A stretch of 64,000 bases of DNA, taken from Kriegella aquimaris. GTDB lineage: Bacteria; Bacteroidota; Bacteroidia; Flavobacteriales; Flavobacteriaceae. The notes below the pieces were generated by a model. The model ran no database searches. It saw only the letters and a program-made list of their open reading frames with translations, and was not told where the DNA came from. The DNA lies in the NCBI RefSeq assembly GCF_900103215.1, contig NZ_FNGV01000004.1, positions 62,001 through 126,000 on the forward strand. Reading direction: 5' to 3'. A program made the position numbers and the translations under genes. Shown piece after piece: positions 1-64,000 of this stretch (the first letter of the stretch is position 1; each line of letters begins with the position of its first letter).

Positions 1-1297
1 GACCTGCAAACTCACCATTGGTATCATAAACGGGCAAAGTCGGAGCCAATGTAACTGCTAAACTTGGTACAAAGGCACTCCCCACATCGCGGGAAGCGAA
101 TCGTTCATCTGAAGTAGAAATTTGAGTATTGATTCCGAACCTTACCCGATTATCAAACAGATTAAAGTTTGAATTCAATTTAGCTGTAAATCTTTCGTAC
201 ATAGTATTCTTTAAAATCCCTGTGTTTTTAAGATGACCTATGTTTATAAGGTGAAAGGAATTATCGGTTCCAGCAGATACCGTGAGCTCATTGTTGTACA
301 CATAACCAGCCTGATAGGTTTCATCTTGCCAATCAGTGTCGCCCGCAGGCACAGTCGAATCACCTCCAACAAAAGGTTGAACCGTAACACCGTTAAGTAC
401 CGGATTGGCATAATCATCGTTCCAATCAAAATTGTAGATTTCACCATAACCGCCGTTGGGATCAGCACCATCATTCACTGAAGCACGCCACAAGGCTTCG
501 CCTCGTTGTACTGAATTCAACATATCATACCGCTGTTGTCTTTCAGACAAAACCGAGAGATTGGAATTAATACTAACCTTGAATTTCTCGCCACCTGCAG
601 CCTTTGCCCTATTTTTAGTAGTCACAATAATAACCCCGTTACCTGCACGGGCACCATATAGTGACGATGCCGAGGCATCTTTTAAAACCTGAACCGATTC
701 GATGACGCTAGGATTAATACTTTGAAAAACCTCAGGCCGAACTGTTGGCACCCCATCGATGACAAACAAGGGATTATTATCTCCTAAAGTTGTCGCTCCC
801 CTGATGAGTATACTTGCCGATCCCGAGGGGTTACCCGATTTTTCGATAAAAAGACCAGGAACCCTACCTTGTAGTGCTTGAACAGGGCTACCAGAACTCA
901 TGCTCTGCCCTTCAACAGGACCCATTTCAACTACTGTAATCGCCCCTGTCAAATCAACTTTTCGCTCGGTAACGTACCCTGTGAGTACAACCTCTTCAAG
1001 TTGTTGGGCATCTGCCTGTAAGACCACATTGATTGTCGATTGGCCCGCGACAGGAACATCTTGAGCCGTAAAACCAATGTAACTGAATGCTAAAGTAGCA
1101 TCTGAAGCGACATCACTTAGCACATAGTTACCATCAAAATCAGTGATAGTACCTGTGGTTGTGCCTACCACTATAACCGATGCACCGGGCAAAGGCATGC
1201 CATCATCGGCAGAGGTAACTGTGCCTTTTACCTCTTCTTGTGCCATCAGGCCAAAAGGAGCAAGGATCAAAAAATAAAATAAGAGTTTCCATTTCAT
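1..1297 (-). CDS. SusC/RagA-family TonB-dependent receptor, 3' end outside window
   Basis: N-terminal part (432 codons) of a SusC-type outer-membrane transporter that would import fructo-oligosaccharides with a SusD partner. The reading frame stays open from the ATG at 1297 to the window edge. A signal peptide ending in MAQ is followed by a carboxypeptidase-D regulatory-like domain (roughly residues 20-110) and then a plug domain with the typical LQGRVPGL, FVIDGVP and ASSLYGARAGNGVI-type segments. It starts 16 bp after the GH32 gene stop and is probably in the same operon as the MFS porter and GH32 enzyme. The substrate is inferred from these neighbours. A susD gene would be expected just outside the window but cannot be seen. 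Confidence 0.93.
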   Translation of the reverse strand, partial: MKWKLLFYFLILAPFGLMAQEEVKGTVTSADDGMPLPGASVIVVGTTTGTITDFDGNYVLSDVASDATLAFSYIGFTAQDVPVAGQSTINVVLQADAQQLEEVVLTGYVTERKVDLTGAITVVEMGPVEGQSMSSGSPVQALQGRVPGLFIEKSGNPSGSASILIRGATTLGDNNPLFVIDGVPTVRPEVFQSINPSVIESVQVLKDASASSLYGARAGNGVIIVTTKNRAKAAGGEKFKVSINSNLSVLSERQQRYDMLNSVQRGEALWRASVNDGADPNGGYGEIYNFDWNDDYANPVLNGVTVQPFVGGDSTVPAGDTDWQDETYQAGYVYNNELTVSAGTDNSFHLINIGHLKNTGILKNTMYERFTAKLNSNFNLFDNRVRFGINTQISTSDERFASRDVGSAFVPSLAVTLAPTLPVYDTNGEFAG

Positions 1298-1313
1298 AAT
1301 AGTTGAGTTTTAA

Positions 1314-2930
1314 TTAAAAGTTTAATTCATGTATTTCAAAGTGTTCAAGCATAAATTCGTTGTCTTCAGAATCGACCGAAAGCATCTCGAATGGCGCATT
1401 CGGAAAGAATATTTCAGTCATTACTGTCTGCCCATCATCATAAAACAGTTCAATCGATGTTTTGTCCAATAGGATAGTACCCTTGAGATCCGTATTATTG
1501 GAAGTTCTGGGAGCCGTAGTTGTTTCGTTGGCAAACTTTTCAGAGAAATCAGTCTTACCCGCTTTGGATCGTTCTATATAGAAATTTGTAGTCGAGGAGT
1601 TATAACCAAACACCAATTCGTTACCTAAACTATTGGAAAGCGTAAACTTGAAACCGGCATTTTTAATATCAGCGATTGCAAAGTTGATTTCGGATTTGGT
1701 TAAATCAACTGTTTTCGAATCTGTCAATTTCACATTTCCCTTAACTGAAATTGCCTCCTTTTTATATTTTTTACCGCGATATTGGTTAAGCTCATCAACT
1801 GGTAAAGAAGTCAAAACATAGCCATCGTCACTTTTTTGTAGTTTTAGTTCGCGTGCTATAGTCATTGCACTACGCCATGTTTCGGTAGGCACTACCTGTG
1901 CATAATCCCAATTTGACATCCAACCCATAAAAAGTTTCCCACCACTGGAGGTAGTTACGTTCGACCAGGTTACTCCGGCATAATTGTCACGTCCGAAATC
2001 AACCCAAAAATCATGTCTTTTATTTATAGCTTTTTCAAAACTGGGATCCATAGTAAATTGCTTACCATCGAAATCACCTATAAAATATTGAGTAGCACTG
2101 CCGCCATTCGGGCCACCTGGATTAATACTTACCAAATGCACCCATTTCACCTCATCAGAACCATCGACGGGTAACGGGAAAAGGTCAGGACACTCCCAAA
2201 CTCCATCGTGATTCCCCACACCTTCCCCGAACTCAGAGAGCAGTTGCCAATCTTTAAGATTGGTGGAGCTGTAAAACAATGTTTTTTGACCTGCGGCCAA
2301 TACCATAACCCATTGCTCCCGAATCTCGTCCCACATGACTTTGGGATCTCTAAAATCCCTATCACCTTGATTTTTAATTACCGGATTTCCCCTATATTTT
2401 GTCCAAGTGAGTCCTTCATCCAACGAATAAGCTATACTCTGACTTTCGACATCGGTTTTTTTCTCTTTCTCCTTAATTGGATCATGACTAGTGAACATGG
2501 CTACAATCGGTATAGCGCCATCTTTTCCAAATCCTGAGGAATTATTGTGATCGACTACCGCGCTGCCCGAGAAGATATAGCCCAGTTCATCGGGATAAAT
2601 TGCAATGGGCTGCTCTTTCCAACTAATCATATCGGTACTAATCGCATGCCCCCAATGCATTGGCCCCCATTTGTTCCCTTCCGGGTAGTATTGGAAATAA
2701 AGATGATAATACTCATTATAAAAGAACATGCCATTGGGATCGTTCATCCAATTCTCTTTCGGAGTGAAGTGAAAATTTGGTCTGTACATCTCTTCTTCAG
2801 AATTCATTGTAATCTTCTCATCATTAACCTCAGAGTTTGTTTTTTCCTTTACCTCTTTGCATGAAGTTGCAAAAGCCATGACCATTAAAGCCATTATTAA
2901 TTTTTGTACCCGGTTTTTCATTTTGCTCAT
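1314..2930 (-). CDS. GH32 fructan hydrolase lipoprotein (levanase/inulinase type)
   Basis: Glycoside hydrolase family 32 enzyme of 538 aa that hydrolyses beta-fructans or sucrose-type linkages. The five-blade propeller motifs are visible: WMNDPNG at residues 61-67 (nucleophile D64), FRDP with R194-D195 (transition-state stabiliser) and WECPD with E246 (acid/base). The C-terminal ~150 residues fit the GH32 beta-sandwich. The N-terminus has a lipoprotein signal with a cysteine at residue 24 (FATSC), so the enzyme is probably lipid-anchored and perhaps surface exposed. It lies 17 bp after the MFS porter and 16 bp before susC, as in an operon. Levan versus inulin preference cannot be read from the sequence. 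Confidence 0.95.
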   Translation of the reverse strand: MSKMKNRVQKLIMALMVMAFATSCKEVKEKTNSEVNDEKITMNSEEEMYRPNFHFTPKENWMNDPNGMFFYNEYYHLYFQYYPEGNKWGPMHWGHAISTDMISWKEQPIAIYPDELGYIFSGSAVVDHNNSSGFGKDGAIPIVAMFTSHDPIKEKEKKTDVESQSIAYSLDEGLTWTKYRGNPVIKNQGDRDFRDPKVMWDEIREQWVMVLAAGQKTLFYSSTNLKDWQLLSEFGEGVGNHDGVWECPDLFPLPVDGSDEVKWVHLVSINPGGPNGGSATQYFIGDFDGKQFTMDPSFEKAINKRHDFWVDFGRDNYAGVTWSNVTTSSGGKLFMGWMSNWDYAQVVPTETWRSAMTIARELKLQKSDDGYVLTSLPVDELNQYRGKKYKKEAISVKGNVKLTDSKTVDLTKSEINFAIADIKNAGFKFTLSNSLGNELVFGYNSSTTNFYIERSKAGKTDFSEKFANETTTAPRTSNNTDLKGTILLDKTSIELFYDDGQTVMTEIFFPNAPFEMLSVDSEDNEFMLEHFEIHELNF

Positions 2931-2947
2931 TTAAAAGTTCTACTTGT

Positions 2948-4300
2948 TTATTTCTTGACATCGATAATCTTGCTGTTCACGTTTTTTTTATTGGTCAACA
3001 TTTTACTCAGTTGCTCCAAGGATATTCCTTTGGTCTCTGGCATGATAAATACCACGAACAATAACTGCAGTACCATCATAAAGGCGAAGAAAGAGAATAC
3101 GACACCTGGACCAATGGTGGTAAACAATATGGGAATCAACGAAGGAACGACTGCCGCCAAAATCCAATGGACGGAACTCCCGAACGATTGCCCAGAACCT
3201 CTTAGGTGGTTCGGGAAAATCTCCGATATGAATACCCAAATGACCGTACCTTGCCCAACCGCGTGAGACGCTATAAAGAGGAATAGAAAAATGGGAACCG
3301 CCATGCCCCCCCACTCAAAGAAAAAAGCACAAGACACCAAGGAAAGGGAAACGATATAACCCACTGAACCAATGTACATCAGTTGCTTTCGGCCTAATCG
3401 ATCTATCAGATAAATTCCTAAAAGTGTGAATGCCATATTGATTACACCAATACCAATACTACTAAGCAATGCGGTGCTTTCACCAAGACCTGCTTCCTCC
3501 AAAATGCGTGGCGCATAATATAGAAATGCGTTTATGCCCGAGAGTTGGTTAAAAAAGGCGATTAAAAAAGCAAGCAGTAGAGGAAAGCGATACTTCTTCA
3601 TAAAAATATTCTCACCTGAAACCGTGTTTTCATTTTCAGTTTTTATTTCCAACATCAATTTCTCGACATCTTGGTCTGGGTTTATCAGGCGAAGTACATT
3701 CTTGGCCTCATCATTCCTAAGTTTGGTAAGCAACCATCTTGGACTTTTCGGCACGGTTAGGGTAAACAGGGTATAAATTGCGGCTGGTATAGCCTCTACT
3801 CCAACCATCCAGCGCCACGCATTTTCCCCAATACCATTTAATAAATAGTTGGAGAAAAAAGCGACTAAAATTCCAAAAACAATGTTGAACTGGTATAGGC
3901 CCACCAATTTACCTCTGTCTTTGGCCGGTGCTATTTCAGATATGTAGGCCGGTGCGGCAATAGTTGATGCCCCTACACCAAGCCCTCCAATAAATCTAAA
4001 GACTGCAAAGGTAATCGGGTCATTCGCAAAAGCCGAACCCAAGGCGGAAACCGTATAGAGTACACCGATCCAAATCAAGGTTTTTTTACGGCCTATTTTA
4101 TTGGTAGGTATGCCACCAAGTAATGCGCCGACTACAGTACCCCATAAGGCCATCGCCATGACTATGGTGCCATGAAATACGTCAGAGGAATTCCATAACA
4201 TCTGTAATTTTTTATCGGCTCCTGATATGACTACGGTATCGAAACCGAAAAGGAAACCAGCTAATGCTGCAGTAATAGACCAGATCCATATTTTTTTCAT
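2948..4300 (-). CDS. MFS sugar porter, probable fructose transporter
   Basis: Twelve-helix major facilitator protein of the sugar porter family, 450 aa, starting at the ATG at 4300 (MKKIWIW). Family signatures are present: GRKK after helix 2, RFIGGLGVGAST in helix 4, PKSPRWL at the start of the central loop, RLGRKQ, and PETKG near the C-terminus. It would bring monosaccharide, most likely fructose released by GH32, across the inner membrane. It is the first gene of the three-gene group with GH32 and susC. The 243-bp gap to the sensor-regulator gene must hold the inducible promoter, but I could not pick out a convincing TAnnTTTG box on this strand. Confidence 0.92.
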   Translation of the reverse strand: MKKIWIWSITAALAGFLFGFDTVVISGADKKLQMLWNSSDVFHGTIVMAMALWGTVVGALLGGIPTNKIGRKKTLIWIGVLYTVSALGSAFANDPITFAVFRFIGGLGVGASTIAAPAYISEIAPAKDRGKLVGLYQFNIVFGILVAFFSNYLLNGIGENAWRWMVGVEAIPAAIYTLFTLTVPKSPRWLLTKLRNDEAKNVLRLINPDQDVEKLMLEIKTENENTVSGENIFMKKYRFPLLLAFLIAFFNQLSGINAFLYYAPRILEEAGLGESTALLSSIGIGVINMAFTLLGIYLIDRLGRKQLMYIGSVGYIVSLSLVSCAFFFEWGGMAVPIFLFLFIASHAVGQGTVIWVFISEIFPNHLRGSGQSFGSSVHWILAAVVPSLIPILFTTIGPGVVFSFFAFMMVLQLLFVVFIMPETKGISLEQLSKMLTNKKNVNSKIIDVKK

Positions 4301-4543
4301 AATCCTCAATTATTATACGACACAGCTAATGTATCCTTATAAATTGATGAACTATTTTGCTGATGTTGCAATCTCTTGTGATTTCGTTAAGAAACCCTAG
4401 ATAAAATTCATATATTTGATTATCAGGTTTTTACGATATTTATTTTATAATTAGATTGCCTAGTGGTTACACTAAGGTTACATGAAGTTTAAAATTGATA
4501 CATGCGCAGAAGGTAGAATCGAAAACGATAAGAGAAATTTGAC

Positions 4544-7291
4544 TTATAATGTTTTTCTATAGGTCACCGGAGAAGTACCAAATCTGTTTTTAAAGGAAGT
4601 GGAGAAATAATTTGGCGAAGAAAAACCGTTGGCGTATGCAATCTCCGAAATACTCAACGATGTATTTTCAAGCATTGCCTTGGCTTTCTCCAATCGAAAA
4701 TTGCTTATATAGTCGCTTACACTAATACCCATCATTGCCTTCACTTTGCGGTAGAGCTGCACGCGTGAAATGTTTAGGCTTTCAGCAAGATTTTCGACCG
4801 AAAAATCATCATTGTTCAAATTCTCCTTTACCAGTGCATTTAGTTTATTAACAAACTGCTGTTCTAGATTTCCGAAAGAATCGGTCTGTTCAATCTTATA
4901 GATGTTGTTGGTAAAATAGAACCGTAATCTTTCCCTATTGTACAATAATGATTTCAGTGACTGTATCAAAATTGAAAAACTAAAAGGTTTCGTCAAGTAA
5001 AGATCGGCACCCGATTGTAAGCCTTTTAGATAGGATTCCTTATTCTCTAAAGCGGTAAGGATTACCACAGGTATATGGGAAGTACGTAAATCCTTTTTTA
5101 ATTGTTCACAGATTTCAAATCCGCTTTTATCAGGTAGGTTGACATCACATAGAATAAGATCGGGTATTGTTTCAAAAGCCCTCTCCGTAGCGTCGGTACC
5201 ATCTGATAATATAATTTCATATTCCGACTGAAGCTTACTTTTTAGAAAGAACGATAAATCTCTGTTGTCTTCAATTATTAATATTGAAAATCTATCGACT
5301 TCAGAAGCTGCTTTTTCTATAAAAAAAGGTTCTTCCAAAACTATTTCCGAAGACAGATCCATCAATTGGGTATCATCCAATTCAGGCTCATTAATAACTT
5401 GGTCTTCATTAAAATGGGTTTTACCTTTGAATAGTTTGATGATAAATTCCGTTCCCTTGAATGAAGTTACCTTTATTTCTCCCAAGTGCAACTGTACGAA
5501 CTGCTTACTTAAATGAAGACCTATTCCTGAACTATTCTTTCTATTGTTAGACCCTTTAAAAAAAGGTTCAAAAACCTTATCGATTTCTTTGGCAGGAATA
5601 CCAATTCCATTATCCTTTATATGTATTTCAGCATCATTCCCTTCTGTATTATCTACGATATATATTTCTATTTTACCATTGTCAGGGGTGAATTTAAAGG
5701 CATTGGACAAGAGATTGAAATAAACCTTATCCATTAAATTTCGGTCAATAAACAATTCTAAAAACTCGTTATTGGTATGTACATTAAATTCAATATTTCT
5801 TTTCTTTGCCTCTCTGGCAAAATCGTTATGAATATTTTTTGAAAAGTTGTACATATTCGTTTTCGAAGCACGAATATTGAAATTTTTATCCTCTACCCTT
5901 CGAAAATCTAGTAAATTGTTGATTAGTCGAAGCAAACGATTGCTGTTATTGTGAATCAATTCGACCTCGTTCATCATTTTAGACCCACTTTCTCGGGTAT
6001 TGTCGCCCATAGACTCTACAGAGCTCATAATTAAGGTAAGCGGTGTTTTGAACTCATGTGAAAGCCCTGTAAAGAAATTTAGTTTTGCTTCGTTACTTTC
6101 CTTGACCTCGGCGGCTATCTTTTCAATTTGGTTGCGCTGTACCGTAATTTTTTTATTGGTAAGCTCAAGTTGTCTGTTCTTTTTCTGAATCGCAAAAATG
6201 GAATACACGCTATAAATGGCAAGACTTAAGATAATGGCCAAAAGAGCCATGGTTATTTTTAAAAGATTATTTTGCGCATAGTACAATTCCCTTTGTTGGT
6301 GAATAGCTGTTAACTGTGTTTCGATTGCCGTACGTTGTTCATTAATTTTATCGAATTGATTCTTCATTATATCAGCGTTCACCTCATTAATGACCGTTGT
6401 TGATAGAATATTGTTTTTTGAAACCGGTTCATTATTCAAAATTCCCAAAGCAAATTTTATTGCCTCGTCACCTCCCGTAGGATATAATACCGTTGCTTCT
6501 AAAATACCGTCCTCCACCATTTGAATACCTCCATTAGGCCCGTTAAGACCATCTACACCAATAAAAGACATCTTTTTTTCGAGTCCTAGTTCACGAGCTA
6601 CCTCCCATGCTCCCTTTGCCATTCGATCATTATGCGCAAAAACATAATCGACATTTCCATCTTGTTGTAAAAACGCCCTGAATTTATCTTGAATAGATTC
6701 CTTTTCCCAATCTCCTTGAATCTGAGATACTATCGAAACATTATCATATTGATCAATAACCTGTCTAAATCCTATAGTACGCTCTTCAGCAGGAGAGGAG
6801 CCTGCCATTCCTTGTATCTCTACTATTCGGACCCTATCTTGAGCTTTTGAAGCAATAATTTCCTTAGCGGCATTTCTTCCTACCTCAATATTATCAGCCC
6901 CCAAATAGGCGGTATAGTTCTGATTCTCCGTTTTTCGATCTACTACCAACACGGGAATGCCAGCATCCAACGCTTTTTGTACCACTGGGGTAATCGGTTT
7001 TGATTGGATAGGAGAAACGATAAGAATATCAACACTATCGGCAATAAATACTTCAATCTGATCTATTTGCTTCTGTATTTCATAATTGGCATCTTGGATA
7101 GTCAAAACGATATTCGGGTATAAAGATGCCTGCAGCTGCATTGAATTGTTCATCGAACGCCGCCAATCATCTTTAGTCATCGCTTGGGAAAAGCCGATAC
7201 GTATCTGATCTTCATTACTTCCCTTTTTACAGGAAAATAAAAAACATAACACCATGACAGTGACAACAAACAGTGTTCGATTACATTTCAT
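4544..7291 (-). CDS. Hybrid two-component sensor-regulator with periplasmic sugar-binding domain
   Basis: Hybrid two-component system protein of 915 aa. Domains in order: N-terminal hydrophobic signal, periplasmic-binding-protein type I (ribose-binding-like) domain about residues 28-310, one membrane helix about 345-368, histidine kinase with H412 in LSHEFKTP and an ATPase domain to about 620 (DNGIGIP), receiver domain about 668-785 with D716 in LILCDVNLP, and an AraC-type helix-turn-helix about 810-915. The layout matches the fructose-sensing hybrid regulators of Bacteroidetes fructan loci, so it likely binds fructose and activates the porter-GH32-susC operon. Oddity: the signal ends in a lipobox-like FLFSC (C21), so the sensor domain may be lipidated as well as membrane anchored. 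Confidence 0.93.
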   Translation of the reverse strand: MKCNRTLFVVTVMVLCFLFSCKKGSNEDQIRIGFSQAMTKDDWRRSMNNSMQLQASLYPNIVLTIQDANYEIQKQIDQIEVFIADSVDILIVSPIQSKPITPVVQKALDAGIPVLVVDRKTENQNYTAYLGADNIEVGRNAAKEIIASKAQDRVRIVEIQGMAGSSPAEERTIGFRQVIDQYDNVSIVSQIQGDWEKESIQDKFRAFLQQDGNVDYVFAHNDRMAKGAWEVARELGLEKKMSFIGVDGLNGPNGGIQMVEDGILEATVLYPTGGDEAIKFALGILNNEPVSKNNILSTTVINEVNADIMKNQFDKINEQRTAIETQLTAIHQQRELYYAQNNLLKITMALLAIILSLAIYSVYSIFAIQKKNRQLELTNKKITVQRNQIEKIAAEVKESNEAKLNFFTGLSHEFKTPLTLIMSSVESMGDNTRESGSKMMNEVELIHNNSNRLLRLINNLLDFRRVEDKNFNIRASKTNMYNFSKNIHNDFAREAKKRNIEFNVHTNNEFLELFIDRNLMDKVYFNLLSNAFKFTPDNGKIEIYIVDNTEGNDAEIHIKDNGIGIPAKEIDKVFEPFFKGSNNRKNSSGIGLHLSKQFVQLHLGEIKVTSFKGTEFIIKLFKGKTHFNEDQVINEPELDDTQLMDLSSEIVLEEPFFIEKAASEVDRFSILIIEDNRDLSFFLKSKLQSEYEIILSDGTDATERAFETIPDLILCDVNLPDKSGFEICEQLKKDLRTSHIPVVILTALENKESYLKGLQSGADLYLTKPFSFSILIQSLKSLLYNRERLRFYFTNNIYKIEQTDSFGNLEQQFVNKLNALVKENLNNDDFSVENLAESLNISRVQLYRKVKAMMGISVSDYISNFRLEKAKAMLENTSLSISEIAYANGFSSPNYFSTSFKNRFGTSPVTYRKTL

Positions 7292-7890
7292 TTAGGCAGA
7301 ATACTTTAGGTAAACTTAATGAAAATCAATCAAAACCCTATCGTACAAACAAAAAATGGAACAGCCCCAAAAACGTAATACCAAAGATGAGAACACGATT
7401 TTATCCGCAGGCCTAATAATCATTCTTCCATAAAAGACCAGGTCTATATAGTGGGAGTTTTCCTTTGAATTAAAAAAACTTGGATAATTTACTATCTAAA
7501 AGAAAGGAAACCGTATTTCTATACGACTCATATAATATTCCTCAGTTTTCACCACTTGTACTTTAAATAATAGCTCATTTTAAACATTAGAGCACGTCTG
7601 AGCAACTAGGAAAAATGATTGAGCGCCAATGCACAACTGCACCAGCAAAACATGACAGTCTAGACGTCCTGTTTTTGAACTGTACACTAAAATGACCTCC
7701 TTGTATATTTGATATTGGATATACAAAACCGCCACAAGCAAATACCGGTTTGACGGGAGAAGCAGATATCGTGATTACAAAAACAATCTATGCTAAAGAT
7801 AACATTCCTATTCCCTTATTCTTTGAGTATCAAATTCTGGAATAAACTGGACCTACCCATTCTAGTATGGTCCTTCAGAAATGCTATATA
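7292..7890. other. Long intergenic region with a possible gene remnant
   Basis: About 600 bp between the fructan regulator start and the tRNA terminator with no convincing gene. On the plus strand, 7696-7842 is open for 49 codons and reads like protein (ending FFEYQILE) but has no start codon and follows a stop at 7693. It may be the tail of a lost gene. The regulator promoter must lie near 7292-7400, but no clear box was found. Confidence 0.4.
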
Positions 7891-7920
7891 AATAAAAAAC
7901 CACGTCTAAAAGACGTGGTT
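7891..7920 (-). terminator. Intrinsic terminator after tRNA-Arg
   Basis: Read on the minus strand, a perfect 10-bp stem (AACCACGTCT with AGACGTGGTT, 7898-7907 and 7911-7920) with a 3-nt loop is followed by TTTTTATT. It lies 8 bp beyond the tRNA 3' end and would terminate the yqeY-tRNA transcript. Confidence 0.9.
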
Positions 7921-7928
7921 CCTTATAG

Positions 7929-8002
7929 TGACCGCGAAGGGATTCAAACCCCCAACCCTCAGAGCCGAAATCTGATGCGCTATTCAGTTGCGCCACGCGG
8001 CC
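7929..8002 (-). tRNA. tRNA-Arg (anticodon TCG)
   Basis: A 74-nt cloverleaf on the minus strand. The acceptor stem GGCCGCG pairs with CGCGGTC, discriminator base A. The anticodon stem TCAGA/TCTGA flanks the loop TTTCGGC, giving anticodon TCG that reads CGA. The T-loop is TTTGAAT. CCA is not encoded. It starts 5 bp after the yqeY-like stop codon and is followed by a strong terminator, so it may share a transcript with that gene. Confidence 0.95.
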
Positions 8003-8007
8003 TTATT

Positions 8008-8457
8008 TTAAGCTAATTTTTTCTTTACAATTGTAGAAATGGTCTTTCCATCGGCCTGACCCGCCAATTCTTTGGAAACCATTCCCATTACCTTTCCCAT
8101 ATCTTTCATTCCTGAAGCACCTATGGCTTCAATGGTCTGAACAACAACTTTCTCAATTTCCTCTTCGGTTAACTGTTCTGGCAAAAATTGCTCGATAATA
8201 GCTACCTGTGCCAACTCTGGTTCGGCCAAATCGCTTCTACCTTGTTCTTGAAATATAGCGGCACTATCTTTACGTTGTTTGACCAACTTCTGTACCAATT
8301 GTATTTCTGACTCCTCACTCAAGCCATTACCAGAACCAGTTTCTGTCTGAGCCAATAAAAGTGCAGACTTAATGGCACGAAGCGATTCCAAGGCTACCTT
8401 GTCCTTGGCCTTCATCGCCACTTTCATTTGTTCCATCACTTTGTCCTGTAAGGCCAT
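8008..8457 (-). CDS. GatB/YqeY domain protein
   Basis: Small cytosolic protein of 149 aa made of a single GatB/YqeY domain, related to the C-terminal tRNA-binding region of the amidotransferase subunit GatB. Its exact role is not established. The start is ATG 8457 (MALQDKVMEQ). The frame continues further upstream, but that part runs through the ftsZ terminator hairpin and is not family-like. The region around MKDMGKVMGMVSKELAG matches the conserved helical end of the family. It sits between ftsZ and tRNA-Arg. Confidence 0.92.
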   Translation of the reverse strand: MALQDKVMEQMKVAMKAKDKVALESLRAIKSALLLAQTETGSGNGLSEESEIQLVQKLVKQRKDSAAIFQEQGRSDLAEPELAQVAIIEQFLPEQLTEEEIEKVVVQTIEAIGASGMKDMGKVMGMVSKELAGQADGKTISTIVKKKLA

Positions 8458-8487
8458 CGATTTTATTTTGGACTGCGAATATAAATA

Positions 8488-8520
8488 TAAACCCGAAAAT
8501 ATCACCTATTTTCGGGTTTA
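8488..8520 (-). terminator. Terminator at end of the dcw cluster
   Basis: Perfect 14-bp inverted repeat (TAAACCCGAAAATA at 8488-8501 and its complement at 8507-8520) with a 5-nt loop, followed on the minus strand by TATTTATA. It lies 32 bp after the ftsZ stop and closes the division gene cluster. Its position also argues against a longer YqeY N-terminus. Confidence 0.82.
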
Positions 8521-8552
8521 AAATTATTAAAGAAACACGTTACGTGTTATTC

Positions 8553-10496
8553 TTAATCTACATTGTCATGCAGAAAAGAATTGTTCGACCGTAATCGCAT
8601 TTCATCATTGCTATCTTCACTCAAAGTAGTTCTTGAAATTCGACCTTCATTACTATTTTCGTTCAAATCTATTCTTTGACGTTTATACGCAGGTTCTTTC
8701 TCTATTTCATCGATGTTAGCAACGGTGTTGTTCTGAAATTTATAATTAAAATCTTTTAATTTTCTTCTACGTTCATCAGCCCTTTCCTTCAACAACTCTT
8801 CTATAGGGCTATCCATAGGATCAACTTTTTTAGCCTCTTCTTGAATGGTTTCCGTTTCACGCTCCACTTTCTTTCTTTCAAAAACCAACTCTTCCTCGAC
8901 TACTTTAGGCTTGTAATTTTCAGCTTTTGATTTGGCACCGGTCAATTTCTTTTCCAATTCCATGTAATCATCCAAACTATAGCGGGTTTCCCCTTCCTTA
9001 TTGTATTCCAATACCGGAATAACCTCAATGTGATCGTTAACGTCAATATCTTTTACATCCTCATCCAGACTAAACGTTATAACATTCTCTTTTTCTTCTT
9101 CCTCATCGTCCATATTAGCAAGGGGAAGATCAAAACTCATGGCAAACTGATCTTCTTCAAAACTTTTTGAAGAAACTACTTGTGGATCGATTACCTCTAT
9201 ATCGTTCAAGGTATCACGTGAGTCGATAATTATAAAATCTTCTTCTTTAACATCTTTGGCAACTACTTCATCAACCACTTCTTCGTAAAATACATTGAAG
9301 TTCTTGATATAAGTAGATGTTGGAATTAGGTCCATGCCCAGTTCCTTATCGCTTGCCAAAAAATTGCTCTTTGACGCAGGCTTAGCAGTCGGTTCATCTT
9401 CTGACAACTGATGTACAACATTTTTAGGTGTTAGGTCATGTTCCGCCTTTTGACCATCTTCAAGGGTATGGATAATTTTCTTTGACTCTGTGTTTACGAT
9501 ATTATCTTGTTGATCGCTATTAAAACCAGTTGCAATCACCGTAACCGCAATAGCCTCGCCCAGATCTTCATCTTCACCAACACCCATTATGATATTGGCA
9601 CCATGACCTGCTTCAACTTGAATATGATCATTGATTTCGCCAATCTCATCAATCGTAATTTCCTGGGCTCCAGAAACGATTAGCAACAATACGTTTTTGG
9701 CACCTTTGATTTTATTATCGTTCAACAGTGGGGAGTCCAACGCTTTCATAATCGCCTCGTTGGCCCTTGCCGAGCCCGTAGCAATAGAAGAACCCATAAT
9801 AGCGGTACCACTATTTGAAAGTACGGTCTTCGCATCACGTAAGTCAATATTCTGTGTATAGTGATGGGTAATCACTTCGGCAATACCACGGGCCGCAGTG
9901 GCCAATACCTCATCCGCTTTTGAGAAACCTGCTTTAAAACCTAAGTTTCCGTACACTTCCCTAAGCTTATTATTATTAATGACGATCAGCGAATCAACAT
10001 TGGCACGTAACTTTTCGATACCCAACTGAGCCTGTTGGCATCGCATTTTACCTTCAAAGAGAAAGGGCATGGTAACGATTCCTACCGTTAGAACATCCAT
10101 TTCCTTTGCCTGTTTGGCGATGATAGGAGCAGCACCAGTACCTGTTCCCCCACCCATACCTGCAGTGATAAAAATCATTTTTGTCGTGGTATTAAGCATA
10201 GCCTTTATTTCCTCCATGCTTTCCAATGCCGCCTGCTCGCCGACTTCAGGATTAGCGCCTGCGCCAAGACCTTCGGTGAGCGACACCCCCAATTGAATCT
10301 TATGTGGTACCGGACTATTGTCCAACGCTTGTTGGTCGGTATTAAGAATTACGAAGTCGACCCCATTTATTCCGGCCTGGAACATGTGGTTGATGGCATT
10401 ACTGCCACCACCGCCCACGCCGATGACTTTTATTACGTTGCTTTGATTCTTGGGTAAATCAAAAGCTATACTTTCAAATTCGCTGTTGCTGCTCAT
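8553..10496 (-). CDS. ftsZ: Cell division protein FtsZ with long C-terminal tail
   Basis: Tubulin-like GTPase of 647 aa that polymerises into the Z ring at midcell. The GTP-binding signature GGGTGTG is at residues 115-121 and the catalytic T7 loop NIDLRD at 216-221. The conserved globular core ends near residue 330. The remaining ~310 residues are an acidic, then lysine/arginine/glutamate-rich, low-complexity tail, much longer than the 50-70 residue linker of Escherichia coli FtsZ. Long tails are usual in Flavobacteriia. It is the last gene of the dcw cluster, 35 bp after ftsA, with a strong terminator behind it. Confidence 0.98.
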   Translation of the reverse strand: MSSNSEFESIAFDLPKNQSNVIKVIGVGGGGSNAINHMFQAGINGVDFVILNTDQQALDNSPVPHKIQLGVSLTEGLGAGANPEVGEQAALESMEEIKAMLNTTTKMIFITAGMGGGTGTGAAPIIAKQAKEMDVLTVGIVTMPFLFEGKMRCQQAQLGIEKLRANVDSLIVINNNKLREVYGNLGFKAGFSKADEVLATAARGIAEVITHHYTQNIDLRDAKTVLSNSGTAIMGSSIATGSARANEAIMKALDSPLLNDNKIKGAKNVLLLIVSGAQEITIDEIGEINDHIQVEAGHGANIIMGVGEDEDLGEAIAVTVIATGFNSDQQDNIVNTESKKIIHTLEDGQKAEHDLTPKNVVHQLSEDEPTAKPASKSNFLASDKELGMDLIPTSTYIKNFNVFYEEVVDEVVAKDVKEEDFIIIDSRDTLNDIEVIDPQVVSSKSFEEDQFAMSFDLPLANMDDEEEEKENVITFSLDEDVKDIDVNDHIEVIPVLEYNKEGETRYSLDDYMELEKKLTGAKSKAENYKPKVVEEELVFERKKVERETETIQEEAKKVDPMDSPIEELLKERADERRRKLKDFNYKFQNNTVANIDEIEKEPAYKRQRIDLNENSNEGRISRTTLSEDSNDEMRLRSNNSFLHDNVD

Positions 10497-10531
10497 ACTA
10501 TATATTTACTGGTTAATGTTTTCAATTTATT

Positions 10532-11863
10532 TTACTCCGCATTGTCTAAAAAGTCCTTCAATTTTTCCGACCATTTATCAAACACGGATCTTCGCTCTCT
10601 TCTTGGAGCTCCCTCTCCCTCAGCTTGCTTTTCATCGCCCGCCATGACAAGTTCCTCTTCCGGAGGGGTTTGTTCTTTTTCCTTTTCTGTAATCTTTTTT
10701 CCTTCGTTCTTCACTGCATTCATCAATAAACCGACGGCGGTCGCATATAAAGGACTTGCAATCTCATCATCGGAATCACCGGCCAAATGCTCATTGGGGT
10801 ACCCGATTCGGGTATCCATACCTGTGATGTACTCTGTCAACTGCTTTAAATGTTTCAATTGGCTACCGCCACCGGTAAGCACAATACCCGCAATCAATTT
10901 TTTCTTCTGCTCTTCGTGACCGTAGTTTTTTATCTCTACATATACCTGTTCGATAATTTCAACCACTCGCGCATGAATAATCTTCGAAAGATTTTTCAGT
11001 GTTATCTCCTTAGGCTCTCTTCCCCGTAATCCAGGAATAGAGACTATTTCGTTATCCCTGTTTTCACCTGGCCATGCAGAGCCGAACTTTATTTTTAAAA
11101 GTTCGGCCTGCTTTTCAATTATAGAACAGCCTTCTTTAATATCTTCGGTAATCACGCCACCACCAAAGGGAATTACCGCGGTATGCCGTATAATTCCATC
11201 TTTAAAAATGGCAAGATCCGTGGTACCGCCACCTATATCTATAAGAGCCACACCGGCCTCTTTTTCTTCTTGGCTGAGCACCGCATCGGAAGAAGCCAAT
11301 GGCTCCAAAGTGATATTACCCAAATCCAATCCTGCACTTTTAATACATTTACCGACATTCTTGATCGAGGTCACCTGCCCCACGACCACATGAAAATTGG
11401 CTTCCAAGCGCCCACCATACATGCCCATCGGTTCTTTCACTTCTGCCTGCCCGTCTACTTTATACTCCTGGGGCAGAACATGAATAATTTCTTCGCCCGG
11501 CAACATAATCAACTTATACACTTGATTACATAGTTTATCGAGATCTTCTTCATTGATCACTTCTTCAGAATCTGACCTGATGATGTAGTCACTATGCTGT
11601 AAACTTCGAATATGCTGACCGGCTATACCGACTACCACGGAACTGATTTTTATTCCCGCATTGGACTCTGCCTCTTCAACGGCCTGCTGAATCGATTTTA
11701 TGGTTTGGGTAATATTGTTGACCACGCCACGGTGTACGCCCAAACTTTTGGACCTACCGATACCCTTGACCTCAATTTTACCATATTCGTTTTCCTTTCC
11801 GATGATAGCCACGATCTTTGTGGTTCCTATATCTAGCCCAACTGAATAATTACCTTGTTCCAT
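10532..11863 (-). CDS. ftsA: Cell division protein FtsA
   Basis: Actin-fold ATPase of 443 aa that tethers FtsZ to the membrane. Visible motifs are GLDIGTTKI at the N-terminus (phosphate 1), the SHS2-like 1C domain around residues 85-165, LIDIGGGTTDLAIF (phosphate 2) and VLTGGGSQLKHL (adenosine). The last ~70 residues are a charged linker (TEKEKEQTPPEEE) ending in the amphipathic DKWSEKLKDFLDNAE, a good membrane-targeting sequence. It lies 9 bp after ftsQ and 35 bp before ftsZ. Confidence 0.97.
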   Translation of the reverse strand: MEQGNYSVGLDIGTTKIVAIIGKENEYGKIEVKGIGRSKSLGVHRGVVNNITQTIKSIQQAVEEAESNAGIKISSVVVGIAGQHIRSLQHSDYIIRSDSEEVINEEDLDKLCNQVYKLIMLPGEEIIHVLPQEYKVDGQAEVKEPMGMYGGRLEANFHVVVGQVTSIKNVGKCIKSAGLDLGNITLEPLASSDAVLSQEEKEAGVALIDIGGGTTDLAIFKDGIIRHTAVIPFGGGVITEDIKEGCSIIEKQAELLKIKFGSAWPGENRDNEIVSIPGLRGREPKEITLKNLSKIIHARVVEIIEQVYVEIKNYGHEEQKKKLIAGIVLTGGGSQLKHLKQLTEYITGMDTRIGYPNEHLAGDSDDEIASPLYATAVGLLMNAVKNEGKKITEKEKEQTPPEEELVMAGDEKQAEGEGAPRRERRSVFDKWSEKLKDFLDNAE

Positions 11864-11872
11864 TGATTTAAT

Positions 11873-12592
11873 TTAAATTTTCGTACACACTACTTGATTG
11901 TTGAATTCTAAACTTACTACAGTAAAATCATCCAAAGTTTTATCTCTGTGTGCTTTGACGTAGAATGCTTTTAAATTGCTAAACTTCTTTTCAAGATTAT
12001 CAACTCCTCCTAAATTCACCACAAACTGTTCAGTGCGAAACTTCAATTGGTATTTCTGCTCACCTTCAATATGGATTCCTATCACATTCTTATAGAGAAA
12101 ATCATCTTTATTGATATATTTTAAAATTCTATATACATCTTCCAACCCTTTTCCCGTAATCTTACCTGTGATTATAGGCACCCGTGCTGAGTGACTTTTA
12201 GATAGCGGCATACGCTTTCCTTCATCATCTAAATAAAATTTCGGATTACCCTCAATACGTCCAATTGGTTTGCGTTGTACTATTTTGGACGTAAGCTCAC
12301 CATTAATTGAAAGATAAACTTGGGCTTCTTTGACCATTTCATTGGCCCCAATGACCTTCTCTATCGTATTCAAAGCTAATTTTTCTTTGGGCACATTTGT
12401 AAGGCCTCCATATTTTTGTATTAACAATTTATTAACCGTGCTTTCTGTGATGTAAAGGTTCTGATCACCAACGAATTCAATATTCGCTGCCTTGACCATT
12501 TTCAGCTCGTTTCTGTGGTTCGAAAATGCGAAAAGCCCACCCAAAATCAGCAGTAAAACCAAGAGCTTTATGTAGTTCCAATTAATTCGCAT
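11873..12592 (-). CDS. ftsQ: Cell division protein FtsQ
   Basis: Bitopic division protein of 239 aa: a short basic N-terminus, one membrane helix (about residues 8-25, LLVLLLILGGLFAF), a POTRA-like domain (residues 35-110) and an FtsQ beta domain. It links early and late divisome proteins in the periplasm. The ATG at 12592 is chosen; it overlaps the murC stop by 11 bp, which suggests translational coupling. An in-frame start further upstream (12625) would lie deeper inside murC and adds only charged residues. Confidence 0.92.
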   Translation of the reverse strand: MRINWNYIKLLVLLLILGGLFAFSNHRNELKMVKAANIEFVGDQNLYITESTVNKLLIQKYGGLTNVPKEKLALNTIEKVIGANEMVKEAQVYLSINGELTSKIVQRKPIGRIEGNPKFYLDDEGKRMPLSKSHSARVPIITGKITGKGLEDVYRILKYINKDDFLYKNVIGIHIEGEQKYQLKFRTEQFVVNLGGVDNLEKKFSNLKAFYVKAHRDKTLDDFTVVSLEFNNQVVCTKI

Positions 12593-13934
12593 ATTCAAAT
12601 TCCTTTTGTATTTTAGATACTTCAAGACCTATATCGCCTGCTCCCATAGTGATGACGATTTCGGGCTTTTGTTTTTTTATTTCTTCAATAATCGTTGATT
12701 TTTCGATTACTTTTTTATTCGGATTTTTAATTTTATCGGACAACCATTGTGAGGTGATTCCGAACATCGGTTCTTCTCTAGCCGGATAGATCGGCAGCAA
12801 AAGAACACTATCGAATTTTGATAAACTTTCGGCAAAATCATCGGCAAAATCCTTGGTGCGCGAAAATAAATGGGGTTGAAATACGGCCAAGGTTTTTTTA
12901 TTCGGATGCATTTCTAAAACAGCCTCGTATACTGCATTAATTTCTGTAGGATGATGTGCGTAGTCGTCTATAAATACAAAGTCGTCCGATTTTATCTTAT
13001 AGGAAAATCTACGCTGTACCCCTTTGAATGTATTTAGTGCTTCCGCCAAGCTATCTATGGAAGCGCCTGTTTGTTCCGCCATTGCAAAAGCTACCAAAGC
13101 GTTAAGCAAATTGTGTCTTCCAGGCTTATTAAATTTCACTCCGAACAAAGTGGTTTCAGGTGTATGCAAATCAAAAACATAAGCTCCCTGTTCGATCTGG
13201 ACGTTTCGAATGCAATAATCGGAATCGTCTTCAATGCCGTACGTCAAGCCCTTCATCGGCAGACCTTTGCGAACAAATAACTTTCCTTCAGGCTTGATTT
13301 TTGCAACAAATGCCTCGAACGATTTTCGAAGCTCATCTTTGTTTCCGTAAATATCCAAATGATCGGCATCCATAGAGGTCACACAAGCGACATCGGGGTA
13401 CAACCGCAAAAACGACCGATCAAACTCATCGGCCTCTACAACAGAGTACTCATCACCTTGGAAGAAAAAATTACTATCAAAATCCTCCGATATTCCACCT
13501 AAAAATGCTGTCATCGGAGTTCCCGCCTCCTTTAACAAATGGGCCAATATGCTAGAAGTCGTCGTTTTGCCATGGGTGCCCGCAACGGCCAGACAAAAAG
13601 TATCTTTGGTAATAACCCCCAAAACTTCAGACCGCTTTTTTACTTCAAAGTCATTATTCAAAAAATACTGATATCCGGAATGACTTGTGGGTACGGCAGG
13701 TGTATAGACAATGAGCGTACGCTCTGAATCAAAATAGGACTCCGGAACCATTTTCAAATCGTCTTCATAATGAATTTCGATTCCGGCCGCAACCAAATCC
13801 CGCGTGAGGGGACTTTCAGTTTTGTCATATCCCGATACACTTTTTCCGATCAGTTTAAAATATCGGGCCAAAGCGGACATACCAATACCTCCGATTCCGA
13901 TAAAATAAACGTTATGTATCTTTTGCAAATTCAT
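12582..13934 (-). CDS. murC: UDP-N-acetylmuramate--L-alanine ligase MurC
   Basis: Cytosolic Mur ligase of 450 aa that adds L-alanine to UDP-MurNAc with ATP. The N-terminal Rossmann motif GIGGIGMSALAR binds the nucleotide sugar, AGTHGKTTTSS is the ATP-binding P-loop near residue 115, and YAHHPTE is in the C-terminal domain. Length is normal. It lies 29 bp after murG and overlaps ftsQ at its 3' end. Confidence 0.98.
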   Translation of the reverse strand: MNLQKIHNVYFIGIGGIGMSALARYFKLIGKSVSGYDKTESPLTRDLVAAGIEIHYEDDLKMVPESYFDSERTLIVYTPAVPTSHSGYQYFLNNDFEVKKRSEVLGVITKDTFCLAVAGTHGKTTTSSILAHLLKEAGTPMTAFLGGISEDFDSNFFFQGDEYSVVEADEFDRSFLRLYPDVACVTSMDADHLDIYGNKDELRKSFEAFVAKIKPEGKLFVRKGLPMKGLTYGIEDDSDYCIRNVQIEQGAYVFDLHTPETTLFGVKFNKPGRHNLLNALVAFAMAEQTGASIDSLAEALNTFKGVQRRFSYKIKSDDFVFIDDYAHHPTEINAVYEAVLEMHPNKKTLAVFQPHLFSRTKDFADDFAESLSKFDSVLLLPIYPAREEPMFGITSQWLSDKIKNPNKKVIEKSTIIEEIKKQKPEIVITMGAGDIGLEVSKIQKEFEYAN

Positions 13935-13963
13935 CTCAATTACCTCCTGACACGTTTAGTGTC

Positions 13964-15058
13964 TTATTTTTTCAATATTAATTTGTCAATCTCGTCTACA
14001 ATTTGACTGGTGGCATGTGGCATGGCCATGCGTTTTATATTTTCTCCCAGTTGAGACTGCTTTTCCTTTGATTCGTACAATTCTTTAAAAACTTTTTCGA
14101 ATTGGTCTTCAAGATCCTTTTCCTTCAACATCAAAGCGGCATCTTCGACCAATAAAGCCTCTGCATTTTTAGTCTGATGGTCTTCGGCCACATTGGGCGA
14201 TGGTATAAAGACCACAGGCTTACCGACAATACACAATTCAGATACTGATCCCGCTCCGGCCCTTGATATGATGATATCGGCAGCAGAATAGGCATAATTC
14301 ATATTATTCAAAAAATCGAATACTTTTACATCTTCCGATTCATACTTTTTATATTCTTCAAAATAGAGCTTACCACATTGCCAAATCAGCTGGGCGCCCA
14401 ACGCTTTAAAAAAAGGCAATTGCTGTTCGATCAATTGATTGACCCGCCTAGCCCCAAGACTTCCCCCCAACACTAATATGATAGGATTATCGTTTTTCAA
14501 CTTGAAAAAATCGATGGCCACACTTTGATCACTATTCGTTTCGACAAGATCACCGCGCACAGGGTTACCCGTCTTTACGATTTTTTCCAAAGGAAAAAAT
14601 CGCTCCATACCATCATAGGCTACACAGATTTTTGCAACCTTGTTTTTTAATAACTTATTGGTTATCCCGGCAAAAGAATTCTGCTCTTGCAATACGCAAG
14701 GAATACCCCTACCAGAAGCCACTTTTAAAAGCGGACCACTAGCAAACCCCCCGGTGCCCACAACGGCATCAGGTTTAAACTTTGTCACTATTTTACCCGC
14801 TTTCAACAAACTACTTATCAGTTTAAAAGGAAACATCAAATTTTTAAGGGTTAGTTTCCGTTGTAACCCCGAAATCCACAAACCTTCGATTCGATAACCT
14901 GCTTGGGGAACTTTTTCCATCTCCATGCGGTCAGCAGCACCAACGAACAAAAATTCGGCATCCGGATGCCTTCTTTTCAATTCGTTCGCAATGGCAATGG
15001 CTGGGTAAATATGCCCCCCAGTACCGCCTCCTGATAGTATAAATCTATAATTGCCCAC
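13964..15058 (-). CDS. murG: Lipid II synthase MurG
   Basis: Peripheral membrane glycosyltransferase of 364 aa that adds GlcNAc to lipid I to form lipid II. The N-terminal [11 protein letters not shown] and C-terminal [11 protein letters not shown] donor-binding motifs are present. The start codon is GTG at 15058, overlapping the ftsW end by 14 bp; no ATG lies close by, and the family begins directly before the GGGTGGH segment. The overlap suggests coupled translation with ftsW. Confidence 0.97.
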
Positions 15059-16244
15059 TCAACACTTCTAAAGGGTTCGTATCATCAATTTTCGATCTGC
15101 TTTTTTTCTTCACCTCTTCTTTTACACTTGCACTCAAAATAATTCCGATCGCCAGACAGGTCATCCAGCTAGAGGTTCCTCCCCTACTGATTAGAGGCAA
15201 TGTTTGCCCCGTTACAGGAAAAAGCTCAACCGCCACTGCCATATTTATCAAGGCTTGAAATACAATCGGAAGTCCGACCCCAAGCACCAATAACTTTCCA
15301 AAAATCGTTTGATTGCCATTGGCGACCACTACGATGCGAAACAATAATAGCAGGTAAAAGAACATTAAGGTGAAACCACCTATGAGTCCGTATTCTTCGA
15401 TAATAATGGCATAGATAAAGTCAGAATAACTCTCTGGCAAAAAGTTCTTCTGTATACTTTTTCCGGCACCTTTACCCACGATACCCCCGGTTGCAATCGC
15501 AATTTTCGCCTTCTCTATCTGATAATCCGCTTCGGTATCGGCGGGGTTTCTAAAATTTTCTATCCTACTCATCCAGGTATCAACACGGTTCGGGAAAATA
15601 TCCGGTACCGCCTTGGCCAAAAGAACGAAGAGGGTAAGGCATAAAATTCCGCTACCTACGATACCCAACAAATATTTGATCGGATAACCTCCTAAAAAAC
15701 ACAACATCAAAACCATCGAAAAAATGATAGCGGCCGTTGACAAGTTGGCCGGCAATATCAGGATGACCACAAGAAATACGGGCAACCACAGCGGAAGGAT
15801 ACTCTCTGAGAAAGTAATGGTCTTATCTTTAATTTTGGTCAAATATCTCGCCACATATACCATCAATACGACCGAAGCCAAATTGGAGGTTTGAAATTTT
15901 ATACCTACCAACGGTAACTGGATCCATCTACTCGCATTCGCCCCTTCATTTGTTGTGCCCTGCGCCAAGGTAAAGCCCAACAATACCAACACAATTGGCA
16001 ATGCGATCAACGATAACCCTTTAAAAAAATGAGTCGGAATACGGTGAACTCCATAAATAATTCCGAAGCCCAGAATCAGCAACATGGCATGTTTGACCAA
16101 ATGCCCCATAGTGGTACCAGTGCCGACAACATATTCTAAATTGCTGCTGGCACTGTAAACCGGTAAAAATGAAAAAAGGGCCAAAAGGGCCACTACGGCC
16201 CAAATAGCTTTATCTCCTTTTATATTTTCAAATACTGTTCTCAC
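15045..16244 (-). CDS. ftsW: FtsW, SEDS-family lipid II glycosyltransferase
   Basis: Polytopic SEDS protein of 399 aa with about ten membrane helices. It polymerises septal peptidoglycan together with FtsI. The conserved [18 protein letters not shown] and [11 protein letters not shown] segments are visible. Translation starts with GTG at 16244, immediately after the murD stop codon (TAA-GTG with no gap). The final ~25 residues are a polar cytoplasmic tail that overlaps the murG start. Confidence 0.97.
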
Positions 16245-17579
16245 TTACAGGTTTTTGATAGCTTCTTTAAATTGGTTTCCCCGATCTTCATAATTTTCGA
16301 AAAGATCAAAGCTGGCACAGGCCGGCGACAACAAAACTGTATCACCACGCTCCGCAATCTTATAGGCCACTTTAACAGCTTCATCCATAGCAAAAGTTTC
16401 TACCATAAGATCCACCACATTACCAAATGCATCTTTTATCTTGGAATTGTCAAGCCCCAAACAAACAATAGCCTTTACCTTTTCTCTCACCAACGGCATC
16501 AACGTCTTATAATCGTTGCCTTTATCAGTACCCCCTACGATCCAAACTGTAGGCGAACTCATGCTATCAAGTGCATAATACGTAGCATTGATATTGGTAG
16601 CCTTTGAATCGTTGATATACTGAACATGATGAATTTTAAGTACTTTTTCCAATCGATGTGGTGCTCCCTGAAAATTCTCGATGCAATTTCGAATCGTCTC
16701 TTTTCGTATGCTCACCAATTTGGCAGCAGTAGATGCAGCCATAGTATTCTTAAGATTGTGTTTCCCTTCCAATGCCAGAGTGTTCGATTTCATTGTAATT
16801 TTTTTGTTTTGAGTGTTAATTTGTATGTCTTCATTTTCAATATATGCGCCTTCTTCCACTATTTTTTCTATGGAAAAAGGCAATTCTTTGGATTTGACCG
16901 GATGACTCTTTAACCAAGCTACCAAGACCTCATCATCAGCATCATAAATCAAATAATCTTCGGACGTTTGATTTTCAACTATGCGAAACTTCGATGCGAT
17001 ATAATTGTCAAACGTGTAGGAATATCGATCCAAATGATCAGGAGTGATATTCGTGATTATCGCAATATGTGGCCTAAACTTTTCAATACCATCCAGTTGA
17101 AAACTACTGATTTCCAATACGTAGTAATCAAAATCATTCTCAGCTACCATTTGTGCGAAGCTATCTCCAATGTTTCCCGCCATACCCACGTGTAATCCGC
17201 CATCTTTCAATAGCTGATATACAAGCATCGTAGTAGTGGTCTTTCCATTACTACCGGTTATTCCAATTATGGTGGCGTCGGTATATTGTGCCGCAAATTC
17301 GATTTCCGAAATAACAGCGATGCCTTTTTCACGCAACTTTATCACCAGCGGGACCGTATCCGGTATCCCCGGACTCTTCATCACCACATCAGCGTTCAGG
17401 ATAAGCCCCTCCGTATGTTGGTTTTCTTCCCAATCAATCCCAAAATTTTTAAGAACGTCTTTATATTTCTGCTGAATCGGACCATTATCCGACACGAACA
17501 CATCATATCCCTTTTTCTTCGCCAAAATAGCAGTGCCTACACCGCTTTCACCTCCACCCAACGCCACCAATCTCTTCAT
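16245..17579 (-). CDS. murD: UDP-MurNAc-L-alanine--D-glutamate ligase MurD
   Basis: Cytosolic Mur ligase of 444 aa adding D-glutamate to UDP-MurNAc-L-Ala. The start at ATG 17579 (MKRLVALGGGESG) puts the nucleotide-sugar Rossmann motif at the N-terminus as in the family; the 20 codons further upstream overlap mraY and are not family-like. The P-loop GSNGKTTTT and the substrate motif NDSKATN are present. Two bases separate it from mraY, and its stop touches the ftsW GTG. Confidence 0.97.
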   Translation of the reverse strand: MKRLVALGGGESGVGTAILAKKKGYDVFVSDNGPIQQKYKDVLKNFGIDWEENQHTEGLILNADVVMKSPGIPDTVPLVIKLREKGIAVISEIEFAAQYTDATIIGITGSNGKTTTTMLVYQLLKDGGLHVGMAGNIGDSFAQMVAENDFDYYVLEISSFQLDGIEKFRPHIAIITNITPDHLDRYSYTFDNYIASKFRIVENQTSEDYLIYDADDEVLVAWLKSHPVKSKELPFSIEKIVEEGAYIENEDIQINTQNKKITMKSNTLALEGKHNLKNTMAASTAAKLVSIRKETIRNCIENFQGAPHRLEKVLKIHHVQYINDSKATNINATYYALDSMSSPTVWIVGGTDKGNDYKTLMPLVREKVKAIVCLGLDNSKIKDAFGNVVDLMVETFAMDEAVKVAYKIAERGDTVLLSPACASFDLFENYEDRGNQFKEAIKNL

Positions 17580-17581
17580 CG

Positions 17582-18805
17582 TTATCGTACTTTTAAAGTA
17601 ACTATGGTTACAATGGCCAATAGAATTCCAATAATCCAAAAACGGGTCACTATCTTACTTTCGTGATATCCTTTTTTCTGATAATGATGATGAAGCGGCG
17701 CCATTAAAAAAATGCGTTTTCCTTCACCGAATTTTCGTTTGGTATACTTAAAATAGCTTACCTGCATCATCACAGAGAGTGATTCGGCAAAGAAGATTCC
17801 GCAGAGTACGGGAATCAATAATTCTTTACGAATAATAATGGCAATTACAGCTATAATACCACCTATGGTCAGACTTCCCGTATCACCCATAAAAACTTGG
17901 GCAGGAAAGGCATTGTACCACAAGAATCCTACTAGGGCGCCAAGAAATGCCGTGATGAACACCACGAGCTCGCCGGCCAAGGGTATAAACATGATATCTA
18001 GGTAGTTGGAGAAAATATAATTACCCGAAACCCAAGTAAAAACACCTAGTGTAAAGACAATTATGGCCGAGGTTCCGGCGGCCAGTCCGTCGATACCATC
18101 CGTAAGATTGGCCCCATTAGACACCGCAGTAACAATTAAGATAACAACGGGAATAAAAATCAACCAAGCATATTTTTCAGCTTCCCCTCCGGCCCAAGTA
18201 ATAAAACTACTATAGTCGAATTCATTGTTCTTAAAAAAAGGTACCGTTGTCATCGTCGATTTAATTTCTTTCCCCTCTACTTTCTCGACTGTAAACGATT
18301 CAGTAATTATCGTACGGCCCTCTTCCTTCATGGTCACATCGGGATGAAAATACAGCACGGAACCAACGAAGAGTCCTAAAATGACCTGACCCATTATCTT
18401 GAACCGTCCTTTAAGGCCCTTTTTATTCTTTTTAAAAATTTTGATATAGTCGTCTGCAAAGCCGATCAACCCCATCCAAATCGTAGTAACAATCAATAAA
18501 ATCACATAGATATTATCTAACCAACGCGCAAATAGCAAAACAGGAATCAAGGTTGACATTATAATAATCAACCCTCCCATCGTAGGGGTACCGGCCTTTT
18601 GCTTTTGTCCCTCAAGACCTAAATCACGAATGGATTCCCCAATTTGTTTGCGCTGTAGAAAAAGGATTACCCGTTTTCCATATGCCGTAGCTATGACCAA
18701 CGCAAAAAGAATCGCCATAGCTGCCCTAAAGGTGATAAACTGAAAAAGTCCAGCCCCAGGCAATTGGTATTCTTTTTCCAAAAAATCAAACAGGTAATAC
18801 AACAT
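17582..18805 (-). CDS. mraY: Phospho-MurNAc-pentapeptide transferase MraY
   Basis: Integral membrane enzyme of 407 aa that transfers phospho-MurNAc-pentapeptide to undecaprenyl phosphate, forming lipid I. The motifs [28 protein letters not shown] and the histidine cluster [11 protein letters not shown] are visible. It is about 45 residues longer than the E. coli enzyme because of an insertion around residues 148-190 between membrane helices ([14 protein letters not shown] and following), which I believe is usual in Bacteroidetes. It lies 25 bp after murE. Confidence 0.97.
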
Positions 18806-18830
18806 TTTTGTGGTGTGTTATTTAGTTTTC

Positions 18831-20294
18831 TTATTTGTTCAAGTCTTTCAACACATTGGTTACAATCTTGAAATCGTCAAAATCAATGCGTACGCCATTG
18901 GTTTCCTGGTAGGTCTCATGACCTTTTCCGGCAACCAGAATAATATCATTGGCCGATGCCAATTGACAGGCCGTTTTTATTGCCTGCTCCCGATTTTCTA
19001 TCGATAAAATTTTTCTTGTATTTTGAGGATCGACCCCTTTTTCCATTTCTTCAATTATGGTCGCCGGGGATTCAGAACGTGGGTTGTCAGAGGTGAAAAT
19101 GATTTTGTCACTCATTTCAGAAGCGATTGAGCCCATCACCGGGCGCTTCGACCTGTCTCTGTCGCCACCACACCCCACAACGGTAATGACGTTTTCATTT
19201 CCAGTTCGCAATGACTTGATAGTTTCAAGAACATTTTTTAGCGCATCCGGCGTATGGGCATAATCAACAATAGCCGTGATTTTCTCTTTGGAAATATAGT
19301 ATTGAAACCGCCCATCGACATTCTCAAGTTCGCTCATTAGACGTAAAGTCTCCAACTTCTCCAATCCCAATAAATCGGCTGTCGCATAAATAGACAGCAT
19401 ATTGTAGGCATTAAAATGCCCGATTAACTTAGACCACAGTTCATTGTCATCGATTTTCAGTAGCTGCCCATCAAATTGATTTTCTAAGATTTGGGCCCTG
19501 TAGTTGGCAAATGTCCGTAGGGCATATGTATACTTTTTGGCCTTTGTATTCTGCAACATTACGAGACCGTTTTTATCATCGATATTGGTGAGTGCAAAAG
19601 CTTTTTTCGAAAGATTGTCGAAAAGTTTTTTCTTTGTATCCCGATATTCGGCAAACGTTTTATGGTAGTCTAAATGATCGTGGGAGAGATTGGTGAATAC
19701 AGCCCCTTCAAATACCAGGCCGTCCGTTCTTTTTTGGGCAATACCGTGAGAGCTTACCTCCATAAAACAAAATTCGACCCCTTCATCGCTCATCATGCCC
19801 AAATGTTCATTAATGGTTAGAGCGTCGGGAGTGGTATGACTGGTATTGTATTCTTTATTGTCAACCATAATCTTAATGGTGGAAATCAACCCCACCTTAT
19901 AGCCCGCTTTCTTGAATAGCTGATATAAAAGACTGGTGACGGTAGTTTTGCCATTAGTACCCGTCACTCCTACAAGCTTTAAGTTTTTTGATGGATTCCC
20001 ATAAAAGTTAGATGCCATAATAGCCAATGCCGTATTGCAATTATTAACTTCTAAATAAGTGACACCATTGATTATTTGTTCAGGCAATTCTTCGCAAACA
20101 ATTGCCCTTGCCCCCAAATTAATAGCTTTCTCAATGTATTGATGCCCATCAGTGATAGTACCCCTGATAGCTACAAATACATCATCAAGACGCACCTTTC
20201 TCGAATCGAAACAGATGGAATTTACCATAACGGTAGTTGTACCGCTTACCGCAGTAAGTCCCACTCCATATAATATGTCTTTGAGTAACTTCAT
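18831..20294 (-). CDS. murE: UDP-MurNAc-tripeptide ligase MurE (meso-diaminopimelate type)
   Basis: Cytosolic Mur ligase of 487 aa adding the third residue of the stem peptide. The P-loop GTNGKTTVTS is near residue 114. The substrate-selecting motif TSDNPRSE is of the DNPR class, which in this family marks meso-diaminopimelate rather than lysine. The ATG overlaps the ftsI stop (ATGA), indicating coupled translation. Confidence 0.97.
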   Translation of the reverse strand: MKLLKDILYGVGLTAVSGTTTVMVNSICFDSRKVRLDDVFVAIRGTITDGHQYIEKAINLGARAIVCEELPEQIINGVTYLEVNNCNTALAIMASNFYGNPSKNLKLVGVTGTNGKTTVTSLLYQLFKKAGYKVGLISTIKIMVDNKEYNTSHTTPDALTINEHLGMMSDEGVEFCFMEVSSHGIAQKRTDGLVFEGAVFTNLSHDHLDYHKTFAEYRDTKKKLFDNLSKKAFALTNIDDKNGLVMLQNTKAKKYTYALRTFANYRAQILENQFDGQLLKIDDNELWSKLIGHFNAYNMLSIYATADLLGLEKLETLRLMSELENVDGRFQYYISKEKITAIVDYAHTPDALKNVLETIKSLRTGNENVITVVGCGGDRDRSKRPVMGSIASEMSDKIIFTSDNPRSESPATIIEEMEKGVDPQNTRKILSIENREQAIKTACQLASANDIILVAGKGHETYQETNGVRIDFDDFKIVTNVLKDLNK

Positions 20295-22297
20295 GACAGT
20301 TCCAATACAATTTTCTTAACTTGTTTTAAATCGGTTCCTTGGGAGATGGATTGTCGCTTTACGCTTCCATTGCCCCTGACCTCTACTTCCAAACCTAGAT
20401 TTTCCAATATGGAAATGGCGTCCATACCACTCATACCCTTTACATTGGGAACCTTGTTGTACTTTTTCTGTGCTTCGGCATAATATTTTTGATAGGAACG
20501 CTCCGTGGCTTTGTCTTTCGTATCTCTCATGTCAACCTCATCGACCAATGGCGAGGTAGCATAAATTTTTTGAGCTATGGATTTAAAGACCGGACCTGAA
20601 ACGTCGGCTCCATAAAATCCCACATTTCGATCTGGCTCATGAATGACCACAATACAAGAATATTTGGGTTCATCGGCCGGAAAATAACCTGCAAATGTGG
20701 AAATGTACTGGAGCTTATCGGGATCTTTGGAAACGTAGTTTTTCTGGGCCGTTCCCGTTTTTCCTGCCATTGAAAAATTTGGTGAATACAATCGATGCCC
20801 CGTACCCCATGGTTGCTCTACTACATTTTTCAACAAAGCCTTCATTTGCACGGCCGTTTCCTTTGAACAGATAGCCGGATTCATCACTTCTTTGCTAAAC
20901 TTTTGAATGGTAGTATTTAGTTCCTTTACTTCTTTTATCAATCTAGGCTTCACCATTTCACCATCATTGGCAATCGCATTGTAAAACGTGAGCGTTTGTA
21001 AAGGAGTCAAGGAAACTTCGTAACCATGTGACATCCATGCCAACGATATACCCGACCAACCTTTATCGCCCGGATATCGGATGACCGGTTTGCCTTCGCC
21101 CTTTACGGGAAGACCCAATTCTTTATGTAGCCCCATGCTCATCAACCGATTCACAAAGCGCTCTGGGTTATCCTTATAATTGTTATGGATCATTTTGGCA
21201 AATGCCGTATTCGAGGAAACTTCGAAAGCTTTTGCCGCGGTAATTTTTCCGTACCCACCATGTTTTGAATCACGCACCGTATTCTTATAAATGCGCCAAG
21301 TTCCTTTTTCGGTATCAAAAACAGTACTGGTATCGATGACCTTATCCTCCAAGGCCGCCACCATACTCATCAATTTAAAGGTAGAACCCGGCTCATGCGA
21401 TTCTCCAATAGCATAATTCAAACGCTCATAATATTTGCCCTCGGGCGTTCTACCTAAATTGGAAATAGCCTTGACTTCCCCCGTCTTGGTTTCCATAACA
21501 ATGACACAACCGTGGTCTGCCTTATATTTTTCAAGTTGTGCCAATAGGCCGTGATGGGCAATGTCTTGGATATTGATATCGATGGTCGAAATAACATCGT
21601 ACCCATCTTTAGGTTCTACAATATTGTCAAGCCCAATGGGTTTCCACTGGCCGTTGGCAATTTTTTGTTTTAACCGTTTCCCCTCAACACCTCTCAGATA
21701 CTCCCCAAAAGCACCCTCAAGCCCCACGCGGGTATAGTAGCCGTTTTCATCAACACGTTCATAACCCACACTACGCTCTGCAATCTTGCCTAATGGATGC
21801 TCACGAACAGTTTTCTGATCAACGATGAGCCCGCCTTTGTAAGGCCCTTTATTAAACAGCGGAAAATCTTTGACCGCCATATACTCGGAATAGTCAAGAT
21901 TGCGGGCAACCAGGGCATATCGGTTTTTGTTCGTTTTCGCTTTTCGTAATAACTGCTGATAATGCGATGAAGATTTTCCCAACAATTTGGAAAGGGCCTC
22001 CGATAGCGGCTTAATATTCTCTTTAAAGTTGCGATCGCTTACCGTTACCGCATCAAAACGAATTGTATAACGCGACACCGAAGTAGCCAACAAACTGCCA
22101 TCGTCGGAAATCAAATCGCCACGGTTAGGTTCTATGGTGAACATTCTTTCCGTTCTTTTTAGAGCCAACTTTTGGTATTTCTCCCCATCGATCAACTGAA
22201 TGCTCACCAATTTGAACAATACCGCAGCCGCAAACAAAAAAAGGAAGCCTGCTACGACATATAATCGGGTCAATATGTTTTTGTCCGTTACGGCCAT
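20291..22297 (-). CDS. ftsI: Septal penicillin-binding protein FtsI (PBP3) with PASTA domain
   Basis: Class B penicillin-binding protein of 668 aa; the D,D-transpeptidase that cross-links septal peptidoglycan with FtsW. A single N-terminal membrane anchor spans residues 11-33. The dimerisation domain follows, then the transpeptidase domain with STFK at 305-308 (nucleophile S305), SSN at 359-361 and KTGT at 511-514. A C-terminal PASTA repeat (about 610-668, VPNVKGMSGMDA) is present, absent from enterobacterial FtsI but common in this phylum. It lies 4 bp after ftsL and overlaps murE. Confidence 0.97.
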   Translation of the reverse strand: MAVTDKNILTRLYVVAGFLFLFAAAVLFKLVSIQLIDGEKYQKLALKRTERMFTIEPNRGDLISDDGSLLATSVSRYTIRFDAVTVSDRNFKENIKPLSEALSKLLGKSSSHYQQLLRKAKTNKNRYALVARNLDYSEYMAVKDFPLFNKGPYKGGLIVDQKTVREHPLGKIAERSVGYERVDENGYYTRVGLEGAFGEYLRGVEGKRLKQKIANGQWKPIGLDNIVEPKDGYDVISTIDINIQDIAHHGLLAQLEKYKADHGCVIVMETKTGEVKAISNLGRTPEGKYYERLNYAIGESHEPGSTFKLMSMVAALEDKVIDTSTVFDTEKGTWRIYKNTVRDSKHGGYGKITAAKAFEVSSNTAFAKMIHNNYKDNPERFVNRLMSMGLHKELGLPVKGEGKPVIRYPGDKGWSGISLAWMSHGYEVSLTPLQTLTFYNAIANDGEMVKPRLIKEVKELNTTIQKFSKEVMNPAICSKETAVQMKALLKNVVEQPWGTGHRLYSPNFSMAGKTGTAQKNYVSKDPDKLQYISTFAGYFPADEPKYSCIVVIHEPDRNVGFYGADVSGPVFKSIAQKIYATSPLVDEVDMRDTKDKATERSYQKYYAEAQKKYNKVPNVKGMSGMDAISILENLGLEVEVRGNGSVKRQSISQGTDLKQVKKIVLELS

Positions 22298-22301
22298 TCA
22301 A

Positions 22302-22640
22302 TTATTCCTTTTCGGATGATTTTACCATTATTTTTTTTGGTGGGGTCTCTGAAGGATACAATCCCCGAACCTCAAGTGATTGTGCAATTTTTGATTCCAA
22401 CTTCAAACGCTGAACGCTCGATCGTACATCTACAAATTCACTTCTCAATTCCTTTATCGTTTCGTTCAATGCCGCGATTTGATGTACTTTTCTATCGGCA
22501 CTATGGGAACTGCCAATCATAACCGTAGCCAGAAAGGAAGCAAATATGATGAACAACCAATTTTTTGGTGCATCGCCACTGACCAAAAACTTTCCTTTTA
22601 ATATGTCTAATAATCCGTTTCTCACTATTACTTTTTTCAT
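22302..22640 (-). CDS. ftsL: FtsL-like cell division protein
   Basis: Small bitopic protein of 112 aa: cytoplasmic N-terminus (about 25 residues), one membrane helix (NWLFIIFASFLATVMIG) and a periplasmic coiled coil (ALNETIKELRSEFVDVRSS). Size, topology and position between rsmH and ftsI identify it as FtsL, which recruits FtsI/FtsW; sequence alone would be too weak. ATG at 22640 overlaps the rsmH stop (ATGA). A TTG one codon upstream is less likely. Confidence 0.87.
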   Translation of the reverse strand: MKKVIVRNGLLDILKGKFLVSGDAPKNWLFIIFASFLATVMIGSSHSADRKVHQIAALNETIKELRSEFVDVRSSVQRLKLESKIAQSLEVRGLYPSETPPKKIMVKSSEKE

Positions 22641-23533
22641 CAAATTCGTTCGGCAATTCGCAACTTTGCACTACGTGCCCTATTGTTCAAAGCTATTTCC
22701 CCTTTCGACGGAACGATTAGCGGTCCTACTTTTTTAAAAGGAACATCAATATTTCCGTAAAAATCCTTTTCCGGTTCCCCTTCAAACTGACCTGCTCTGA
22801 TAAAGCGCTTTACCAATCGATCTTCCAAGGAGTGGTAACTGATAATACTTAATCGGCCTCCTTCATCCAATAAATCAGGAGTTTGCCCTAAAAACTCTTT
22901 AATAACCTGAATCTCTTGATTGACCTCGATACGTATGGCCTGATAAATCTGTGCCAGTATCTTATGCTCCCTCCCTTTTGGAAGAAATTGGCGCAGCACT
23001 TCTTTCAAACGATCTGTTGTTCGTATCGGCGCTAGCTCTCGCTGCTCTAAAATCGTTTTCGCCATGGCGTTCGCATTTCGCAAATCACCATACTGAAACA
23101 AGACCCGACGCAAATCATCATATGTATAATCATTGACCACGTCGTTGGCAGATATTGCATTGCGCTGACTCATTCGCATATCGAGATCTGCATCGAAACG
23201 GGTCGAAAACCCACGTTCCGCCTTGTCAAACTGATGCGAGGAAACACCGAAATCTGCCAGTATCGCATCTACCTTCCGAATACCATAGAACTTTAAAAAC
23301 TGCGTGATATACCGAAAATTCTCATTGATCAAAGTAAACCGTTCATCATTAATCGTATTGTCTAGCGCGTCTTCATCTTGATCAAAAGCGAACAGTTTTC
23401 CGTTACTGCCCAAATACTTGAGTATTTCCTTTGAATGTCCGCCTCCACCGAAGGTAACATCTACATACACCCCATCTTCCTTGATGGCCAGCCCTTTGAC
23501 GGACTCTTGGAGCAATACCGGATTATGATACAT
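22640..23533 (-). CDS. rsmH: 16S rRNA (cytosine1402-N4)-methyltransferase RsmH
   Basis: SAM-dependent methyltransferase (formerly MraW) of 297 aa that methylates N4 of C1402 in 16S rRNA. The SAM site is DVTFGGGGHSKEIL; LADFGVSSHQFD, ERGFSTRFDADLDMRM and ISYHSLEDRLVKRF are the usual signatures. I chose the ATG at 23533 (MYHNPVLLQES) because the family starts just before YHxPVLL; two ATG codons at 23542 and 23545 would add 3-4 residues. It overlaps the end of mraZ by about 11 bp. Confidence 0.96.
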   Translation of the reverse strand: MYHNPVLLQESVKGLAIKEDGVYVDVTFGGGGHSKEILKYLGSNGKLFAFDQDEDALDNTINDERFTLINENFRYITQFLKFYGIRKVDAILADFGVSSHQFDKAERGFSTRFDADLDMRMSQRNAISANDVVNDYTYDDLRRVLFQYGDLRNANAMAKTILEQRELAPIRTTDRLKEVLRQFLPKGREHKILAQIYQAIRIEVNQEIQVIKEFLGQTPDLLDEGGRLSIISYHSLEDRLVKRFIRAGQFEGEPEKDFYGNIDVPFKKVGPLIVPSKGEIALNNRARSAKLRIAERI

Positions 23534-23987
23534 CGTCCCCATCATCACCCATTACCTCTTCGGCCAAGGCCGCAAAATCTTCCGCAGTCTCGTCCAACAC
23601 GTTTTCATAACTATCTTTATCCCAGATTTCCACAATGTTTATTGCCGAACTCAAAACCACTTCCTTTGAAATTCCAGCGATAGAAACCAAATTTTTAGGA
23701 ATCAACAGTCTTCCTGTCGAATCGATTTCAACAACCTTCACCCCTGCCGAAAAACGGCGAATAAAATCGTTGTTCTTTTTCACAAAGCGATTTTTCTTAT
23801 TCATTTTCTCCATTAACAGATTCCACTCCGCCATAGGGTATAATTCCAAACACGGTTGAAAAACCGATCGCTTGATTACAAAACCATCGTTCAATATGGG
23901 CGACATCTGATTTTTTAGGGCAACAGGGAGCATTACCCTACCTTTGGTATCTGCCTTACAATCATATGTTCCAATGAAATTGATCAC
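23523..23987 (-). CDS. mraZ: Transcriptional regulator MraZ (GTG start)
   Basis: DNA-binding protein of 154 aa with two SpoVT/AbrB-like swapped-hairpin repeats: CKADTKGRVMLPVALK near the N-terminus and VEIDSTGRLLIPKNLV in the second half. MraZ is the repressor of its own dcw promoter in other bacteria. There is no ATG at the 5' end. The GTG at 23987 gives a family-length protein beginning M-INFIGTYD. The other in-frame GTG (24050) lies inside the operator repeats and upstream of the probable -7 box, so it is rejected. First gene of the cluster. Confidence 0.94.
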   Translation of the reverse strand: MINFIGTYDCKADTKGRVMLPVALKNQMSPILNDGFVIKRSVFQPCLELYPMAEWNLLMEKMNKKNRFVKKNNDFIRRFSAGVKVVEIDSTGRLLIPKNLVSIAGISKEVVLSSAINIVEIWDKDSYENVLDETAEDFAALAEEVMGDDGDDVS

Positions 23988-24016
23988 GTAACTGACTGGT
24001 TTTTCTTTTAATAACT

Positions 24017-24060
24017 CAAATATATCAATTTTATTACCACTATTTACCACAAATTACCAC
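24017..24060 (-). promoter_or_regulatory. mraZ promoter with three 10-bp MraZ-box repeats
   Basis: Read on the minus strand, three consecutive 10-mers (24060-24031) begin with GTGGTAA: GTGGTAATTT, GTGGTAAATA, GTGGTAATAA. They are followed by TATATTTG at 24024-24017, a match to the Bacteroidetes -7 box TAnnTTTG. MraZ from other bacteria binds short direct repeats at 10-bp spacing upstream of mraZ, so this is the probable autoregulatory operator. Transcription would start near 24010, 23 bp before the GTG start codon. Confidence 0.8.
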
Positions 24061-24197
24061 ATTGTTAATAAATTCCGTCCGTTTTGGAGTCAAAACACCC
24101 ATTTCCGTCGTTGAACAACTGTGATTAGTTCGTAAATGCATTTACCATATGTAGGAAAACTTCGTCGATATTTTGACGCAACTTTGAGAGCGTACTG

Positions 24198-24225
24198 TTG
24201 TGTAATAAGTAAATGCCTATATTTG
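24198..24225 (+). promoter_or_regulatory. Promoter of the alpha/beta hydrolase gene
   Basis: TTG at 24198-24200 and TATATTTG at 24218-24225, 17 bp apart, match the Bacteroidetes -33/-7 consensus. The ATG follows 25 bp after the -7 box. It faces away from the mraZ promoter. Confidence 0.65.
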
Positions 24226-24250
24226 TCAATGAAGACCAGAAGTATTTTGA

Positions 24251-25015
24251 ATGGAAAAACAGATTATTACCGAAGGAAAATTTAGGTATATCGAGATTGG
24301 GGAGGGTACTCCCATTATTATTTTACATGGTCTTATGGGCGGGTTGAGCAACTTTCAAGGCGTAACCGATCATTTCCCAAAAAAGGGATACAAGATATTG
24401 ATTCCCGAGCTCCCTATCTATTCCCTACCCATGTTAAAGACGAATGTAAAGCAGTTCGCAAAGTTTTTAGAGCGATTTATCGAATTCAAAGGACTAAACG
24501 ATGTCATTCTTTTGGGCAATTCACTCGGTGGCCATATCGGACTTTTACATACCAAATTATACCCCGAAATGGTACGGGCCTTGGTGATTACTGGAAGTTC
24601 AGGACTTTATGAAAGTGCCATGGGTGACGGGTATCCCAGACGTGGGGATTATGAATTTATCAAAAAGAAAGCGGAAAATGTTTTCTATGATCCCGCTATT
24701 GCTACAAAAGAAATAGTAGACGAAGTTTTTGCAACGGTCAACGACCGTAACAAAATTGTAAAAACACTTGCAATTGCCAAGAGCGCCATTCGCCATAACA
24801 TGTCAAAAGACCTACCAAAAATGCGCACGCCTACGTGTATCATTTGGGGTGAGAATGATAGTGTGACACCGCCTGATGTAGCTAAATTGTTTCACGAATT
24901 GCTTCCTGATTCAGAACTGTTTTGGATTAAGGAATGTGGGCACGCCCCAATGATGGAACATCCTGAGGAATTCAATCAGGTCTTGGATGCCTGGTTGGAA
25001 AAACGTGGGTTTTAA
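24251..25015 (+). CDS. Alpha/beta hydrolase
   Basis: Single-domain alpha/beta hydrolase of 254 aa with no signal peptide. Oxyanion region ILHGLMGG near residue 27, nucleophile elbow GNSLGGH (serine at about residue 92), acid in IWGENDSVTPP and histidine in ECGHAPMMEHP give a full catalytic triad. The natural substrate is unknown; esterases, meta-cleavage hydrolases and lactonases look alike. It is divergent from mraZ and upstream of the EngB gene, 168 bp away. Confidence 0.88.
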   Translation: MEKQIITEGKFRYIEIGEGTPIIILHGLMGGLSNFQGVTDHFPKKGYKILIPELPIYSLPMLKTNVKQFAKFLERFIEFKGLNDVILLGNSLGGHIGLLHTKLYPEMVRALVITGSSGLYESAMGDGYPRRGDYEFIKKKAENVFYDPAIATKEIVDEVFATVNDRNKIVKTLAIAKSAIRHNMSKDLPKMRTPTCIIWGENDSVTPPDVAKLFHELLPDSELFWIKECGHAPMMEHPEEFNQVLDAWLEKRGF

Positions 25016-25183
25016 CACTTAAATAACGAAAAATCAAAAGACCACAGTTGACCACTCCCCTTTTCAAATCGGGATAGCTCAAACAAAGAGACCTAATTGA
25101 TTTCTTACGCCTATTGGCGAGCCTGTGGTATACACAGTTACAAAAAAATCACCTATGTGCGCCTGCACTTTTAAATACAAATA

Positions 25184-25801
25184 GTGAAAATCAAAACCGC
25201 CAACTTTGTAATAAGTAATACGGATGTGGACAAATGCCCCAATGAACCCTTGCCGGAATATGCATTTATAGGGCGTTCAAATGTGGGTAAATCATCGTTG
25301 ATCAACATGTTGACCGAACGGAAAAGCTTGGCCAAGACTTCTGGCAGACCAGGAAAGACGCAACTCATTAATCATTTTAAAATCAACGCCAACTGGTTCT
25401 TAGTCGATTTACCTGGCTACGGCTATGCCCGCACCTCTAAAAAAGATAAACGAACTTTTCAGAAATACATTACCAATTATTTTTTGAAGCGTGAACAGTT
25501 GCTCTGTGCATTTATTCTAGTCGACATTCGCCATGAACCCCAAAAGATTGACCTTGAATTTATGGAATGGATGGGTGAAAACGGTATTCCGTTCAGCATC
25601 ATATTTACAAAAGCGGACAAATTAAAACCAAAAGTTATAGAACGTCAGGTCGGCGAGTATATTCAAAAACTTTTGGATGGTATGTGGGAAGAAGCACCTC
25701 CGTATTTTATAACTTCTTCAACACACGGCGCTGGTCGAGACGAGGTATTGAACTATATTGACACTATCAATTTGGGCTTTTTTGAGCAACAAAAAAAATA
25801 G
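25184..25801 (+). CDS. engB: Ribosome biogenesis GTPase EngB (YihA/YsxC)
   Basis: Small Ras-like GTPase of 205 aa needed for large ribosomal subunit assembly. G1 [10 protein letters not shown]3 DLPGYG and G4 TKADK are present, with the usual RPGKTQ switch region. The start codon is GTG at 25184; the family begins a few residues before the conserved F-x-x-S segment, and no nearby ATG gives a better length. The preceding 168 bp hold no recognisable element. Confidence 0.96.
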
Positions 25802-25813
25802 AGAACTAACCCT

Positions 25814-26209
25814 TTACGACTGAGATTCCATCTTTGATAAACGGTTTTGCAGCAAGGCAATCAATTCCTCTAACTTGCCCAAACCATTCAATTCCTCTGT
25901 TGATACAAGGAGTTGTAGTTCGTCTTTTTCTTCGTACAATATCACAGGAAATGTAAACTTGTGGCCAAATTTGGAGGCATACAGTTTTTCAAACTCGTCT
26001 TTGTGTAAAAATTCCATTTCAGTTGCGCTGCCTTCTCGAAAAGACTTCCATAACTTATGCTCTCGAAATACACCATGGGTAAGGTCGCAAAGGCTGCATT
26101 CATAGGTACTAGGGCTTATCAGTTTGTGGGCAATATCCATTACACCATTACGAAGGCCCGAGTTCGCATTGTAGATAAAAATCAATCTTTTTGGTTTTCC
26201 GTTTTTCAT
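25814..26209 (-). CDS. Conserved hypothetical protein
   Basis: Cytosolic protein of 131 aa from the ATG at 26209 (MKNGKPKRLIFIYNANSG). It is not recognised as an enzyme. Notable are the start RLIFIYNANSGLRNG, a CSLCDLTHG segment with two cysteines, and a C-terminal stretch of helix (LGKLEELIALLQNRL). I recall similar proteins of this size in Bacteroidetes labelled as GTPase, but no P-loop is visible, so that name is not supported. It converges with engB, 12 bp between stops. Confidence 0.75.
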   Translation of the reverse strand: MKNGKPKRLIFIYNANSGLRNGVMDIAHKLISPSTYECSLCDLTHGVFREHKLWKSFREGSATEMEFLHKDEFEKLYASKFGHKFTFPVILYEEKDELQLLVSTEELNGLGKLEELIALLQNRLSKMESQS

Positions 26210-26307
26210 AATAATTGCAAAATAGTACATTTAAGCTTTGTAGTTAGTCTGTAACCCAGAGCCTATCTTACAATTAATAGCATTTACATTCAATTTATCT
26301 AGCCAAA

Positions 26308-27936
26308 ATGAAAAAAACTGTATCGTTTCTATGTCTATGCCTAGTGCTTATCGGATGTGCAGAAAATAAGAAAGATAAGATTGCCGAACGCATTCCGCCG
26401 GTAATAGCACCCTTTACCGGTCTCGATACATTGTCAGTCAACGATTGGTGGAATCGTAGTGACAACCCCATCGTTAATTTAAAAGTAGATAGAGACAGTG
26501 TGGTCGCATTTGGCCTTTACACCGTATCGAACCAGACCTTAAAATTAAGCGCCCAGCTATATCCGCTTTACCCTGAGGAAACTCGAGAAGTACGTCTGGA
26601 AATCGAGAAAAATGGCACCTGGCAAGAGGTGCAACGGCAAAAGGTCAACGATCTGGGATGGTCGGCCCTCTTTCGAATAGAAAATTGGGATGACACCCAA
26701 AATGTCAAATACCGAATCTTGCATGGCGAAAAAGCAAGTTTTGCAGGATTGATCAGAAAAAATCCGAAAGAAAAGAATGAAATACGATTGGCGGCATTGT
26801 CATGTAACTCGAATCAAGATCGAGGTCTTCGTGAGAATTATGTGCGCAATATTAACTTTCAAGACCCCGACCTCATGTTTTTTGCCGGTGACCAATCGTA
26901 CGACCATACCGAGCACACAGCGGCTTGGCTCAAATTTGGCCTACAATTCAAAGAGACCTTTAGAAACCGTCCTGCTATTTCAATTCCTGATGATCATGAT
27001 ATAGGTCAAGGCAATCTTTGGGGCGAAAATGGAAAAAAATCTATAGAAAAAGGTTCCAACGATGGTGGGTACACCTATCACCCAGAATACGTTAAAATGG
27101 TGGAACGCTGTCAGACGGCGAATTTACCGGACCCATTTGACCCTACACCGGTGGAACAAGGTATCGGCGTCTATTATACCAACCTTGAGCTAGGAGGAAT
27201 CGATTTTGCAATTCTTGAAGACCGAAAATTCAAATCTGGGCCGAACGGTAAAATTCCCCAACAAGGGCCGCGCCCCGACCATATTCGTAATCCTGATTAC
27301 GATCCGGCATCAATTGATCTACCGGGACTAAAACTTTTAGGGGATCGCCAACTGTCCTTTTTAGAAACTTGGGGCGATACCAATTCCGATGCACTTAAAG
27401 TTGTACTCTCCCAAACAGGTTTTTGCGGTGGAGCCCACATACATGGTCAAAAGGAAAATCGCCTGCATGCCGATCTCGATTCGAACGGCTGGCCCCAGAC
27501 CGGGCGCAACAAGGCCCTGACGCTTATCAAAAAAGCAGGAGCGGTTCATATTGCGGGCGACCAACATTTGGCCACGGTAATCAAACAAGGAATTAATACT
27601 TTCGGAGACGGACCTTGGTCATTTATCGTACCTGCCATTGTTAATGATTATTACAGCCGTTGGTGGTGGCCCGAAGATGAAAAAGCAGGACCACATCCGA
27701 ATAAAAACACCACCTTGCCCTGGACGGGGGATTATCTGGACGGCTTTAACAATAAAATTACCATGATGGCCTATGTCAACCCTGAAAGTCCGTCAAAAGG
27801 TGGAGGCTACGGATTGATACGGTTTAGCAAAAAAACAAAAGAAGCTACTTTCGAATGTTGGCCTAGAAATATCGATGTAACAAAAGAAGGTGCCAAGCAA
27901 TTCGAAGGCTGGCCGATAACGGTAAATATGGAGTAA
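26308..27936 (+). CDS. PhoD-like alkaline phosphatase/phosphodiesterase lipoprotein
   Basis: Protein of 542 aa with a lipoprotein signal (VLIGC, cysteine 17), an N-terminal beta-sandwich-like region and a PhoD-type metallophosphatase domain. Metal-binding motifs in order: ALSCNSNQD, FFAGDQSYDHT, SIPDDHDIGQGN and HIAGDQHLATV. PhoD enzymes use iron and calcium to hydrolyse phosphomono- or diesters outside the cytoplasm. The variant motifs (GDQSYDH rather than GDxxYE) mean substrate cannot be assumed. It is a single gene with its own upstream region. Confidence 0.85.
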   Translation: MKKTVSFLCLCLVLIGCAENKKDKIAERIPPVIAPFTGLDTLSVNDWWNRSDNPIVNLKVDRDSVVAFGLYTVSNQTLKLSAQLYPLYPEETREVRLEIEKNGTWQEVQRQKVNDLGWSALFRIENWDDTQNVKYRILHGEKASFAGLIRKNPKEKNEIRLAALSCNSNQDRGLRENYVRNINFQDPDLMFFAGDQSYDHTEHTAAWLKFGLQFKETFRNRPAISIPDDHDIGQGNLWGENGKKSIEKGSNDGGYTYHPEYVKMVERCQTANLPDPFDPTPVEQGIGVYYTNLELGGIDFAILEDRKFKSGPNGKIPQQGPRPDHIRNPDYDPASIDLPGLKLLGDRQLSFLETWGDTNSDALKVVLSQTGFCGGAHIHGQKENRLHADLDSNGWPQTGRNKALTLIKKAGAVHIAGDQHLATVIKQGINTFGDGPWSFIVPAIVNDYYSRWWWPEDEKAGPHPNKNTTLPWTGDYLDGFNNKITMMAYVNPESPSKGGGYGLIRFSKKTKEATFECWPRNIDVTKEGAKQFEGWPITVNME

Positions 27937-28181
27937 ATTTAGATATTCCAAACTTTAGCATGACCCCTTGTTTTTAAGGCAAATGAGACTTTATTGCGCA
28001 CCTGCCCTCTATTTTTAGTGCTAGGCACCGGTCATATCATGCCCTAACTACAACAGAAATATTCGTTTCATAGGTAGAAAAAGTCAATTTAAGCGAAAAT
28101 CAAAACTCTTGCTGACACAAGGCTGTCACCCCTACCCTTTATATTTGGCTCAGTAATCATTAGTACATAAAGCAACCCGAT

Positions 28182-28811
28182 ATGAAGCACGAATGGCGGA
28201 AAAAGGAAAAGAAGCTATATCTACCCAAAAACAGACCCGAACTTATTGATGTTCCAGAACAACAATTTCTGACTATTGAAGGCGAAGGCAACCCCAATGA
28301 TACTATATTTCAAGAATATATAGGCGTTTTGTACGCTTTGTCATATGCCATAAAAATGACATTAAAAAGGGGAAGCGAAGTGCCAGGTTATTATGACTAT
28401 ACGGTTTACCCGCTAGAAGGTATTTGGGATATTACCGAAGAGGCCAAGAAACGATTCAAGGGGACCATCGATAGAAATAGTCTGATCTTTAAATTAATGA
28501 TTCGTCAACCCGACTTTGTCAATGAATTTATTATCGAAGAAATAAGGGCATTCACAAAGAAAAAGAAACCTGATACCCTCCTAGAGGAAGTCAAGTTCGA
28601 AAAAATAGCCGATGGCCACTGTGTTCAAATGATGCATCTCGGCAGCTACGACAACGAAGCCGAAAGCTTTGAAACCATGGAAACTTTCGCGGAAAAAGAA
28701 AATCTTCTTAGAACCTCAAAAGTACATCGTGAAATTTACCTTTCCGATTTTAGAAAAGTGGCACCCGAAAAGTTAAAGACGGTTTTAAGGTTCAAAGTCA
28801 CCAATAGCTAA
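28182..28811 (+). CDS. GyrI-like small-molecule-binding domain protein
   Basis: Soluble protein of 209 aa resembling the GyrI-like/SOUL-type ligand-binding fold: LIDVPEQQFLTIEGEGNPN near the start, EYIGVLYALSYAIKM, a central YTVYPLEGIW strand, and HCVQMMHLGSYDNEAESFE in the second half, where this family has a conserved acidic residue. Such stand-alone domains bind organic cations or hydrolyse cyclopropane-type compounds in some cases; nothing here defines the ligand. A TATATTTG box at 28140-28147 lies 34 bp before the ATG. Confidence 0.8.
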   Translation: MKHEWRKKEKKLYLPKNRPELIDVPEQQFLTIEGEGNPNDTIFQEYIGVLYALSYAIKMTLKRGSEVPGYYDYTVYPLEGIWDITEEAKKRFKGTIDRNSLIFKLMIRQPDFVNEFIIEEIRAFTKKKKPDTLLEEVKFEKIADGHCVQMMHLGSYDNEAESFETMETFAEKENLLRTSKVHREIYLSDFRKVAPEKLKTVLRFKVTNS

Positions 28812-28881
28812 GGTTGACCCCTGATTTGGAACTATAAATTGAAAAAATACAGATATATTCTATATAGTAAGTTAAACTAAC

Positions 28882-28889
28882 TATATTTG
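28882..28889 (+). promoter_or_regulatory. -7 box upstream of the thioredoxin-fold gene
   Basis: TATATTTG, a perfect TAnnTTTG match, 36 bp before the ATG at 28926. Just upstream is the imperfect dyad AGTTAAACTAACT, a candidate binding site for the adjacent MarR regulator. Confidence 0.55.
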
Positions 28890-28925
28890 TATAGACACTA
28901 TTGTCATAACTTAAAAATTACCGAA

Positions 28926-29165
28926 ATGAAAAAAGCAACATTTTATCATGCCGGCTGCCCCGTTTGTGTAAATGCCGAACAAGAACTGCTAAATCTGGTC
29001 GATACCTCAAAGGTGAACCTTGAAGTCGTTCATTTAGGTGAACATGCTAACCGAATCCCCGGTGCAGAAGACGCCGGGGTCAAATCCGTACCGGCCTTGG
29101 TACTCGACAATGGAAGCGTACTGCATATAAACCATGGGGCCACCATGGCCCAAGTCAAAGGCTAA
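28926..29165 (+). CDS. Small thioredoxin-fold protein with CPVC motif
   Basis: Protein of 79 aa beginning MKKATFYHAGCPVCVNAEQ, with the redox motif CPVC at residues 11-14 and the cis-proline loop as SVPALVLDNG. This is a minimal glutaredoxin/thioredoxin fold without signal peptide, so a cytosolic dithiol carrier is likely. An in-frame start further upstream (28887) would fall inside the -7 box, so ATG 28926 is preferred. It is followed by a hairpin and then the MarR gene, suggesting a redox-controlled pair. Confidence 0.82.
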   Translation: MKKATFYHAGCPVCVNAEQELLNLVDTSKVNLEVVHLGEHANRIPGAEDAGVKSVPALVLDNGSVLHINHGATMAQVKG

Positions 29166-29171
29166 TTTTTT

Positions 29172-29206
29172 ACCTCAAATGGTTAGGTTAACTAATCATT
29201 TGAGGT
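29172..29206 (+). terminator. Hairpin between thioredoxin-fold gene and marR-type gene
   Basis: Stem of 15 pairs with one G-T pair (outer arms ACCTCAAATG 29172-29181 and CATTTGAGGT 29197-29206, inner GTTAG/CTAAT) and a GTTAA loop, followed by TATTTTTG. It acts as an intrinsic terminator or attenuator; the downstream ATG is only 12 bp away, leaving no room for a separate promoter after it. Confidence 0.68.
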
Positions 29207-29218
29207 TATTTTTGATTT

Positions 29219-29818
29219 ATGAATACTTTTGACCCCAACTATCAAAGTAAGAATATCGAGGGTAAAATCGTTGTTGCCCTAGAGCGTATTTCAAAGGCGT
29301 TTAGGGTATTGTTATGGCAAGAAGGAAAAGCAAATGCCCTCACTCCTTTACAGCTACAATTACTACTGTTCTTGAAATTTCATTCTCCCCATAAATGCAA
29401 GGTTAACTATTTGGCAAAAGAGTTCAATGTGACCAAGGCCACCATCAGTGAAACCGTTCGTCTTTTAAGTAAGAAGGCCTATATTTTCAAAGAAACGGAC
29501 CCCATAGATACCCGAAGTTATTCAATCTATTTAACGGATAAAGGCAAACAAATTGTTACTAAAACCAGTTCGTTTGCCGGGGCCATTGAAAAACCTATCC
29601 ATACTTTTACCGAAAGTCAGAAAGAGGTGCTATTCCAAAGTTTACTGGAACTTATCGAAAAATTGAACAAAGCGGGTATTATTACCGTTCAACGCATGTG
29701 TTTCTCGTGTCGGTTCTATCAATCGGACGAAAAACAAGACTACTGCCGACTATTGCAAAAACCACTCCGCACCAATGATATACGCATCGATTGCCCTGAG
29801 CATGAGACAGCGGTTTGA
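29219..29818 (+). CDS. MarR-family regulator with C-terminal four-cysteine cluster
   Basis: Winged-helix regulator of 199 aa. The MarR domain covers about residues 15-150, with recognition region FNVTKATISETVRLLSKKAY and wing DTRSYSIYLTDKGK. Beyond the usual end is an extra segment with cysteines 161, 164, 176 and 192 (CFSC, YCRLL, DCPEH), which could hold zinc or an iron-sulfur cluster or act as thiol sensor. It follows the CPVC thioredoxin-fold gene by 53 bp, so redox sensing is an inference supported by both cysteines and context. Confidence 0.85.
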   Translation: MNTFDPNYQSKNIEGKIVVALERISKAFRVLLWQEGKANALTPLQLQLLLFLKFHSPHKCKVNYLAKEFNVTKATISETVRLLSKKAYIFKETDPIDTRSYSIYLTDKGKQIVTKTSSFAGAIEKPIHTFTESQKEVLFQSLLELIEKLNKAGIITVQRMCFSCRFYQSDEKQDYCRLLQKPLRTNDIRIDCPEHETAV

Positions 29819-29912
29819 GCCGCTGCATGAACCTCCTGCTATTTATCAGCAAGTCGTTCTGATCATTATTAGTTCAACATAAAATACTGTATCAGAACCA
29901 TTTGTGCCAGTT

Positions 29913-29958
29913 TTTGAATCAATTGTGCGATTTTCCTTCTGCGAAATCCGTATATTTA
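29913..29958 (+). promoter_or_regulatory. Candidate promoter of the tandem regulator operon with a degenerate operator box
   Basis: TATATTTA at 29951-29958 resembles a -7 element. The 18-mer at 29913-29930 (TTTGAATCAATTGTGCGA) matches 11 of 18 bases of the box at 34499-34516 and sits 20 bp from the -7 element, against 21 bp in the three stronger promoters. It would allow autoregulation, but the match is weak. Confidence 0.35.
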
Positions 29959-30009
29959 TACTATTCCCCTTTCCGTTGAATCAAAAATCTTATTTTAAAA
30001 TTTTAAGCC

Positions 30010-31116
30010 ATGCCAATTTATATGGATTCACATATCGTTCCGGGTGTTGAGGCCAAACATGTCGCGGGGGCACATAAGAAAGATTTGGGCATACAAGATC
30101 AGTTCGGTTGCCGCAACATGACCTATTGGGTCGATGAGGATAGAGGAAGGGTCTTTTGTTTGATCGATGCCCCGAACGAAGAGGCGGTTCGCCAAATGCA
30201 TGATCACGCTCACGGGATGGTACCTCATGAAATCATACCGGTAAACGGCAAGGTGGTAGAAGCCTTTTTAGGAAGAATAGCAGATCCCGAAACCTATTTT
30301 GATCCTAGTGAGCCGGGTCTTAAAATATTCAACGATCCTGCCTTCAGGGTCATTTTATCGATTAAGACCAAAGATGTAAGATTGCTGCTTCATAATCTGG
30401 GAAAAAAAAGAACCAAACAGTTATTCTCACTCTATTACGAAACGGTAAGGGAACAAGTACAAAAACACGAAGGCAGTGAAGTGGAAATGAAAGGAGAAGT
30501 CTTTGTTCTTTCATTTACATCGGTATCACTTGCTGTTGATTGTGCCATAGCCATTCAGAAAGCCCTACACGTGGCCACTGAGCTCATTGACCTGCGAATG
30601 GGTCTCCATGCTGGCCTTCCAGTAGATCAAAGCAATACCATATTCGGAAAAACAGTGCAATTCGCGCAATACCTCTGCACCCTTGATCATAAAAATCAAA
30701 TCATAATGTCTTCCATAGTGAGTGAACTTTATAAACCAGATTTACGAAAGAACGAGAACATACAAGACAATATAAAAAGGCTTAGCGCATCGGAAGAAAA
30801 ATCATTGGAACACATTATTCATATCCTTGATGAAAATTGGCAGAAGCCTGAATTTGGAATCCAAGACTTTTGCCAAAAGCTTTCCATAAGTAAATCACAG
30901 CTCTACCGAAAATGTACGGGGGTAACCGACAAATCGCCCAATGCCCTTTTACGCGAATATCGATTGTTAAAATCTTTGGAATTGTTGGGGAAAGAAGGGC
31001 AGAATGTTTCCCAGACCACTTTTGATGCAGGATTTAGCAGCCCCTCCTATTTTATAAAATGTTTTCAGAAACGCTTTGGCCTGCTTCCGTTGAAATATGC
31101 CAAATTACAAACATAA
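30010..31116 (+). CDS. DUF4242 / cyclase-like / AraC regulator, copy 1
   Basis: Soluble protein of 368 aa with three parts. Residues 1-82 are a DUF4242 (SCO4226-type nickel-binding) domain with H8, H22, C50, H64 and H68. Residues about 110-250 resemble a class III nucleotide cyclase domain (MKGEVFVLSFTSVSLAVDCA, LRMGLHAGLPVD) but lack the two-aspartate metal site, so enzymatic activity is unlikely. Residues about 262-366 are an AraC helix-turn-helix (SISKSQLYRKC, AGFSSPSYFIKCFQKRFG). It is the most divergent of four tandem copies and the first gene of the operon. Presumed one-component sensor-regulator. Confidence 0.85.
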   Translation: MPIYMDSHIVPGVEAKHVAGAHKKDLGIQDQFGCRNMTYWVDEDRGRVFCLIDAPNEEAVRQMHDHAHGMVPHEIIPVNGKVVEAFLGRIADPETYFDPSEPGLKIFNDPAFRVILSIKTKDVRLLLHNLGKKRTKQLFSLYYETVREQVQKHEGSEVEMKGEVFVLSFTSVSLAVDCAIAIQKALHVATELIDLRMGLHAGLPVDQSNTIFGKTVQFAQYLCTLDHKNQIIMSSIVSELYKPDLRKNENIQDNIKRLSASEEKSLEHIIHILDENWQKPEFGIQDFCQKLSISKSQLYRKCTGVTDKSPNALLREYRLLKSLELLGKEGQNVSQTTFDAGFSSPSYFIKCFQKRFGLLPLKYAKLQT

Positions 31117-31150
31117 TAGTTTAAACGAGTTCTATAAAAAAGATAAGATT

Positions 31151-32224
31151 ATGCCGCTATATATGGACATACACAAGGTCGATTCCGACGATTTTACAGT
31201 TGAAGATGTGATAAAGGCACATATGGAAGATATGGCAGTACAAGAAAAATTTGGCGTGATACAAAGGAAATATTGGGTCAACGAACCCGATAAAATGGTG
31301 TTTTGCCTGATGGAAGGCCCCAATAAGGAAGCCTGTCACAAAACACATGAAGAATCGCATGGTATGACGGCCTGTAATATTATCGAGGTCTCCGATGATG
31401 AATACAACCTGTTTATGGCCAGGGGCAGTACCGAAGAAAACGATCTGGCTTATAAATTGGACGGAGAACTTGATTCGGGCTTTCGCACCATCATGCTTGT
31501 GAGCACATCGGATCTATGCGGCAAATACGGACACTATATTAAGGAAATACATAGATTGCTAAAGCAGTATAACGGAGTCATCGTACTTCAGCCGAACGAT
31601 GAAATCATGGCCTCGTTCCTTTTGGCATCCGACGCTATTCTATGCGCCTTGGCCATCGCCAAACTTTTGAAGTCGATACCCGATAATTTTGAATATCGGC
31701 TGGCCTTGGTCAGTGGAAATCCCGTGGACCAGAACGGCACGGACCTGTTCGAAGACACCAAACAAAAAGTAAAGATATTGTGCCAGATCGGTCTGAGTAA
31801 GGTCATCTATCTCGATGCCACCACTAAAGCCCTTTCAAGCAAAGAATCCAACACTCCCAAAGTAAATCACAGTGACCTTAAAATAGTAGGGAACCATGAT
31901 TTTTCTTTTTGCGAAAAGTTATCCGACATTCTGAACGGAGGTTTGAGCGATCCTAATTTTAAAAGCGAGGATCTAGGCAGACAATTAGGTTTGAGCAAGG
32001 CACAGACCTATAGAAAGATTACGGCCTTAACCGGTATGTCGCCCAACACTTTGATTCGGGAACTTCGATTGCGAAAATCGCTCAAGGCCCTAAAAACCAA
32101 TCATAAAACCGTGGCCGAAATAGCTTATGACTTAGGATTTAACAGCCCAACGTATTTTACGAGGGTATTTCGGAATAGGTATGAGGTATTACCAACTTCA
32201 TTCGCTAAACTAAACGCTTCGTAA
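31151..32224 (+). CDS. DUF4242 / cyclase-like / AraC regulator, copy 2
   Basis: Paralogue of 357 aa, starting at ATG 31151 (MPLYMDIHKV), which aligns with the starts of the other copies; an upstream in-frame ATG overlaps copy 1 and is rejected. DUF4242 residues 1-80 carry H8, H24, C52, H63, H66 and H70. The cyclase-like middle has LQPNDEIMASFLLASDA and RLALVSGNPVDQ. The AraC domain (LGLSKAQTYRKITALTGMSP, GFNSPTYFTRVF) is nearly the same as in copies 3 and 4, so all three probably recognise the same DNA site. It starts 34 bp after copy 1. Confidence 0.85.
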   Translation: MPLYMDIHKVDSDDFTVEDVIKAHMEDMAVQEKFGVIQRKYWVNEPDKMVFCLMEGPNKEACHKTHEESHGMTACNIIEVSDDEYNLFMARGSTEENDLAYKLDGELDSGFRTIMLVSTSDLCGKYGHYIKEIHRLLKQYNGVIVLQPNDEIMASFLLASDAILCALAIAKLLKSIPDNFEYRLALVSGNPVDQNGTDLFEDTKQKVKILCQIGLSKVIYLDATTKALSSKESNTPKVNHSDLKIVGNHDFSFCEKLSDILNGGLSDPNFKSEDLGRQLGLSKAQTYRKITALTGMSPNTLIRELRLRKSLKALKTNHKTVAEIAYDLGFNSPTYFTRVFRNRYEVLPTSFAKLNAS

Positions 32225-32238
32225 GAAAAATATAGCTT

Positions 32239-33321
32239 ATGCCACTTTTTATGGACATACATGTTGTCGAAGACAATGCCTTTAATGAAATAGCTGCGCA
32301 GGTAGGGCATCATAAAGATATTGCGGTGCAGCACAGATTTGGAGTGAAACATATAAAATATTTCTTGAATCTCCCTGAGAGAAAGGTTTTTTGCCTTATG
32401 GAGGCTCCCGATAAAGAAGCCTGTATAGACAACCATTTGGCGGCACACGGAATAGGCGCCTGCAACGTAATAGAAGTTTCCAACGAAATCGATTTTAAGG
32501 CATTTTTAGGTGAAGGGAGTAAAGACGAAAAAGATATGGCCCTCACTAAAAATGGGGGAATCGATACGGGTTACCGTACCTTGATGATGATTTCCCTAGT
32601 TGATTTCACGGAAGATTATGGACGTCATATACCTATTGAAGAAGTTTATCAGTTGGTAGAAAAACACCACGGAAACATTATTAACCTACCCAGCGATAAA
32701 ATCATGGCGTCTTTTGTGAATGCGTCCGATGCTATTTCCTGTTGTATGGCATCGTTCAGTTTGTTGGAATTCAATCCGAGAAACATTGATTATACTATAG
32801 CACTGGTTACCGGTAAACCTGTAGATGAGGTTGGTTCGGACTTCTTCGGTGAAGCCAAAGAACGTCTACAGACCCTTTGCCAAATTGGTCTTAGCAATTC
32901 GATTTATATCGATGCCGCCACAAGAGCCCTTGCCAAAGGAGAACCCGAAACCAGTGGTAACGGTAAAACCAAAATTTTGTTTGTATCGGAAAACGATTTT
33001 TCGCTATATACGGCCTTGTGGAAAATTCTCGACGAGCAGATTACGGATCCCGATTTTAAGAGCGAATACCTCAATAATGGGTTAGGCCTTAGCAAAGCAC
33101 AGGCCTATCGAAAGATAAAGGCCTTGACGGGCATGTCGCCGAATACGCTGATCCGTGAAATACGATTACGCCGATCTCTAAGTGCCTTGAAAAAGAATAG
33201 TAAAACCGTTGCCGAGATAGCATACGAACTAGGCTTTAACAGCCCAACCTATTTTACACGGGTTTTTCGGAATCGGTACGAGGTACTCCCAACCTCATTT
33301 GCCAAACTTCATAGCGCATGA
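32239..33321 (+). CDS. DUF4242 / cyclase-like / AraC regulator, copy 3
   Basis: Paralogue of 360 aa, 14 bp after copy 2. The DUF4242 domain keeps H8, H24, C52, H66 and H70 (MPLFMDIHVV, HHKDIAVQ, FCLMEAPDKEAC). The cyclase-like domain has LPSDKIMASFVNASDAISC and IALVTGKPVDEVG, again without catalytic aspartates. The C-terminal AraC domain contains LGLSKAQAYRKIKALTGMSP and GFNSPTYFTRVFRNRYEVLP. The sensor halves differ much more between copies than the DNA-binding halves, as expected if copies respond to different signals through one operator. Confidence 0.85.
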   Translation: MPLFMDIHVVEDNAFNEIAAQVGHHKDIAVQHRFGVKHIKYFLNLPERKVFCLMEAPDKEACIDNHLAAHGIGACNVIEVSNEIDFKAFLGEGSKDEKDMALTKNGGIDTGYRTLMMISLVDFTEDYGRHIPIEEVYQLVEKHHGNIINLPSDKIMASFVNASDAISCCMASFSLLEFNPRNIDYTIALVTGKPVDEVGSDFFGEAKERLQTLCQIGLSNSIYIDAATRALAKGEPETSGNGKTKILFVSENDFSLYTALWKILDEQITDPDFKSEYLNNGLGLSKAQAYRKIKALTGMSPNTLIREIRLRRSLSALKKNSKTVAEIAYELGFNSPTYFTRVFRNRYEVLPTSFAKLHSA

Positions 33322-33342
33322 TGTTTAAGTAAAAATAGAACT

Positions 33343-34425
33343 ATGCCGTTATACGTAGACCTTCATCATATCCATTCCGATTACTTCTCGGAAGAAGATG
33401 CATTTAAGGCCCACATGAAAGATCTTAATGTGCAAGATCAGTTTGGCGTGACCCACAAAAAATACTGGATTAATTTTGATCAAAAGACCATGTTCTGCCT
33501 AGTGGATGGGCCAAACAAAGAGGCATGCAACGCAGCCCATCAAATGGCACACTTAGATCAGGCTTGCAACATTATAATAGAGGTATCGGACAATGAATTT
33601 ATTTCATTTTTGGGTATAGGTAAAAAGAACGAAAATGATATGGCCCTTACCCTTTCGAACGAAATTGATAGCGGGTATCGTACCATAATGCTGGTACGCA
33701 TATGTAATCTTTCCACGGAGCAGAATTATACGGGTATGGTATATGGGCTTGTTGAACAGTACGATGGCAAGGTCGTGCCACAACCCAATGACCGGATTAT
33801 GGTTTCCTTTATTCATGCGTCCAATGCGATAGCGTGTGTTACGGAAATACGCAAAAGATTAAAACCAATCTCCGATAATCTAGATTTAACTATGGCCTTG
33901 GTCACTGGAAAACCGGTTGATGATCATAGTGCGGTTCTTTTTGAAGAAGCCAAGAAAAAAGTGGAAACCTTGTGCCAACTAGGCCATGACGGAGCAATAT
34001 ATATTGACAGCGAATCAAAAGCCTTGTCGCGACAGGAACCCAATCTACCAGAAACGAAGGATAATTATATTAAAATAGTGAACTCTAGAGATTATGCCTT
34101 GTTCGAATCATTATTGCAAATTTTTGACGATCGTTTAAAGCATCCTGATTTCAAAAGTGAACATCTTGGCCAGGAATTAGGCCTAAGTAAGGCACAAACC
34201 TATCGAAAGATAAAGGCATTGACCGAAATGTCTCCCAATGAACTAATTCGAGAAGTGCGGTTGCGACGCTCTTTAAACGCCCTAAAAAACAATAACAAAA
34301 CAGTAGCGGAAATAGCATACGATCTAGGCTTTAATAGTCCAACTTATTTTACCCGGGTTTTCCGAAAAAGATTCGGAGTGCTACCAACTTCCTTTGCCAA
34401 GCTCTCAAATTTCCACAGTTTATAG
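33343..34425 (+). CDS. DUF4242 / cyclase-like / AraC regulator, copy 4
   Basis: Paralogue of 360 aa, 21 bp after copy 3 and last of the tandem array. DUF4242 residues H8, H24, C52, H66 and H70 are conserved. The middle domain has PQPNDRIMVSFIHASNAIAC and MALVTGKPVDDHS. The AraC domain has LGLSKAQTYRKIKALTEMSP and GFNSPTYFTRVFRKRFGVLP. The next promoter, with two copies of the shared operator box, begins about 30 bp after its stop. Role as an activator of that promoter is inferred from position and from box placement. Confidence 0.85.
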   Translation: MPLYVDLHHIHSDYFSEEDAFKAHMKDLNVQDQFGVTHKKYWINFDQKTMFCLVDGPNKEACNAAHQMAHLDQACNIIIEVSDNEFISFLGIGKKNENDMALTLSNEIDSGYRTIMLVRICNLSTEQNYTGMVYGLVEQYDGKVVPQPNDRIMVSFIHASNAIACVTEIRKRLKPISDNLDLTMALVTGKPVDDHSAVLFEEAKKKVETLCQLGHDGAIYIDSESKALSRQEPNLPETKDNYIKIVNSRDYALFESLLQIFDDRLKHPDFKSEHLGQELGLSKAQTYRKIKALTEMSPNELIREVRLRRSLNALKNNNKTVAEIAYDLGFNSPTYFTRVFRKRFGVLPTSFAKLSNFHSL

Positions 34426-34457
34426 CGATTTGCCAAGATGATTCATTTGTTTCATCA

Positions 34458-34545
34458 TTTGAGCCAAAAAGTACAGCCATGGTTAAAATGTTCGAACCTT
34501 TGAAACAAAACTTACATTTTTCCTACATTTTCCATCGTAACTTTA
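34458..34545 (+). promoter_or_regulatory. Promoter A: two operator boxes plus -7 element
   Basis: Boxes TTTGAGCCAAAAAGTACA (34458-34475) and TTTGAAACAAAACTTACA (34499-34516) start 41 bp apart. TAACTTTA (34538-34545) follows the second box by 21 bp and resembles TAnnTTTG. The proximal box covers the -33 region, as in activator-dependent promoters. It would drive the secreted protein gene at 34918 through a 370-bp leader containing a cytochrome gene remnant. Confidence 0.65.
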
Positions 34546-34693
34546 CTGTATTAATTTAGATAAGCTCGGTAGTTCTCCCAGTTGATTCTCCCCTAAAAAA
34601 TCCGGAATATGGAGGTGGACACATTATGTCCGCAGAGGACTTACTGTGCTAAATTTTGACACCGCAGTCCGCTAAAAAAGGAACAGAAACAAC

Positions 34694-34756
34694 ATTGAAA
34701 CGGCTAAACAACACCGATGTATCCTAGGTGCTGAAAAGTTGTTCGGCTCAAAGTAA
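34694..34756 (+). pseudogene. Remnant of a second tsdA-like cytochrome gene (5' end only)
   Basis: Twenty codons reading IETAKQHRCILGAEKLFGSK then TAA. The first 17 align codon by codon with the start of the intact cytochrome gene at 35756 (METAKRHRCILNAKRLI), with several silent third-base differences, so this was once coding. The start codon is ATT. The rest of the gene is gone. Confidence 0.75.
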
Positions 34757-34917
34757 AACTTATTCTAAATGAAATGCTTGTAGAAATCGACGAAAATTTA
34801 AAAAATTCATGACCAGGTTTTTACGAAAAAAATGACAATGCAACTGCCTTAATCATCGATTAGGCCAAATTCGAAGAACGCGTTCAAATAAATATTAATC
34901 TTTAAAATTATACTATC

Positions 34918-35448
34918 ATGAAAAAGCTAATAATCGGCATATTTTTTCTGAGCCTTGCCAGTCTAGTTTACCCACAAGATCCATGCAGGGAATCGAGAGA
35001 AGTTGTACTCGAGGGCGTTACGATATCGCCAATAAACATCGACTACCTAAACAAAGTAATAGACAATACAACAGCCAAGCGCGTGTTCGACCTACAAGCC
35101 CAAGCGGCCTCGTTCAATCTTTTGAATTCACGCTATTTCAAGGGAAAGGGCGGATTATATTGGGTTACGTTCAAACAACATGGTGGGCTGATTTTCACCA
35201 CTTTTGATGACAAAGGAAAAATACTCCGCTCAAACGAATCGTTCAAGGACATTCTTTTTCCGAAGGCCATTTTAAAGTCAATCTACCGAGCGCACCCGGG
35301 CTGGACCATGAGTAGCAATGAATATTTGGTTTCCTATTCCCATGGCAAAGATGTAAAAAAGTCCTATAAAGTGCTGCTTTCGAAAGGTAATCTTAAAAAG
35401 AGAATACTGATAAATCCCGTAGGCGACCTCTTGGCACTTATCGATTGA
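34918..35448 (+). CDS. Secreted protein of unknown function
   Basis: Protein of 176 aa with a clear signal peptide (MKKLIIGIFFLSLASLVYPQ, cleavage near QDPC). The mature part has one cysteine pair-less C (CRES), no recognised motif, and a mixed alpha/beta pattern with FKGKGGLYWVTFKQHGGLIF and a repeat-like FTTFDDKGKILRSNESF, which recalls PepSY/BLIP-type small periplasmic folds but not strongly. It is located between the two promoter copies, where the body of a duplicated cytochrome gene would be expected. Function unknown. Confidence 0.78.
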   Translation: MKKLIIGIFFLSLASLVYPQDPCRESREVVLEGVTISPINIDYLNKVIDNTTAKRVFDLQAQAASFNLLNSRYFKGKGGLYWVTFKQHGGLIFTTFDDKGKILRSNESFKDILFPKAILKSIYRAHPGWTMSSNEYLVSYSHGKDVKKSYKVLLSKGNLKKRILINPVGDLLALID

Positions 35449-35462
35449 GCAATTCTAATCTG

Positions 35463-35499
35463 CCCTATCCATCCCATTGGATAGGGTGGGTTAAACCCA
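35463..35499 (+). terminator. Weak terminator-like double hairpin
   Basis: CCCTATCC (35463-35470) pairs with GGATAGGG (35479-35486), immediately followed by the palindrome TGGGTTAAACCCA (35487-35499). It lies 15 bp after the secreted protein gene. No T-run follows, so termination efficiency is doubtful. Confidence 0.45.
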
Positions 35500-35502
35500 T
35501 GA

Positions 35503-35822
35503 ACCATTTGTTTCATCATTTGGACCAAAAAGTACAACCGTGGTTCAAAAGTGCGAACCTTTGAAACAAAACTTACATTTTTCCCGCATCTCACATCCTA
35601 ACTTTACTGTATTAAAATCAGACAACCTCACGGGGCCGTCTGTTTGATTTCCCCCACGATAATTTCGAATATGAAAGCGGACATGCTATGTCCGCAAGGG
35701 TGTTAGTGTGTAAAATTTTGAAAGTACAGTCCAACAAAAAAGGAAAAGAGCCAAAATGGAAACTGCAAAACGACATCGATGTATCCTAAATGCCAAGAGG
35801 CTTATTGGAAAGCTTTCAGTTG
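35503..35822 (+). repeat. Duplicated promoter-leader block, downstream copy
   Basis: Second copy of the block at 34443-34760. It keeps an intact ATG and leads into the full cytochrome gene. Its leader hairpin (GCGGACAT 35677-35684, ATGTCCGC 35688-35695) is a perfect 8-bp stem with a 3-nt loop. Confidence 0.85.
35519..35606 (+). promoter_or_regulatory. Promoter B of the cytochrome-DsrE-TauE group: two operator boxes plus -7 element
   Basis: Boxes TTTGGACCAAAAAGTACA (35519-35536) and TTTGAAACAAAACTTACA (35560-35577), again 41 bp apart, then TAACTTTA (35599-35606) after 21 bp. The expected transcription start near 35613 gives a leader of about 143 nt with the 8-bp hairpin described above. Confidence 0.7.
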
Positions 35823-36802
35823 CCTTTTTGCTATTGCTAATGCTTGCCTTCATATTATTATGGATAGGTTTTCAAGGCCTTTCCCAACCAAATGGATACG
35901 ATGACCCCGCTATGGATATCTATACCATGAGTTATGATGTTTCACAGTTGGACGATTCCGAAGAGAGCAAAATAATAAAACTAGGTTACGAAGTGTTCCG
36001 TAATACATCAAAGTATATCGGTCCGGCCAACACGGATAAAAATATGGCGTATGCCGGAAACAATTTATCATGTACCAATTGCCATTTATGGTCCGGCACA
36101 AAACCTTATGCAGCCCCATTGATCGGTATCAAACAACGGTTTCCTCAGTTCAGGGGTAGGGAGAATAAAGTCGGCACCATTGAGGAACGTATCAATGGGT
36201 GTATGGAACGCAGTATGAATGGCCGCATGTTTCCACCAAATGCTCAGGAAATGAAGGTTTTGGTCGCCTATCTAAATTGGTTGAGTCGATTTGCTCCCGA
36301 AGACGGGAAAATCAAAGGGCAGGGCCTAATGAAAATTGAGATTCCAGACAGGGCCGTCGATTTGGAAAAGGGCAAACTACATTTTGAAACACATTGTGTC
36401 TTGTGTCATGGAAAAAACGGCCAAGGGAAGATATCAATAACGGGCAGTTTTTATGAATATCCACCTCTTTGGGGTAATGACTCGTATAACAATGGCGCAG
36501 GAATGACTCGAGTAATTACGGCTGCGCAATTCATAAAGGGCAATATGCCTTATGGAACGACCTATGACAGTCCCGTTTTGACCGATGAAGAGGCCTATGA
36601 TGTGGCAGGTTTCATAAACCAAAAACCACGGCCAGAAAAAACAAATCTAGCCAAAGATTTCCCTGACTTAATAAAAAAACCCGTCTCATCGCCGTATCCA
36701 CCATATGCCGATACTTTTTCAGTAACACAACATCAATTGGGTCCTTTTAAGCCCATTATGGAATACTATAAAACAGCGTATAATATTGATAAATCAAAAT
36801 AG
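35756..36802 (+). CDS. TsdA-like dihaem cytochrome c (thiosulfate dehydrogenase/tetrathionate reductase family)
   Basis: Membrane-anchored dihaem cytochrome of 348 aa: one N-terminal helix (about residues 20-38), haem 1 site CTNCH at 106-110, haem 2 site CVLCH at 214-218. C149 in INGCMERSMNG lies 39 residues after the first haem histidine. In TsdA enzymes a cysteine in this place (Cys96 in Allochromatium vinosum) is the second axial ligand of haem 1, and a Met in an NMP-G motif serves haem 2, here NMPYG. These mark it as TsdA-like, oxidising thiosulfate to tetrathionate or the reverse. Neighbouring DsrE and TauE/SafE genes support sulfur chemistry. Direction of reaction is unknown. Confidence 0.84.
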   Translation: METAKRHRCILNAKRLIGKLSVAFLLLLMLAFILLWIGFQGLSQPNGYDDPAMDIYTMSYDVSQLDDSEESKIIKLGYEVFRNTSKYIGPANTDKNMAYAGNNLSCTNCHLWSGTKPYAAPLIGIKQRFPQFRGRENKVGTIEERINGCMERSMNGRMFPPNAQEMKVLVAYLNWLSRFAPEDGKIKGQGLMKIEIPDRAVDLEKGKLHFETHCVLCHGKNGQGKISITGSFYEYPPLWGNDSYNNGAGMTRVITAAQFIKGNMPYGTTYDSPVLTDEEAYDVAGFINQKPRPEKTNLAKDFPDLIKKPVSSPYPPYADTFSVTQHQLGPFKPIMEYYKTAYNIDKSK

Positions 36803-36899
36803 CTAAGTATGAAATAAGCCATAACGATTCTTTGTGCAAACCGGGGTGTTTAATGGCAATTTACATCTAACCGAATATTAATCAAATAAATAACTACAG

Positions 36900-37580
36900 A
36901 TGAAAACAAAAAGTAAAAATTCGAGGAGATCTTTCATGGGAGCAATTTTAATGGGTGCCACTGCAAGCACGTTATCGCTTTTAACCGACCCCATCTATGC
37001 CAATGTACCATCATTTAATGAGGAAAAAATGGACGAAGCGGAAGATTGGTTTAAAAACATCAAAGGGAAGCATCGCATTGTTTATGATGGCTCTACGCCA
37101 CATAATGGTTTTCCTATTATTTGGAACTGGGCCTTTTATTTAAGTAATAACGAAACCGGTTCCGAAGATAAAGATATAACCGCAATGACTGTTTTGCGTC
37201 ACAATGCTATTCCCTTTGCATTAAAATCAGAAATGTGGAAAAAATATAAGCTGGGTGAGGTTTTTGGGGTGAACGATAACACCACCAAGGCACCATCCCT
37301 ACGAAACCCATACTATGAGCCTAAAGAAGGAGATTTTCCCTTGCCCGTAATTCAAGGCATCAAAGAGATGCAACAGCGCGGGGCCTTGTTCTGCGTCTGC
37401 AATCTGGCCCTATCGGTACAAAGTGGTTCGGTAGCCCAGAAAATGGGCTTAGACCCCAAAGTCGTCTATCAAGAATGGGTCGATGCCATTCATCCGGGAA
37501 TACAATTAGTACCCTCCGGCGTTTGGGCATTGGGCAGAGCTCAGGAAAATGGTTGCGGGTATATTTTTGCGAGCAATTAA
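36900..37580 (+). CDS. Tat-exported DsrE-fold protein
   Basis: Protein of 226 aa with a twin-arginine signal (SRRSFMGA, R9-R10, then a hydrophobic stretch to about residue 30). The mature protein resembles DsrE-like periplasmic proteins: a first strand HRIVYDGS, a helix-rich middle, GALFCVCNLALSVQSG with C165 and C167, and C219 near the end. DsrE-type proteins carry or transfer sulfur on cysteines. Folding before export through Tat suggests a cofactor or complex. It follows the cytochrome gene by 97 bp and precedes a second DsrE-like gene by 45 bp. Confidence 0.78.
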   Translation: MKTKSKNSRRSFMGAILMGATASTLSLLTDPIYANVPSFNEEKMDEAEDWFKNIKGKHRIVYDGSTPHNGFPIIWNWAFYLSNNETGSEDKDITAMTVLRHNAIPFALKSEMWKKYKLGEVFGVNDNTTKAPSLRNPYYEPKEGDFPLPVIQGIKEMQQRGALFCVCNLALSVQSGSVAQKMGLDPKVVYQEWVDAIHPGIQLVPSGVWALGRAQENGCGYIFASN

Positions 37581-37625
37581 ATAGCAACAGGCCTGTGTGT
37601 TATGCGGGCCTTAAAAATTTAAAAC

Positions 37626-38042
37626 ATGAAAAAGTATATCATACTACTATGTATAGTAATGGCCGGCACATCATTGTTATTGGCCCAAGAAAAACCGATC
37701 AAAGTCGTATTCGATGTTACCAGTGACGATACTGCCGTACATGGGTCGACCATGCGACATGTACAATATATGTCAGAGGAATATCCCACTTCAAAATTTC
37801 AAGTCGTCATGTACAGCGGTGCTTACGACATGGTCAACAAGAAAAAATCGACAGTGGCTGCTGCCATGGAAGCATTGGCCAAAAGAAAAAACGTAGCGTT
37901 CGTTGTTTGCAAGGCCACCATAGAGCGGCACAACATTGCAGATTCCGACCTTATTCCCGGGGTAACCACGGTTCCCAACGGAATCTATGAAATTTTTACG
38001 AAACAAAAAGAAGGTTGGGGGTATATAAAAGAAGGGAAATAA
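37626..38042 (+). CDS. Secreted DsrE/DsrF-like protein
   Basis: Protein of 138 aa with a Sec signal peptide ending LLAQ (about residue 21). The mature 117 residues form one DsrE/DsrF-like alpha/beta domain: IKVVFDVTSDD, FQVVMYSGAYDMV, then AFVVCKATIERHNI, with C95 at the position where this family places its sulfur-binding cysteine. It is probably a periplasmic sulfur carrier working with the preceding Tat-exported protein and the cytochrome. It ends 21 bp before the TauE/SafE gene. Confidence 0.8.
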   Translation: MKKYIILLCIVMAGTSLLLAQEKPIKVVFDVTSDDTAVHGSTMRHVQYMSEEYPTSKFQVVMYSGAYDMVNKKKSTVAAAMEALAKRKNVAFVVCKATIERHNIADSDLIPGVTTVPNGIYEIFTKQKEGWGYIKEGK

Positions 38043-38063
38043 AGAACCAATTTTGGACATAAA

Positions 38064-38864
38064 GTGGAAACCATACAAATTTTTGGATATTTCGGTGCCT
38101 TGGCCATAGGTCTCATTTTGGGTCTTATGGGAAGTGGGGGTTCCTTGATGGCCGTTCCTGTTTTGACCTATTTGTTTCATATTAGTCCGGTTACTACCAC
38201 GGCATATTCTCTGTTCGTGGTGGGAACTTCGGCATCGGTCGGTGCCTTTCGAAATTATAATAAGGGTTTGGTAGATTTTAAGGTTGCCCTGATATTTTCC
38301 ATTCCCGCCTTTATTACGGTTTATACCACACGAAAGCTTGTAATGCCCGCCATACCAAAGGAATTATTACTGATGGAAGGGTTCGTCGTGACAAAGGATG
38401 TAGGGATTATGGTCTTTTTTGCATTGTTAATGGCGGCCGCCTCGATTAGCATGATACTCGAAAAAGGGTTGTCGACTGATGATAGTGGTCCCATACGATA
38501 CAACTATCCCCTCATCCTATTCGAGGGCGTGATTATTGGAATGCTAACGGGTATCGTCGGCATTGGCGGCGGGTTTCTAATTATTCCTGCCTTGGTACTG
38601 TGTGTAAAACTGCCCATGAAGAAAGCGGTAGCCACCTCCCTATTCATTATCGCCCTGAAATCACTAATCGGATTTACGGGCGATTTAGACAACTTGGAAG
38701 TCAATTGGACTTTCCTGATTAGCTTTACATTGATTTCCATTCTAGGAATTTTTATGGGGATGTACCTATCGTCTTTTGTAAAGGGCGATAAGCTTAAAAA
38801 GACCTTTGGTTGGTTCGTTCTTTTCGTAGCAATTGGAATTTTTTATAAGGAACTTTTTACCTAG
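38064..38864 (+). CDS. TauE/SafE-family membrane exporter
   Basis: Integral membrane protein of 266 aa with about eight helices in two related halves, each starting with a glycine-rich helix (GLILGLMGSGGSLMAVPVL and GMLTGIVGIGGGFLIIPALV). This is the pattern of TauE/SafE anion exporters, many of which move sulfite, sulfoacetate or other sulfur-containing organic anions. Start codon is GTG at 38064, 21 bp after the DsrE-like gene. It is likely the last gene of the sulfur group, exporting a product or supplying a substrate. Confidence 0.86.
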   Translation: METIQIFGYFGALAIGLILGLMGSGGSLMAVPVLTYLFHISPVTTTAYSLFVVGTSASVGAFRNYNKGLVDFKVALIFSIPAFITVYTTRKLVMPAIPKELLLMEGFVVTKDVGIMVFFALLMAAASISMILEKGLSTDDSGPIRYNYPLILFEGVIIGMLTGIVGIGGGFLIIPALVLCVKLPMKKAVATSLFIIALKSLIGFTGDLDNLEVNWTFLISFTLISILGIFMGMYLSSFVKGDKLKKTFGWFVLFVAIGIFYKELFT

Positions 38865-39083
38865 TACGGATTTTGTACCCAAACGATATGATTTAAAATG
38901 AAGTGATTCCACCCTATTTCACCAGTATCGGAAGGGCTTTTAAAATTTGACAGGTACTCGGTATAAATTTCACACCCTTAGCATAGCCGAAGGTTAAAGG
39001 AGTATCTAGAGAGGCTTTCACATTCGTGTTTAGCCTATCGATATAATAACGGATAATCAAAAAATGAAACAAATGTTTCATTT
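38865..39083. other. Intergenic stretch, no feature seen
   Basis: First part of the 426-bp gap between the TauE/SafE gene and the acyl-CoA dehydrogenase-like gene. No gene or terminator is apparent apart from the perfect dyad ATGAAAC-AAAT-GTTTCAT at 39064-39081, which abuts the operator box of the next promoter. Confidence 0.5.
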
Positions 39084-39130
39084 TTTGATGCAAAACTTAC
39101 ACTTTTAGCACCATTTGTATTGTAAATTTA
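39064..39130 (+). promoter_or_regulatory. Promoter C: dyad, operator box and -7 element
   Basis: Box TTTGATGCAAAACTTACA (39084-39101) lies 21 bp before TAAATTTA (39123-39130), the same spacing as in promoters A and B. GTTTCAT just upstream of the box is also shared with the distal boxes at 34.45 and 35.51 kb. It should drive the acyl-CoA dehydrogenase-like gene at 39291, with a leader of about 155 nt. Confidence 0.65.
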
Positions 39131-39290
39131 TAACAAATAGATACTTCAGATAAGTATGCTATTTAAAACTTCCCCCATTTCGACCGGCGTAATACTCCTG
39201 CCATTAGAGTTGCTATTATAAAATTTAGTTGTGTGATTTTATTCAACAGCATTATATAAATAATTCGATAATTTCTAAAAATGTCAAGCC

Positions 39291-40487
39291 ATGATAGAGA
39301 CACAAACAGACCAGAAAAGCGAACTACTAAAAAATTTGGAAGGAATCTTCGTAAAATGTGGTGAACGGGCAGCACATTACGATGCCAACAATCTTTTTTT
39401 TCAAGAAGATTTTGATGAACTTAAAGAAGCTGGGTATTTGCTTATGGCCGTCCCTGAAGAATTTGGCGGTTATGGCATGTTGCTAGACGAAGTAGAACAA
39501 CTTACCAGAAAATTAGCCTACCATGCGGCACCGACGGCGCTGGCCCTTAATATGCATGTCTATTGGACGGGGCTGGTCGCTGATTTATGGCGAGGTGGCG
39601 ATACTTCCATCCAATGGCTTCTCGAAGAAGCGGGAAAAGGCAAAGTTTTTGCTGCCGGCCATGGGGAATCGGGTAATGATTCTCCCGCAACCTATTCTAC
39701 CTGTAAAGCAGAAAAGGTAGATGGCGGCTATAAATTTACGGGGCATAAAATGTTTGGTAGTTTGACCCCCGTTTGGGATTATTTAGGTTTTCACGGTCAA
39801 GACAATAGCGACCCCGACAATCCTATGGTCATACATGCCTTTATGCCGCGGGATACCGAAAATTACGAAATAAAAAATTCGTGGGACGACGCGCTTGGTA
39901 TGCGTGCCACCCGCTCTGACGATACCATCTTAAATGGCGTCTTTGTACCCGATGAACTAATTGTCAGAAGGCTTCCCACTGGTTTTAAGGGTATGGACGG
40001 CTTTGTACTCGGGGTTTTTTGTTGGGCTTTAATGGGGTTTGCAAATGTCTATTATGGTTTAGCACAATGTGTTTTGGACAAGGTTTTGGAAAAATTGCCA
40101 AAAAAGAAATCAATTTCTTTTGACCGGCCATCCATGGCATACAATGGGGTCATACAGCACGATGTAGGTGAAATGGTCATGGAAATCGAAGGAATCGGAC
40201 CCCATTTGGATACCATTGCCCGTGAATGGAGCGAGGGTAAAGATTATGGTCCTGCTTGGGGCATAAAAATTGTTGCGGCTAAATGCCGTTCGGTCGAAGG
40301 CTCGTGGCGGGTTGTGGACAAGGCTATGGATATCATGGGTGGTTACGGGTTGCTACGCAAGGCAGGTTTTGAACGTTTGTTCCGTGATGCGCGATTGGGC
40401 AAGATACATCCGGCGAACGGTTATATATCACGCGAATTTTTGGCAAAAGCCATGTTAGGGATCGATCCTGACCTTCAGCCGAGATAA
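39291..40487 (+). CDS. Acyl-CoA dehydrogenase-family flavoprotein
   Basis: Cytosolic protein of 398 aa with the three-part acyl-CoA dehydrogenase fold: N-terminal helices (FQEDFDELKEAGYL), beta domain (AGHGESGND, GYKFTGHKMFGSL, WDDALGMRATRSDD) and C-terminal helical domain (GGYGLLRKAGFERLFRDARLGKIHP). The flavin-binding regions are good; the catalytic glutamate cannot be placed with certainty, and many family members are not true acyl-CoA dehydrogenases, for example DszC/SfnC-type monooxygenases acting on sulfur compounds. Control by the same operator box as the sulfur genes makes such a role worth testing. Confidence 0.84.
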   Translation: MIETQTDQKSELLKNLEGIFVKCGERAAHYDANNLFFQEDFDELKEAGYLLMAVPEEFGGYGMLLDEVEQLTRKLAYHAAPTALALNMHVYWTGLVADLWRGGDTSIQWLLEEAGKGKVFAAGHGESGNDSPATYSTCKAEKVDGGYKFTGHKMFGSLTPVWDYLGFHGQDNSDPDNPMVIHAFMPRDTENYEIKNSWDDALGMRATRSDDTILNGVFVPDELIVRRLPTGFKGMDGFVLGVFCWALMGFANVYYGLAQCVLDKVLEKLPKKKSISFDRPSMAYNGVIQHDVGEMVMEIEGIGPHLDTIAREWSEGKDYGPAWGIKIVAAKCRSVEGSWRVVDKAMDIMGGYGLLRKAGFERLFRDARLGKIHPANGYISREFLAKAMLGIDPDLQPR

Positions 40488-40628
40488 CCTTAAAAGCAAT
40501 TTATTTTAAAAATAATTGGACCGCAAGTGCAGATGCGTTATTAGCGGAGATTTCAAGTTGCGATTATTTTGGAAATAATAACTGAATCCTAAACGGAAAT
40601 CAAATTCAATAGCTGAAAATCCAATATT

Positions 40629-41004
40629 ATGAAAATCAACAAAAATGATATTCCAATCACCATGGAAACCCCAGGTACTATAATGCGCGCATTACCAAAT
40701 TATGGCGGTATGACCGTATGTTTCAATGAATTGCCAAAAGGAACGGATTTCACCCCCTTATTGCAGGGATTAAGCAATGACAGCTGCCATTGCCCCATTG
40801 GGGTTATATTACCGAAGGAAAGATATTGGTTAAATACGACGATGGCCAAGAAGAGACCGTAGGTGCGGGGAAGTTTTCTATTGGCCCGCCGGACATACCG
40901 CTATCGTGCAAGAAGATGTGAAGCTAATCGACTTTAGTCCATCAAAAGAATTCGACGAGGTGATTGCCCATGTCGGTAAAAAAATGGCTGAATTAGGAGG
41001 GTAA
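40629..41004 (+). pseudogene. Cupin-domain protein, two single-base frameshifts
   Basis: Reads as a ~125-residue cupin (MKINKNDIPITMETPG, then CHCPHWGYITEGKILV with metal-type histidines, VFYWPAGHTAIVQED, ending KKMAELGG) only if one C is added to the C-run at 40793-40796 and one G to the G-run at 40867-40870. As given, translation stops after 77 codons. Everything between the lesions is otherwise well preserved, so either the inactivation is recent or these are homopolymer sequencing errors. It follows the acyl-CoA dehydrogenase-like gene by 141 bp. Confidence 0.8.
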
Positions 41005-41291
41005 TTGTGAAGGTGCCATTTTTCGAAAATCTTGTCCCTATCTAATCAGATTAAATGACCTGCGACTACTTTTTCCTGTTATATACGGGACTTTTGTTGA
41101 AGAAGGACCTAGTGCCTTCCCTATACTTTTAATTACAAGTTTGATTTTAGCACGACAGAATATTCGTAATTCATAAAAACCGGAACTAACCCCCTCGGTT
41201 TTTTATTATGTGGTTCTTGCAAGGCTGATTTGAGCAATTGTTCCGAACTTTACTTATCTTAAAGGCCCTGTAGAAACAATTTAGTATTAAG
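41005..41291. other. Intergenic stretch, no feature seen
   Basis: 287 bp between the cupin pseudogene and the AraC-TolB-TPR gene. No gene, hairpin terminator or convincing promoter box was found. Confidence 0.5.
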
Positions 41292-43316
41292 ATGGGAAAG
41301 GGAGATAGTTTACCGATAGTTGCCAAAAGTAAATCTTCTCAAATAGCACTCGTAGATAAACTCTCGAAAGAAATCGAGGCCAACCTGAACAATGACCAAT
41401 TCGGGGTAGATAGTCTTGCCCGATCAATAGGTATGAGCCGATCGAGCCTACATCGAAAACTGCATAAAACACTAGGTATTTCAACGAGCCAATTTATCAG
41501 GGAATATCGATTAAAAAGAGCCTTGGAAATTCTAATTCAGGAAGAAGCTACGGCTTCCGAAGTAGCCTATCGGGTAGGTTTCAGTAGTGCCACCTACTTC
41601 AGCACATCATTTCATAAGTTTTATGGGTACACTCCTGGGGAGGTAAAGTCTAAAAGTGCTGATGAAATAATGAATAGAAAGGAACCTCCTTCTAGAGAAA
41701 CAAGGCAAGGAATACTTTCTCATGACGACATCTCAAAAAAACAAAAAGTAAATTTTAAAAAGATAGTACGCTGGTCCGTTTTATTAATAGCAGTGGCATC
41801 AACTGCCACATTTATTTACCATACTACTTCGGAGGAAAATATCAATACAATAGAGGCAGGCAACATCATAGATGTGAAATCGATTGCCGTACTGCCCTTT
41901 AAGAATTGGACTGGAGACCCAAATCTGGAATATATAAGCGATGGAATGACAGATGCCGTTATCTCGAGACTCACCAAAATCAAATCAATTGATAAAGTTA
42001 TCCCATTTACATCTACCATTAAATTCAAAGAAACGAATAGGTCTACCAAGGAAATTGCCGATGAGTTAGGTGTTGACAATCTTTTGCAGGGCAATCTTCA
42101 AATATCCGGTAATCAAGTTAAAATCAACCTACAATTGATTAATGGAAACTCAAATGAACATATTTGGTCGGAAGAATACACCAGGGATTGGAAAACTGAC
42201 GAGATTTTTAAAATGCAGACCGAAGTGGTAGAAGGTATTGCCACCAACATGAATGCTGTTATTGCTGACAACGAACTTGAAATTATTCAAAAAATCCCCA
42301 CAAAAAGCAAACAGGCCTATTCTTATTATCTTCAAGCTGATTTTCAAAGAAACAAGGGAAATGAACTTTCCTATTCCAACGCCATTGCCCTATATAAAAA
42401 AGCGATAGCACTAGATTCAAATTTTGTACAGCCCTATTTAGATATAGCAAACATTTATAACTTAGGAGGTGGCGTATGGGGTTTATACGATGAGCGTACA
42501 GCTTGGAAAAATGCCAAGGTACTATTAGAAAAAGTATTAAAAATTGAACCTGAAAATCGGCAAGCAGAAGAAGAGTTTCATACTGGGAGTTTTTTTTACG
42601 ATTGGAATTTTGAACTTGTCGAAAAATATTATCAAAATATTTTAACGAATTCTTTCTACGACAAATCACCGGTAATTTCGCTTGATTATGCTATAAAAAC
42701 GGGAAGGCCCAAAGAAACCTTGAAAGCAGTTGAAAATCTTATTTTGATTGATCCATCAAGTGTGTTTTTTCCCTTTTTTAAGGCAGAGGCCTTGCTTTTT
42801 TCAGGCTCCAAAAGCGAGGCCATTAAAGCATTGAACAACTCAGATGCCTTGTATAGCGACAACTGGTTTTATTTAAGAGAGTCTGCAAAACTATATTTCT
42901 ATCTTGATGAATTTGATAAATCTAAAATCCAGCTTGAGAAAATATTAGCTCAATTTTCCGATTATCCTCCCATCCTGATGTGGCTGAAAGCCGTTTATGA
43001 ACAAATGGATGGAGGCTCTAAAACCACGAATAAATACTTAGGTCAATTGTTTGAAGAGTATAACAAAGGTTCGTCAGGTAGCCCAGCCTGGTTTCTTGCA
43101 CTATTTTATTGCACGCAAAAGAACTATGAAAAGACTTTTGAGTGGCTACAAAAGTCATATAAGAGGCATGAGGTAGAAATGACTTGGCTAAGAGAAGAAC
43201 CACTTCTAGCTCCGCTAAGAAATGATCCACGATACAAAGAATTGTACGAGAAAGTCGGATTTTCTCGAATCGGATTACCAATAAAGACTTCTTCAAAAAT
43301 CTACGCGTCAAAGTAA
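41292..43316 (+). CDS. Membrane-anchored AraC / TolB-like / TPR regulator
   Basis: Protein of 674 aa combining a cytoplasmic AraC helix-turn-helix (residues about 17-118; MSRSSLHRKLHKTLGIS, GFSSATYFSTSFHKFYG), one membrane helix (159-177), a TolB N-terminal-like domain (about 195-300; KSIAVLPFKNWTGDPNLEYI, LLQGNLQISGNQVKI) and TPR-like repeats to the end. The topology puts the DNA-binding part inside and the sensor outside, as in CadC-type one-component regulators. The TolB-plus-TPR ending is common in Bacteroidetes regulators and in some adenylate cyclases. The target is unknown; nearest downstream genes are candidates. Confidence 0.85.
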   Translation: MGKGDSLPIVAKSKSSQIALVDKLSKEIEANLNNDQFGVDSLARSIGMSRSSLHRKLHKTLGISTSQFIREYRLKRALEILIQEEATASEVAYRVGFSSATYFSTSFHKFYGYTPGEVKSKSADEIMNRKEPPSRETRQGILSHDDISKKQKVNFKKIVRWSVLLIAVASTATFIYHTTSEENINTIEAGNIIDVKSIAVLPFKNWTGDPNLEYISDGMTDAVISRLTKIKSIDKVIPFTSTIKFKETNRSTKEIADELGVDNLLQGNLQISGNQVKINLQLINGNSNEHIWSEEYTRDWKTDEIFKMQTEVVEGIATNMNAVIADNELEIIQKIPTKSKQAYSYYLQADFQRNKGNELSYSNAIALYKKAIALDSNFVQPYLDIANIYNLGGGVWGLYDERTAWKNAKVLLEKVLKIEPENRQAEEEFHTGSFFYDWNFELVEKYYQNILTNSFYDKSPVISLDYAIKTGRPKETLKAVENLILIDPSSVFFPFFKAEALLFSGSKSEAIKALNNSDALYSDNWFYLRESAKLYFYLDEFDKSKIQLEKILAQFSDYPPILMWLKAVYEQMDGGSKTTNKYLGQLFEEYNKGSSGSPAWFLALFYCTQKNYEKTFEWLQKSYKRHEVEMTWLREEPLLAPLRNDPRYKELYEKVGFSRIGLPIKTSSKIYASK

Positions 43317-43551
43317 GATTTTCAACATCATTTAAAGGTGTTGCACCATAATTTAAACTCTCGTATAAAAATTTAACACCTTCGCAACATACCTGTTATG
43401 CAGCGCTTTAAGCTTCTTTTAATCTTTGGCATCAGAGATTTAGAAGCTAAAGATCGAAAATTCCTGGTTGCCTTTTTGAGGATAGCGATTGAACAGAAAT
43501 CTCAAAATATCCTAAAACACAAACAATTAGTAACTATTTAAATATAAGATT
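43317..43551. other. Intergenic stretch, no feature seen
   Basis: 235 bp between the AraC-TolB-TPR gene and the SnoaL-like lipoprotein. It contains no open frame of note and no clear TAnnTTTG box. Confidence 0.5.
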
Positions 43552-44055
43552 ATGAAAACAAAGATGATTTTAGCATTGATTATGATTTTTGGAATTTTAA
43601 GTTTAGGATGCGAACAAAAAGTAGAGGTGGATGAAATTGATTTAGTAAATGATGAGTTTCCGGAAGCGAAACAAGAGGTGATGGAAACCTTTGGTGCAAT
43701 TGCACAAAGTATTAAAGATGGAGATTTAGATAAACTAATTTCCTTTCACGCCTATGGACCGAAGTTTACCGAATTTAAAAATGGAGAACCTAGAAATGGC
43801 GGTGAAGCCAACGAAACCCATGAACGAAGTGTTTTTGGTTCAGTTACCGAAGTAGTTAAGTTCGATGCAAAAGATTTACAAATTGCGGTATACGGTAATG
43901 TAGCTAATTTAACCTTTCATTCTGATTTTCATTTGAAGTTTGGGGAAGATATAGCTGTTGTAAATGACCAAATTACTTTGTTATTCGTGAAGACAGCTAA
44001 TGGATGGAAAATGGTTCACGAGCATCACTCGCCTTTGGCAGAAGAAGAAATTTAG
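43552..44055 (+). CDS. SnoaL/DUF4440-like lipoprotein
   Basis: Protein of 167 aa with a lipoprotein signal (LSLGC, cysteine 20) and one NTF2-like domain of the SnoaL/DUF4440 type: VMETFGAIAQSIKDGDLDKLISFHAYGPKFTEF at the start and LLFVKTANGWKMVHEHHSPL as the final strands. Such domains bind small ligands or catalyse isomerisation; here the function is unknown. The lysed copy of a similar lipoprotein at 47.6 kb suggests more than one such gene existed here. Confidence 0.82.
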   Translation: MKTKMILALIMIFGILSLGCEQKVEVDEIDLVNDEFPEAKQEVMETFGAIAQSIKDGDLDKLISFHAYGPKFTEFKNGEPRNGGEANETHERSVFGSVTEVVKFDAKDLQIAVYGNVANLTFHSDFHLKFGEDIAVVNDQITLLFVKTANGWKMVHEHHSPLAEEEI

Positions 44056-44434
44056 AAGTGAAGAATGGTGTTGGCTAAATTCAAATACGTGTTTCTCACC
44101 TACTCGGAAAAACACCTGGACTTTCATCGTACTGCTCACCAAATCAAGAAGTAGGTCTTGCTAAAACGGTCATAAATATTTGCTATAACGTAGGTAGTTC
44201 CGTCGATTTCACCGAAACAGTGGTAGAATGAAAACTCCATTTAGTTTGATGCTGAGAGCAGGGATATAATTTTAGTGTCTGTTTTAAGTGAATGGTACAT
44301 ACAGCAATACCAACTAAACAAATTATCGAAGATAACCTTGGGTAAAGTCTATTTTTAGTATCCGACAGTTTACCCGATTGATACAAAGGTAGGTTCCCCC
44401 TCATAAAAAGTATAAAAAATTTAATTTAGGTAAG
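44056..44434. other. Intergenic stretch, no feature seen
   Basis: 379 bp without a credible gene. Short open stretches occur on both strands but none has a start signal, domain-like composition or continuation. The promoter for the barrel protein at 44435 should be here but was not identified. Confidence 0.45.
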
Positions 44435-46873
44435 ATGCACCAGACAAACCATCATCTTCCCTTTATCTTCCTGTTGCTATCAACCGTACTATTTACATAT
44501 GGCCAGGAAAGTATAACTGGAAAAGTACAAAGCGAGACAGGTAATCCGCAAGCCTATGCAAACGTCTTATTGCTCAAAGCGGGCGATTCTACTTTTGTCA
44601 AGGGAACTATAACTGAAAACAACGGTTCATTTTTACTGAACAATATCGAAGAAGGAAAGTACATGGTATCGGTAAGCATGATAGGCTTTAAACCCTTTGT
44701 GACGGACACCTTCGATTTTGACGGGAGTACTAAGAAAAACCTGAATTCGATTATACTTTCTGAAGGAGTTGAGCTAGATGAAGTTACAGTATCGTCAAAG
44801 AAGAATCTATACGTGCAAAAAATTGACCGTATGGTTATCAATGTGGCCAGTAGTATTCTATCGGCCGGTTCATCGGCACTGGAAATTCTCGAACGCTCGC
44901 CCGGTGTTCTTGTCGATAGACAGAACAGTGCCATTTCATTGGTGGGCAAAAGCGGGGTTGTGGTAATGCTCAATGGCAAACAAAGCTATATGCCGGCATC
45001 GAGTTTGGTTCAACTTTTGCAAAGTATGAATGCAAGCAATATCGAAACCATCGAATTGATCACTACCCCACCGGCCAATTTCGATGCCGAAGGTAATGCT
45101 GGTTTCATTAACATTGTTCTTAAAGAACAGACCGATGTTGGCCTCAATGGTTCGTATGCCCTATCCTTTGGTGTCGGTAATGGCACGCTCACTTCTGACA
45201 ACATCAACTTTAATTATAGAAAAAGGCGGGTCAATGTTTTTGGTAGCTATTCTTTTCTAAGGGATGCACAAGGTCAATTATTTAAATTCGACCGAAACTT
45301 TATAAATAGTGATGAAATTCCTGTAGCCATCGCTACGACAACAGTTCGGGATCCCATTCAACGAAATCATAGCATTCGCACAGGCTTAGATTATCAGATA
45401 TGCGATAAAGCGGTTGTGGGGCTATTGCTTTGGGCTAACGACAACAAATGGACCATGGACGCCATCAACAAAAGTAACGAGACCGAAAACGACATTCCAA
45501 CCTCTTTTGTAGAATTATTGAATACCGAGCGGAACCAATTACAACATTTTGGCTCGAATATTAATTTGAAACATAATTTTAAAGACGACCGCTACCTCAG
45601 TTTTGATTTTGATTATCTCAAATATCGCATTGAAAACCCAACACTGTATACCAATAGCTTTTTTGATGGGAACAATAATTTCTTGAGGGAAGAACTAACC
45701 CAGAGTGACAAAACTACACCTATAAATATTAAGGTGGGCAAGTTGGATTACAGCGATCAAGTAAACGATAAAATCAAATTAGGACTAGGAATAAAAGGGG
45801 CGTTTAGCAATTTCGACAATGATGTACTGGTCGGAACTTTTCAAGGGCAGAATTTAGTCGAAGATCCAAGTCTTACCGATGTAAGTAATTTAGAAGAAAA
45901 AATACTTGCCGCATACAGTAGTATCGATTACGAAATAAGTAAAAAAACAAGTTTACAAGTTGGCCTTCGTTATGAGCATACAGCATCTGAACTCAATTCT
46001 GATAAACAGGGTATAGTGGTCGATAGAACATTCGGAGAACTTTTTCCCACCGCCTACATCTCGCATACGATAAACGATACTTTAGGTTTAAATTTTTCCT
46101 ATTCGAGACGTATAACCAGACCGACGTTCAATGATATGGCCCCATTTGTTATTTTCATTGACCCAACCACTTTTTTTGCAGGAAATCCGGCTGTTCAGCC
46201 TGCTATTTCCAATTCGGTAAAATTTGATATCAATTACAAGTCCGCCCTATTATCAGCACAATACTCGGTCGAGGATGGAACAATATCAAGATTCCAATCA
46301 CGATTCGACGAGGAAAGTGAGCGTTTGATTTTCGGGGCAACCAATTTAGATCAAACCAAAACTTTTACACTTACATTGGGGCTTCCTATTACCGTTACCA
46401 ATTGGTGGAAAATTCAGAACAACCTTATTTACTTGAATACGAAAATTGATAATACGGTAAATGGTTCGATATTTAATTTTGAACAGAATACATTTAATAT
46501 AAACCATACCCAGTCGTTCACGATGGCAAAAAATCTTACTTCCGAAATAAACATCAACTATAATAGTCCATCGATTATTAGTTATACGGGCACTGGTGTT
46601 TTAGAGGAATTTTATGGACTCAATATTGGCATCCAAAAAAAGTTTGGTGAAAGAGGAGGTACATTGGCATTCAAAGTAAACGATTTGCTGGATTCGATGA
46701 AATGGACGGTAACGAACAATAGCCCCGAACAAAATTTGAATACGGTAAATACTTTTGATTTTTTCAATCGTACCTTTTTAGTTACCTATTCCAGAAATTT
46801 TGGAAATAGTAAACTAAAGTCTTCGCGGGCAAGAGGCACCGGGGCTGAAGAAGAAAAGCAGCGGGTACAGTAA
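44435..46873 (+). CDS. Outer-membrane beta-barrel receptor-like protein (CarboxypepD_reg + TonB-type plug + barrel)
   Basis: Protein of 812 aa with a signal peptide ending TYGQ, a carboxypeptidase-D regulatory-like domain (residues about 22-110; ITGKVQSETGNPQAYANVLL), a plug-like region (ALEILERSPGVLVDRQNSAI, GVVVMLNGKQ, PPANFDAEGNAGFINIVLK) and an outer-membrane barrel of the OMP_b-brl family to the C-terminus. It belongs to the TonB-receptor-related proteins that lack a SusD partner. The cargo is unknown. It is an isolated gene, followed at once by a decayed hydrolase gene. Confidence 0.88.
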   Translation: MHQTNHHLPFIFLLLSTVLFTYGQESITGKVQSETGNPQAYANVLLLKAGDSTFVKGTITENNGSFLLNNIEEGKYMVSVSMIGFKPFVTDTFDFDGSTKKNLNSIILSEGVELDEVTVSSKKNLYVQKIDRMVINVASSILSAGSSALEILERSPGVLVDRQNSAISLVGKSGVVVMLNGKQSYMPASSLVQLLQSMNASNIETIELITTPPANFDAEGNAGFINIVLKEQTDVGLNGSYALSFGVGNGTLTSDNINFNYRKRRVNVFGSYSFLRDAQGQLFKFDRNFINSDEIPVAIATTTVRDPIQRNHSIRTGLDYQICDKAVVGLLLWANDNKWTMDAINKSNETENDIPTSFVELLNTERNQLQHFGSNINLKHNFKDDRYLSFDFDYLKYRIENPTLYTNSFFDGNNNFLREELTQSDKTTPINIKVGKLDYSDQVNDKIKLGLGIKGAFSNFDNDVLVGTFQGQNLVEDPSLTDVSNLEEKILAAYSSIDYEISKKTSLQVGLRYEHTASELNSDKQGIVVDRTFGELFPTAYISHTINDTLGLNFSYSRRITRPTFNDMAPFVIFIDPTTFFAGNPAVQPAISNSVKFDINYKSALLSAQYSVEDGTISRFQSRFDEESERLIFGATNLDQTKTFTLTLGLPITVTNWWKIQNNLIYLNTKIDNTVNGSIFNFEQNTFNINHTQSFTMAKNLTSEININYNSPSIISYTGTGVLEEFYGLNIGIQKKFGERGGTLAFKVNDLLDSMKWTVTNNSPEQNLNTVNTFDFFNRTFLVTYSRNFGNSKLKSSRARGTGAEEEKQRVQ

Positions 46874-46891
46874 TATTTTTGGTTTTAGGGG

Positions 46892-47473
46892 CATGTTGAT
46901 CTTGGTTTTGAAAAGATTAATATTGTTGCGCATTCCTAAGGAACCTTTACGGCCCTGACCATGGGCTTAAACCATCCAAAAATCGTTGAATCCCTCGTGC
47001 TTGGTTGATCTACGTCAGCCTCGCTAGCCAAAAATACTGAAAAGACTAGAACAAGTTGGGATGCATTTTACAGAACAATCTCAGACCAGCCAGACAAGAT
47101 TTTCCAACAAACAAGGATGAAGAGGCTTTGGAACATTTTTTCAAAGGTATGTTCGGTGCTAATTTTCAGTTGGGACTAATGTCTCAAAATGTAAAACAAG
47201 ATAGGATGGATAATCTGGTGGAAATTTAGGGGAATTGCCAAGAAGGAGGATTTTCCGTCATTGGATCCAATTGCAATACAATCTTTGAACATTCCCGTTC
47301 TGGTTTTGGTTGGAGAACTTTTCCCCACACACCTTATTGAGATTTCAAGAGAACTCGAGCGTTTGTTACCTAACAGCCAAATGGTGACATTGGAAAATTC
47401 CTCTCATGGCTTGTATTTTGAGCAACCTGAAGCAGCTGATAAGGCAATGATGGAATTTTTGGAGCGGAATTGA
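46892..47473 (+). pseudogene. Decayed alpha/beta hydrolase gene
   Basis: Three frames together encode a recognisable hydrolase: HVDLGFEKINIVAHS then TAA (46937-46939) exactly in the nucleophile elbow, GTFTALTMGLNHPKIVESLVLG then TGA, a stretch to IFQQ where one A is missing, GMFGANFQLGLMSQNVKQDR, another stop and frame change near 47228, and an open 3' part (IPVLVLVGE, LENSSHGLYFEQPE) holding the acid and histidine loops. The 5' third is missing. Two nonsense codons and two frameshifts make it a true pseudogene. Confidence 0.85.
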
Positions 47474-47564
47474 AAAGTTAAACGAGTTCGAGATACATTA
47501 TTTAAGATTATGGAAAAAGTAATTCAAAGCTAGTTCTATTAATATTAATTAAAGTCTAAAATTT

Positions 47565-48040
47565 ATGAAATGGATTCGCCTATTACCGCCGTTGATATTC
47601 CTCAGCTGCAATCAAAATGAGGCAGAATTTTCTTCAGATAAAATTGAGCGTATAAAAAAGACATTATTCTTGTTTCGGAAAAATACGCACAAGATTTAGT
47701 AAATAAGGATTTCGAGGAAGTAATGAAATTTTATGGTGATGATGACGGTTTTATTATTTTTGGTGACGGCTATTACTGAGTTCGATATGAGGTAGTTGAA
47801 GGAATTTGGAGAGACTTTCTTGGTGACGAAAAGAAAATGTTAAAATGGGATTTGAAAAATCATAAAATCTATGTTTTTTCAGAAGATGCCCCCTCTTATT
47901 TAGTTGAATTCAATAATGAAAGAGTAGAGAAACTGGAACCACTAAAAAACAGGTTGTTTCACTTATGGAATGAAAAAATTGAGGACCATTGGAAGGCTGT
48001 AACTGTTTATATTACCCATAATTGTAAACCGGGGAAATAG
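47565..48040 (+). pseudogene. Decayed SnoaL/DUF4440-like lipoprotein gene
   Basis: Starts with a lipoprotein signal (MKWIRLLPPLIFLSC). The frame is lost at a run of A residues near 47655 (one A short), continues as IILVSEKYAQDLVNKDFEEV, meets a TGA at about 47778-47780 where tryptophan is likely, and resumes as RYEVVEGIWRDFLGD and HWKAVTVYITHN. The pattern is a SnoaL/DUF4440-type domain. At least two lesions, so not functional as read. Confidence 0.75.
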
Positions 48041-48192
48041 TTTTGAAAAAATGCATGTTGGGTATGGTGCTGAAAAAAATGGAAATAATTGATAGAAATA
48101 TTATTCTATGGAAAAATAAGAAATACGCCTCTAGTTCATTGTAAATAATGCTGCTGCACTTAAAGTGCCAGCTCTCTCACAAATAAAAACTC

Positions 48193-48726
48193 ATGAAAAA
48201 AATCATTTACTATGTCGCCACCTCCATTGACGGTTTTATCGCTGGTCCTGACGATGATATCAGCGGTTTTATTGCTGCGGGTGATGGTGTAAACAAATAT
48301 CTGGAAGATTTGAAAGACTTTACAACCGTAATTATGGGCCGTAAGACCTATGAGTTCGGGTACAAATATGGTTTGAAGCCCGGTCAACCAGCCTATCCGC
48401 ATATGCAGCATTACATCTTTTCTGAAACGTTGAAATTTGAAAATCAAAGCGACCAACTCACACTTTGCGATTTAGACCTTGACATCATTAAAGAATTAAA
48501 AGAAGCCTCGGAAACCGATATCTACCTCTGCGGCGGCGGCCAATTTGCAGGGTGGTTGTTGAAAAATGAGCTTATCGATGTGCTAAAAATAAAAATGAAT
48601 CCCCTAGTTTTAGGTGATGGTATTCCCTTGTTCGGCACTTACAAAAAAACCTTAAAGCTCAAATTGACCGAAAGTAAAGCCTATAATGATGGGCTAACAA
48701 TCAATAATTATGACATTCTATATTAA
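48193..48726 (+). CDS. Dihydrofolate reductase/RibD C-terminal family protein
   Basis: Cytosolic protein of 177 aa of the DHFR-like RibD C-terminal family: KIIYYVATSIDGFIAGPDDD at the N-terminus, VIMGRKTYEFG, and DIYLCGGGQFAGWLL as the nucleotide-binding glycine loop. It is probably an NADPH-dependent reductase of unknown substrate; it is not the housekeeping folA or ribD. It is convergent with gldC, 27 bp between stops. Confidence 0.9.
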   Translation: MKKIIYYVATSIDGFIAGPDDDISGFIAAGDGVNKYLEDLKDFTTVIMGRKTYEFGYKYGLKPGQPAYPHMQHYIFSETLKFENQSDQLTLCDLDLDIIKELKEASETDIYLCGGGQFAGWLLKNELIDVLKIKMNPLVLGDGIPLFGTYKKTLKLKLTESKAYNDGLTINNYDILY

Positions 48727-48753
48727 GGGAAAGGCATCGCGGCCATAGAAACT

Positions 48754-49089
48754 TTATTTCTTAAGCTCCAGCTTTTCGGCAAAATAATCGCAAAAGTCCT
48801 TCATCGTGGCGGTCATTTTCTCGTCTTGGGTAGCTTTCATAAAAGTATCGGAGAGCGAGACAAGGGTTTGATGAAAGAATATTTTCATTTCATCAACGGG
48901 CATGTCCTTTGTCCACAAATCGATTTTTAACGACTCTTGGTTCTCGCTGTCCCAAACCGAGAGCAGCATGGCCTTGGCCTTTTCATTGTTGATGCCACCA
49001 TCTTGTGCTGACCACGTCAGCGCTTCGGGCACCCGATTCTCGTCTAATTCTACCTTTAATGTTATTTCTGATGTATGTAGATTTGCCAT
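48754..49089 (-). CDS. gldC: Gliding motility protein GldC
   Basis: Small cytosolic protein of 111 aa matching GldC, an accessory gliding protein of Flavobacteriia: SEITLKVELDENRVPEAL, WSAQDGG and the helix DEKMTATMKDFCDYFAEKL. Its start codon overlaps the gldB stop (TAATG), so translation is coupled. GldC improves gliding in Flavobacterium but is not essential for it. Confidence 0.93.
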   Translation of the reverse strand: MANLHTSEITLKVELDENRVPEALTWSAQDGGINNEKAKAMLLSVWDSENQESLKIDLWTKDMPVDEMKIFFHQTLVSLSDTFMKATQDEKMTATMKDFCDYFAEKLELKK

Positions 49090-50051
49090 TATTTCTTGGG
49101 TTTGTAGTTGCTCTTTTTAAATATTTCTTCTGCGGAAATATTTAAAAGTTGTTGTAATTCTATTTTATTTTTTTCCATGAAAGACCGTACAATTTGCCAT
49201 CCCACATAACGACCGATACGCCCAGGGGATTCATTATCAAGTTCAAGGCCAAATTTTGAAAAGGGTGCCGGGTCTAAGAATCGGGGTCCCAATTTTGCAT
49301 TTGTGCTATATAAATGTTCTTGTTCGATAAAATTACGCCAGATAGGTTCTTCATTGGCCTTTGCCCAAGCCAGTTCCTCTTCTGAATAAACTATCTTCTG
49401 GGCATCGGATGCCAAAGGCATCAACTTATCCTTTAAATACAATTCTTTGCCATAATATATCATCTGCGCCAAGAACGTACGATCACTCGGTCGCGGAACA
49501 ACTTGTTTGGCAAACGCGCTGGCCACGTCACTTATTAAATACTCCTTATCAAATCCATGCGCTATATATCGCTGGCGACTCTCATAAAACCGATGTTCGG
49601 GTCCCAAATAATTATCTAAGCCTATCAATAAAAGACTGTCTGTCAAAATAATCCGGTTTTGATAATCAACATCGCTGGTTACAGTAACCACGCTGGGCAC
49701 TTTATATTTTGGAAAATAGTATTTGATATGCTTGAATAAAAGTTCAAGGTCGTTCGCCTGGGTTTCGAAATCGGAGAATACTTGATCGACCTCTTCCAAC
49801 AATTCGATTTGAAGCGTATCCTGTAATTTCGCCACCCACACACTATCGGTATACCTTGCCGGAAAAAGATAGGGAAAGGCTTTTTTCAAAATGGGAATAT
49901 CTAGAGGCTCGGCTTTTGCAAATTCTCGGTCAAAACGAGCAATTTTTAGATTTATATCAATTTTTTCAATTTCTTCGGATACCTTTTCCTTATCATTACA
50001 TGCCCAAAACAGGCTAGAAATCAATAAAACCATAAAAATTCGCTTTCCCAT
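49089..50051 (-). CDS. gldB: Gliding motility lipoprotein GldB
   Basis: Lipoprotein of 320 aa from ATG 50051 (MGKRIFMVLLISSLFWAC, lipobox cysteine 18). In-frame codons further upstream run into the nadE promoter region and are not used. The mature domain is a zinc-protease-like fold seen in GldB (FDREFAKAEPLDIPILKKAFPYLFP, ESPGRIGRYVGWQIVRSFM), although catalytic residues are not evident. GldB is needed for gliding and associated type IX secretion in Flavobacterium. It is divergent from nadE, a conserved flavobacterial arrangement. Confidence 0.93.
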   Translation of the reverse strand: MGKRIFMVLLISSLFWACNDKEKVSEEIEKIDINLKIARFDREFAKAEPLDIPILKKAFPYLFPARYTDSVWVAKLQDTLQIELLEEVDQVFSDFETQANDLELLFKHIKYYFPKYKVPSVVTVTSDVDYQNRIILTDSLLLIGLDNYLGPEHRFYESRQRYIAHGFDKEYLISDVASAFAKQVVPRPSDRTFLAQMIYYGKELYLKDKLMPLASDAQKIVYSEEELAWAKANEEPIWRNFIEQEHLYSTNAKLGPRFLDPAPFSKFGLELDNESPGRIGRYVGWQIVRSFMEKNKIELQQLLNISAEEIFKKSNYKPKK

Positions 50052-50142
50052 ATAAAGTAATTTCCCGTTTGCTTTCCTTTTAAGCGCGCGCTTTTTATTT
50101 TTAGGGGCAAAGTTAATTGATTTCCATTTAATACGATATCCT

Positions 50143-50931
50143 ATGCAGACCGAAAAAGTAATAGACCACATTGTGGACTGGTTAAAAGATTATGCTGATA
50201 ATGCTGGTTTAAAAGGATTTACTATTGGTATCTCCGGTGGTATCGACTCAGCTGTTACCTCAACGCTCTGCGCCAAGACAGGTCTTGAACTACTCTGTCT
50301 CGAAATGCCTATACATCAGGCAACCAATCAGATCGGTCGCGCTTCAAATCATATTGATTGGTTACAACATAATTTTGACAATGTAAAAAGACAGCAAGTA
50401 AACCTCACTCCTATTTTTGACAGTTTTATTGCCGAACTTCCTAAAGTCGACAACGAAGAGTCCCGTTTTTTGACACTTGCCAATGCCCGGGCACGTCTAC
50501 GCATGACCACTTTATACTATTTCGCCGCCCTTGAAGGTTACCTAGTAGCCGGAACCGGCAATAAAGTGGAGGATTTTGGTGTAGGGTTTTACACAAAATA
50601 TGGGGATGGCGGGGTTGACCTTAGTCCGATTGCCGATCTTCTAAAAACTGAGGTGTACGAAATCGCTCGCTTTTTGGGTATTAACTCGGAAGTAATAGAA
50701 GCGGCACCTACAGATGGTCTATGGGGCGACGATAGAACCGACGAAGACCAGATAGGTGCTTCGTACCCCGAATTGGAGTGGGCCATGAAAATGAGCGGTG
50801 AGGGTAAGTCGGTTTCCGATTTTGTAGGTCGAGAAAAAGAAGTATTCCGCATATACAAGAAGCTTAATTCTGCCAACCAACATAAGATGGTTCCGATTCC
50901 TGTTTGTGAAATCCCAGAAATGTTAAAATAA
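50143..50931 (+). CDS. nadE: NAD synthetase, ammonia-dependent
   Basis: Protein of 262 aa with the N-type ATP pyrophosphatase loop SGGIDSAV near residue 30, plus GTGNKVEDFGVGFYTKYGDG and the DLSPIADLLKTEV segment. It makes NAD from deamido-NAD, ATP and ammonia. There is no glutaminase domain, so it is the ammonia-type enzyme. The 91-bp gap to gldB carries both promoters. Confidence 0.97.
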   Translation: MQTEKVIDHIVDWLKDYADNAGLKGFTIGISGGIDSAVTSTLCAKTGLELLCLEMPIHQATNQIGRASNHIDWLQHNFDNVKRQQVNLTPIFDSFIAELPKVDNEESRFLTLANARARLRMTTLYYFAALEGYLVAGTGNKVEDFGVGFYTKYGDGGVDLSPIADLLKTEVYEIARFLGINSEVIEAAPTDGLWGDDRTDEDQIGASYPELEWAMKMSGEGKSVSDFVGREKEVFRIYKKLNSANQHKMVPIPVCEIPEMLK

Positions 50932-51102
50932 ACCACTCAACTAAGAATCAAGTAGATAAAACGAATAAATTGTCAAGAATAATGATTTTTAATAAAAAAA
51001 AGCCATTTTTGTCTACGAAATTAGATATTTAAACCTTACATTACATGTGAGTATTTTTATACTACTCATGATTGGTATTCTTATCTTGCTAAACTTATCA
51101 AA

Positions 51103-51732
51103 ATGATTAAAGTATTAATTGCGGACAACCATCCGATTATACGAATGGGAGTGAGACAGGTATTAAACTCCGCTTCAGGTTTCGAGGTTGTCGATGACGT
51201 TGCAACAACTTCCGAACTTTTAGAAAGATTAGAAGAGGTTACACCAGATGTTGTTTTATTGGAAATGGACATTCCAGAAATTAACGGTATTGCCACCTTG
51301 AGAAAAATTAAAAAAGATTTTCCCGAGGTAAAAGTCTTGATGTACAGTGGACAGTCTGAAGATGTCTATGCACTTAGTACAATCAGGGCCGGTGCTTTTG
51401 GATATCTATCAAAAGCTTCCGATGTTGATTACATCATCTCGGCCATTCGAAAAGTAAACGAAGGTAGTATGTTTATTACCAATGAGTTAGCTCAACGTCT
51501 AGCTTTCGATGAAGGCACACAAAAACCTCGTAGATTTTTCAGAAAACTCTCTACAAGAGAAGTTGAAGTCTTAAAGTTATTGGCCAGTGGTAAACGTAAC
51601 AAAGATGTGGCCATTGGGTTGAATCTTAATGAGAAAACCGTTAGTACCTATAAGGCGCGTTTGATGAAAAAATTGAATGTTGACAATATGGTGGATCTTT
51701 TGCAACAAGCTAAGGCACTAGAGTTATACTAA
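51103..51732 (+). CDS. NarL/LuxR-type response regulator with Glu at the phosphorylation site
   Basis: Response regulator of 209 aa: receiver domain about 1-120 and LuxR-type helix-turn-helix about 145-205 (LSTREVEVLKLLASGKRNKD, LNEKTVSTYKARLMKKLNV). K104 is conserved, but the phosphoacceptor Asp is replaced by E54 (VLLEMDIP) and one of the acidic-pocket residues is N9 (IADNHP). The receiver thus mimics or bypasses phosphorylation. No partner kinase gene is adjacent. It is convergent with dnaG and followed by a strong terminator. Confidence 0.9.
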   Translation: MIKVLIADNHPIIRMGVRQVLNSASGFEVVDDVATTSELLERLEEVTPDVVLLEMDIPEINGIATLRKIKKDFPEVKVLMYSGQSEDVYALSTIRAGAFGYLSKASDVDYIISAIRKVNEGSMFITNELAQRLAFDEGTQKPRRFFRKLSTREVEVLKLLASGKRNKDVAIGLNLNEKTVSTYKARLMKKLNVDNMVDLLQQAKALELY

Positions 51733-51755
51733 ATACCTTTCCAAAAAAGTGAAGG

Positions 51756-51787
51756 ACCCAACGTCAAAAGCGTTGGGTTTTTTTTGT
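51756..51787 (+). terminator. Terminator of the response regulator gene
   Basis: ACCCAACG (51756-51763) and CGTTGGGT (51771-51778) form an 8-bp stem with a 7-nt loop followed by a T8-9 run. It lies 23 bp after the response regulator stop and just before the convergent dnaG stop. Confidence 0.9.
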
Positions 51788-51795
51788 TTATAGCA

Positions 51796-53778
51796 TTAGA
51801 GTACCCGATTCAATTTCTTGTTTAGAAGTTTATTAAGTTGCAAGTAATTCATAATTTCTTCCAAAGTTTCCCGATTGTCTGTAAGACTTTCTTTCGTTTC
51901 GTTTTGTAAGGCAAACATTCTTTTTTTTATCAAAAAGCAACGCAGCGTCAATATGGTCTCGCTCACCAATTGTGCTACCCCTTTTCTTTTATCTTTCGGA
52001 TAAATGTCTTTTCGTTCCCAATTGTGCAATGTATATTTTTCTTCTTCCATCATTATCGATGAAATCTCAGCGACGAGGTCTTGATCTAGTTCCGACAAAA
52101 AAGTGCTGATTGAAAATTCTTCCTTTTCATTCAGTTCTTCAATTAATTTGTAGTAGATATTTCTAAATTGAACGTTCGCCAATTCTATTTCATCTTCCTG
52201 CAGATCAAGATATATTTTTTCATATACTTTAGATTCTAACGATTCGGGTTCGAGAATTAAATCGCCCTCTTCGTTTTCTTTTAAAACCAGGTCTTCAAAC
52301 TCTTCCGACTCATTGCCGTACAAAAGCAACATTTCTATAATCTTTCGTTCAAGCTCATATTGTACGTCAACTTTTTCTACGGCCTCTTCATTTCTGACCA
52401 CAGCAAAAGCTTTCTCTTTTTGCTCTTGATATTCCCTTTTCGAAGTATCTGTGCGTTCTTTTTTACTTATCTGTGCCAAGGTGGTAAACAATACCCCCTC
52501 GGAAACGTTCATTATTTGTGCACACTCTTGAATATAAATTTCCTTTTTAATAGCATCGGGAACCTTGGCAATACTGTTTACGATATCGCGTACCGTCTCG
52601 GCTCTTTTGATAGGGTCATTGGCCGCTTCTTTGGCCAAAAGGTTCGCCTTGAACTGAATAAAATCCTTTGAGTTTTCTTCTAAATAGGTTTTAACCTCTT
52701 CGAACGCGTGTTTCTTAGCATAACTATCAGGATCCTCTCCCTCGGGAAACGAACAAACCTTAACATTCATGCCTTGTTCTAAAATCAAATCGATTCCGCG
52801 TAAGGAGGCACGCAGTCCGGCGGCATCACCGTCAAACAGTACAGTTATATTCTTGGTAAGTCTATTGATAAGTCGAATCTGCTCGGGCGTAAGTGCGGTA
52901 CCACTAGAAGCCACGACATTTTCGATGCCTCGTTGATAGAATTGGATTACATCGGTATACCCTTCGACCAAATAGCAATTGTCTTCTTTTGCAATAGCTT
53001 GTTTGGCATAATAGATTCCATATAGTACTTTGCTCTTATGATAAATATCGCTTTCGGGAGAATTCAAGTACTTGGCCGCCTTTTTATCGTTCTTCAAAAT
53101 ACGGCCGCCAAAACCTAATACTCTACCGCTCATGGAATGAATAGGAAACATTACCCTGGCCTTGAAGCGGTCAAACTTTTTTGGATTATTCGGATTATTG
53201 GCGTCTTGCTTTACAATGGTGAGACCCGTTTTTTCTAAATATTTCAACTGATACCCTTTATCAAGGGCCGCCATAGTGAAACCGTCCCATTGGTCGAGAC
53301 AATACCCCAATCCGAATTTTTTGATGATTTCATCGGTAAATCCACGCTCTTTGAAATAGCTTAGCCCAATTGCCTTTCCTAATTCACTGTTCCATAACAT
53401 CTCGGAAAAGTGCTTTTGTGCGAACTCGGAGACCAAATACATACTTTCTCGTTCGTTGGCCTCTTCCTTTTGCTCATCGGTACGTTCGGTTTCCTCAATC
53501 TCTATATTGTATTTCTTGGCCAGATACTTAATGGCTTCGGGATAGGTAAAATGTTCATGCTCCATTAAAAAGGCCACCACATTGCCCCCTTTGCCGCTAC
53601 TAAAATCTTTCCAAATTTGTTTTACCGGCGACACCATAAAGCTCGGCGTACGCTCATCGGAAAAAGGGCTCAACCCTTTAAAATTCGATCCCGATTTTTT
53701 TAACTGTACAAAATCGCCGATGACCTCCTCTAAACGGGAAGTTTCATATACTTTATCAATGGTAGATTTTGAAATCAA
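51796..53778 (-). CDS. dnaG: DNA primase DnaG lacking zinc ligands
   Basis: Replicative primase of 660 aa. The N-terminal zinc-ribbon region is recognisable (GLSPFSDERTPSFMVSP, WKDFSSGKGGNVVAFLM), but all four metal ligands are changed: S37 and S40 for the C-x2-H pair, D58 and S61 for the C-x2-C pair. The TOPRIM core is intact (EGYTDVIQFYQRG, LFDGDAAGLRA), and a C-terminal helicase-interaction region follows. The start codon is TTG at 53778 (MISKSTID). It is probably active; loss of the ligands is discussed separately. Confidence 0.94.
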   Translation of the reverse strand: MISKSTIDKVYETSRLEEVIGDFVQLKKSGSNFKGLSPFSDERTPSFMVSPVKQIWKDFSSGKGGNVVAFLMEHEHFTYPEAIKYLAKKYNIEIEETERTDEQKEEANERESMYLVSEFAQKHFSEMLWNSELGKAIGLSYFKERGFTDEIIKKFGLGYCLDQWDGFTMAALDKGYQLKYLEKTGLTIVKQDANNPNNPKKFDRFKARVMFPIHSMSGRVLGFGGRILKNDKKAAKYLNSPESDIYHKSKVLYGIYYAKQAIAKEDNCYLVEGYTDVIQFYQRGIENVVASSGTALTPEQIRLINRLTKNITVLFDGDAAGLRASLRGIDLILEQGMNVKVCSFPEGEDPDSYAKKHAFEEVKTYLEENSKDFIQFKANLLAKEAANDPIKRAETVRDIVNSIAKVPDAIKKEIYIQECAQIMNVSEGVLFTTLAQISKKERTDTSKREYQEQKEKAFAVVRNEEAVEKVDVQYELERKIIEMLLLYGNESEEFEDLVLKENEEGDLILEPESLESKVYEKIYLDLQEDEIELANVQFRNIYYKLIEELNEKEEFSISTFLSELDQDLVAEISSIMMEEEKYTLHNWERKDIYPKDKRKGVAQLVSETILTLRCFLIKKRMFALQNETKESLTDNRETLEEIMNYLQLNKLLNKKLNRVL

Positions 53779-53796
53779 AGTATTTCGTAAAAAAGA

Positions 53797-53825
53797 AAAT
53801 AGTGTCTAAAGATAAGACACTATTT
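53797..53825 (-). terminator. Terminator of the sugar dehydrogenase gene
   Basis: Perfect 11-bp stem (AAATAGTGTCT, 53797-53807, with AGACACTATTT, 53815-53825), 7-nt loop, followed on the minus strand by TTTCTTTTTT. It separates the dehydrogenase gene from dnaG. Confidence 0.85.
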
Positions 53826-53849
53826 CCCATTCTAAAATCAAATATAGTT

Positions 53850-55118
53850 TTATTCTGCAGCCACACGCCATATAGTACCACTATCGTCATCATTGACCAA
53901 AAGCGATCCATCAGTTGCAACAACAACACATACTGGGCGACCATATACTTCACCCGCTTCTTCATCAGCAATAAAACCGGTCAAGAAATCTTCCGGGGTT
54001 TGCGGTTCACCATTTTCGAAGGGAACAAATACAACCTTGTACCCCGAAAAAAGTGCTCGATTCCAGGAGCCATGCTGACCTACGAACGCCCCGTTCCTAT
54101 ATTTGGAAGGAAACTGGTCAGCCGTGTAAAACGTAAGGCCTAATGATGCGGTGTGGCTTCCTACCGGAACATCCGGTACAATTGCTTTAGCTACCAAATC
54201 TTGGTGTGGGTCGTCTTTCCATCGTGGATCATTTACTTGACCGTAGTAGCTATACGGCCAGCCATACCAACCATTCTTTTTCACACTGGTAATATAATCG
54301 GGCACTAAATCATTCCCCAATTCATCTCGCTCATTTACCGCAGTCCAAAGTTCACCCGTAACAGGGTTCCAGTCCATGCCTACCGGATTACGCAATCCAT
54401 CGGCATAAACAATCTCTCCGCTACCATCAGGATTAACTTCCAAAATATTGGCTCTTCGCTTTTCCATTTCCATTCCTTGCTCGCCGACGTTACTGGCAGA
54501 CCCTACCGATATGTATATCTTACTACCCTCTTCATTGGCAATAATATTACGTGTCCAGTGATTGTTGTATCCGCTGGCGGAAAGTTCAACAATTTTATCA
54601 CCTTCCCCTTCAAGCTTATTTCCCCCCTCATCATAGGGGTAACGATAAAGACCATCTGTATTCGCCACATAGAAGAATCCGCCCAAAACCAACATACCAA
54701 AGTTTTGGTTCAAGCCTTCGGCAAAAATATGGCGCTCGTCAACCTCTCCATCATTATTTGTATCCCTAAATAGGGTAATCTGATCCGCACTGTTCTCGGT
54801 GTCCGACTCTGCAACAAATATGTCGTTGTTGGGTGCAATATACGTCCACCTCGGGTGTTTAAGTTCGTCAGCAAACTTTGTAACCGTAAAACCCGCAGGT
54901 GTCACCGGTGTTTTGTCACCCCAACCAATCACTTCACTTTCTTTAGTTACCGATTCCGATGAAAATGGTGCAACTAACTCAAACGAACCAACAGCCGTCT
55001 GCACCGTATTAGGCTCGCTATCGGCTAAATCCTCCTTGGCTTCTTCAGAGATTTTAACTTCATCTTTACAGCCTATAAAGACTGCCGTACTTAGTATAAA
55101 TAAAAGTATCTTTTTCAT
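53850..55118 (-). CDS. PQQ-dependent sugar dehydrogenase-like lipoprotein
   Basis: Protein of 422 aa with a lipoprotein signal (VFIGC, cysteine 17) and a six-blade propeller of the soluble glucose/sorbosone dehydrogenase family: HPRWTYIAPNNDIFVAESDT, GLRNPVGMDWNP, WYGWPYSYYG, VGQHGSWNR and GRPVCVVVATDGSLLVNDDD. Family members bind PQQ and calcium and oxidise sugars in the periplasm. No PQQ synthesis genes are in the window, so cofactor and true substrate are unproven. Confidence 0.88.
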   Translation of the reverse strand: MKKILLFILSTAVFIGCKDEVKISEEAKEDLADSEPNTVQTAVGSFELVAPFSSESVTKESEVIGWGDKTPVTPAGFTVTKFADELKHPRWTYIAPNNDIFVAESDTENSADQITLFRDTNNDGEVDERHIFAEGLNQNFGMLVLGGFFYVANTDGLYRYPYDEGGNKLEGEGDKIVELSASGYNNHWTRNIIANEEGSKIYISVGSASNVGEQGMEMEKRRANILEVNPDGSGEIVYADGLRNPVGMDWNPVTGELWTAVNERDELGNDLVPDYITSVKKNGWYGWPYSYYGQVNDPRWKDDPHQDLVAKAIVPDVPVGSHTASLGLTFYTADQFPSKYRNGAFVGQHGSWNRALFSGYKVVFVPFENGEPQTPEDFLTGFIADEEAGEVYGRPVCVVVATDGSLLVNDDDSGTIWRVAAE

Positions 55119-55267
55119 TGCTTTGTTTTAAAGTAAGATAAAACTTAAACCCATACCGCTCAAGCGACGGCTGCCATTTAGGATTATTTTAACTAAACAG
55201 TCAGCCGTATGTTTTAGCGGCTTGTATAACTTTATACTAACTGGCCCATGCGCAAATAACAGCAAAT

Positions 55268-55513
55268 ATGATTCTCTTTTTAGGAACCCGCCCAGGTCAA
55301 ACGAAAATCAAACAACTCACCAATACCCCTTGTCCTTTTTGTGAGCAGACGGGAACACTTACCGTTTCTAAAACCTCTAATTGGTTTCATATCTTCTGGA
55401 TACGACTCTTTAGAATTTCTAAAAATGTAATTGCAGAATGCTCACATTGCAAAAGGGTATATTACAAACAAGAATTCAACGATGCTATGTTACGTGCTGC
55501 GGAGGAAGATTAA
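55268..55513 (+). CDS. Small zinc-ribbon protein
   Basis: Protein of 81 aa with two CxxC pairs (CPFC near residue 22 and CSHC near residue 60) separated by a tryptophan/isoleucine-rich stretch (FHIFWIRLFRISKN). This is a zinc-ribbon of unknown partner. It overlaps the stop of the convergent barrel gene by four bases. Confidence 0.8.
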   Translation: MILFLGTRPGQTKIKQLTNTPCPFCEQTGTLTVSKTSNWFHIFWIRLFRISKNVIAECSHCKRVYYKQEFNDAMLRAAEED

Positions 55514-56583
55514 TTCAAATCAAGCCGTAGACCTAAAGAGATATTGCGTTGTTCTACGACTGCATTCTTAAAAATCGGATTTAAATCATATTTTACATAA
55601 AGCAACATACTATCAAAGCCAATATAACCACTAAGTCCGTAAACGAAATTGCTGGTGTTATAACTTCTTTTTAGTTTGTCTTTAACGTGATTACCATCCA
55701 ATTCATATTTTAGTTTTTGTTTTGACACCAAATTAACCCCTGCATACCCTCCTAAACCTAACCGAAATTTATCATGAATATTATAGCGAATACGCTCTTC
55801 GGTTTTGGTGAATTTTGAAGGTCCGAATTCAAAATGTACGGGAAGCACAAGATTGTCCATTCTAAGTTTTGATTTTTTAAGATCAAGACCAAACTCTTCC
55901 AATTCTGTCTGACCATTATTGACTACGAAGTATTGATTATCGATTGGTTTGAGGCCATTGAACTGAAATGAAAGGCCATAATGCAAACGTAAAAAATTAG
56001 TGTTCTCGAAAACCCGAGTACGCCAAGCCCATCCAATTTCAAAAAAACGGCTTCCCCCAACCTTATACGGCGAATCTTCTAAAGACTGCCCCTCGACAAT
56101 TGCATTGTTCAAACCAAAAGCGATAATTGGCTCCCCGTAGGTTCGCTTGTCATAAACGGGCTTCTTTTGATTTCCTGAATTATATTTAACCCCAAAAAGT
56201 ACATCACCTTCATTATCGTCTCCGCCGAATGCAATTTCGATACTACTGGTCTCCGTATTTAGGTCTACCGCCCCCTTCCGCTTTAATAATTCTATGGTAT
56301 GCTGTAAAATGGCAACCTTATTCTCGATGTTTTTTGCATGCTTTTCTGCGGCCACCTTTTTTAATTCCAGCGCTTTTTCTTGTGAAATTTCCTTTTTATG
56401 GAGACTTTCATTTATAATTTCGACTTCCTTTTTCAATGCTTCACGCTCCATCACAGCAACATCCTCTTTTTTCTTTTCAAGTTCTTCTATCTTGTACTTC
56501 AGGGTTTCGTCATCTTGTGCCAGCAGATTTTGGGTAAGCATTGAAATTAATAGCAGTACCAAATACAGTGTAAGAGTTCTCAT
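55510..56583 (-). CDS. Outer-membrane protein with coiled coil and predicted beta-barrel
   Basis: Protein of 357 aa with a signal peptide ending LLAQ, then a charged coiled coil (about residues 25-100, KYKIEELEKKKEDVAVMERE) and a C-terminal region of alternating strands (FFEIGWAWRTRVF, FRLGLGGYAGVNL, FVYGLSGYIGFDSMLLYVKY) ending in LGLRLDLN, as for a small outer-membrane barrel. Not assigned to a named family. It is the third gene of a sigma / anti-sigma / barrel operon and so a likely effector of that system. Confidence 0.78.
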   Translation of the reverse strand: MRTLTLYLVLLLISMLTQNLLAQDDETLKYKIEELEKKKEDVAVMEREALKKEVEIINESLHKKEISQEKALELKKVAAEKHAKNIENKVAILQHTIELLKRKGAVDLNTETSSIEIAFGGDDNEGDVLFGVKYNSGNQKKPVYDKRTYGEPIIAFGLNNAIVEGQSLEDSPYKVGGSRFFEIGWAWRTRVFENTNFLRLHYGLSFQFNGLKPIDNQYFVVNNGQTELEEFGLDLKKSKLRMDNLVLPVHFEFGPSKFTKTEERIRYNIHDKFRLGLGGYAGVNLVSKQKLKYELDGNHVKDKLKRSYNTSNFVYGLSGYIGFDSMLLYVKYDLNPIFKNAVVEQRNISLGLRLDLN

Positions 56584-56681
56584 GTGATTTTGATTTATTA
56601 CCCTTGTGCATCGCTACGCCACCTCATGCCTATTCGGGAGGCGAAGCGATGTTCAAGAGTTTGATTAATGATTGATGAATT

Positions 56682-57425
56682 CTATTTATTACGGTCGGCC
56701 ACGGCAGTTCTGACCTTAAGGAGGCCATTTTTAAGGGCATCGAAAATTTCGTCTCGAAAAGACTTGTCCAATTCATTTTCCACATCGGCCAAAAGCGCCA
56801 TAGCATCAACTGAACTATCTTTTCTAAAAATATTGTTTTCTAGAATTTCTTGATGTGCCTTGAGCAATAGCGCATCGATTTCTCCGTCGGTTACTACCCT
56901 ATTTTCCATTTCAAGCCTACCGACTTGAACTGCAATTTCATTTATTTTTGAATTAATTAACTCGTCGGAACCCTTTGGGACAATTGTGAGCTTTTCCAAC
57001 TGAACACTAGGTTTGGCCACAATGGCAATCGGCTTTTTTAACTCTGGCTCTATTTCAGGTAGTACAGCTACCTTGATCGTATTTTTTGATTCTCCTATTT
57101 TTTTAGTTTCGGTATTATCCTCCATTGTCTTATCTTCTAAAACAACTTTTGATGTCGGTAATTCTTGTGTTGCGGGATTCGCTGATTTTTCCTTTACTAC
57201 GATCTGTGGTGCATCTGGCAACTTTTCATCAATTAAATACCAGACAGAAACTAGTAAAAGACCAATGATACTTGCTGCGATGCCATACCAATAGTAACCC
57301 TTCGATTTCGGTTTTTCGGAAGCCTCCAATTGCCCGGAAATTCTATCCCAAGCATTCGCCGAAGGACGAATCTCTCGTTCTTGCAAGGTTTTCTTAATAT
57401 GCTTCTCAAATTTACTCGGTGCCAT
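56682..57425 (-). CDS. Probable anti-sigma factor, single-pass membrane protein
   Basis: Protein of 247 aa: cytoplasmic N-terminus (FEKHIKKTLQEREIRPSANAWDRISGQL), one membrane helix (about residues 44-65, YYWYGIAASIIGLLLVSVWYLI) and a periplasmic part rich in lysine and glutamate. No zinc-binding HxxxCxxC motif is seen. Anti-sigma role is inferred from topology and from overlapping the sigma gene by 14 bp. Confidence 0.75.
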   Translation of the reverse strand: MAPSKFEKHIKKTLQEREIRPSANAWDRISGQLEASEKPKSKGYYWYGIAASIIGLLLVSVWYLIDEKLPDAPQIVVKEKSANPATQELPTSKVVLEDKTMEDNTETKKIGESKNTIKVAVLPEIEPELKKPIAIVAKPSVQLEKLTIVPKGSDELINSKINEIAVQVGRLEMENRVVTDGEIDALLLKAHQEILENNIFRKDSSVDAMALLADVENELDKSFRDEIFDALKNGLLKVRTAVADRNK

Positions 57426-57975
57426 AACCTACGATATTTTGTTGCTTTAAGCGTTCTTGTAACCATTTACGGGCTTTATAAAGCTGCGATTTAGAAGTAC
57501 TTTCTGAAATATTCAAAATTTCTGCAACGTCTTGATGTTTGTAACCCTCTACGGCATACAACACAAATACTGCCCGATACCCTTCAGGCAAAGCATCTAT
57601 CAAACGTTGAATGTACTCTGCATCAAATTCAGAAGTATTATTTACATTCTGCAAAGTCGCTTTTTCAAAAAGACTGTCATCATAAACAACGAACTGCTGC
57701 TTACGTAAATGGGAAATACTTTCCCTGACCATAATTCTTCGTAGCCACCCTTCGAAACTGCCCTCATGTCGAAAAGTATTCAAATTCTTAAAGGCCTTTA
57801 CAAAACCATTGATCATTGCATCTTCAGCAAACTGCAGGTCTTTGATATACCTTCTACAGACCCCCAACATTTTAGGTGCATACTTCTCATACAACCGCTG
57901 TTGCGCATCCCGGTTACCGGATGCCGATTTTTTGATCAGCTGTTTTTCGTTTTTGTAGAATGGAATAATTTTCAA
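57412..57975 (-). CDS. ECF-type RNA polymerase sigma factor
   Basis: Sigma-70 family protein of 187 aa with region 2 (YAPKMLGVCRRYIKDLQFAEDAMINGFVKAF, containing the -10 recognition helix) and region 4 (LPEGYRAVFVLYAVEGYKHQDVAEILNISESTSKSQLYKARKWL). Its start is TTG at 57975, preceded by AAAAGG. It heads the operon with the membrane anti-sigma candidate and the coiled-coil barrel protein, suggesting envelope-stress control. Confidence 0.93.
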   Translation of the reverse strand: MKIIPFYKNEKQLIKKSASGNRDAQQRLYEKYAPKMLGVCRRYIKDLQFAEDAMINGFVKAFKNLNTFRHEGSFEGWLRRIMVRESISHLRKQQFVVYDDSLFEKATLQNVNNTSEFDAEYIQRLIDALPEGYRAVFVLYAVEGYKHQDVAEILNISESTSKSQLYKARKWLQERLKQQNIVGYGTE

Positions 57976-58137
57976 GCCTTTTGATATTACCTTCTATAAA
58001 GATAGACGCATCATTTTACGAAAAGGTTGCCTGAGAAGTATAATTTTTTTAATGAGGGAAATCTGGAAATTCCAAAAATAACAGTAACTCTAGAAATGGT
58101 ATCGATTATTTGTGCTGTAACTGATATGACATTTCAG

Positions 58138-59115
58138 CTACTTCTTTCGGTCTACCACATAGTTGACCATCAATTCAAGTGAATTTTTATAATTAGATTC
58201 CGGGTAGGTGCTTAATAAGGTCAGCGCTTCTTCCTTAAAGGCCAGCATTTTTTTAACGGCATATTCCAAGCCCCCTCTTTCCTTTACAAAAGTGATGACT
58301 TCCTTGACCCTCTTCTTGTCTTTGTTATGGTTCTTTACTGAATTGATAAGCCATTTTTTCTCGTCAGCGCTGCAATTATTTATAACATAGATCAGGGGTA
58401 AAGTCATTTTCTGTTCCTTAATATCGATACCTGTCGGTTTGCCAATTTTATATCCTCCATAATCGAAAAGGTCGTCCTTTATTTGAAAGGCCATTCCACA
58501 GAGTTCCCCAAATTTGCGAAAGGTCTCTACATCTTCAGAATCAGGTCGTACAGAGCATGCGCCGAGACTACAACATGCTGCAATCAATGTAGCTGTCTTT
58601 TGCCGGATGATATCATAATAAACGGCTTCTGTAATATCTAATCTTCGTGCTTTTTCAATCTGTAGGAGTTCGCCCTCGCTCATTTCCCGTACTGCAACAG
58701 AAATAATACGTAGAAGGTCAAAATCGGAATTATCAATCGACAACAACAACCCTTTTGATAAAAGGTAGTCACCGACAAGAACTGCTATTTTGTTTTTCCA
58801 CAGGGCATTTATAGAAAAGAATCCCCGGCGCTTGTAACTCTCATCGACCACGTCATCATGAACCAATGTAGCGGTATGAATCAATTCAATAACCGAGGCA
58901 CCACGATAGGTCCGTTCATTTACCGCACCGTCATTCAATAATTTAGCGGTTAAGAAAACGAACATAGGCCGCATTTGCTTCCCTTTTCGATTTACGATGT
59001 AATAGGTGATTCTATTAAGTAACGCAACATTGGAAGACATGGAATCACGAAACTTTGTTTCAAAAAGTTCCATTTCCCTTTCAATGGGTTCCTTTATTTG
59101 GGATACAATTTTCAA
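58138..59115 (-). CDS. Polyprenyl diphosphate synthase
   Basis: Prenyl transferase of 325 aa with both aspartate-rich motifs, HDDVVDE and IKDDLFDYGG, and the GKQMRPMFVFLTAKLL segment. It elongates isoprenoid diphosphates, probably to make the menaquinone side chain; chain length cannot be told. The likely start is TTG at 59115 (MKIVSQIKEPI), with an alternative ATG 14 codons further in. Confidence 0.93.
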   Translation of the reverse strand: MKIVSQIKEPIEREMELFETKFRDSMSSNVALLNRITYYIVNRKGKQMRPMFVFLTAKLLNDGAVNERTYRGASVIELIHTATLVHDDVVDESYKRRGFFSINALWKNKIAVLVGDYLLSKGLLLSIDNSDFDLLRIISVAVREMSEGELLQIEKARRLDITEAVYYDIIRQKTATLIAACCSLGACSVRPDSEDVETFRKFGELCGMAFQIKDDLFDYGGYKIGKPTGIDIKEQKMTLPLIYVINNCSADEKKWLINSVKNHNKDKKRVKEVITFVKERGGLEYAVKKMLAFKEEALTLLSTYPESNYKNSLELMVNYVVDRKK

Positions 59116-59256
59116 GAAGTTCGTTTTACAGCTTAGGCCCTATCAAATTTGAAGCTCTAAAAATAGGTAAAATGAGGCAGTAATCAGTCTAAGATAGGCA
59201 GTATTCAGCGGCTAATATTCCTTTCCTTTAAGAGAAACTTAAGACTTACCTTTATT

Positions 59257-60303
59257 TTACTGTTTGTTGGCTAACTGCCCACATGCGGCATCGATATCCT
59301 TACCGCGTGAACGACGAACGGTCACCACAATACCATTTTTTTCCAAGGTAGCTACGTAACGTTCAATCGCCTTGTTGGAGGCTTGTCTGAACTCACCATC
59401 ATCTATGGGGTTATATTCAATTAAATTAACTTTTGACGGGGCAAATCGACAGAAATCAACAAGTGCATCAACATCTTTTTGGGCATCGTTTATTCCTTCC
59501 CAAACAACGTACTCGTAGGTAATGCGACTGTTTGTCTTGGTATACCAATAGACAAGGGACTCGCGAAGTTCGGCCAAGGTAAATGTGGCATTAAACGGCA
59601 TAATCGATGTACGAATCTCATCAATAGCGGAATGCAACGAAACTGCCAATTTGAACTTCACACCCTCATCGGCCATTTTTTTGATTATTTTCGGAACTCC
59701 TGAAGTAGAAACTGTAATACGTTTGGGCGACATACCCAAACCTTCGGGGGATGTAATCTTGTCAATGGCTTTTAAAACATTGTTATAGTTCATCAGTGGC
59801 TCGCCCATACCCATAAAAACAATATTGCTCAAGGGCCTATCAAAATACAATCGGCTTTCGTTATCAATGGCCACTACCTGATCGTAAATCTCATCAGGAT
59901 TCAAATTACGCATCCGTTTCAATCGTGCCGTTGCGCAGAATTTACAATCTAGGCTACAACCGACCTGACTTGAAACACAAGCCGTTGTTCTACTGCTGGT
60001 GGGAATCAAAACCGATTCTACGATCAAGTCATCATGTAAACGAACGGCATTTTTTATAGTGCCATCTTTACTGCGCTGCATTTGATCTACTTTAATATGG
60101 TTGATCACGAAATTGGCTTCAAGCATATCTCGGGTTTCCTTCGAAATATTGGTCATAACCTCGAAAGAGTGAGCCGATTTGTGCCATAGCCATTCATAGA
60201 CCTGGTTTCCTCGAAATGCCTTATTTCCTTGAGAAACAAAAAATGCTCTCAATTGTTCCTTTGTAAGGGCCCGTATGTCTTTTTTCTTTATCTGCTCTGC
60301 CAT
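59257..60303 (-). CDS. rlmN: Dual-specificity RNA methyltransferase RlmN
   Basis: Radical SAM enzyme of 348 aa that methylates C2 of A2503 in 23S rRNA and A37 of some tRNAs. The CxxxCxxC iron-sulfur motif is C116, C120, C123 (GCSLDCKFC), with the C-terminal catalytic-type cysteine near residue 341 (DIDAACGQL). Length is normal. Confidence 0.97.
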   Translation of the reverse strand: MAEQIKKKDIRALTKEQLRAFFVSQGNKAFRGNQVYEWLWHKSAHSFEVMTNISKETRDMLEANFVINHIKVDQMQRSKDGTIKNAVRLHDDLIVESVLIPTSSRTTACVSSQVGCSLDCKFCATARLKRMRNLNPDEIYDQVVAIDNESRLYFDRPLSNIVFMGMGEPLMNYNNVLKAIDKITSPEGLGMSPKRITVSTSGVPKIIKKMADEGVKFKLAVSLHSAIDEIRTSIMPFNATFTLAELRESLVYWYTKTNSRITYEYVVWEGINDAQKDVDALVDFCRFAPSKVNLIEYNPIDDGEFRQASNKAIERYVATLEKNGIVVTVRRSRGKDIDAACGQLANKQ

Positions 60304-60325
60304 TGTATTAAAGATAGAAAATCAA

Positions 60326-60365
60326 AAAATCCCGCTTAAAATTAAAATTGTTTAAGCGAGATTTT
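60326..60365 (-). terminator. Terminator of queA
   Basis: Arms 60326-60340 and 60351-60365 form a 15-position stem with one mismatch and a 10-nt loop; on the minus strand it is followed by a T-run. It lies 48 bp after the queA stop and before rlmN. Confidence 0.78.
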
Positions 60366-60413
60366 AATATAGTCATTTCAGGACTCCCTACGAAACCGTA
60401 GCTTCCTTGAATA

Positions 60414-61463
60414 TTATATGATCAACATGGCATCCCCGTAGGAATAAAAGCGATAACCCTCTAAAATAGCCTCTTTATAAGCCTTCTTCATCAAGTCATG
60501 CCCCATAAATGCCGATACCATCATCAATAGAGTAGATTTTGGTAAATGAAAATTAGTAACCATGCAGTTCGCAATACTAAATTCATAGGGAGGAAACACA
60601 AATTTATTGGTCCACCCGTCAAAAGTATTCAATGTATGACCCGAAGAAACAGCGCTTTCCAAACCTCTCATGGCCGTTGTACCTACAGCACAAACCTTTT
60701 TTTTGTTTGTTTTTGCATTATTTACAATTTCGGTAGCCCTTTCATCGATGATCAATTCTTCACTGTCCATCTTATGTTTTGATAAATCTTCTACCTCAAC
60801 CGGATTAAAAGTACCCAAACCTACATGCAAAGTTACTTCTGCAAAATCGATACCTTTAATTTCAAGGCGTTTCAACAGATGTTTTGAAAAATGCAAGCCG
60901 GCTGTCGGAGCTGCTACAGCGCCTTCATGCTTGGCATAAATTGTCTGATATCGCTCTTCATCTTCTGGCTCTACACCACGTTTGATATATTTTGGCAATG
61001 GGGTTTGGCCCAAATCACGAAGCTTTCTTCTAAAATCGGTATACGAACCATCATATAAAAATCGAAGCGTACGCCCTCTTGAGGTTGTGTTGTCAATAAC
61101 TTCGGCTACCAAGGTCTCATCATCACCAAAATAAAGTTTGTTACCGATTCGTATTTTTCGGGCAGGATCTACAAGAACATCCCAAAGTCGTTGTTCTTCA
61201 TTTAACTCGCGCAACAAAAATACTTCGATACGTGCACCCGTCTTTTCTTTATTGCCATAAAGTCGTGCCGGAAACACCTTCGTGTTGTTCAATACCATGA
61301 CGTCTCCCTCATCAAAATAATTGATAAGGTCTTTGAACATTTTATGTTCAATTTTTCCCGTATCTCTATGGACAACCATTAATTTGGACTCATCCCTGTT
61401 TTCAGCCGGGTATTCAGCCAATAGATTGTCGGGCAGTTCAAAACTGAAGTGCGATAATTTCAT
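60414..61463 (-). CDS. queA: S-adenosylmethionine:tRNA ribosyltransferase-isomerase QueA
   Basis: Protein of 349 aa carrying out the penultimate step of queuosine synthesis on tRNA (transfer and rearrangement of ribose from SAM). Conserved segments include [36 protein letters not shown] and [20 protein letters not shown]. Length is normal. Confidence 0.97.
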
Positions 61464-61582
61464 ATGTTGTTGTTATTATTTTGAATAAAAAACATGAATT
61501 CTACAGGTGAAACCTTACTTATCTAAGAATTTCGGAAGTTTTATGTCATGTAAAGCGTTTCGGTTCGCAATTTTTGCGGCTG

Positions 61583-61614
61583 CAAATATACAATCCTAGA
61601 ATAGGGGTTGTCAA
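61583..61614 (-). promoter_or_regulatory. queA promoter
   Basis: On the minus strand TTG (61614-61612) and TATATTTG (61590-61583) are 21 bp apart, matching the Bacteroidetes -33/-7 consensus. The queA ATG is about 120 bp downstream. Confidence 0.6.
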
Positions 61615-61637
61615 GTAAAACGATGATTAAATGCTAA

Positions 61638-62867
61638 TTATAATTTTTTAATCTGAATTTGCAGCTTTTCCAAGTCATTCCAAAAATCAGGATATGATTT
61701 AGAAACCACTTCGGCATCATTTATTAAAATTGATGTTCTCAATGCCAAAGGGGCAAAAGCCATTGCCATTCTATGGTCGTTATAGGTATCTATTGCCACA
61801 TCCGATTTTATAACATTACCCGCTCTCAGCGTTAGCGCATTATCGGTTACCGAAATGGCTGCGCCCAGTTTCGACAATTCGACGTACAAAGCCTCTAAAC
61901 GATCGGTTTCCTTAATTTTCAATGTGTGCAAACCTGTTAGGTGGCAACCTATACCTAAACCAAAACAGGTTACGGCAATTGTTTGTGCGATATCGGGGGC
62001 ATCTTGAAGCTCACAGTTTATGGTGGTCATTTGCTGGTGAGCTACTTTTCTTAAAACAATCGTATTTTTTTCAAAAGTAGTTTCGACGCCAAATTGTGTA
62101 TAAATTTCTGAAAGCACACTATCTCCTTGCAGACTATCTTTTTTATAGGCGGACAACGTTATTTCCGTATCTACCTCACAAAGTGCTACAATACTATAAA
62201 AATAAGATGCAGAACTCCAATCTGATTCCACTACCAAATTTGTCGCACCTATATTTGGTTTCGGGGCAACTTTTATGATATTACCCTCAAATGAGGTTCG
62301 TATACCTACCCCGTTTAACAAAGCCAAGGTCATTTTTATATAAGGTATCGACGTAATCTTACCGACCAATTCGAGTTCTAAACCTTCCTGCAAACTGGCA
62401 GCAATGAGCAACAAAGAAGAGATATATTGACTACTTACATCGGCTGGAAGACTCACCTTGTTTTTGGTGATTTTTTTTCCCTTAATCTTAATGGGTGGAT
62501 AGCCTTCCTCCTTTTCATACGTGATATCAGCTCCCAAACTGCGCAAGGCCTCGACTAAAATTTTTACAGGCCTTTCCGTCATTCGTTTCGATCCGGTCAA
62601 AACCACTTCCTTACCTACCTGAGAGGCAAAATATCCCGTTAAGAAACGCATTGCAGTTCCTGCATGGTGTATATCGACAACTCCGTTTTCTACCTGTAAC
62701 CCTTTTTGCATCACTTGGGCATCATCGGAATTAGAAAGATTATCAATGGAAATATTGGGATACAGCGCTTGCAAAAGCAATAATCGATTTGATTCGCTCT
62801 TAGAGCCTGTTATTTCAATATTTGATTTTAAAAGATTACTCGGGGGAGCAGAAAGATGTAGTTTCAA
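61638..62867 (-). CDS. aroA: 3-phosphoshikimate 1-carboxyvinyltransferase AroA
   Basis: EPSP synthase of 409 aa, the sixth shikimate pathway step, joining shikimate 3-phosphate and phosphoenolpyruvate. Motifs seen are GSKSESNRLLLL at the N-terminus, HAGTAMRFLTGYFA, GSKRMTERPVKILVEALRSL and KETDRLEALYVELSKLGA. The start is TTG at 62867; no nearby ATG fits. Slightly shorter than the ~430 aa of E. coli. Confidence 0.95.
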   Translation of the reverse strand: MKLHLSAPPSNLLKSNIEITGSKSESNRLLLLQALYPNISIDNLSNSDDAQVMQKGLQVENGVVDIHHAGTAMRFLTGYFASQVGKEVVLTGSKRMTERPVKILVEALRSLGADITYEKEEGYPPIKIKGKKITKNKVSLPADVSSQYISSLLLIAASLQEGLELELVGKITSIPYIKMTLALLNGVGIRTSFEGNIIKVAPKPNIGATNLVVESDWSSASYFYSIVALCEVDTEITLSAYKKDSLQGDSVLSEIYTQFGVETTFEKNTIVLRKVAHQQMTTINCELQDAPDIAQTIAVTCFGLGIGCHLTGLHTLKIKETDRLEALYVELSKLGAAISVTDNALTLRAGNVIKSDVAIDTYNDHRMAMAFAPLALRTSILINDAEVVSKSYPDFWNDLEKLQIQIKKL

Positions 62868-62968
62868 TGTTCTCTATATTTTTAGGGCAATGAATAGATG
62901 TGAGCTACTAGCGCATAACCTTTGCACCTCATTATTCACATCAAAGCCGAACGAAGCACAAAGATAAA

Positions 62969-63295
62969 TTATTTAAGCTTTTTATTGCTATGATGGCGAT
63001 CGTGATCGCGTTCGGTTTTGAGCTCTAATTTTTTATAAAAAGCTTCATCAAGATCTACACCTGTCTGATTGGCCAAGCAAAGTACCACAAAAAGCACATC
63101 GGCTAATTCTTCCCCTAAATCTTTTTCTTTATCCGATTCCTTTTCACTCTGCTCACCATATCGCCGTGCAATGATACGGGCTACCTCTCCCACTTCTTCG
63201 GTAAGCTGTGCCATATTGGTAAGTTCATTGAAATATCGGACGCCATGGGCCTTTATCCAATCATCTACTTCCTGTTGCGCTTTCTGTATACTCAT
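62969..63295 (-). CDS. MazG-like nucleotide pyrophosphohydrolase
   Basis: All-alpha NTP pyrophosphatase of 108 aa from ATG 63295. The metal-binding ExxE and ExxD motifs appear as EEVGEVAR and LGEELADVLF. Such small MazG-like enzymes hydrolyse non-canonical or excess nucleoside triphosphates. It overlaps the 3' end of the preceding gene by about 35 bp. Confidence 0.93.
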   Translation of the reverse strand: MSIQKAQQEVDDWIKAHGVRYFNELTNMAQLTEEVGEVARIIARRYGEQSEKESDKEKDLGEELADVLFVVLCLANQTGVDLDEAFYKKLELKTERDHDRHHSNKKLK

Positions 63296-64000
63296 CACCA
63301 GTAATTTTGGATAAAACTACCTTTTCTGTTTCTTTTTCTACCAATTGTCGATAAAATTCTTTCAGGGTATCATAATAATTAGGCGGAATGATGCCAGAAT
63401 TGATGCTAACGCTTGCAGTTAAATCTATTTCTTGGGAATTATTTTTTATTACGTATCTGAACAATCCTAAATTTTCCGGTAGGCTAATAATTTTAGATTC
63501 CGGCAAAGTCTCTACTTGATATCCCTCTGGAATTTTAATCTTGATTATGAACTTATCTTCCCACGGAAAACCAAAATCAACTGGAAACTCCCGTTTCTCA
63601 AGCTTAAATGGACTTTCTTCCGATGCCAAATGAAGCATCGGGGAAAAATATAACTTGTTGGCCACAACATCTACAACATCTTCCTTAAAGAAATTATAGA
63701 ATTGAACTATAGGTTTACCTATTTCTGAATTATTGGTCAGTTTATAATCAGATATTTCGATATCATCGTTTACCTTTTCTTCTTGTTCCAAAAAGGCATC
63801 TTGGGTAACTTTATTAAACTTACTCCTAAAAATCATAGCATAATGGCCTCTATACTGCTGTCTGAATTCGCCATCGACTGAACCATCATCATTAATAACC
63901 ACCTCGATCATGGCAGTATCAGTCGATTTTTTTGAAGGAATTAAACTGATAGATCTCGACGTTCCATTCTCGGCAATAACTCTCCCTTCCCAATTCAATG
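63261..64000 (-). CDS. C-terminal part of a DUF3857/transglutaminase-like protein, 5' end outside window
   Basis: About 246 codons, open to the window edge. The visible part (FRQQYRGHYAMIFRSKF, HLASEESPFKLEKREFPVDFGFPWEDKFIIKIKIPEGY) resembles the C-terminal half of large secreted DUF3857/transglutaminase-domain proteins of Bacteroidetes, normally around 650 aa. The N-terminus, signal peptide and the transglutaminase core lie outside. The ATG at 63998 is probably internal. Confidence 0.75.
   Translation of the reverse strand, partial: LNWEGRVIAENGTSRSISLIPSKKSTDTAMIEVVINDDGSVDGEFRQQYRGHYAMIFRSKFNKVTQDAFLEQEEKVNDDIEISDYKLTNNSEIGKPIVQFYNFFKEDVVDVVANKLYFSPMLHLASEESPFKLEKREFPVDFGFPWEDKFIIKIKIPEGYQVETLPESKIISLPENLGLFRYVIKNNSQEIDLTASVSINSGIIPPNYYDTLKEFYRQLVEKETEKVVLSKITGDEYTESATGSR

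Follow-up and report, generated by a model that had tools for sequence, protein, structure and literature searches.

A four-gene array of putative sensor, cyclase-like and AraC fusion regulators in Kriegella aquimaris and its predicted 21-bp repeat operator

Four adjacent genes in a 64,000-nucleotide stretch of the Kriegella aquimaris genome (the window) probably encode one-component transcription regulators belonging to a family widespread in Bacteroidota. Each product carries an N-terminal SCO4226-like sensor, a cyclase-like middle domain and a C-terminal AraC domain. The last three of these regulators most likely converge on one predicted operator, a set of tandem repeats found beside their own genes and upstream of putative sulfur-oxidation genes.

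Results

Four tandem regulators of a common family

All four open reading frames (Table 1) are intact, adjacent and of the same orientation, encoding proteins of 357–368 amino acids. The start of copy 2 is best placed at 31151 (MPLYMD..., in agreement with all relatives) rather than at 31097. PF14026 scores 72, 60, 44 and 50 bits in copies 1, 2, 3 and 4, respectively (Pfam cut-off 28.5), while the HTH_18 profile scores 65–72 bits (cut-off 33.6) over a C-terminal double HTH. The initial annotation had proposed that four consecutive genes share a PF14026, cyclase-like and AraC domain order, and the reading frames together with both profiles, above cut-off in every copy, bear this out. In the PHROGs collection, the match is confined to the AraC part of the fusions.

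Two further copies, both unlinked, are present on contigs C25 and C16 of the same genome, the latter being referred to as copy 6. According to the recognition helix, copy 1 and the C25 copy form type A (YFIKCF or similar), and copies 2–4 with copy 6 form type B (YFTRVF). A transposase-like ORF adjoins the C25 copy (L002:2649-3228). The gene directly upstream of the array (29219-29818) encodes a MarR-like protein whose C-terminal tail is rich in Cys; its homologue occupies the equivalent place in genome G119 (L159:4647-5315). Beside the MarR-like gene of the window, on its upstream side, a small thioredoxin-like protein is encoded (L001:369-647; PF13192 slightly below cut-off).

Table 1. Genes, predicted operators and predicted targets in the window
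Feature	Position	Strand	Description	Evidence
Copy 1 (type A)	30010..31116	+	SCO4226-like sensor 1-90, class III cyclase-like ~108-258, AraC ~259-368	Pfam, PDB, AF2 model
Copy 2 (type B)	31151..32224	+	domain order as copy 1	Pfam
Copy 3 (type B)	32239..33321	+	domain order as copy 1	Pfam, AF2 model; 4oi6 and AraC folds matched
Copy 4 (type B)	33343..34425	+	domain order as copy 1	Pfam
Predicted regulator-operon operator, type-A flavour	29892..29996	+	units 29892, 29913 (21 bp apart) and 29975, around predicted promoter	
Predicted four-unit operator (21/20/21 bp), type-B flavour	34437..34520	+	upstream of gene 34918	
Predicted four-unit operator, type-B flavour	35498..35581	+	upstream of tsdA-like operon	
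Predicted two-unit operator	39063..39105	+	upstream of acyl-CoA dehydrogenase gene	
Predicted target	34918..35448	+	176 aa, signal-peptide-like start, no known family	operator upstream
Predicted target	35756..36802	+	TsdA-like dihaem cytochrome c (thiosulfate dehydrogenase)	PDB 4wqc E=5e-45; PF21342
Predicted target	36900..37580	+	226 aa, Tat-like signal	weak TetH thiosulfate dehydrogenase match NF052225 E=0.0022, below cut-off
Predicted target	37626..38042	+	DsrE-like, signal-peptide-like start	PF02635; PDB
Predicted target	38064..38864	+	TauE/SafE sulfite-exporter-family permease	PF01925 2e-39
Predicted target	39291..40487	+	acyl-CoA dehydrogenase-family flavoprotein	operator upstream

The three-domain order was originally regarded as unusual, a view which its distribution contradicts. 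At least 544 relatives, mostly from Bacteroidota, were confirmed when one genome per species was scanned, and among the 80 matches listed nearly all come from Bacteroidota and allied lineages, e.g. Balneolaceae and Ignavibacteriaceae. Within the family to which the window's genome belongs, 62 of 299 sampled genomes contain a full-length relative. The description of such genes as common scattered singletons fits most genomes, but not the A+B tandems of 2–4 genes that recur in six genera. By position, tandem arrays are present in the window's own genome (4 genes), in G227 (4), in the Kriegella genome G222 (3) and in G119, G147 and G265 (2 each), every one composed of one type-A gene followed by at least one type-B gene. 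In this phylum the architecture is nothing out of the ordinary; an array of this size is unusual. Literature on SCO4226 and DUF4242 does not describe such fusions and further literature searches returned no relevant match, the combination of sensor, dead cyclase and AraC domain being apparently undescribed so far.

A predicted operator of 21-bp direct repeats

Upstream regions of type-A operons (orthologous promoters) contain a direct repeat with a 21-bp period, a third unit preceding the start codon. The consensus of the predicted operator, a direct repeat of approximately 21-bp period, is TTTGAAYCAAAWKTRYNATTTT. Tandem direct repeats of about this period beside a promoter resemble araI1-I2.

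The first PWM was built on seeds chosen by eye in upstream regions, and for scanning the window its own sites were left out, so that only other genomes contributed. Seven sites of at least 16 bits were detected in the window against 0.6 expected, all of them within 29.9–39.1 kb (29913, 29975, 34499, 35498, 35560 and 39061-39063, the last scored on both strands). Of the units preceding the regulator operon, those at 29913 and 29975 reach 23.6 and 21.6 bits, and that at 29892 reaches 10.7; the operator match at the type-A copy on C25 is weak (11.2 bits). When the two-unit pattern was searched genome-wide, its two best matches fell in this window, the top one at the operator of the regulator operon. 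The pattern TTTGAAACAAAACTTACATTTT, allowing up to 3 mismatches, occurs five times in the 6.06 Mb genome (reversed-pattern control: 0), with three matches in the window, one beside the unlinked copy 6 and one unexplained; four of the five adjoin copies 2–4 or copy 6. An extra close match to the type-B unit was seen at C36:360880 (L195), near a FabG-like gene. This one and the motif matches at C17:10689 and C25:12049 have no obvious link and may be due to chance.

The repeats extend well beyond this genome. In 72 loci from many families, surveyed with a PWM from the window's clade, sites of at least 10 bits are present in 24 regulator-to-next-gene regions, where shuffling expects 1.2, and sites of at least 14 bits in 18 (0.23 expected). 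With the same PWM, sites of at least 14 bits were found in 18 of 68 regulator-to-next-gene regions vs 5 of 587 control intergenic regions across Bacteroidota (Fisher 4.8e-15), and three of those five control regions flank genes of the same clusters. In the family motif, which was refined on the same regions that it describes, a second unit placed exactly 21 bp on has a mean score of 0.5 vs −21.4 (sd 3.3) over offsets.

Seven genomes with differing effectors retain a four-unit array, and the units always number four whether one, two or three type-B genes are present, which rules out that the number of units tracks the number of regulators. It precedes tsdA in G222, G227 and G274, an FAD/BBE oxidase gene in G119 and G011, and another gene in G265. 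Single or double sites are located before the oxidase gene in G147 and before a nitrilase gene in G006 and G269; other sites occur close to an acyl-CoA dehydrogenase homologue, in both G274 and G265, and close to a TauE gene in G227. Because the operator stays constant with varying numbers of type-B genes and recurs at copy 6, and because the helices of copies 2–4 are near-identical, we consider convergence of copies 2–4 on one operator most likely.

Half-sites fall into two classes, which correlate with the recognition-helix classes. C at position 17 is found in 21 of 21 type-B sites (a list that includes the window's own effector sites) vs 6 of 26 type-A sites; type-A and type-B sites nonetheless overlap. 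Unit 3 of the four-unit arrays resembles type A even in G274, a genome in which the one regulator gene detected is of type B, and together with the overlap this makes assignment of individual units to proteins unsure. The initial annotation suggested several inputs converging on one DNA site. This is supported for copies 2–4; copy 1 falls into a class of its own, whose half-site is related yet can be told apart.

Predicted target genes

Genes following the predicted type-B operators in the window comprise TsdA-like, DsrE-like and TauE-like ones as well as the weak TetH match, hence sulfur oxidation is the likely local output of the array, judging by gene content. The product of gene 35756 is homologous to TsdA (4wqc) over both haem domains (residues 98-293), and thiosulfate oxidation is its putative activity. 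In a search of the TsdA literature, titles and abstracts gave no link to a regulator.

Genes recurring downstream of the regulators in 80 loci are those for FAD/BBE oxidases (27), stand-alone, mostly secreted SCO4226-like proteins (26), truncated globins (14) and SnoaL-like proteins (6). No single ligand suggests itself from the effectors taken together (globin, FAD oxidase, nitrilase, tsdA, SCO4226-like protein). On C25 (L168:5245-5694 and L168:5822-6922), a truncated globin gene comes after the type-A copy, as in 13 other surveyed loci. In Rhodohalobacter (L104:10001-16314), two tandem fusions precede SnoaL-like, FAD oxidase, EthD and nitrilase genes, possibly a catabolic cluster, and in Niastella vici a secreted protein with two SCO4226-like domains is encoded immediately after the fusion regulator (L065:11195-11827). 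Pirin-family genes lie directly upstream of regulators in three relatives (L158:10971-11684, L160:8326-9039, L163:7227-7940).

Divergence of copies 2–4

Comparison of copies 2–4 revealed that their AraC domains are 69–73% identical pairwise vs 47–54% for the sensors. The AraC domains had been called almost alike with differing sensors; they are indeed more alike than the sensors, but the identity is no higher than these values. The type-B recognition helices, SK(A/S)Q.xRKI / YFTRVF, are near-identical. Synonymous sites are saturated and equally divergent in every domain, so that the copies are old and the likeness of the AraC domains reflects constraint. This equal divergence rules out that the AraC domains were recently duplicated or homogenised by gene conversion, as do domain trees of the tandem genes, in which no supported within-genome clustering appears.

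Could copies 2–4 be redundant paralogues that sense one signal, differ by drift only and provide no convergence of several inputs? Their common operator and helices would agree with this, as would the retention of the same operator where one type-B gene is present. Orthologous sensors from different genera, however, have an identity of 75–89% (copy 1-K1 84%, copy 2-K2 89%, copy 3-K3 75%), far above that between paralogues, indicating that each sensor has been maintained separately. Given also the age of the copies, we regard redundancy as unlikely.

The N-terminal sensor domain

A conserved set of histidines and cysteine, interpreted from the start as a plausible metal site, is supported. H8, H22/24, C50/52, H64/66 and H68/70 are present in all four copies, and in a set of 100 diverse members of the family D6, H8, D25, C50 and H64 are invariant, with H22 conserved in 99 and H68 in 98. 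SCO4226 of Streptomyces coelicolor has the same ferredoxin-like domain, its H8, H23, D26, C51 and H65 aligning with residues invariant here, but it is a stand-alone protein of 82 amino acids devoid of a DNA-binding domain.

It is conceivable that the N-terminal domain binds nickel as SCO4226 does and that the array controls nickel handling. PF14026 above cut-off in all copies, the many invariant histidines and the fold match of the copy 3 model to Ni-bound SCO4226 (4oi6; TM 0.86 over 78 residues) would all be expected of such nickel-homeostasis regulators. The Ni-1 ligands of SCO4226, however, are Asp43, Ser46 and His76 (PMC4186839), and at these positions the family has D/N, mostly R, and I, respectively. 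Since this site is not conserved, nickel cannot be carried over from SCO4226 by homology. Moreover, the copies score only 26–50 against the equivalog cut-off of 125 for Ni_bind_SCO4226 (NF033706, NCBIfam), and no nickel gene was seen among the recurrent neighbours of the regulators. Nickel homeostasis is therefore quite improbable.

A site of another kind is plausible. From the dimer-interface residues of SCO4226 (M5, W41, Y50, L52; PMC4186839) and the strands of the model, H8 and C50 would be turned towards the helices carrying H22, D25, H64 and H68, an arrangement which makes a site distinct from Ni-1 plausible. Speaking against one interior site, the SCO4226 counterpart of H22, His23, binds a Ni at the surface that has few protein ligands (PMC4186839).

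The middle domain

By sequence, the middle domain of copy 1 matches LipJ/Rv1900c and Ma1120 in the PDB (E ~1e-8), and its AF2 model (pLDDT 89.6) gives a VIA Z of 17.5 to 5d0h over residues 111-273. The copy 3 model (pLDDT 79.8) has only multi-domain, high-rmsd cyclase matches. No cyclase family was matched by sequence profiles in the middle domains of copies 2–4, which are alignable to copy 1, and their predicted cyclase kinship rests mainly on that homology. The assignment of all middle domains to a class III cyclase-like fold thus holds by sequence and fold for copy 1 and would extend to the rest mainly through copy 1.

Catalytic aspartates had been reported as missing. The first metal Asp is indeed lost in all four copies (K/S/S/R in copies 1–4), but the second position reads E/D/D/D, copies 2–4 missing one Asp only. 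In addition, the transition-state Arg is replaced by Y/I/T/T and the GDG motif is broken. Compared with the class III adenylyl cyclases Ma1120 and Rv1900c (LipJ), the modelled domain would share the fold (Z ~17), but its catalytic residues are gone and it is employed inside a transcription factor.

Given these losses, it is improbable that the middle domain retains nucleotide cyclase activity or works as a nucleotide-binding switch, signalling via cyclic nucleotide or NTP binding, despite the close fold match to both cyclases and the deep AraC fusions L101, L104 and L106, in which Asp is still aligned at both metal positions. The domain may, all the same, bind NTP without catalysing a reaction. 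Proteins of Rhizobiales (L108-L110) share the first two domains, a PF14026 sensor and a cyclase, and are ~40% identical to copy 1; they differ in retaining both metal Asps and in having no AraC domain, probably an older state. This points to a degenerate domain that probably descends from an active sensor-cyclase enzyme.

Discussion

Overall, we consider it probable that the array combines a ligand sensor, a dead-cyclase relay and an AraC domain acting on 21-bp repeats at separate type-A and type-B targets, with binding and activation inferred from the placement of sites. The SCO4226-like ferredoxin-fold domain would sense a ligand, possibly a metal-dependent or thiol-reactive signal at H8/H22/D25/C50/H64/H68. 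The cyclase domain, lacking catalytic residues, would serve as a dimerisation and signal-transmission module. The AraC domain would bind the computed tandem repeats beside the regulator's own gene and, once bound, activate the downstream effector gene. For copy 1, the probable target is the regulator operon itself, reached through the type-A units, and copies 2–4 together with the unlinked copy 6 would converge on type-B operators of gene 34918, the thiosulfate-dehydrogenase/DsrE/TauE operon and the acyl-CoA dehydrogenase gene. Like AraC, RhaS and MarA of the AraC/XylS family, these regulators have a C-terminal double HTH; they differ from that family in their sensor, SCO4226-like with a dead cyclase instead of cupin or PAS, and in their predicted sites, which have up to four tandem units.

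More tentatively, and with rather more doubt than conviction, one may picture an integrating switch, in which sensors of different ligands, possibly as heterodimers through the cyclase domains, compete for or co-occupy one four-unit operator and sum their signals at the sulfur-oxidation regulon, while copy 6 couples a further gene. That the repeats are instead operators of another AraC protein, the fusions acting elsewhere, is highly improbable: further transcription-factor genes do lie close by, such as the MarR-like one, but the repeats accompany the fusion genes in different families and orders, the unlinked copy 6 included, and half-site class follows recognition-helix class.

For a large and apparently undescribed family of Bacteroidota regulators, there are thus a predicted operator, two half-site classes that go with helix classes and predicted targets, all of which make the family directly testable. 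It also traces a likely route along which an enzyme, the sensor-cyclase, lost catalysis, acquired an AraC domain and became a transcription factor, and offers a case of paralogous sensors multiplying while their predicted operator stays constant.
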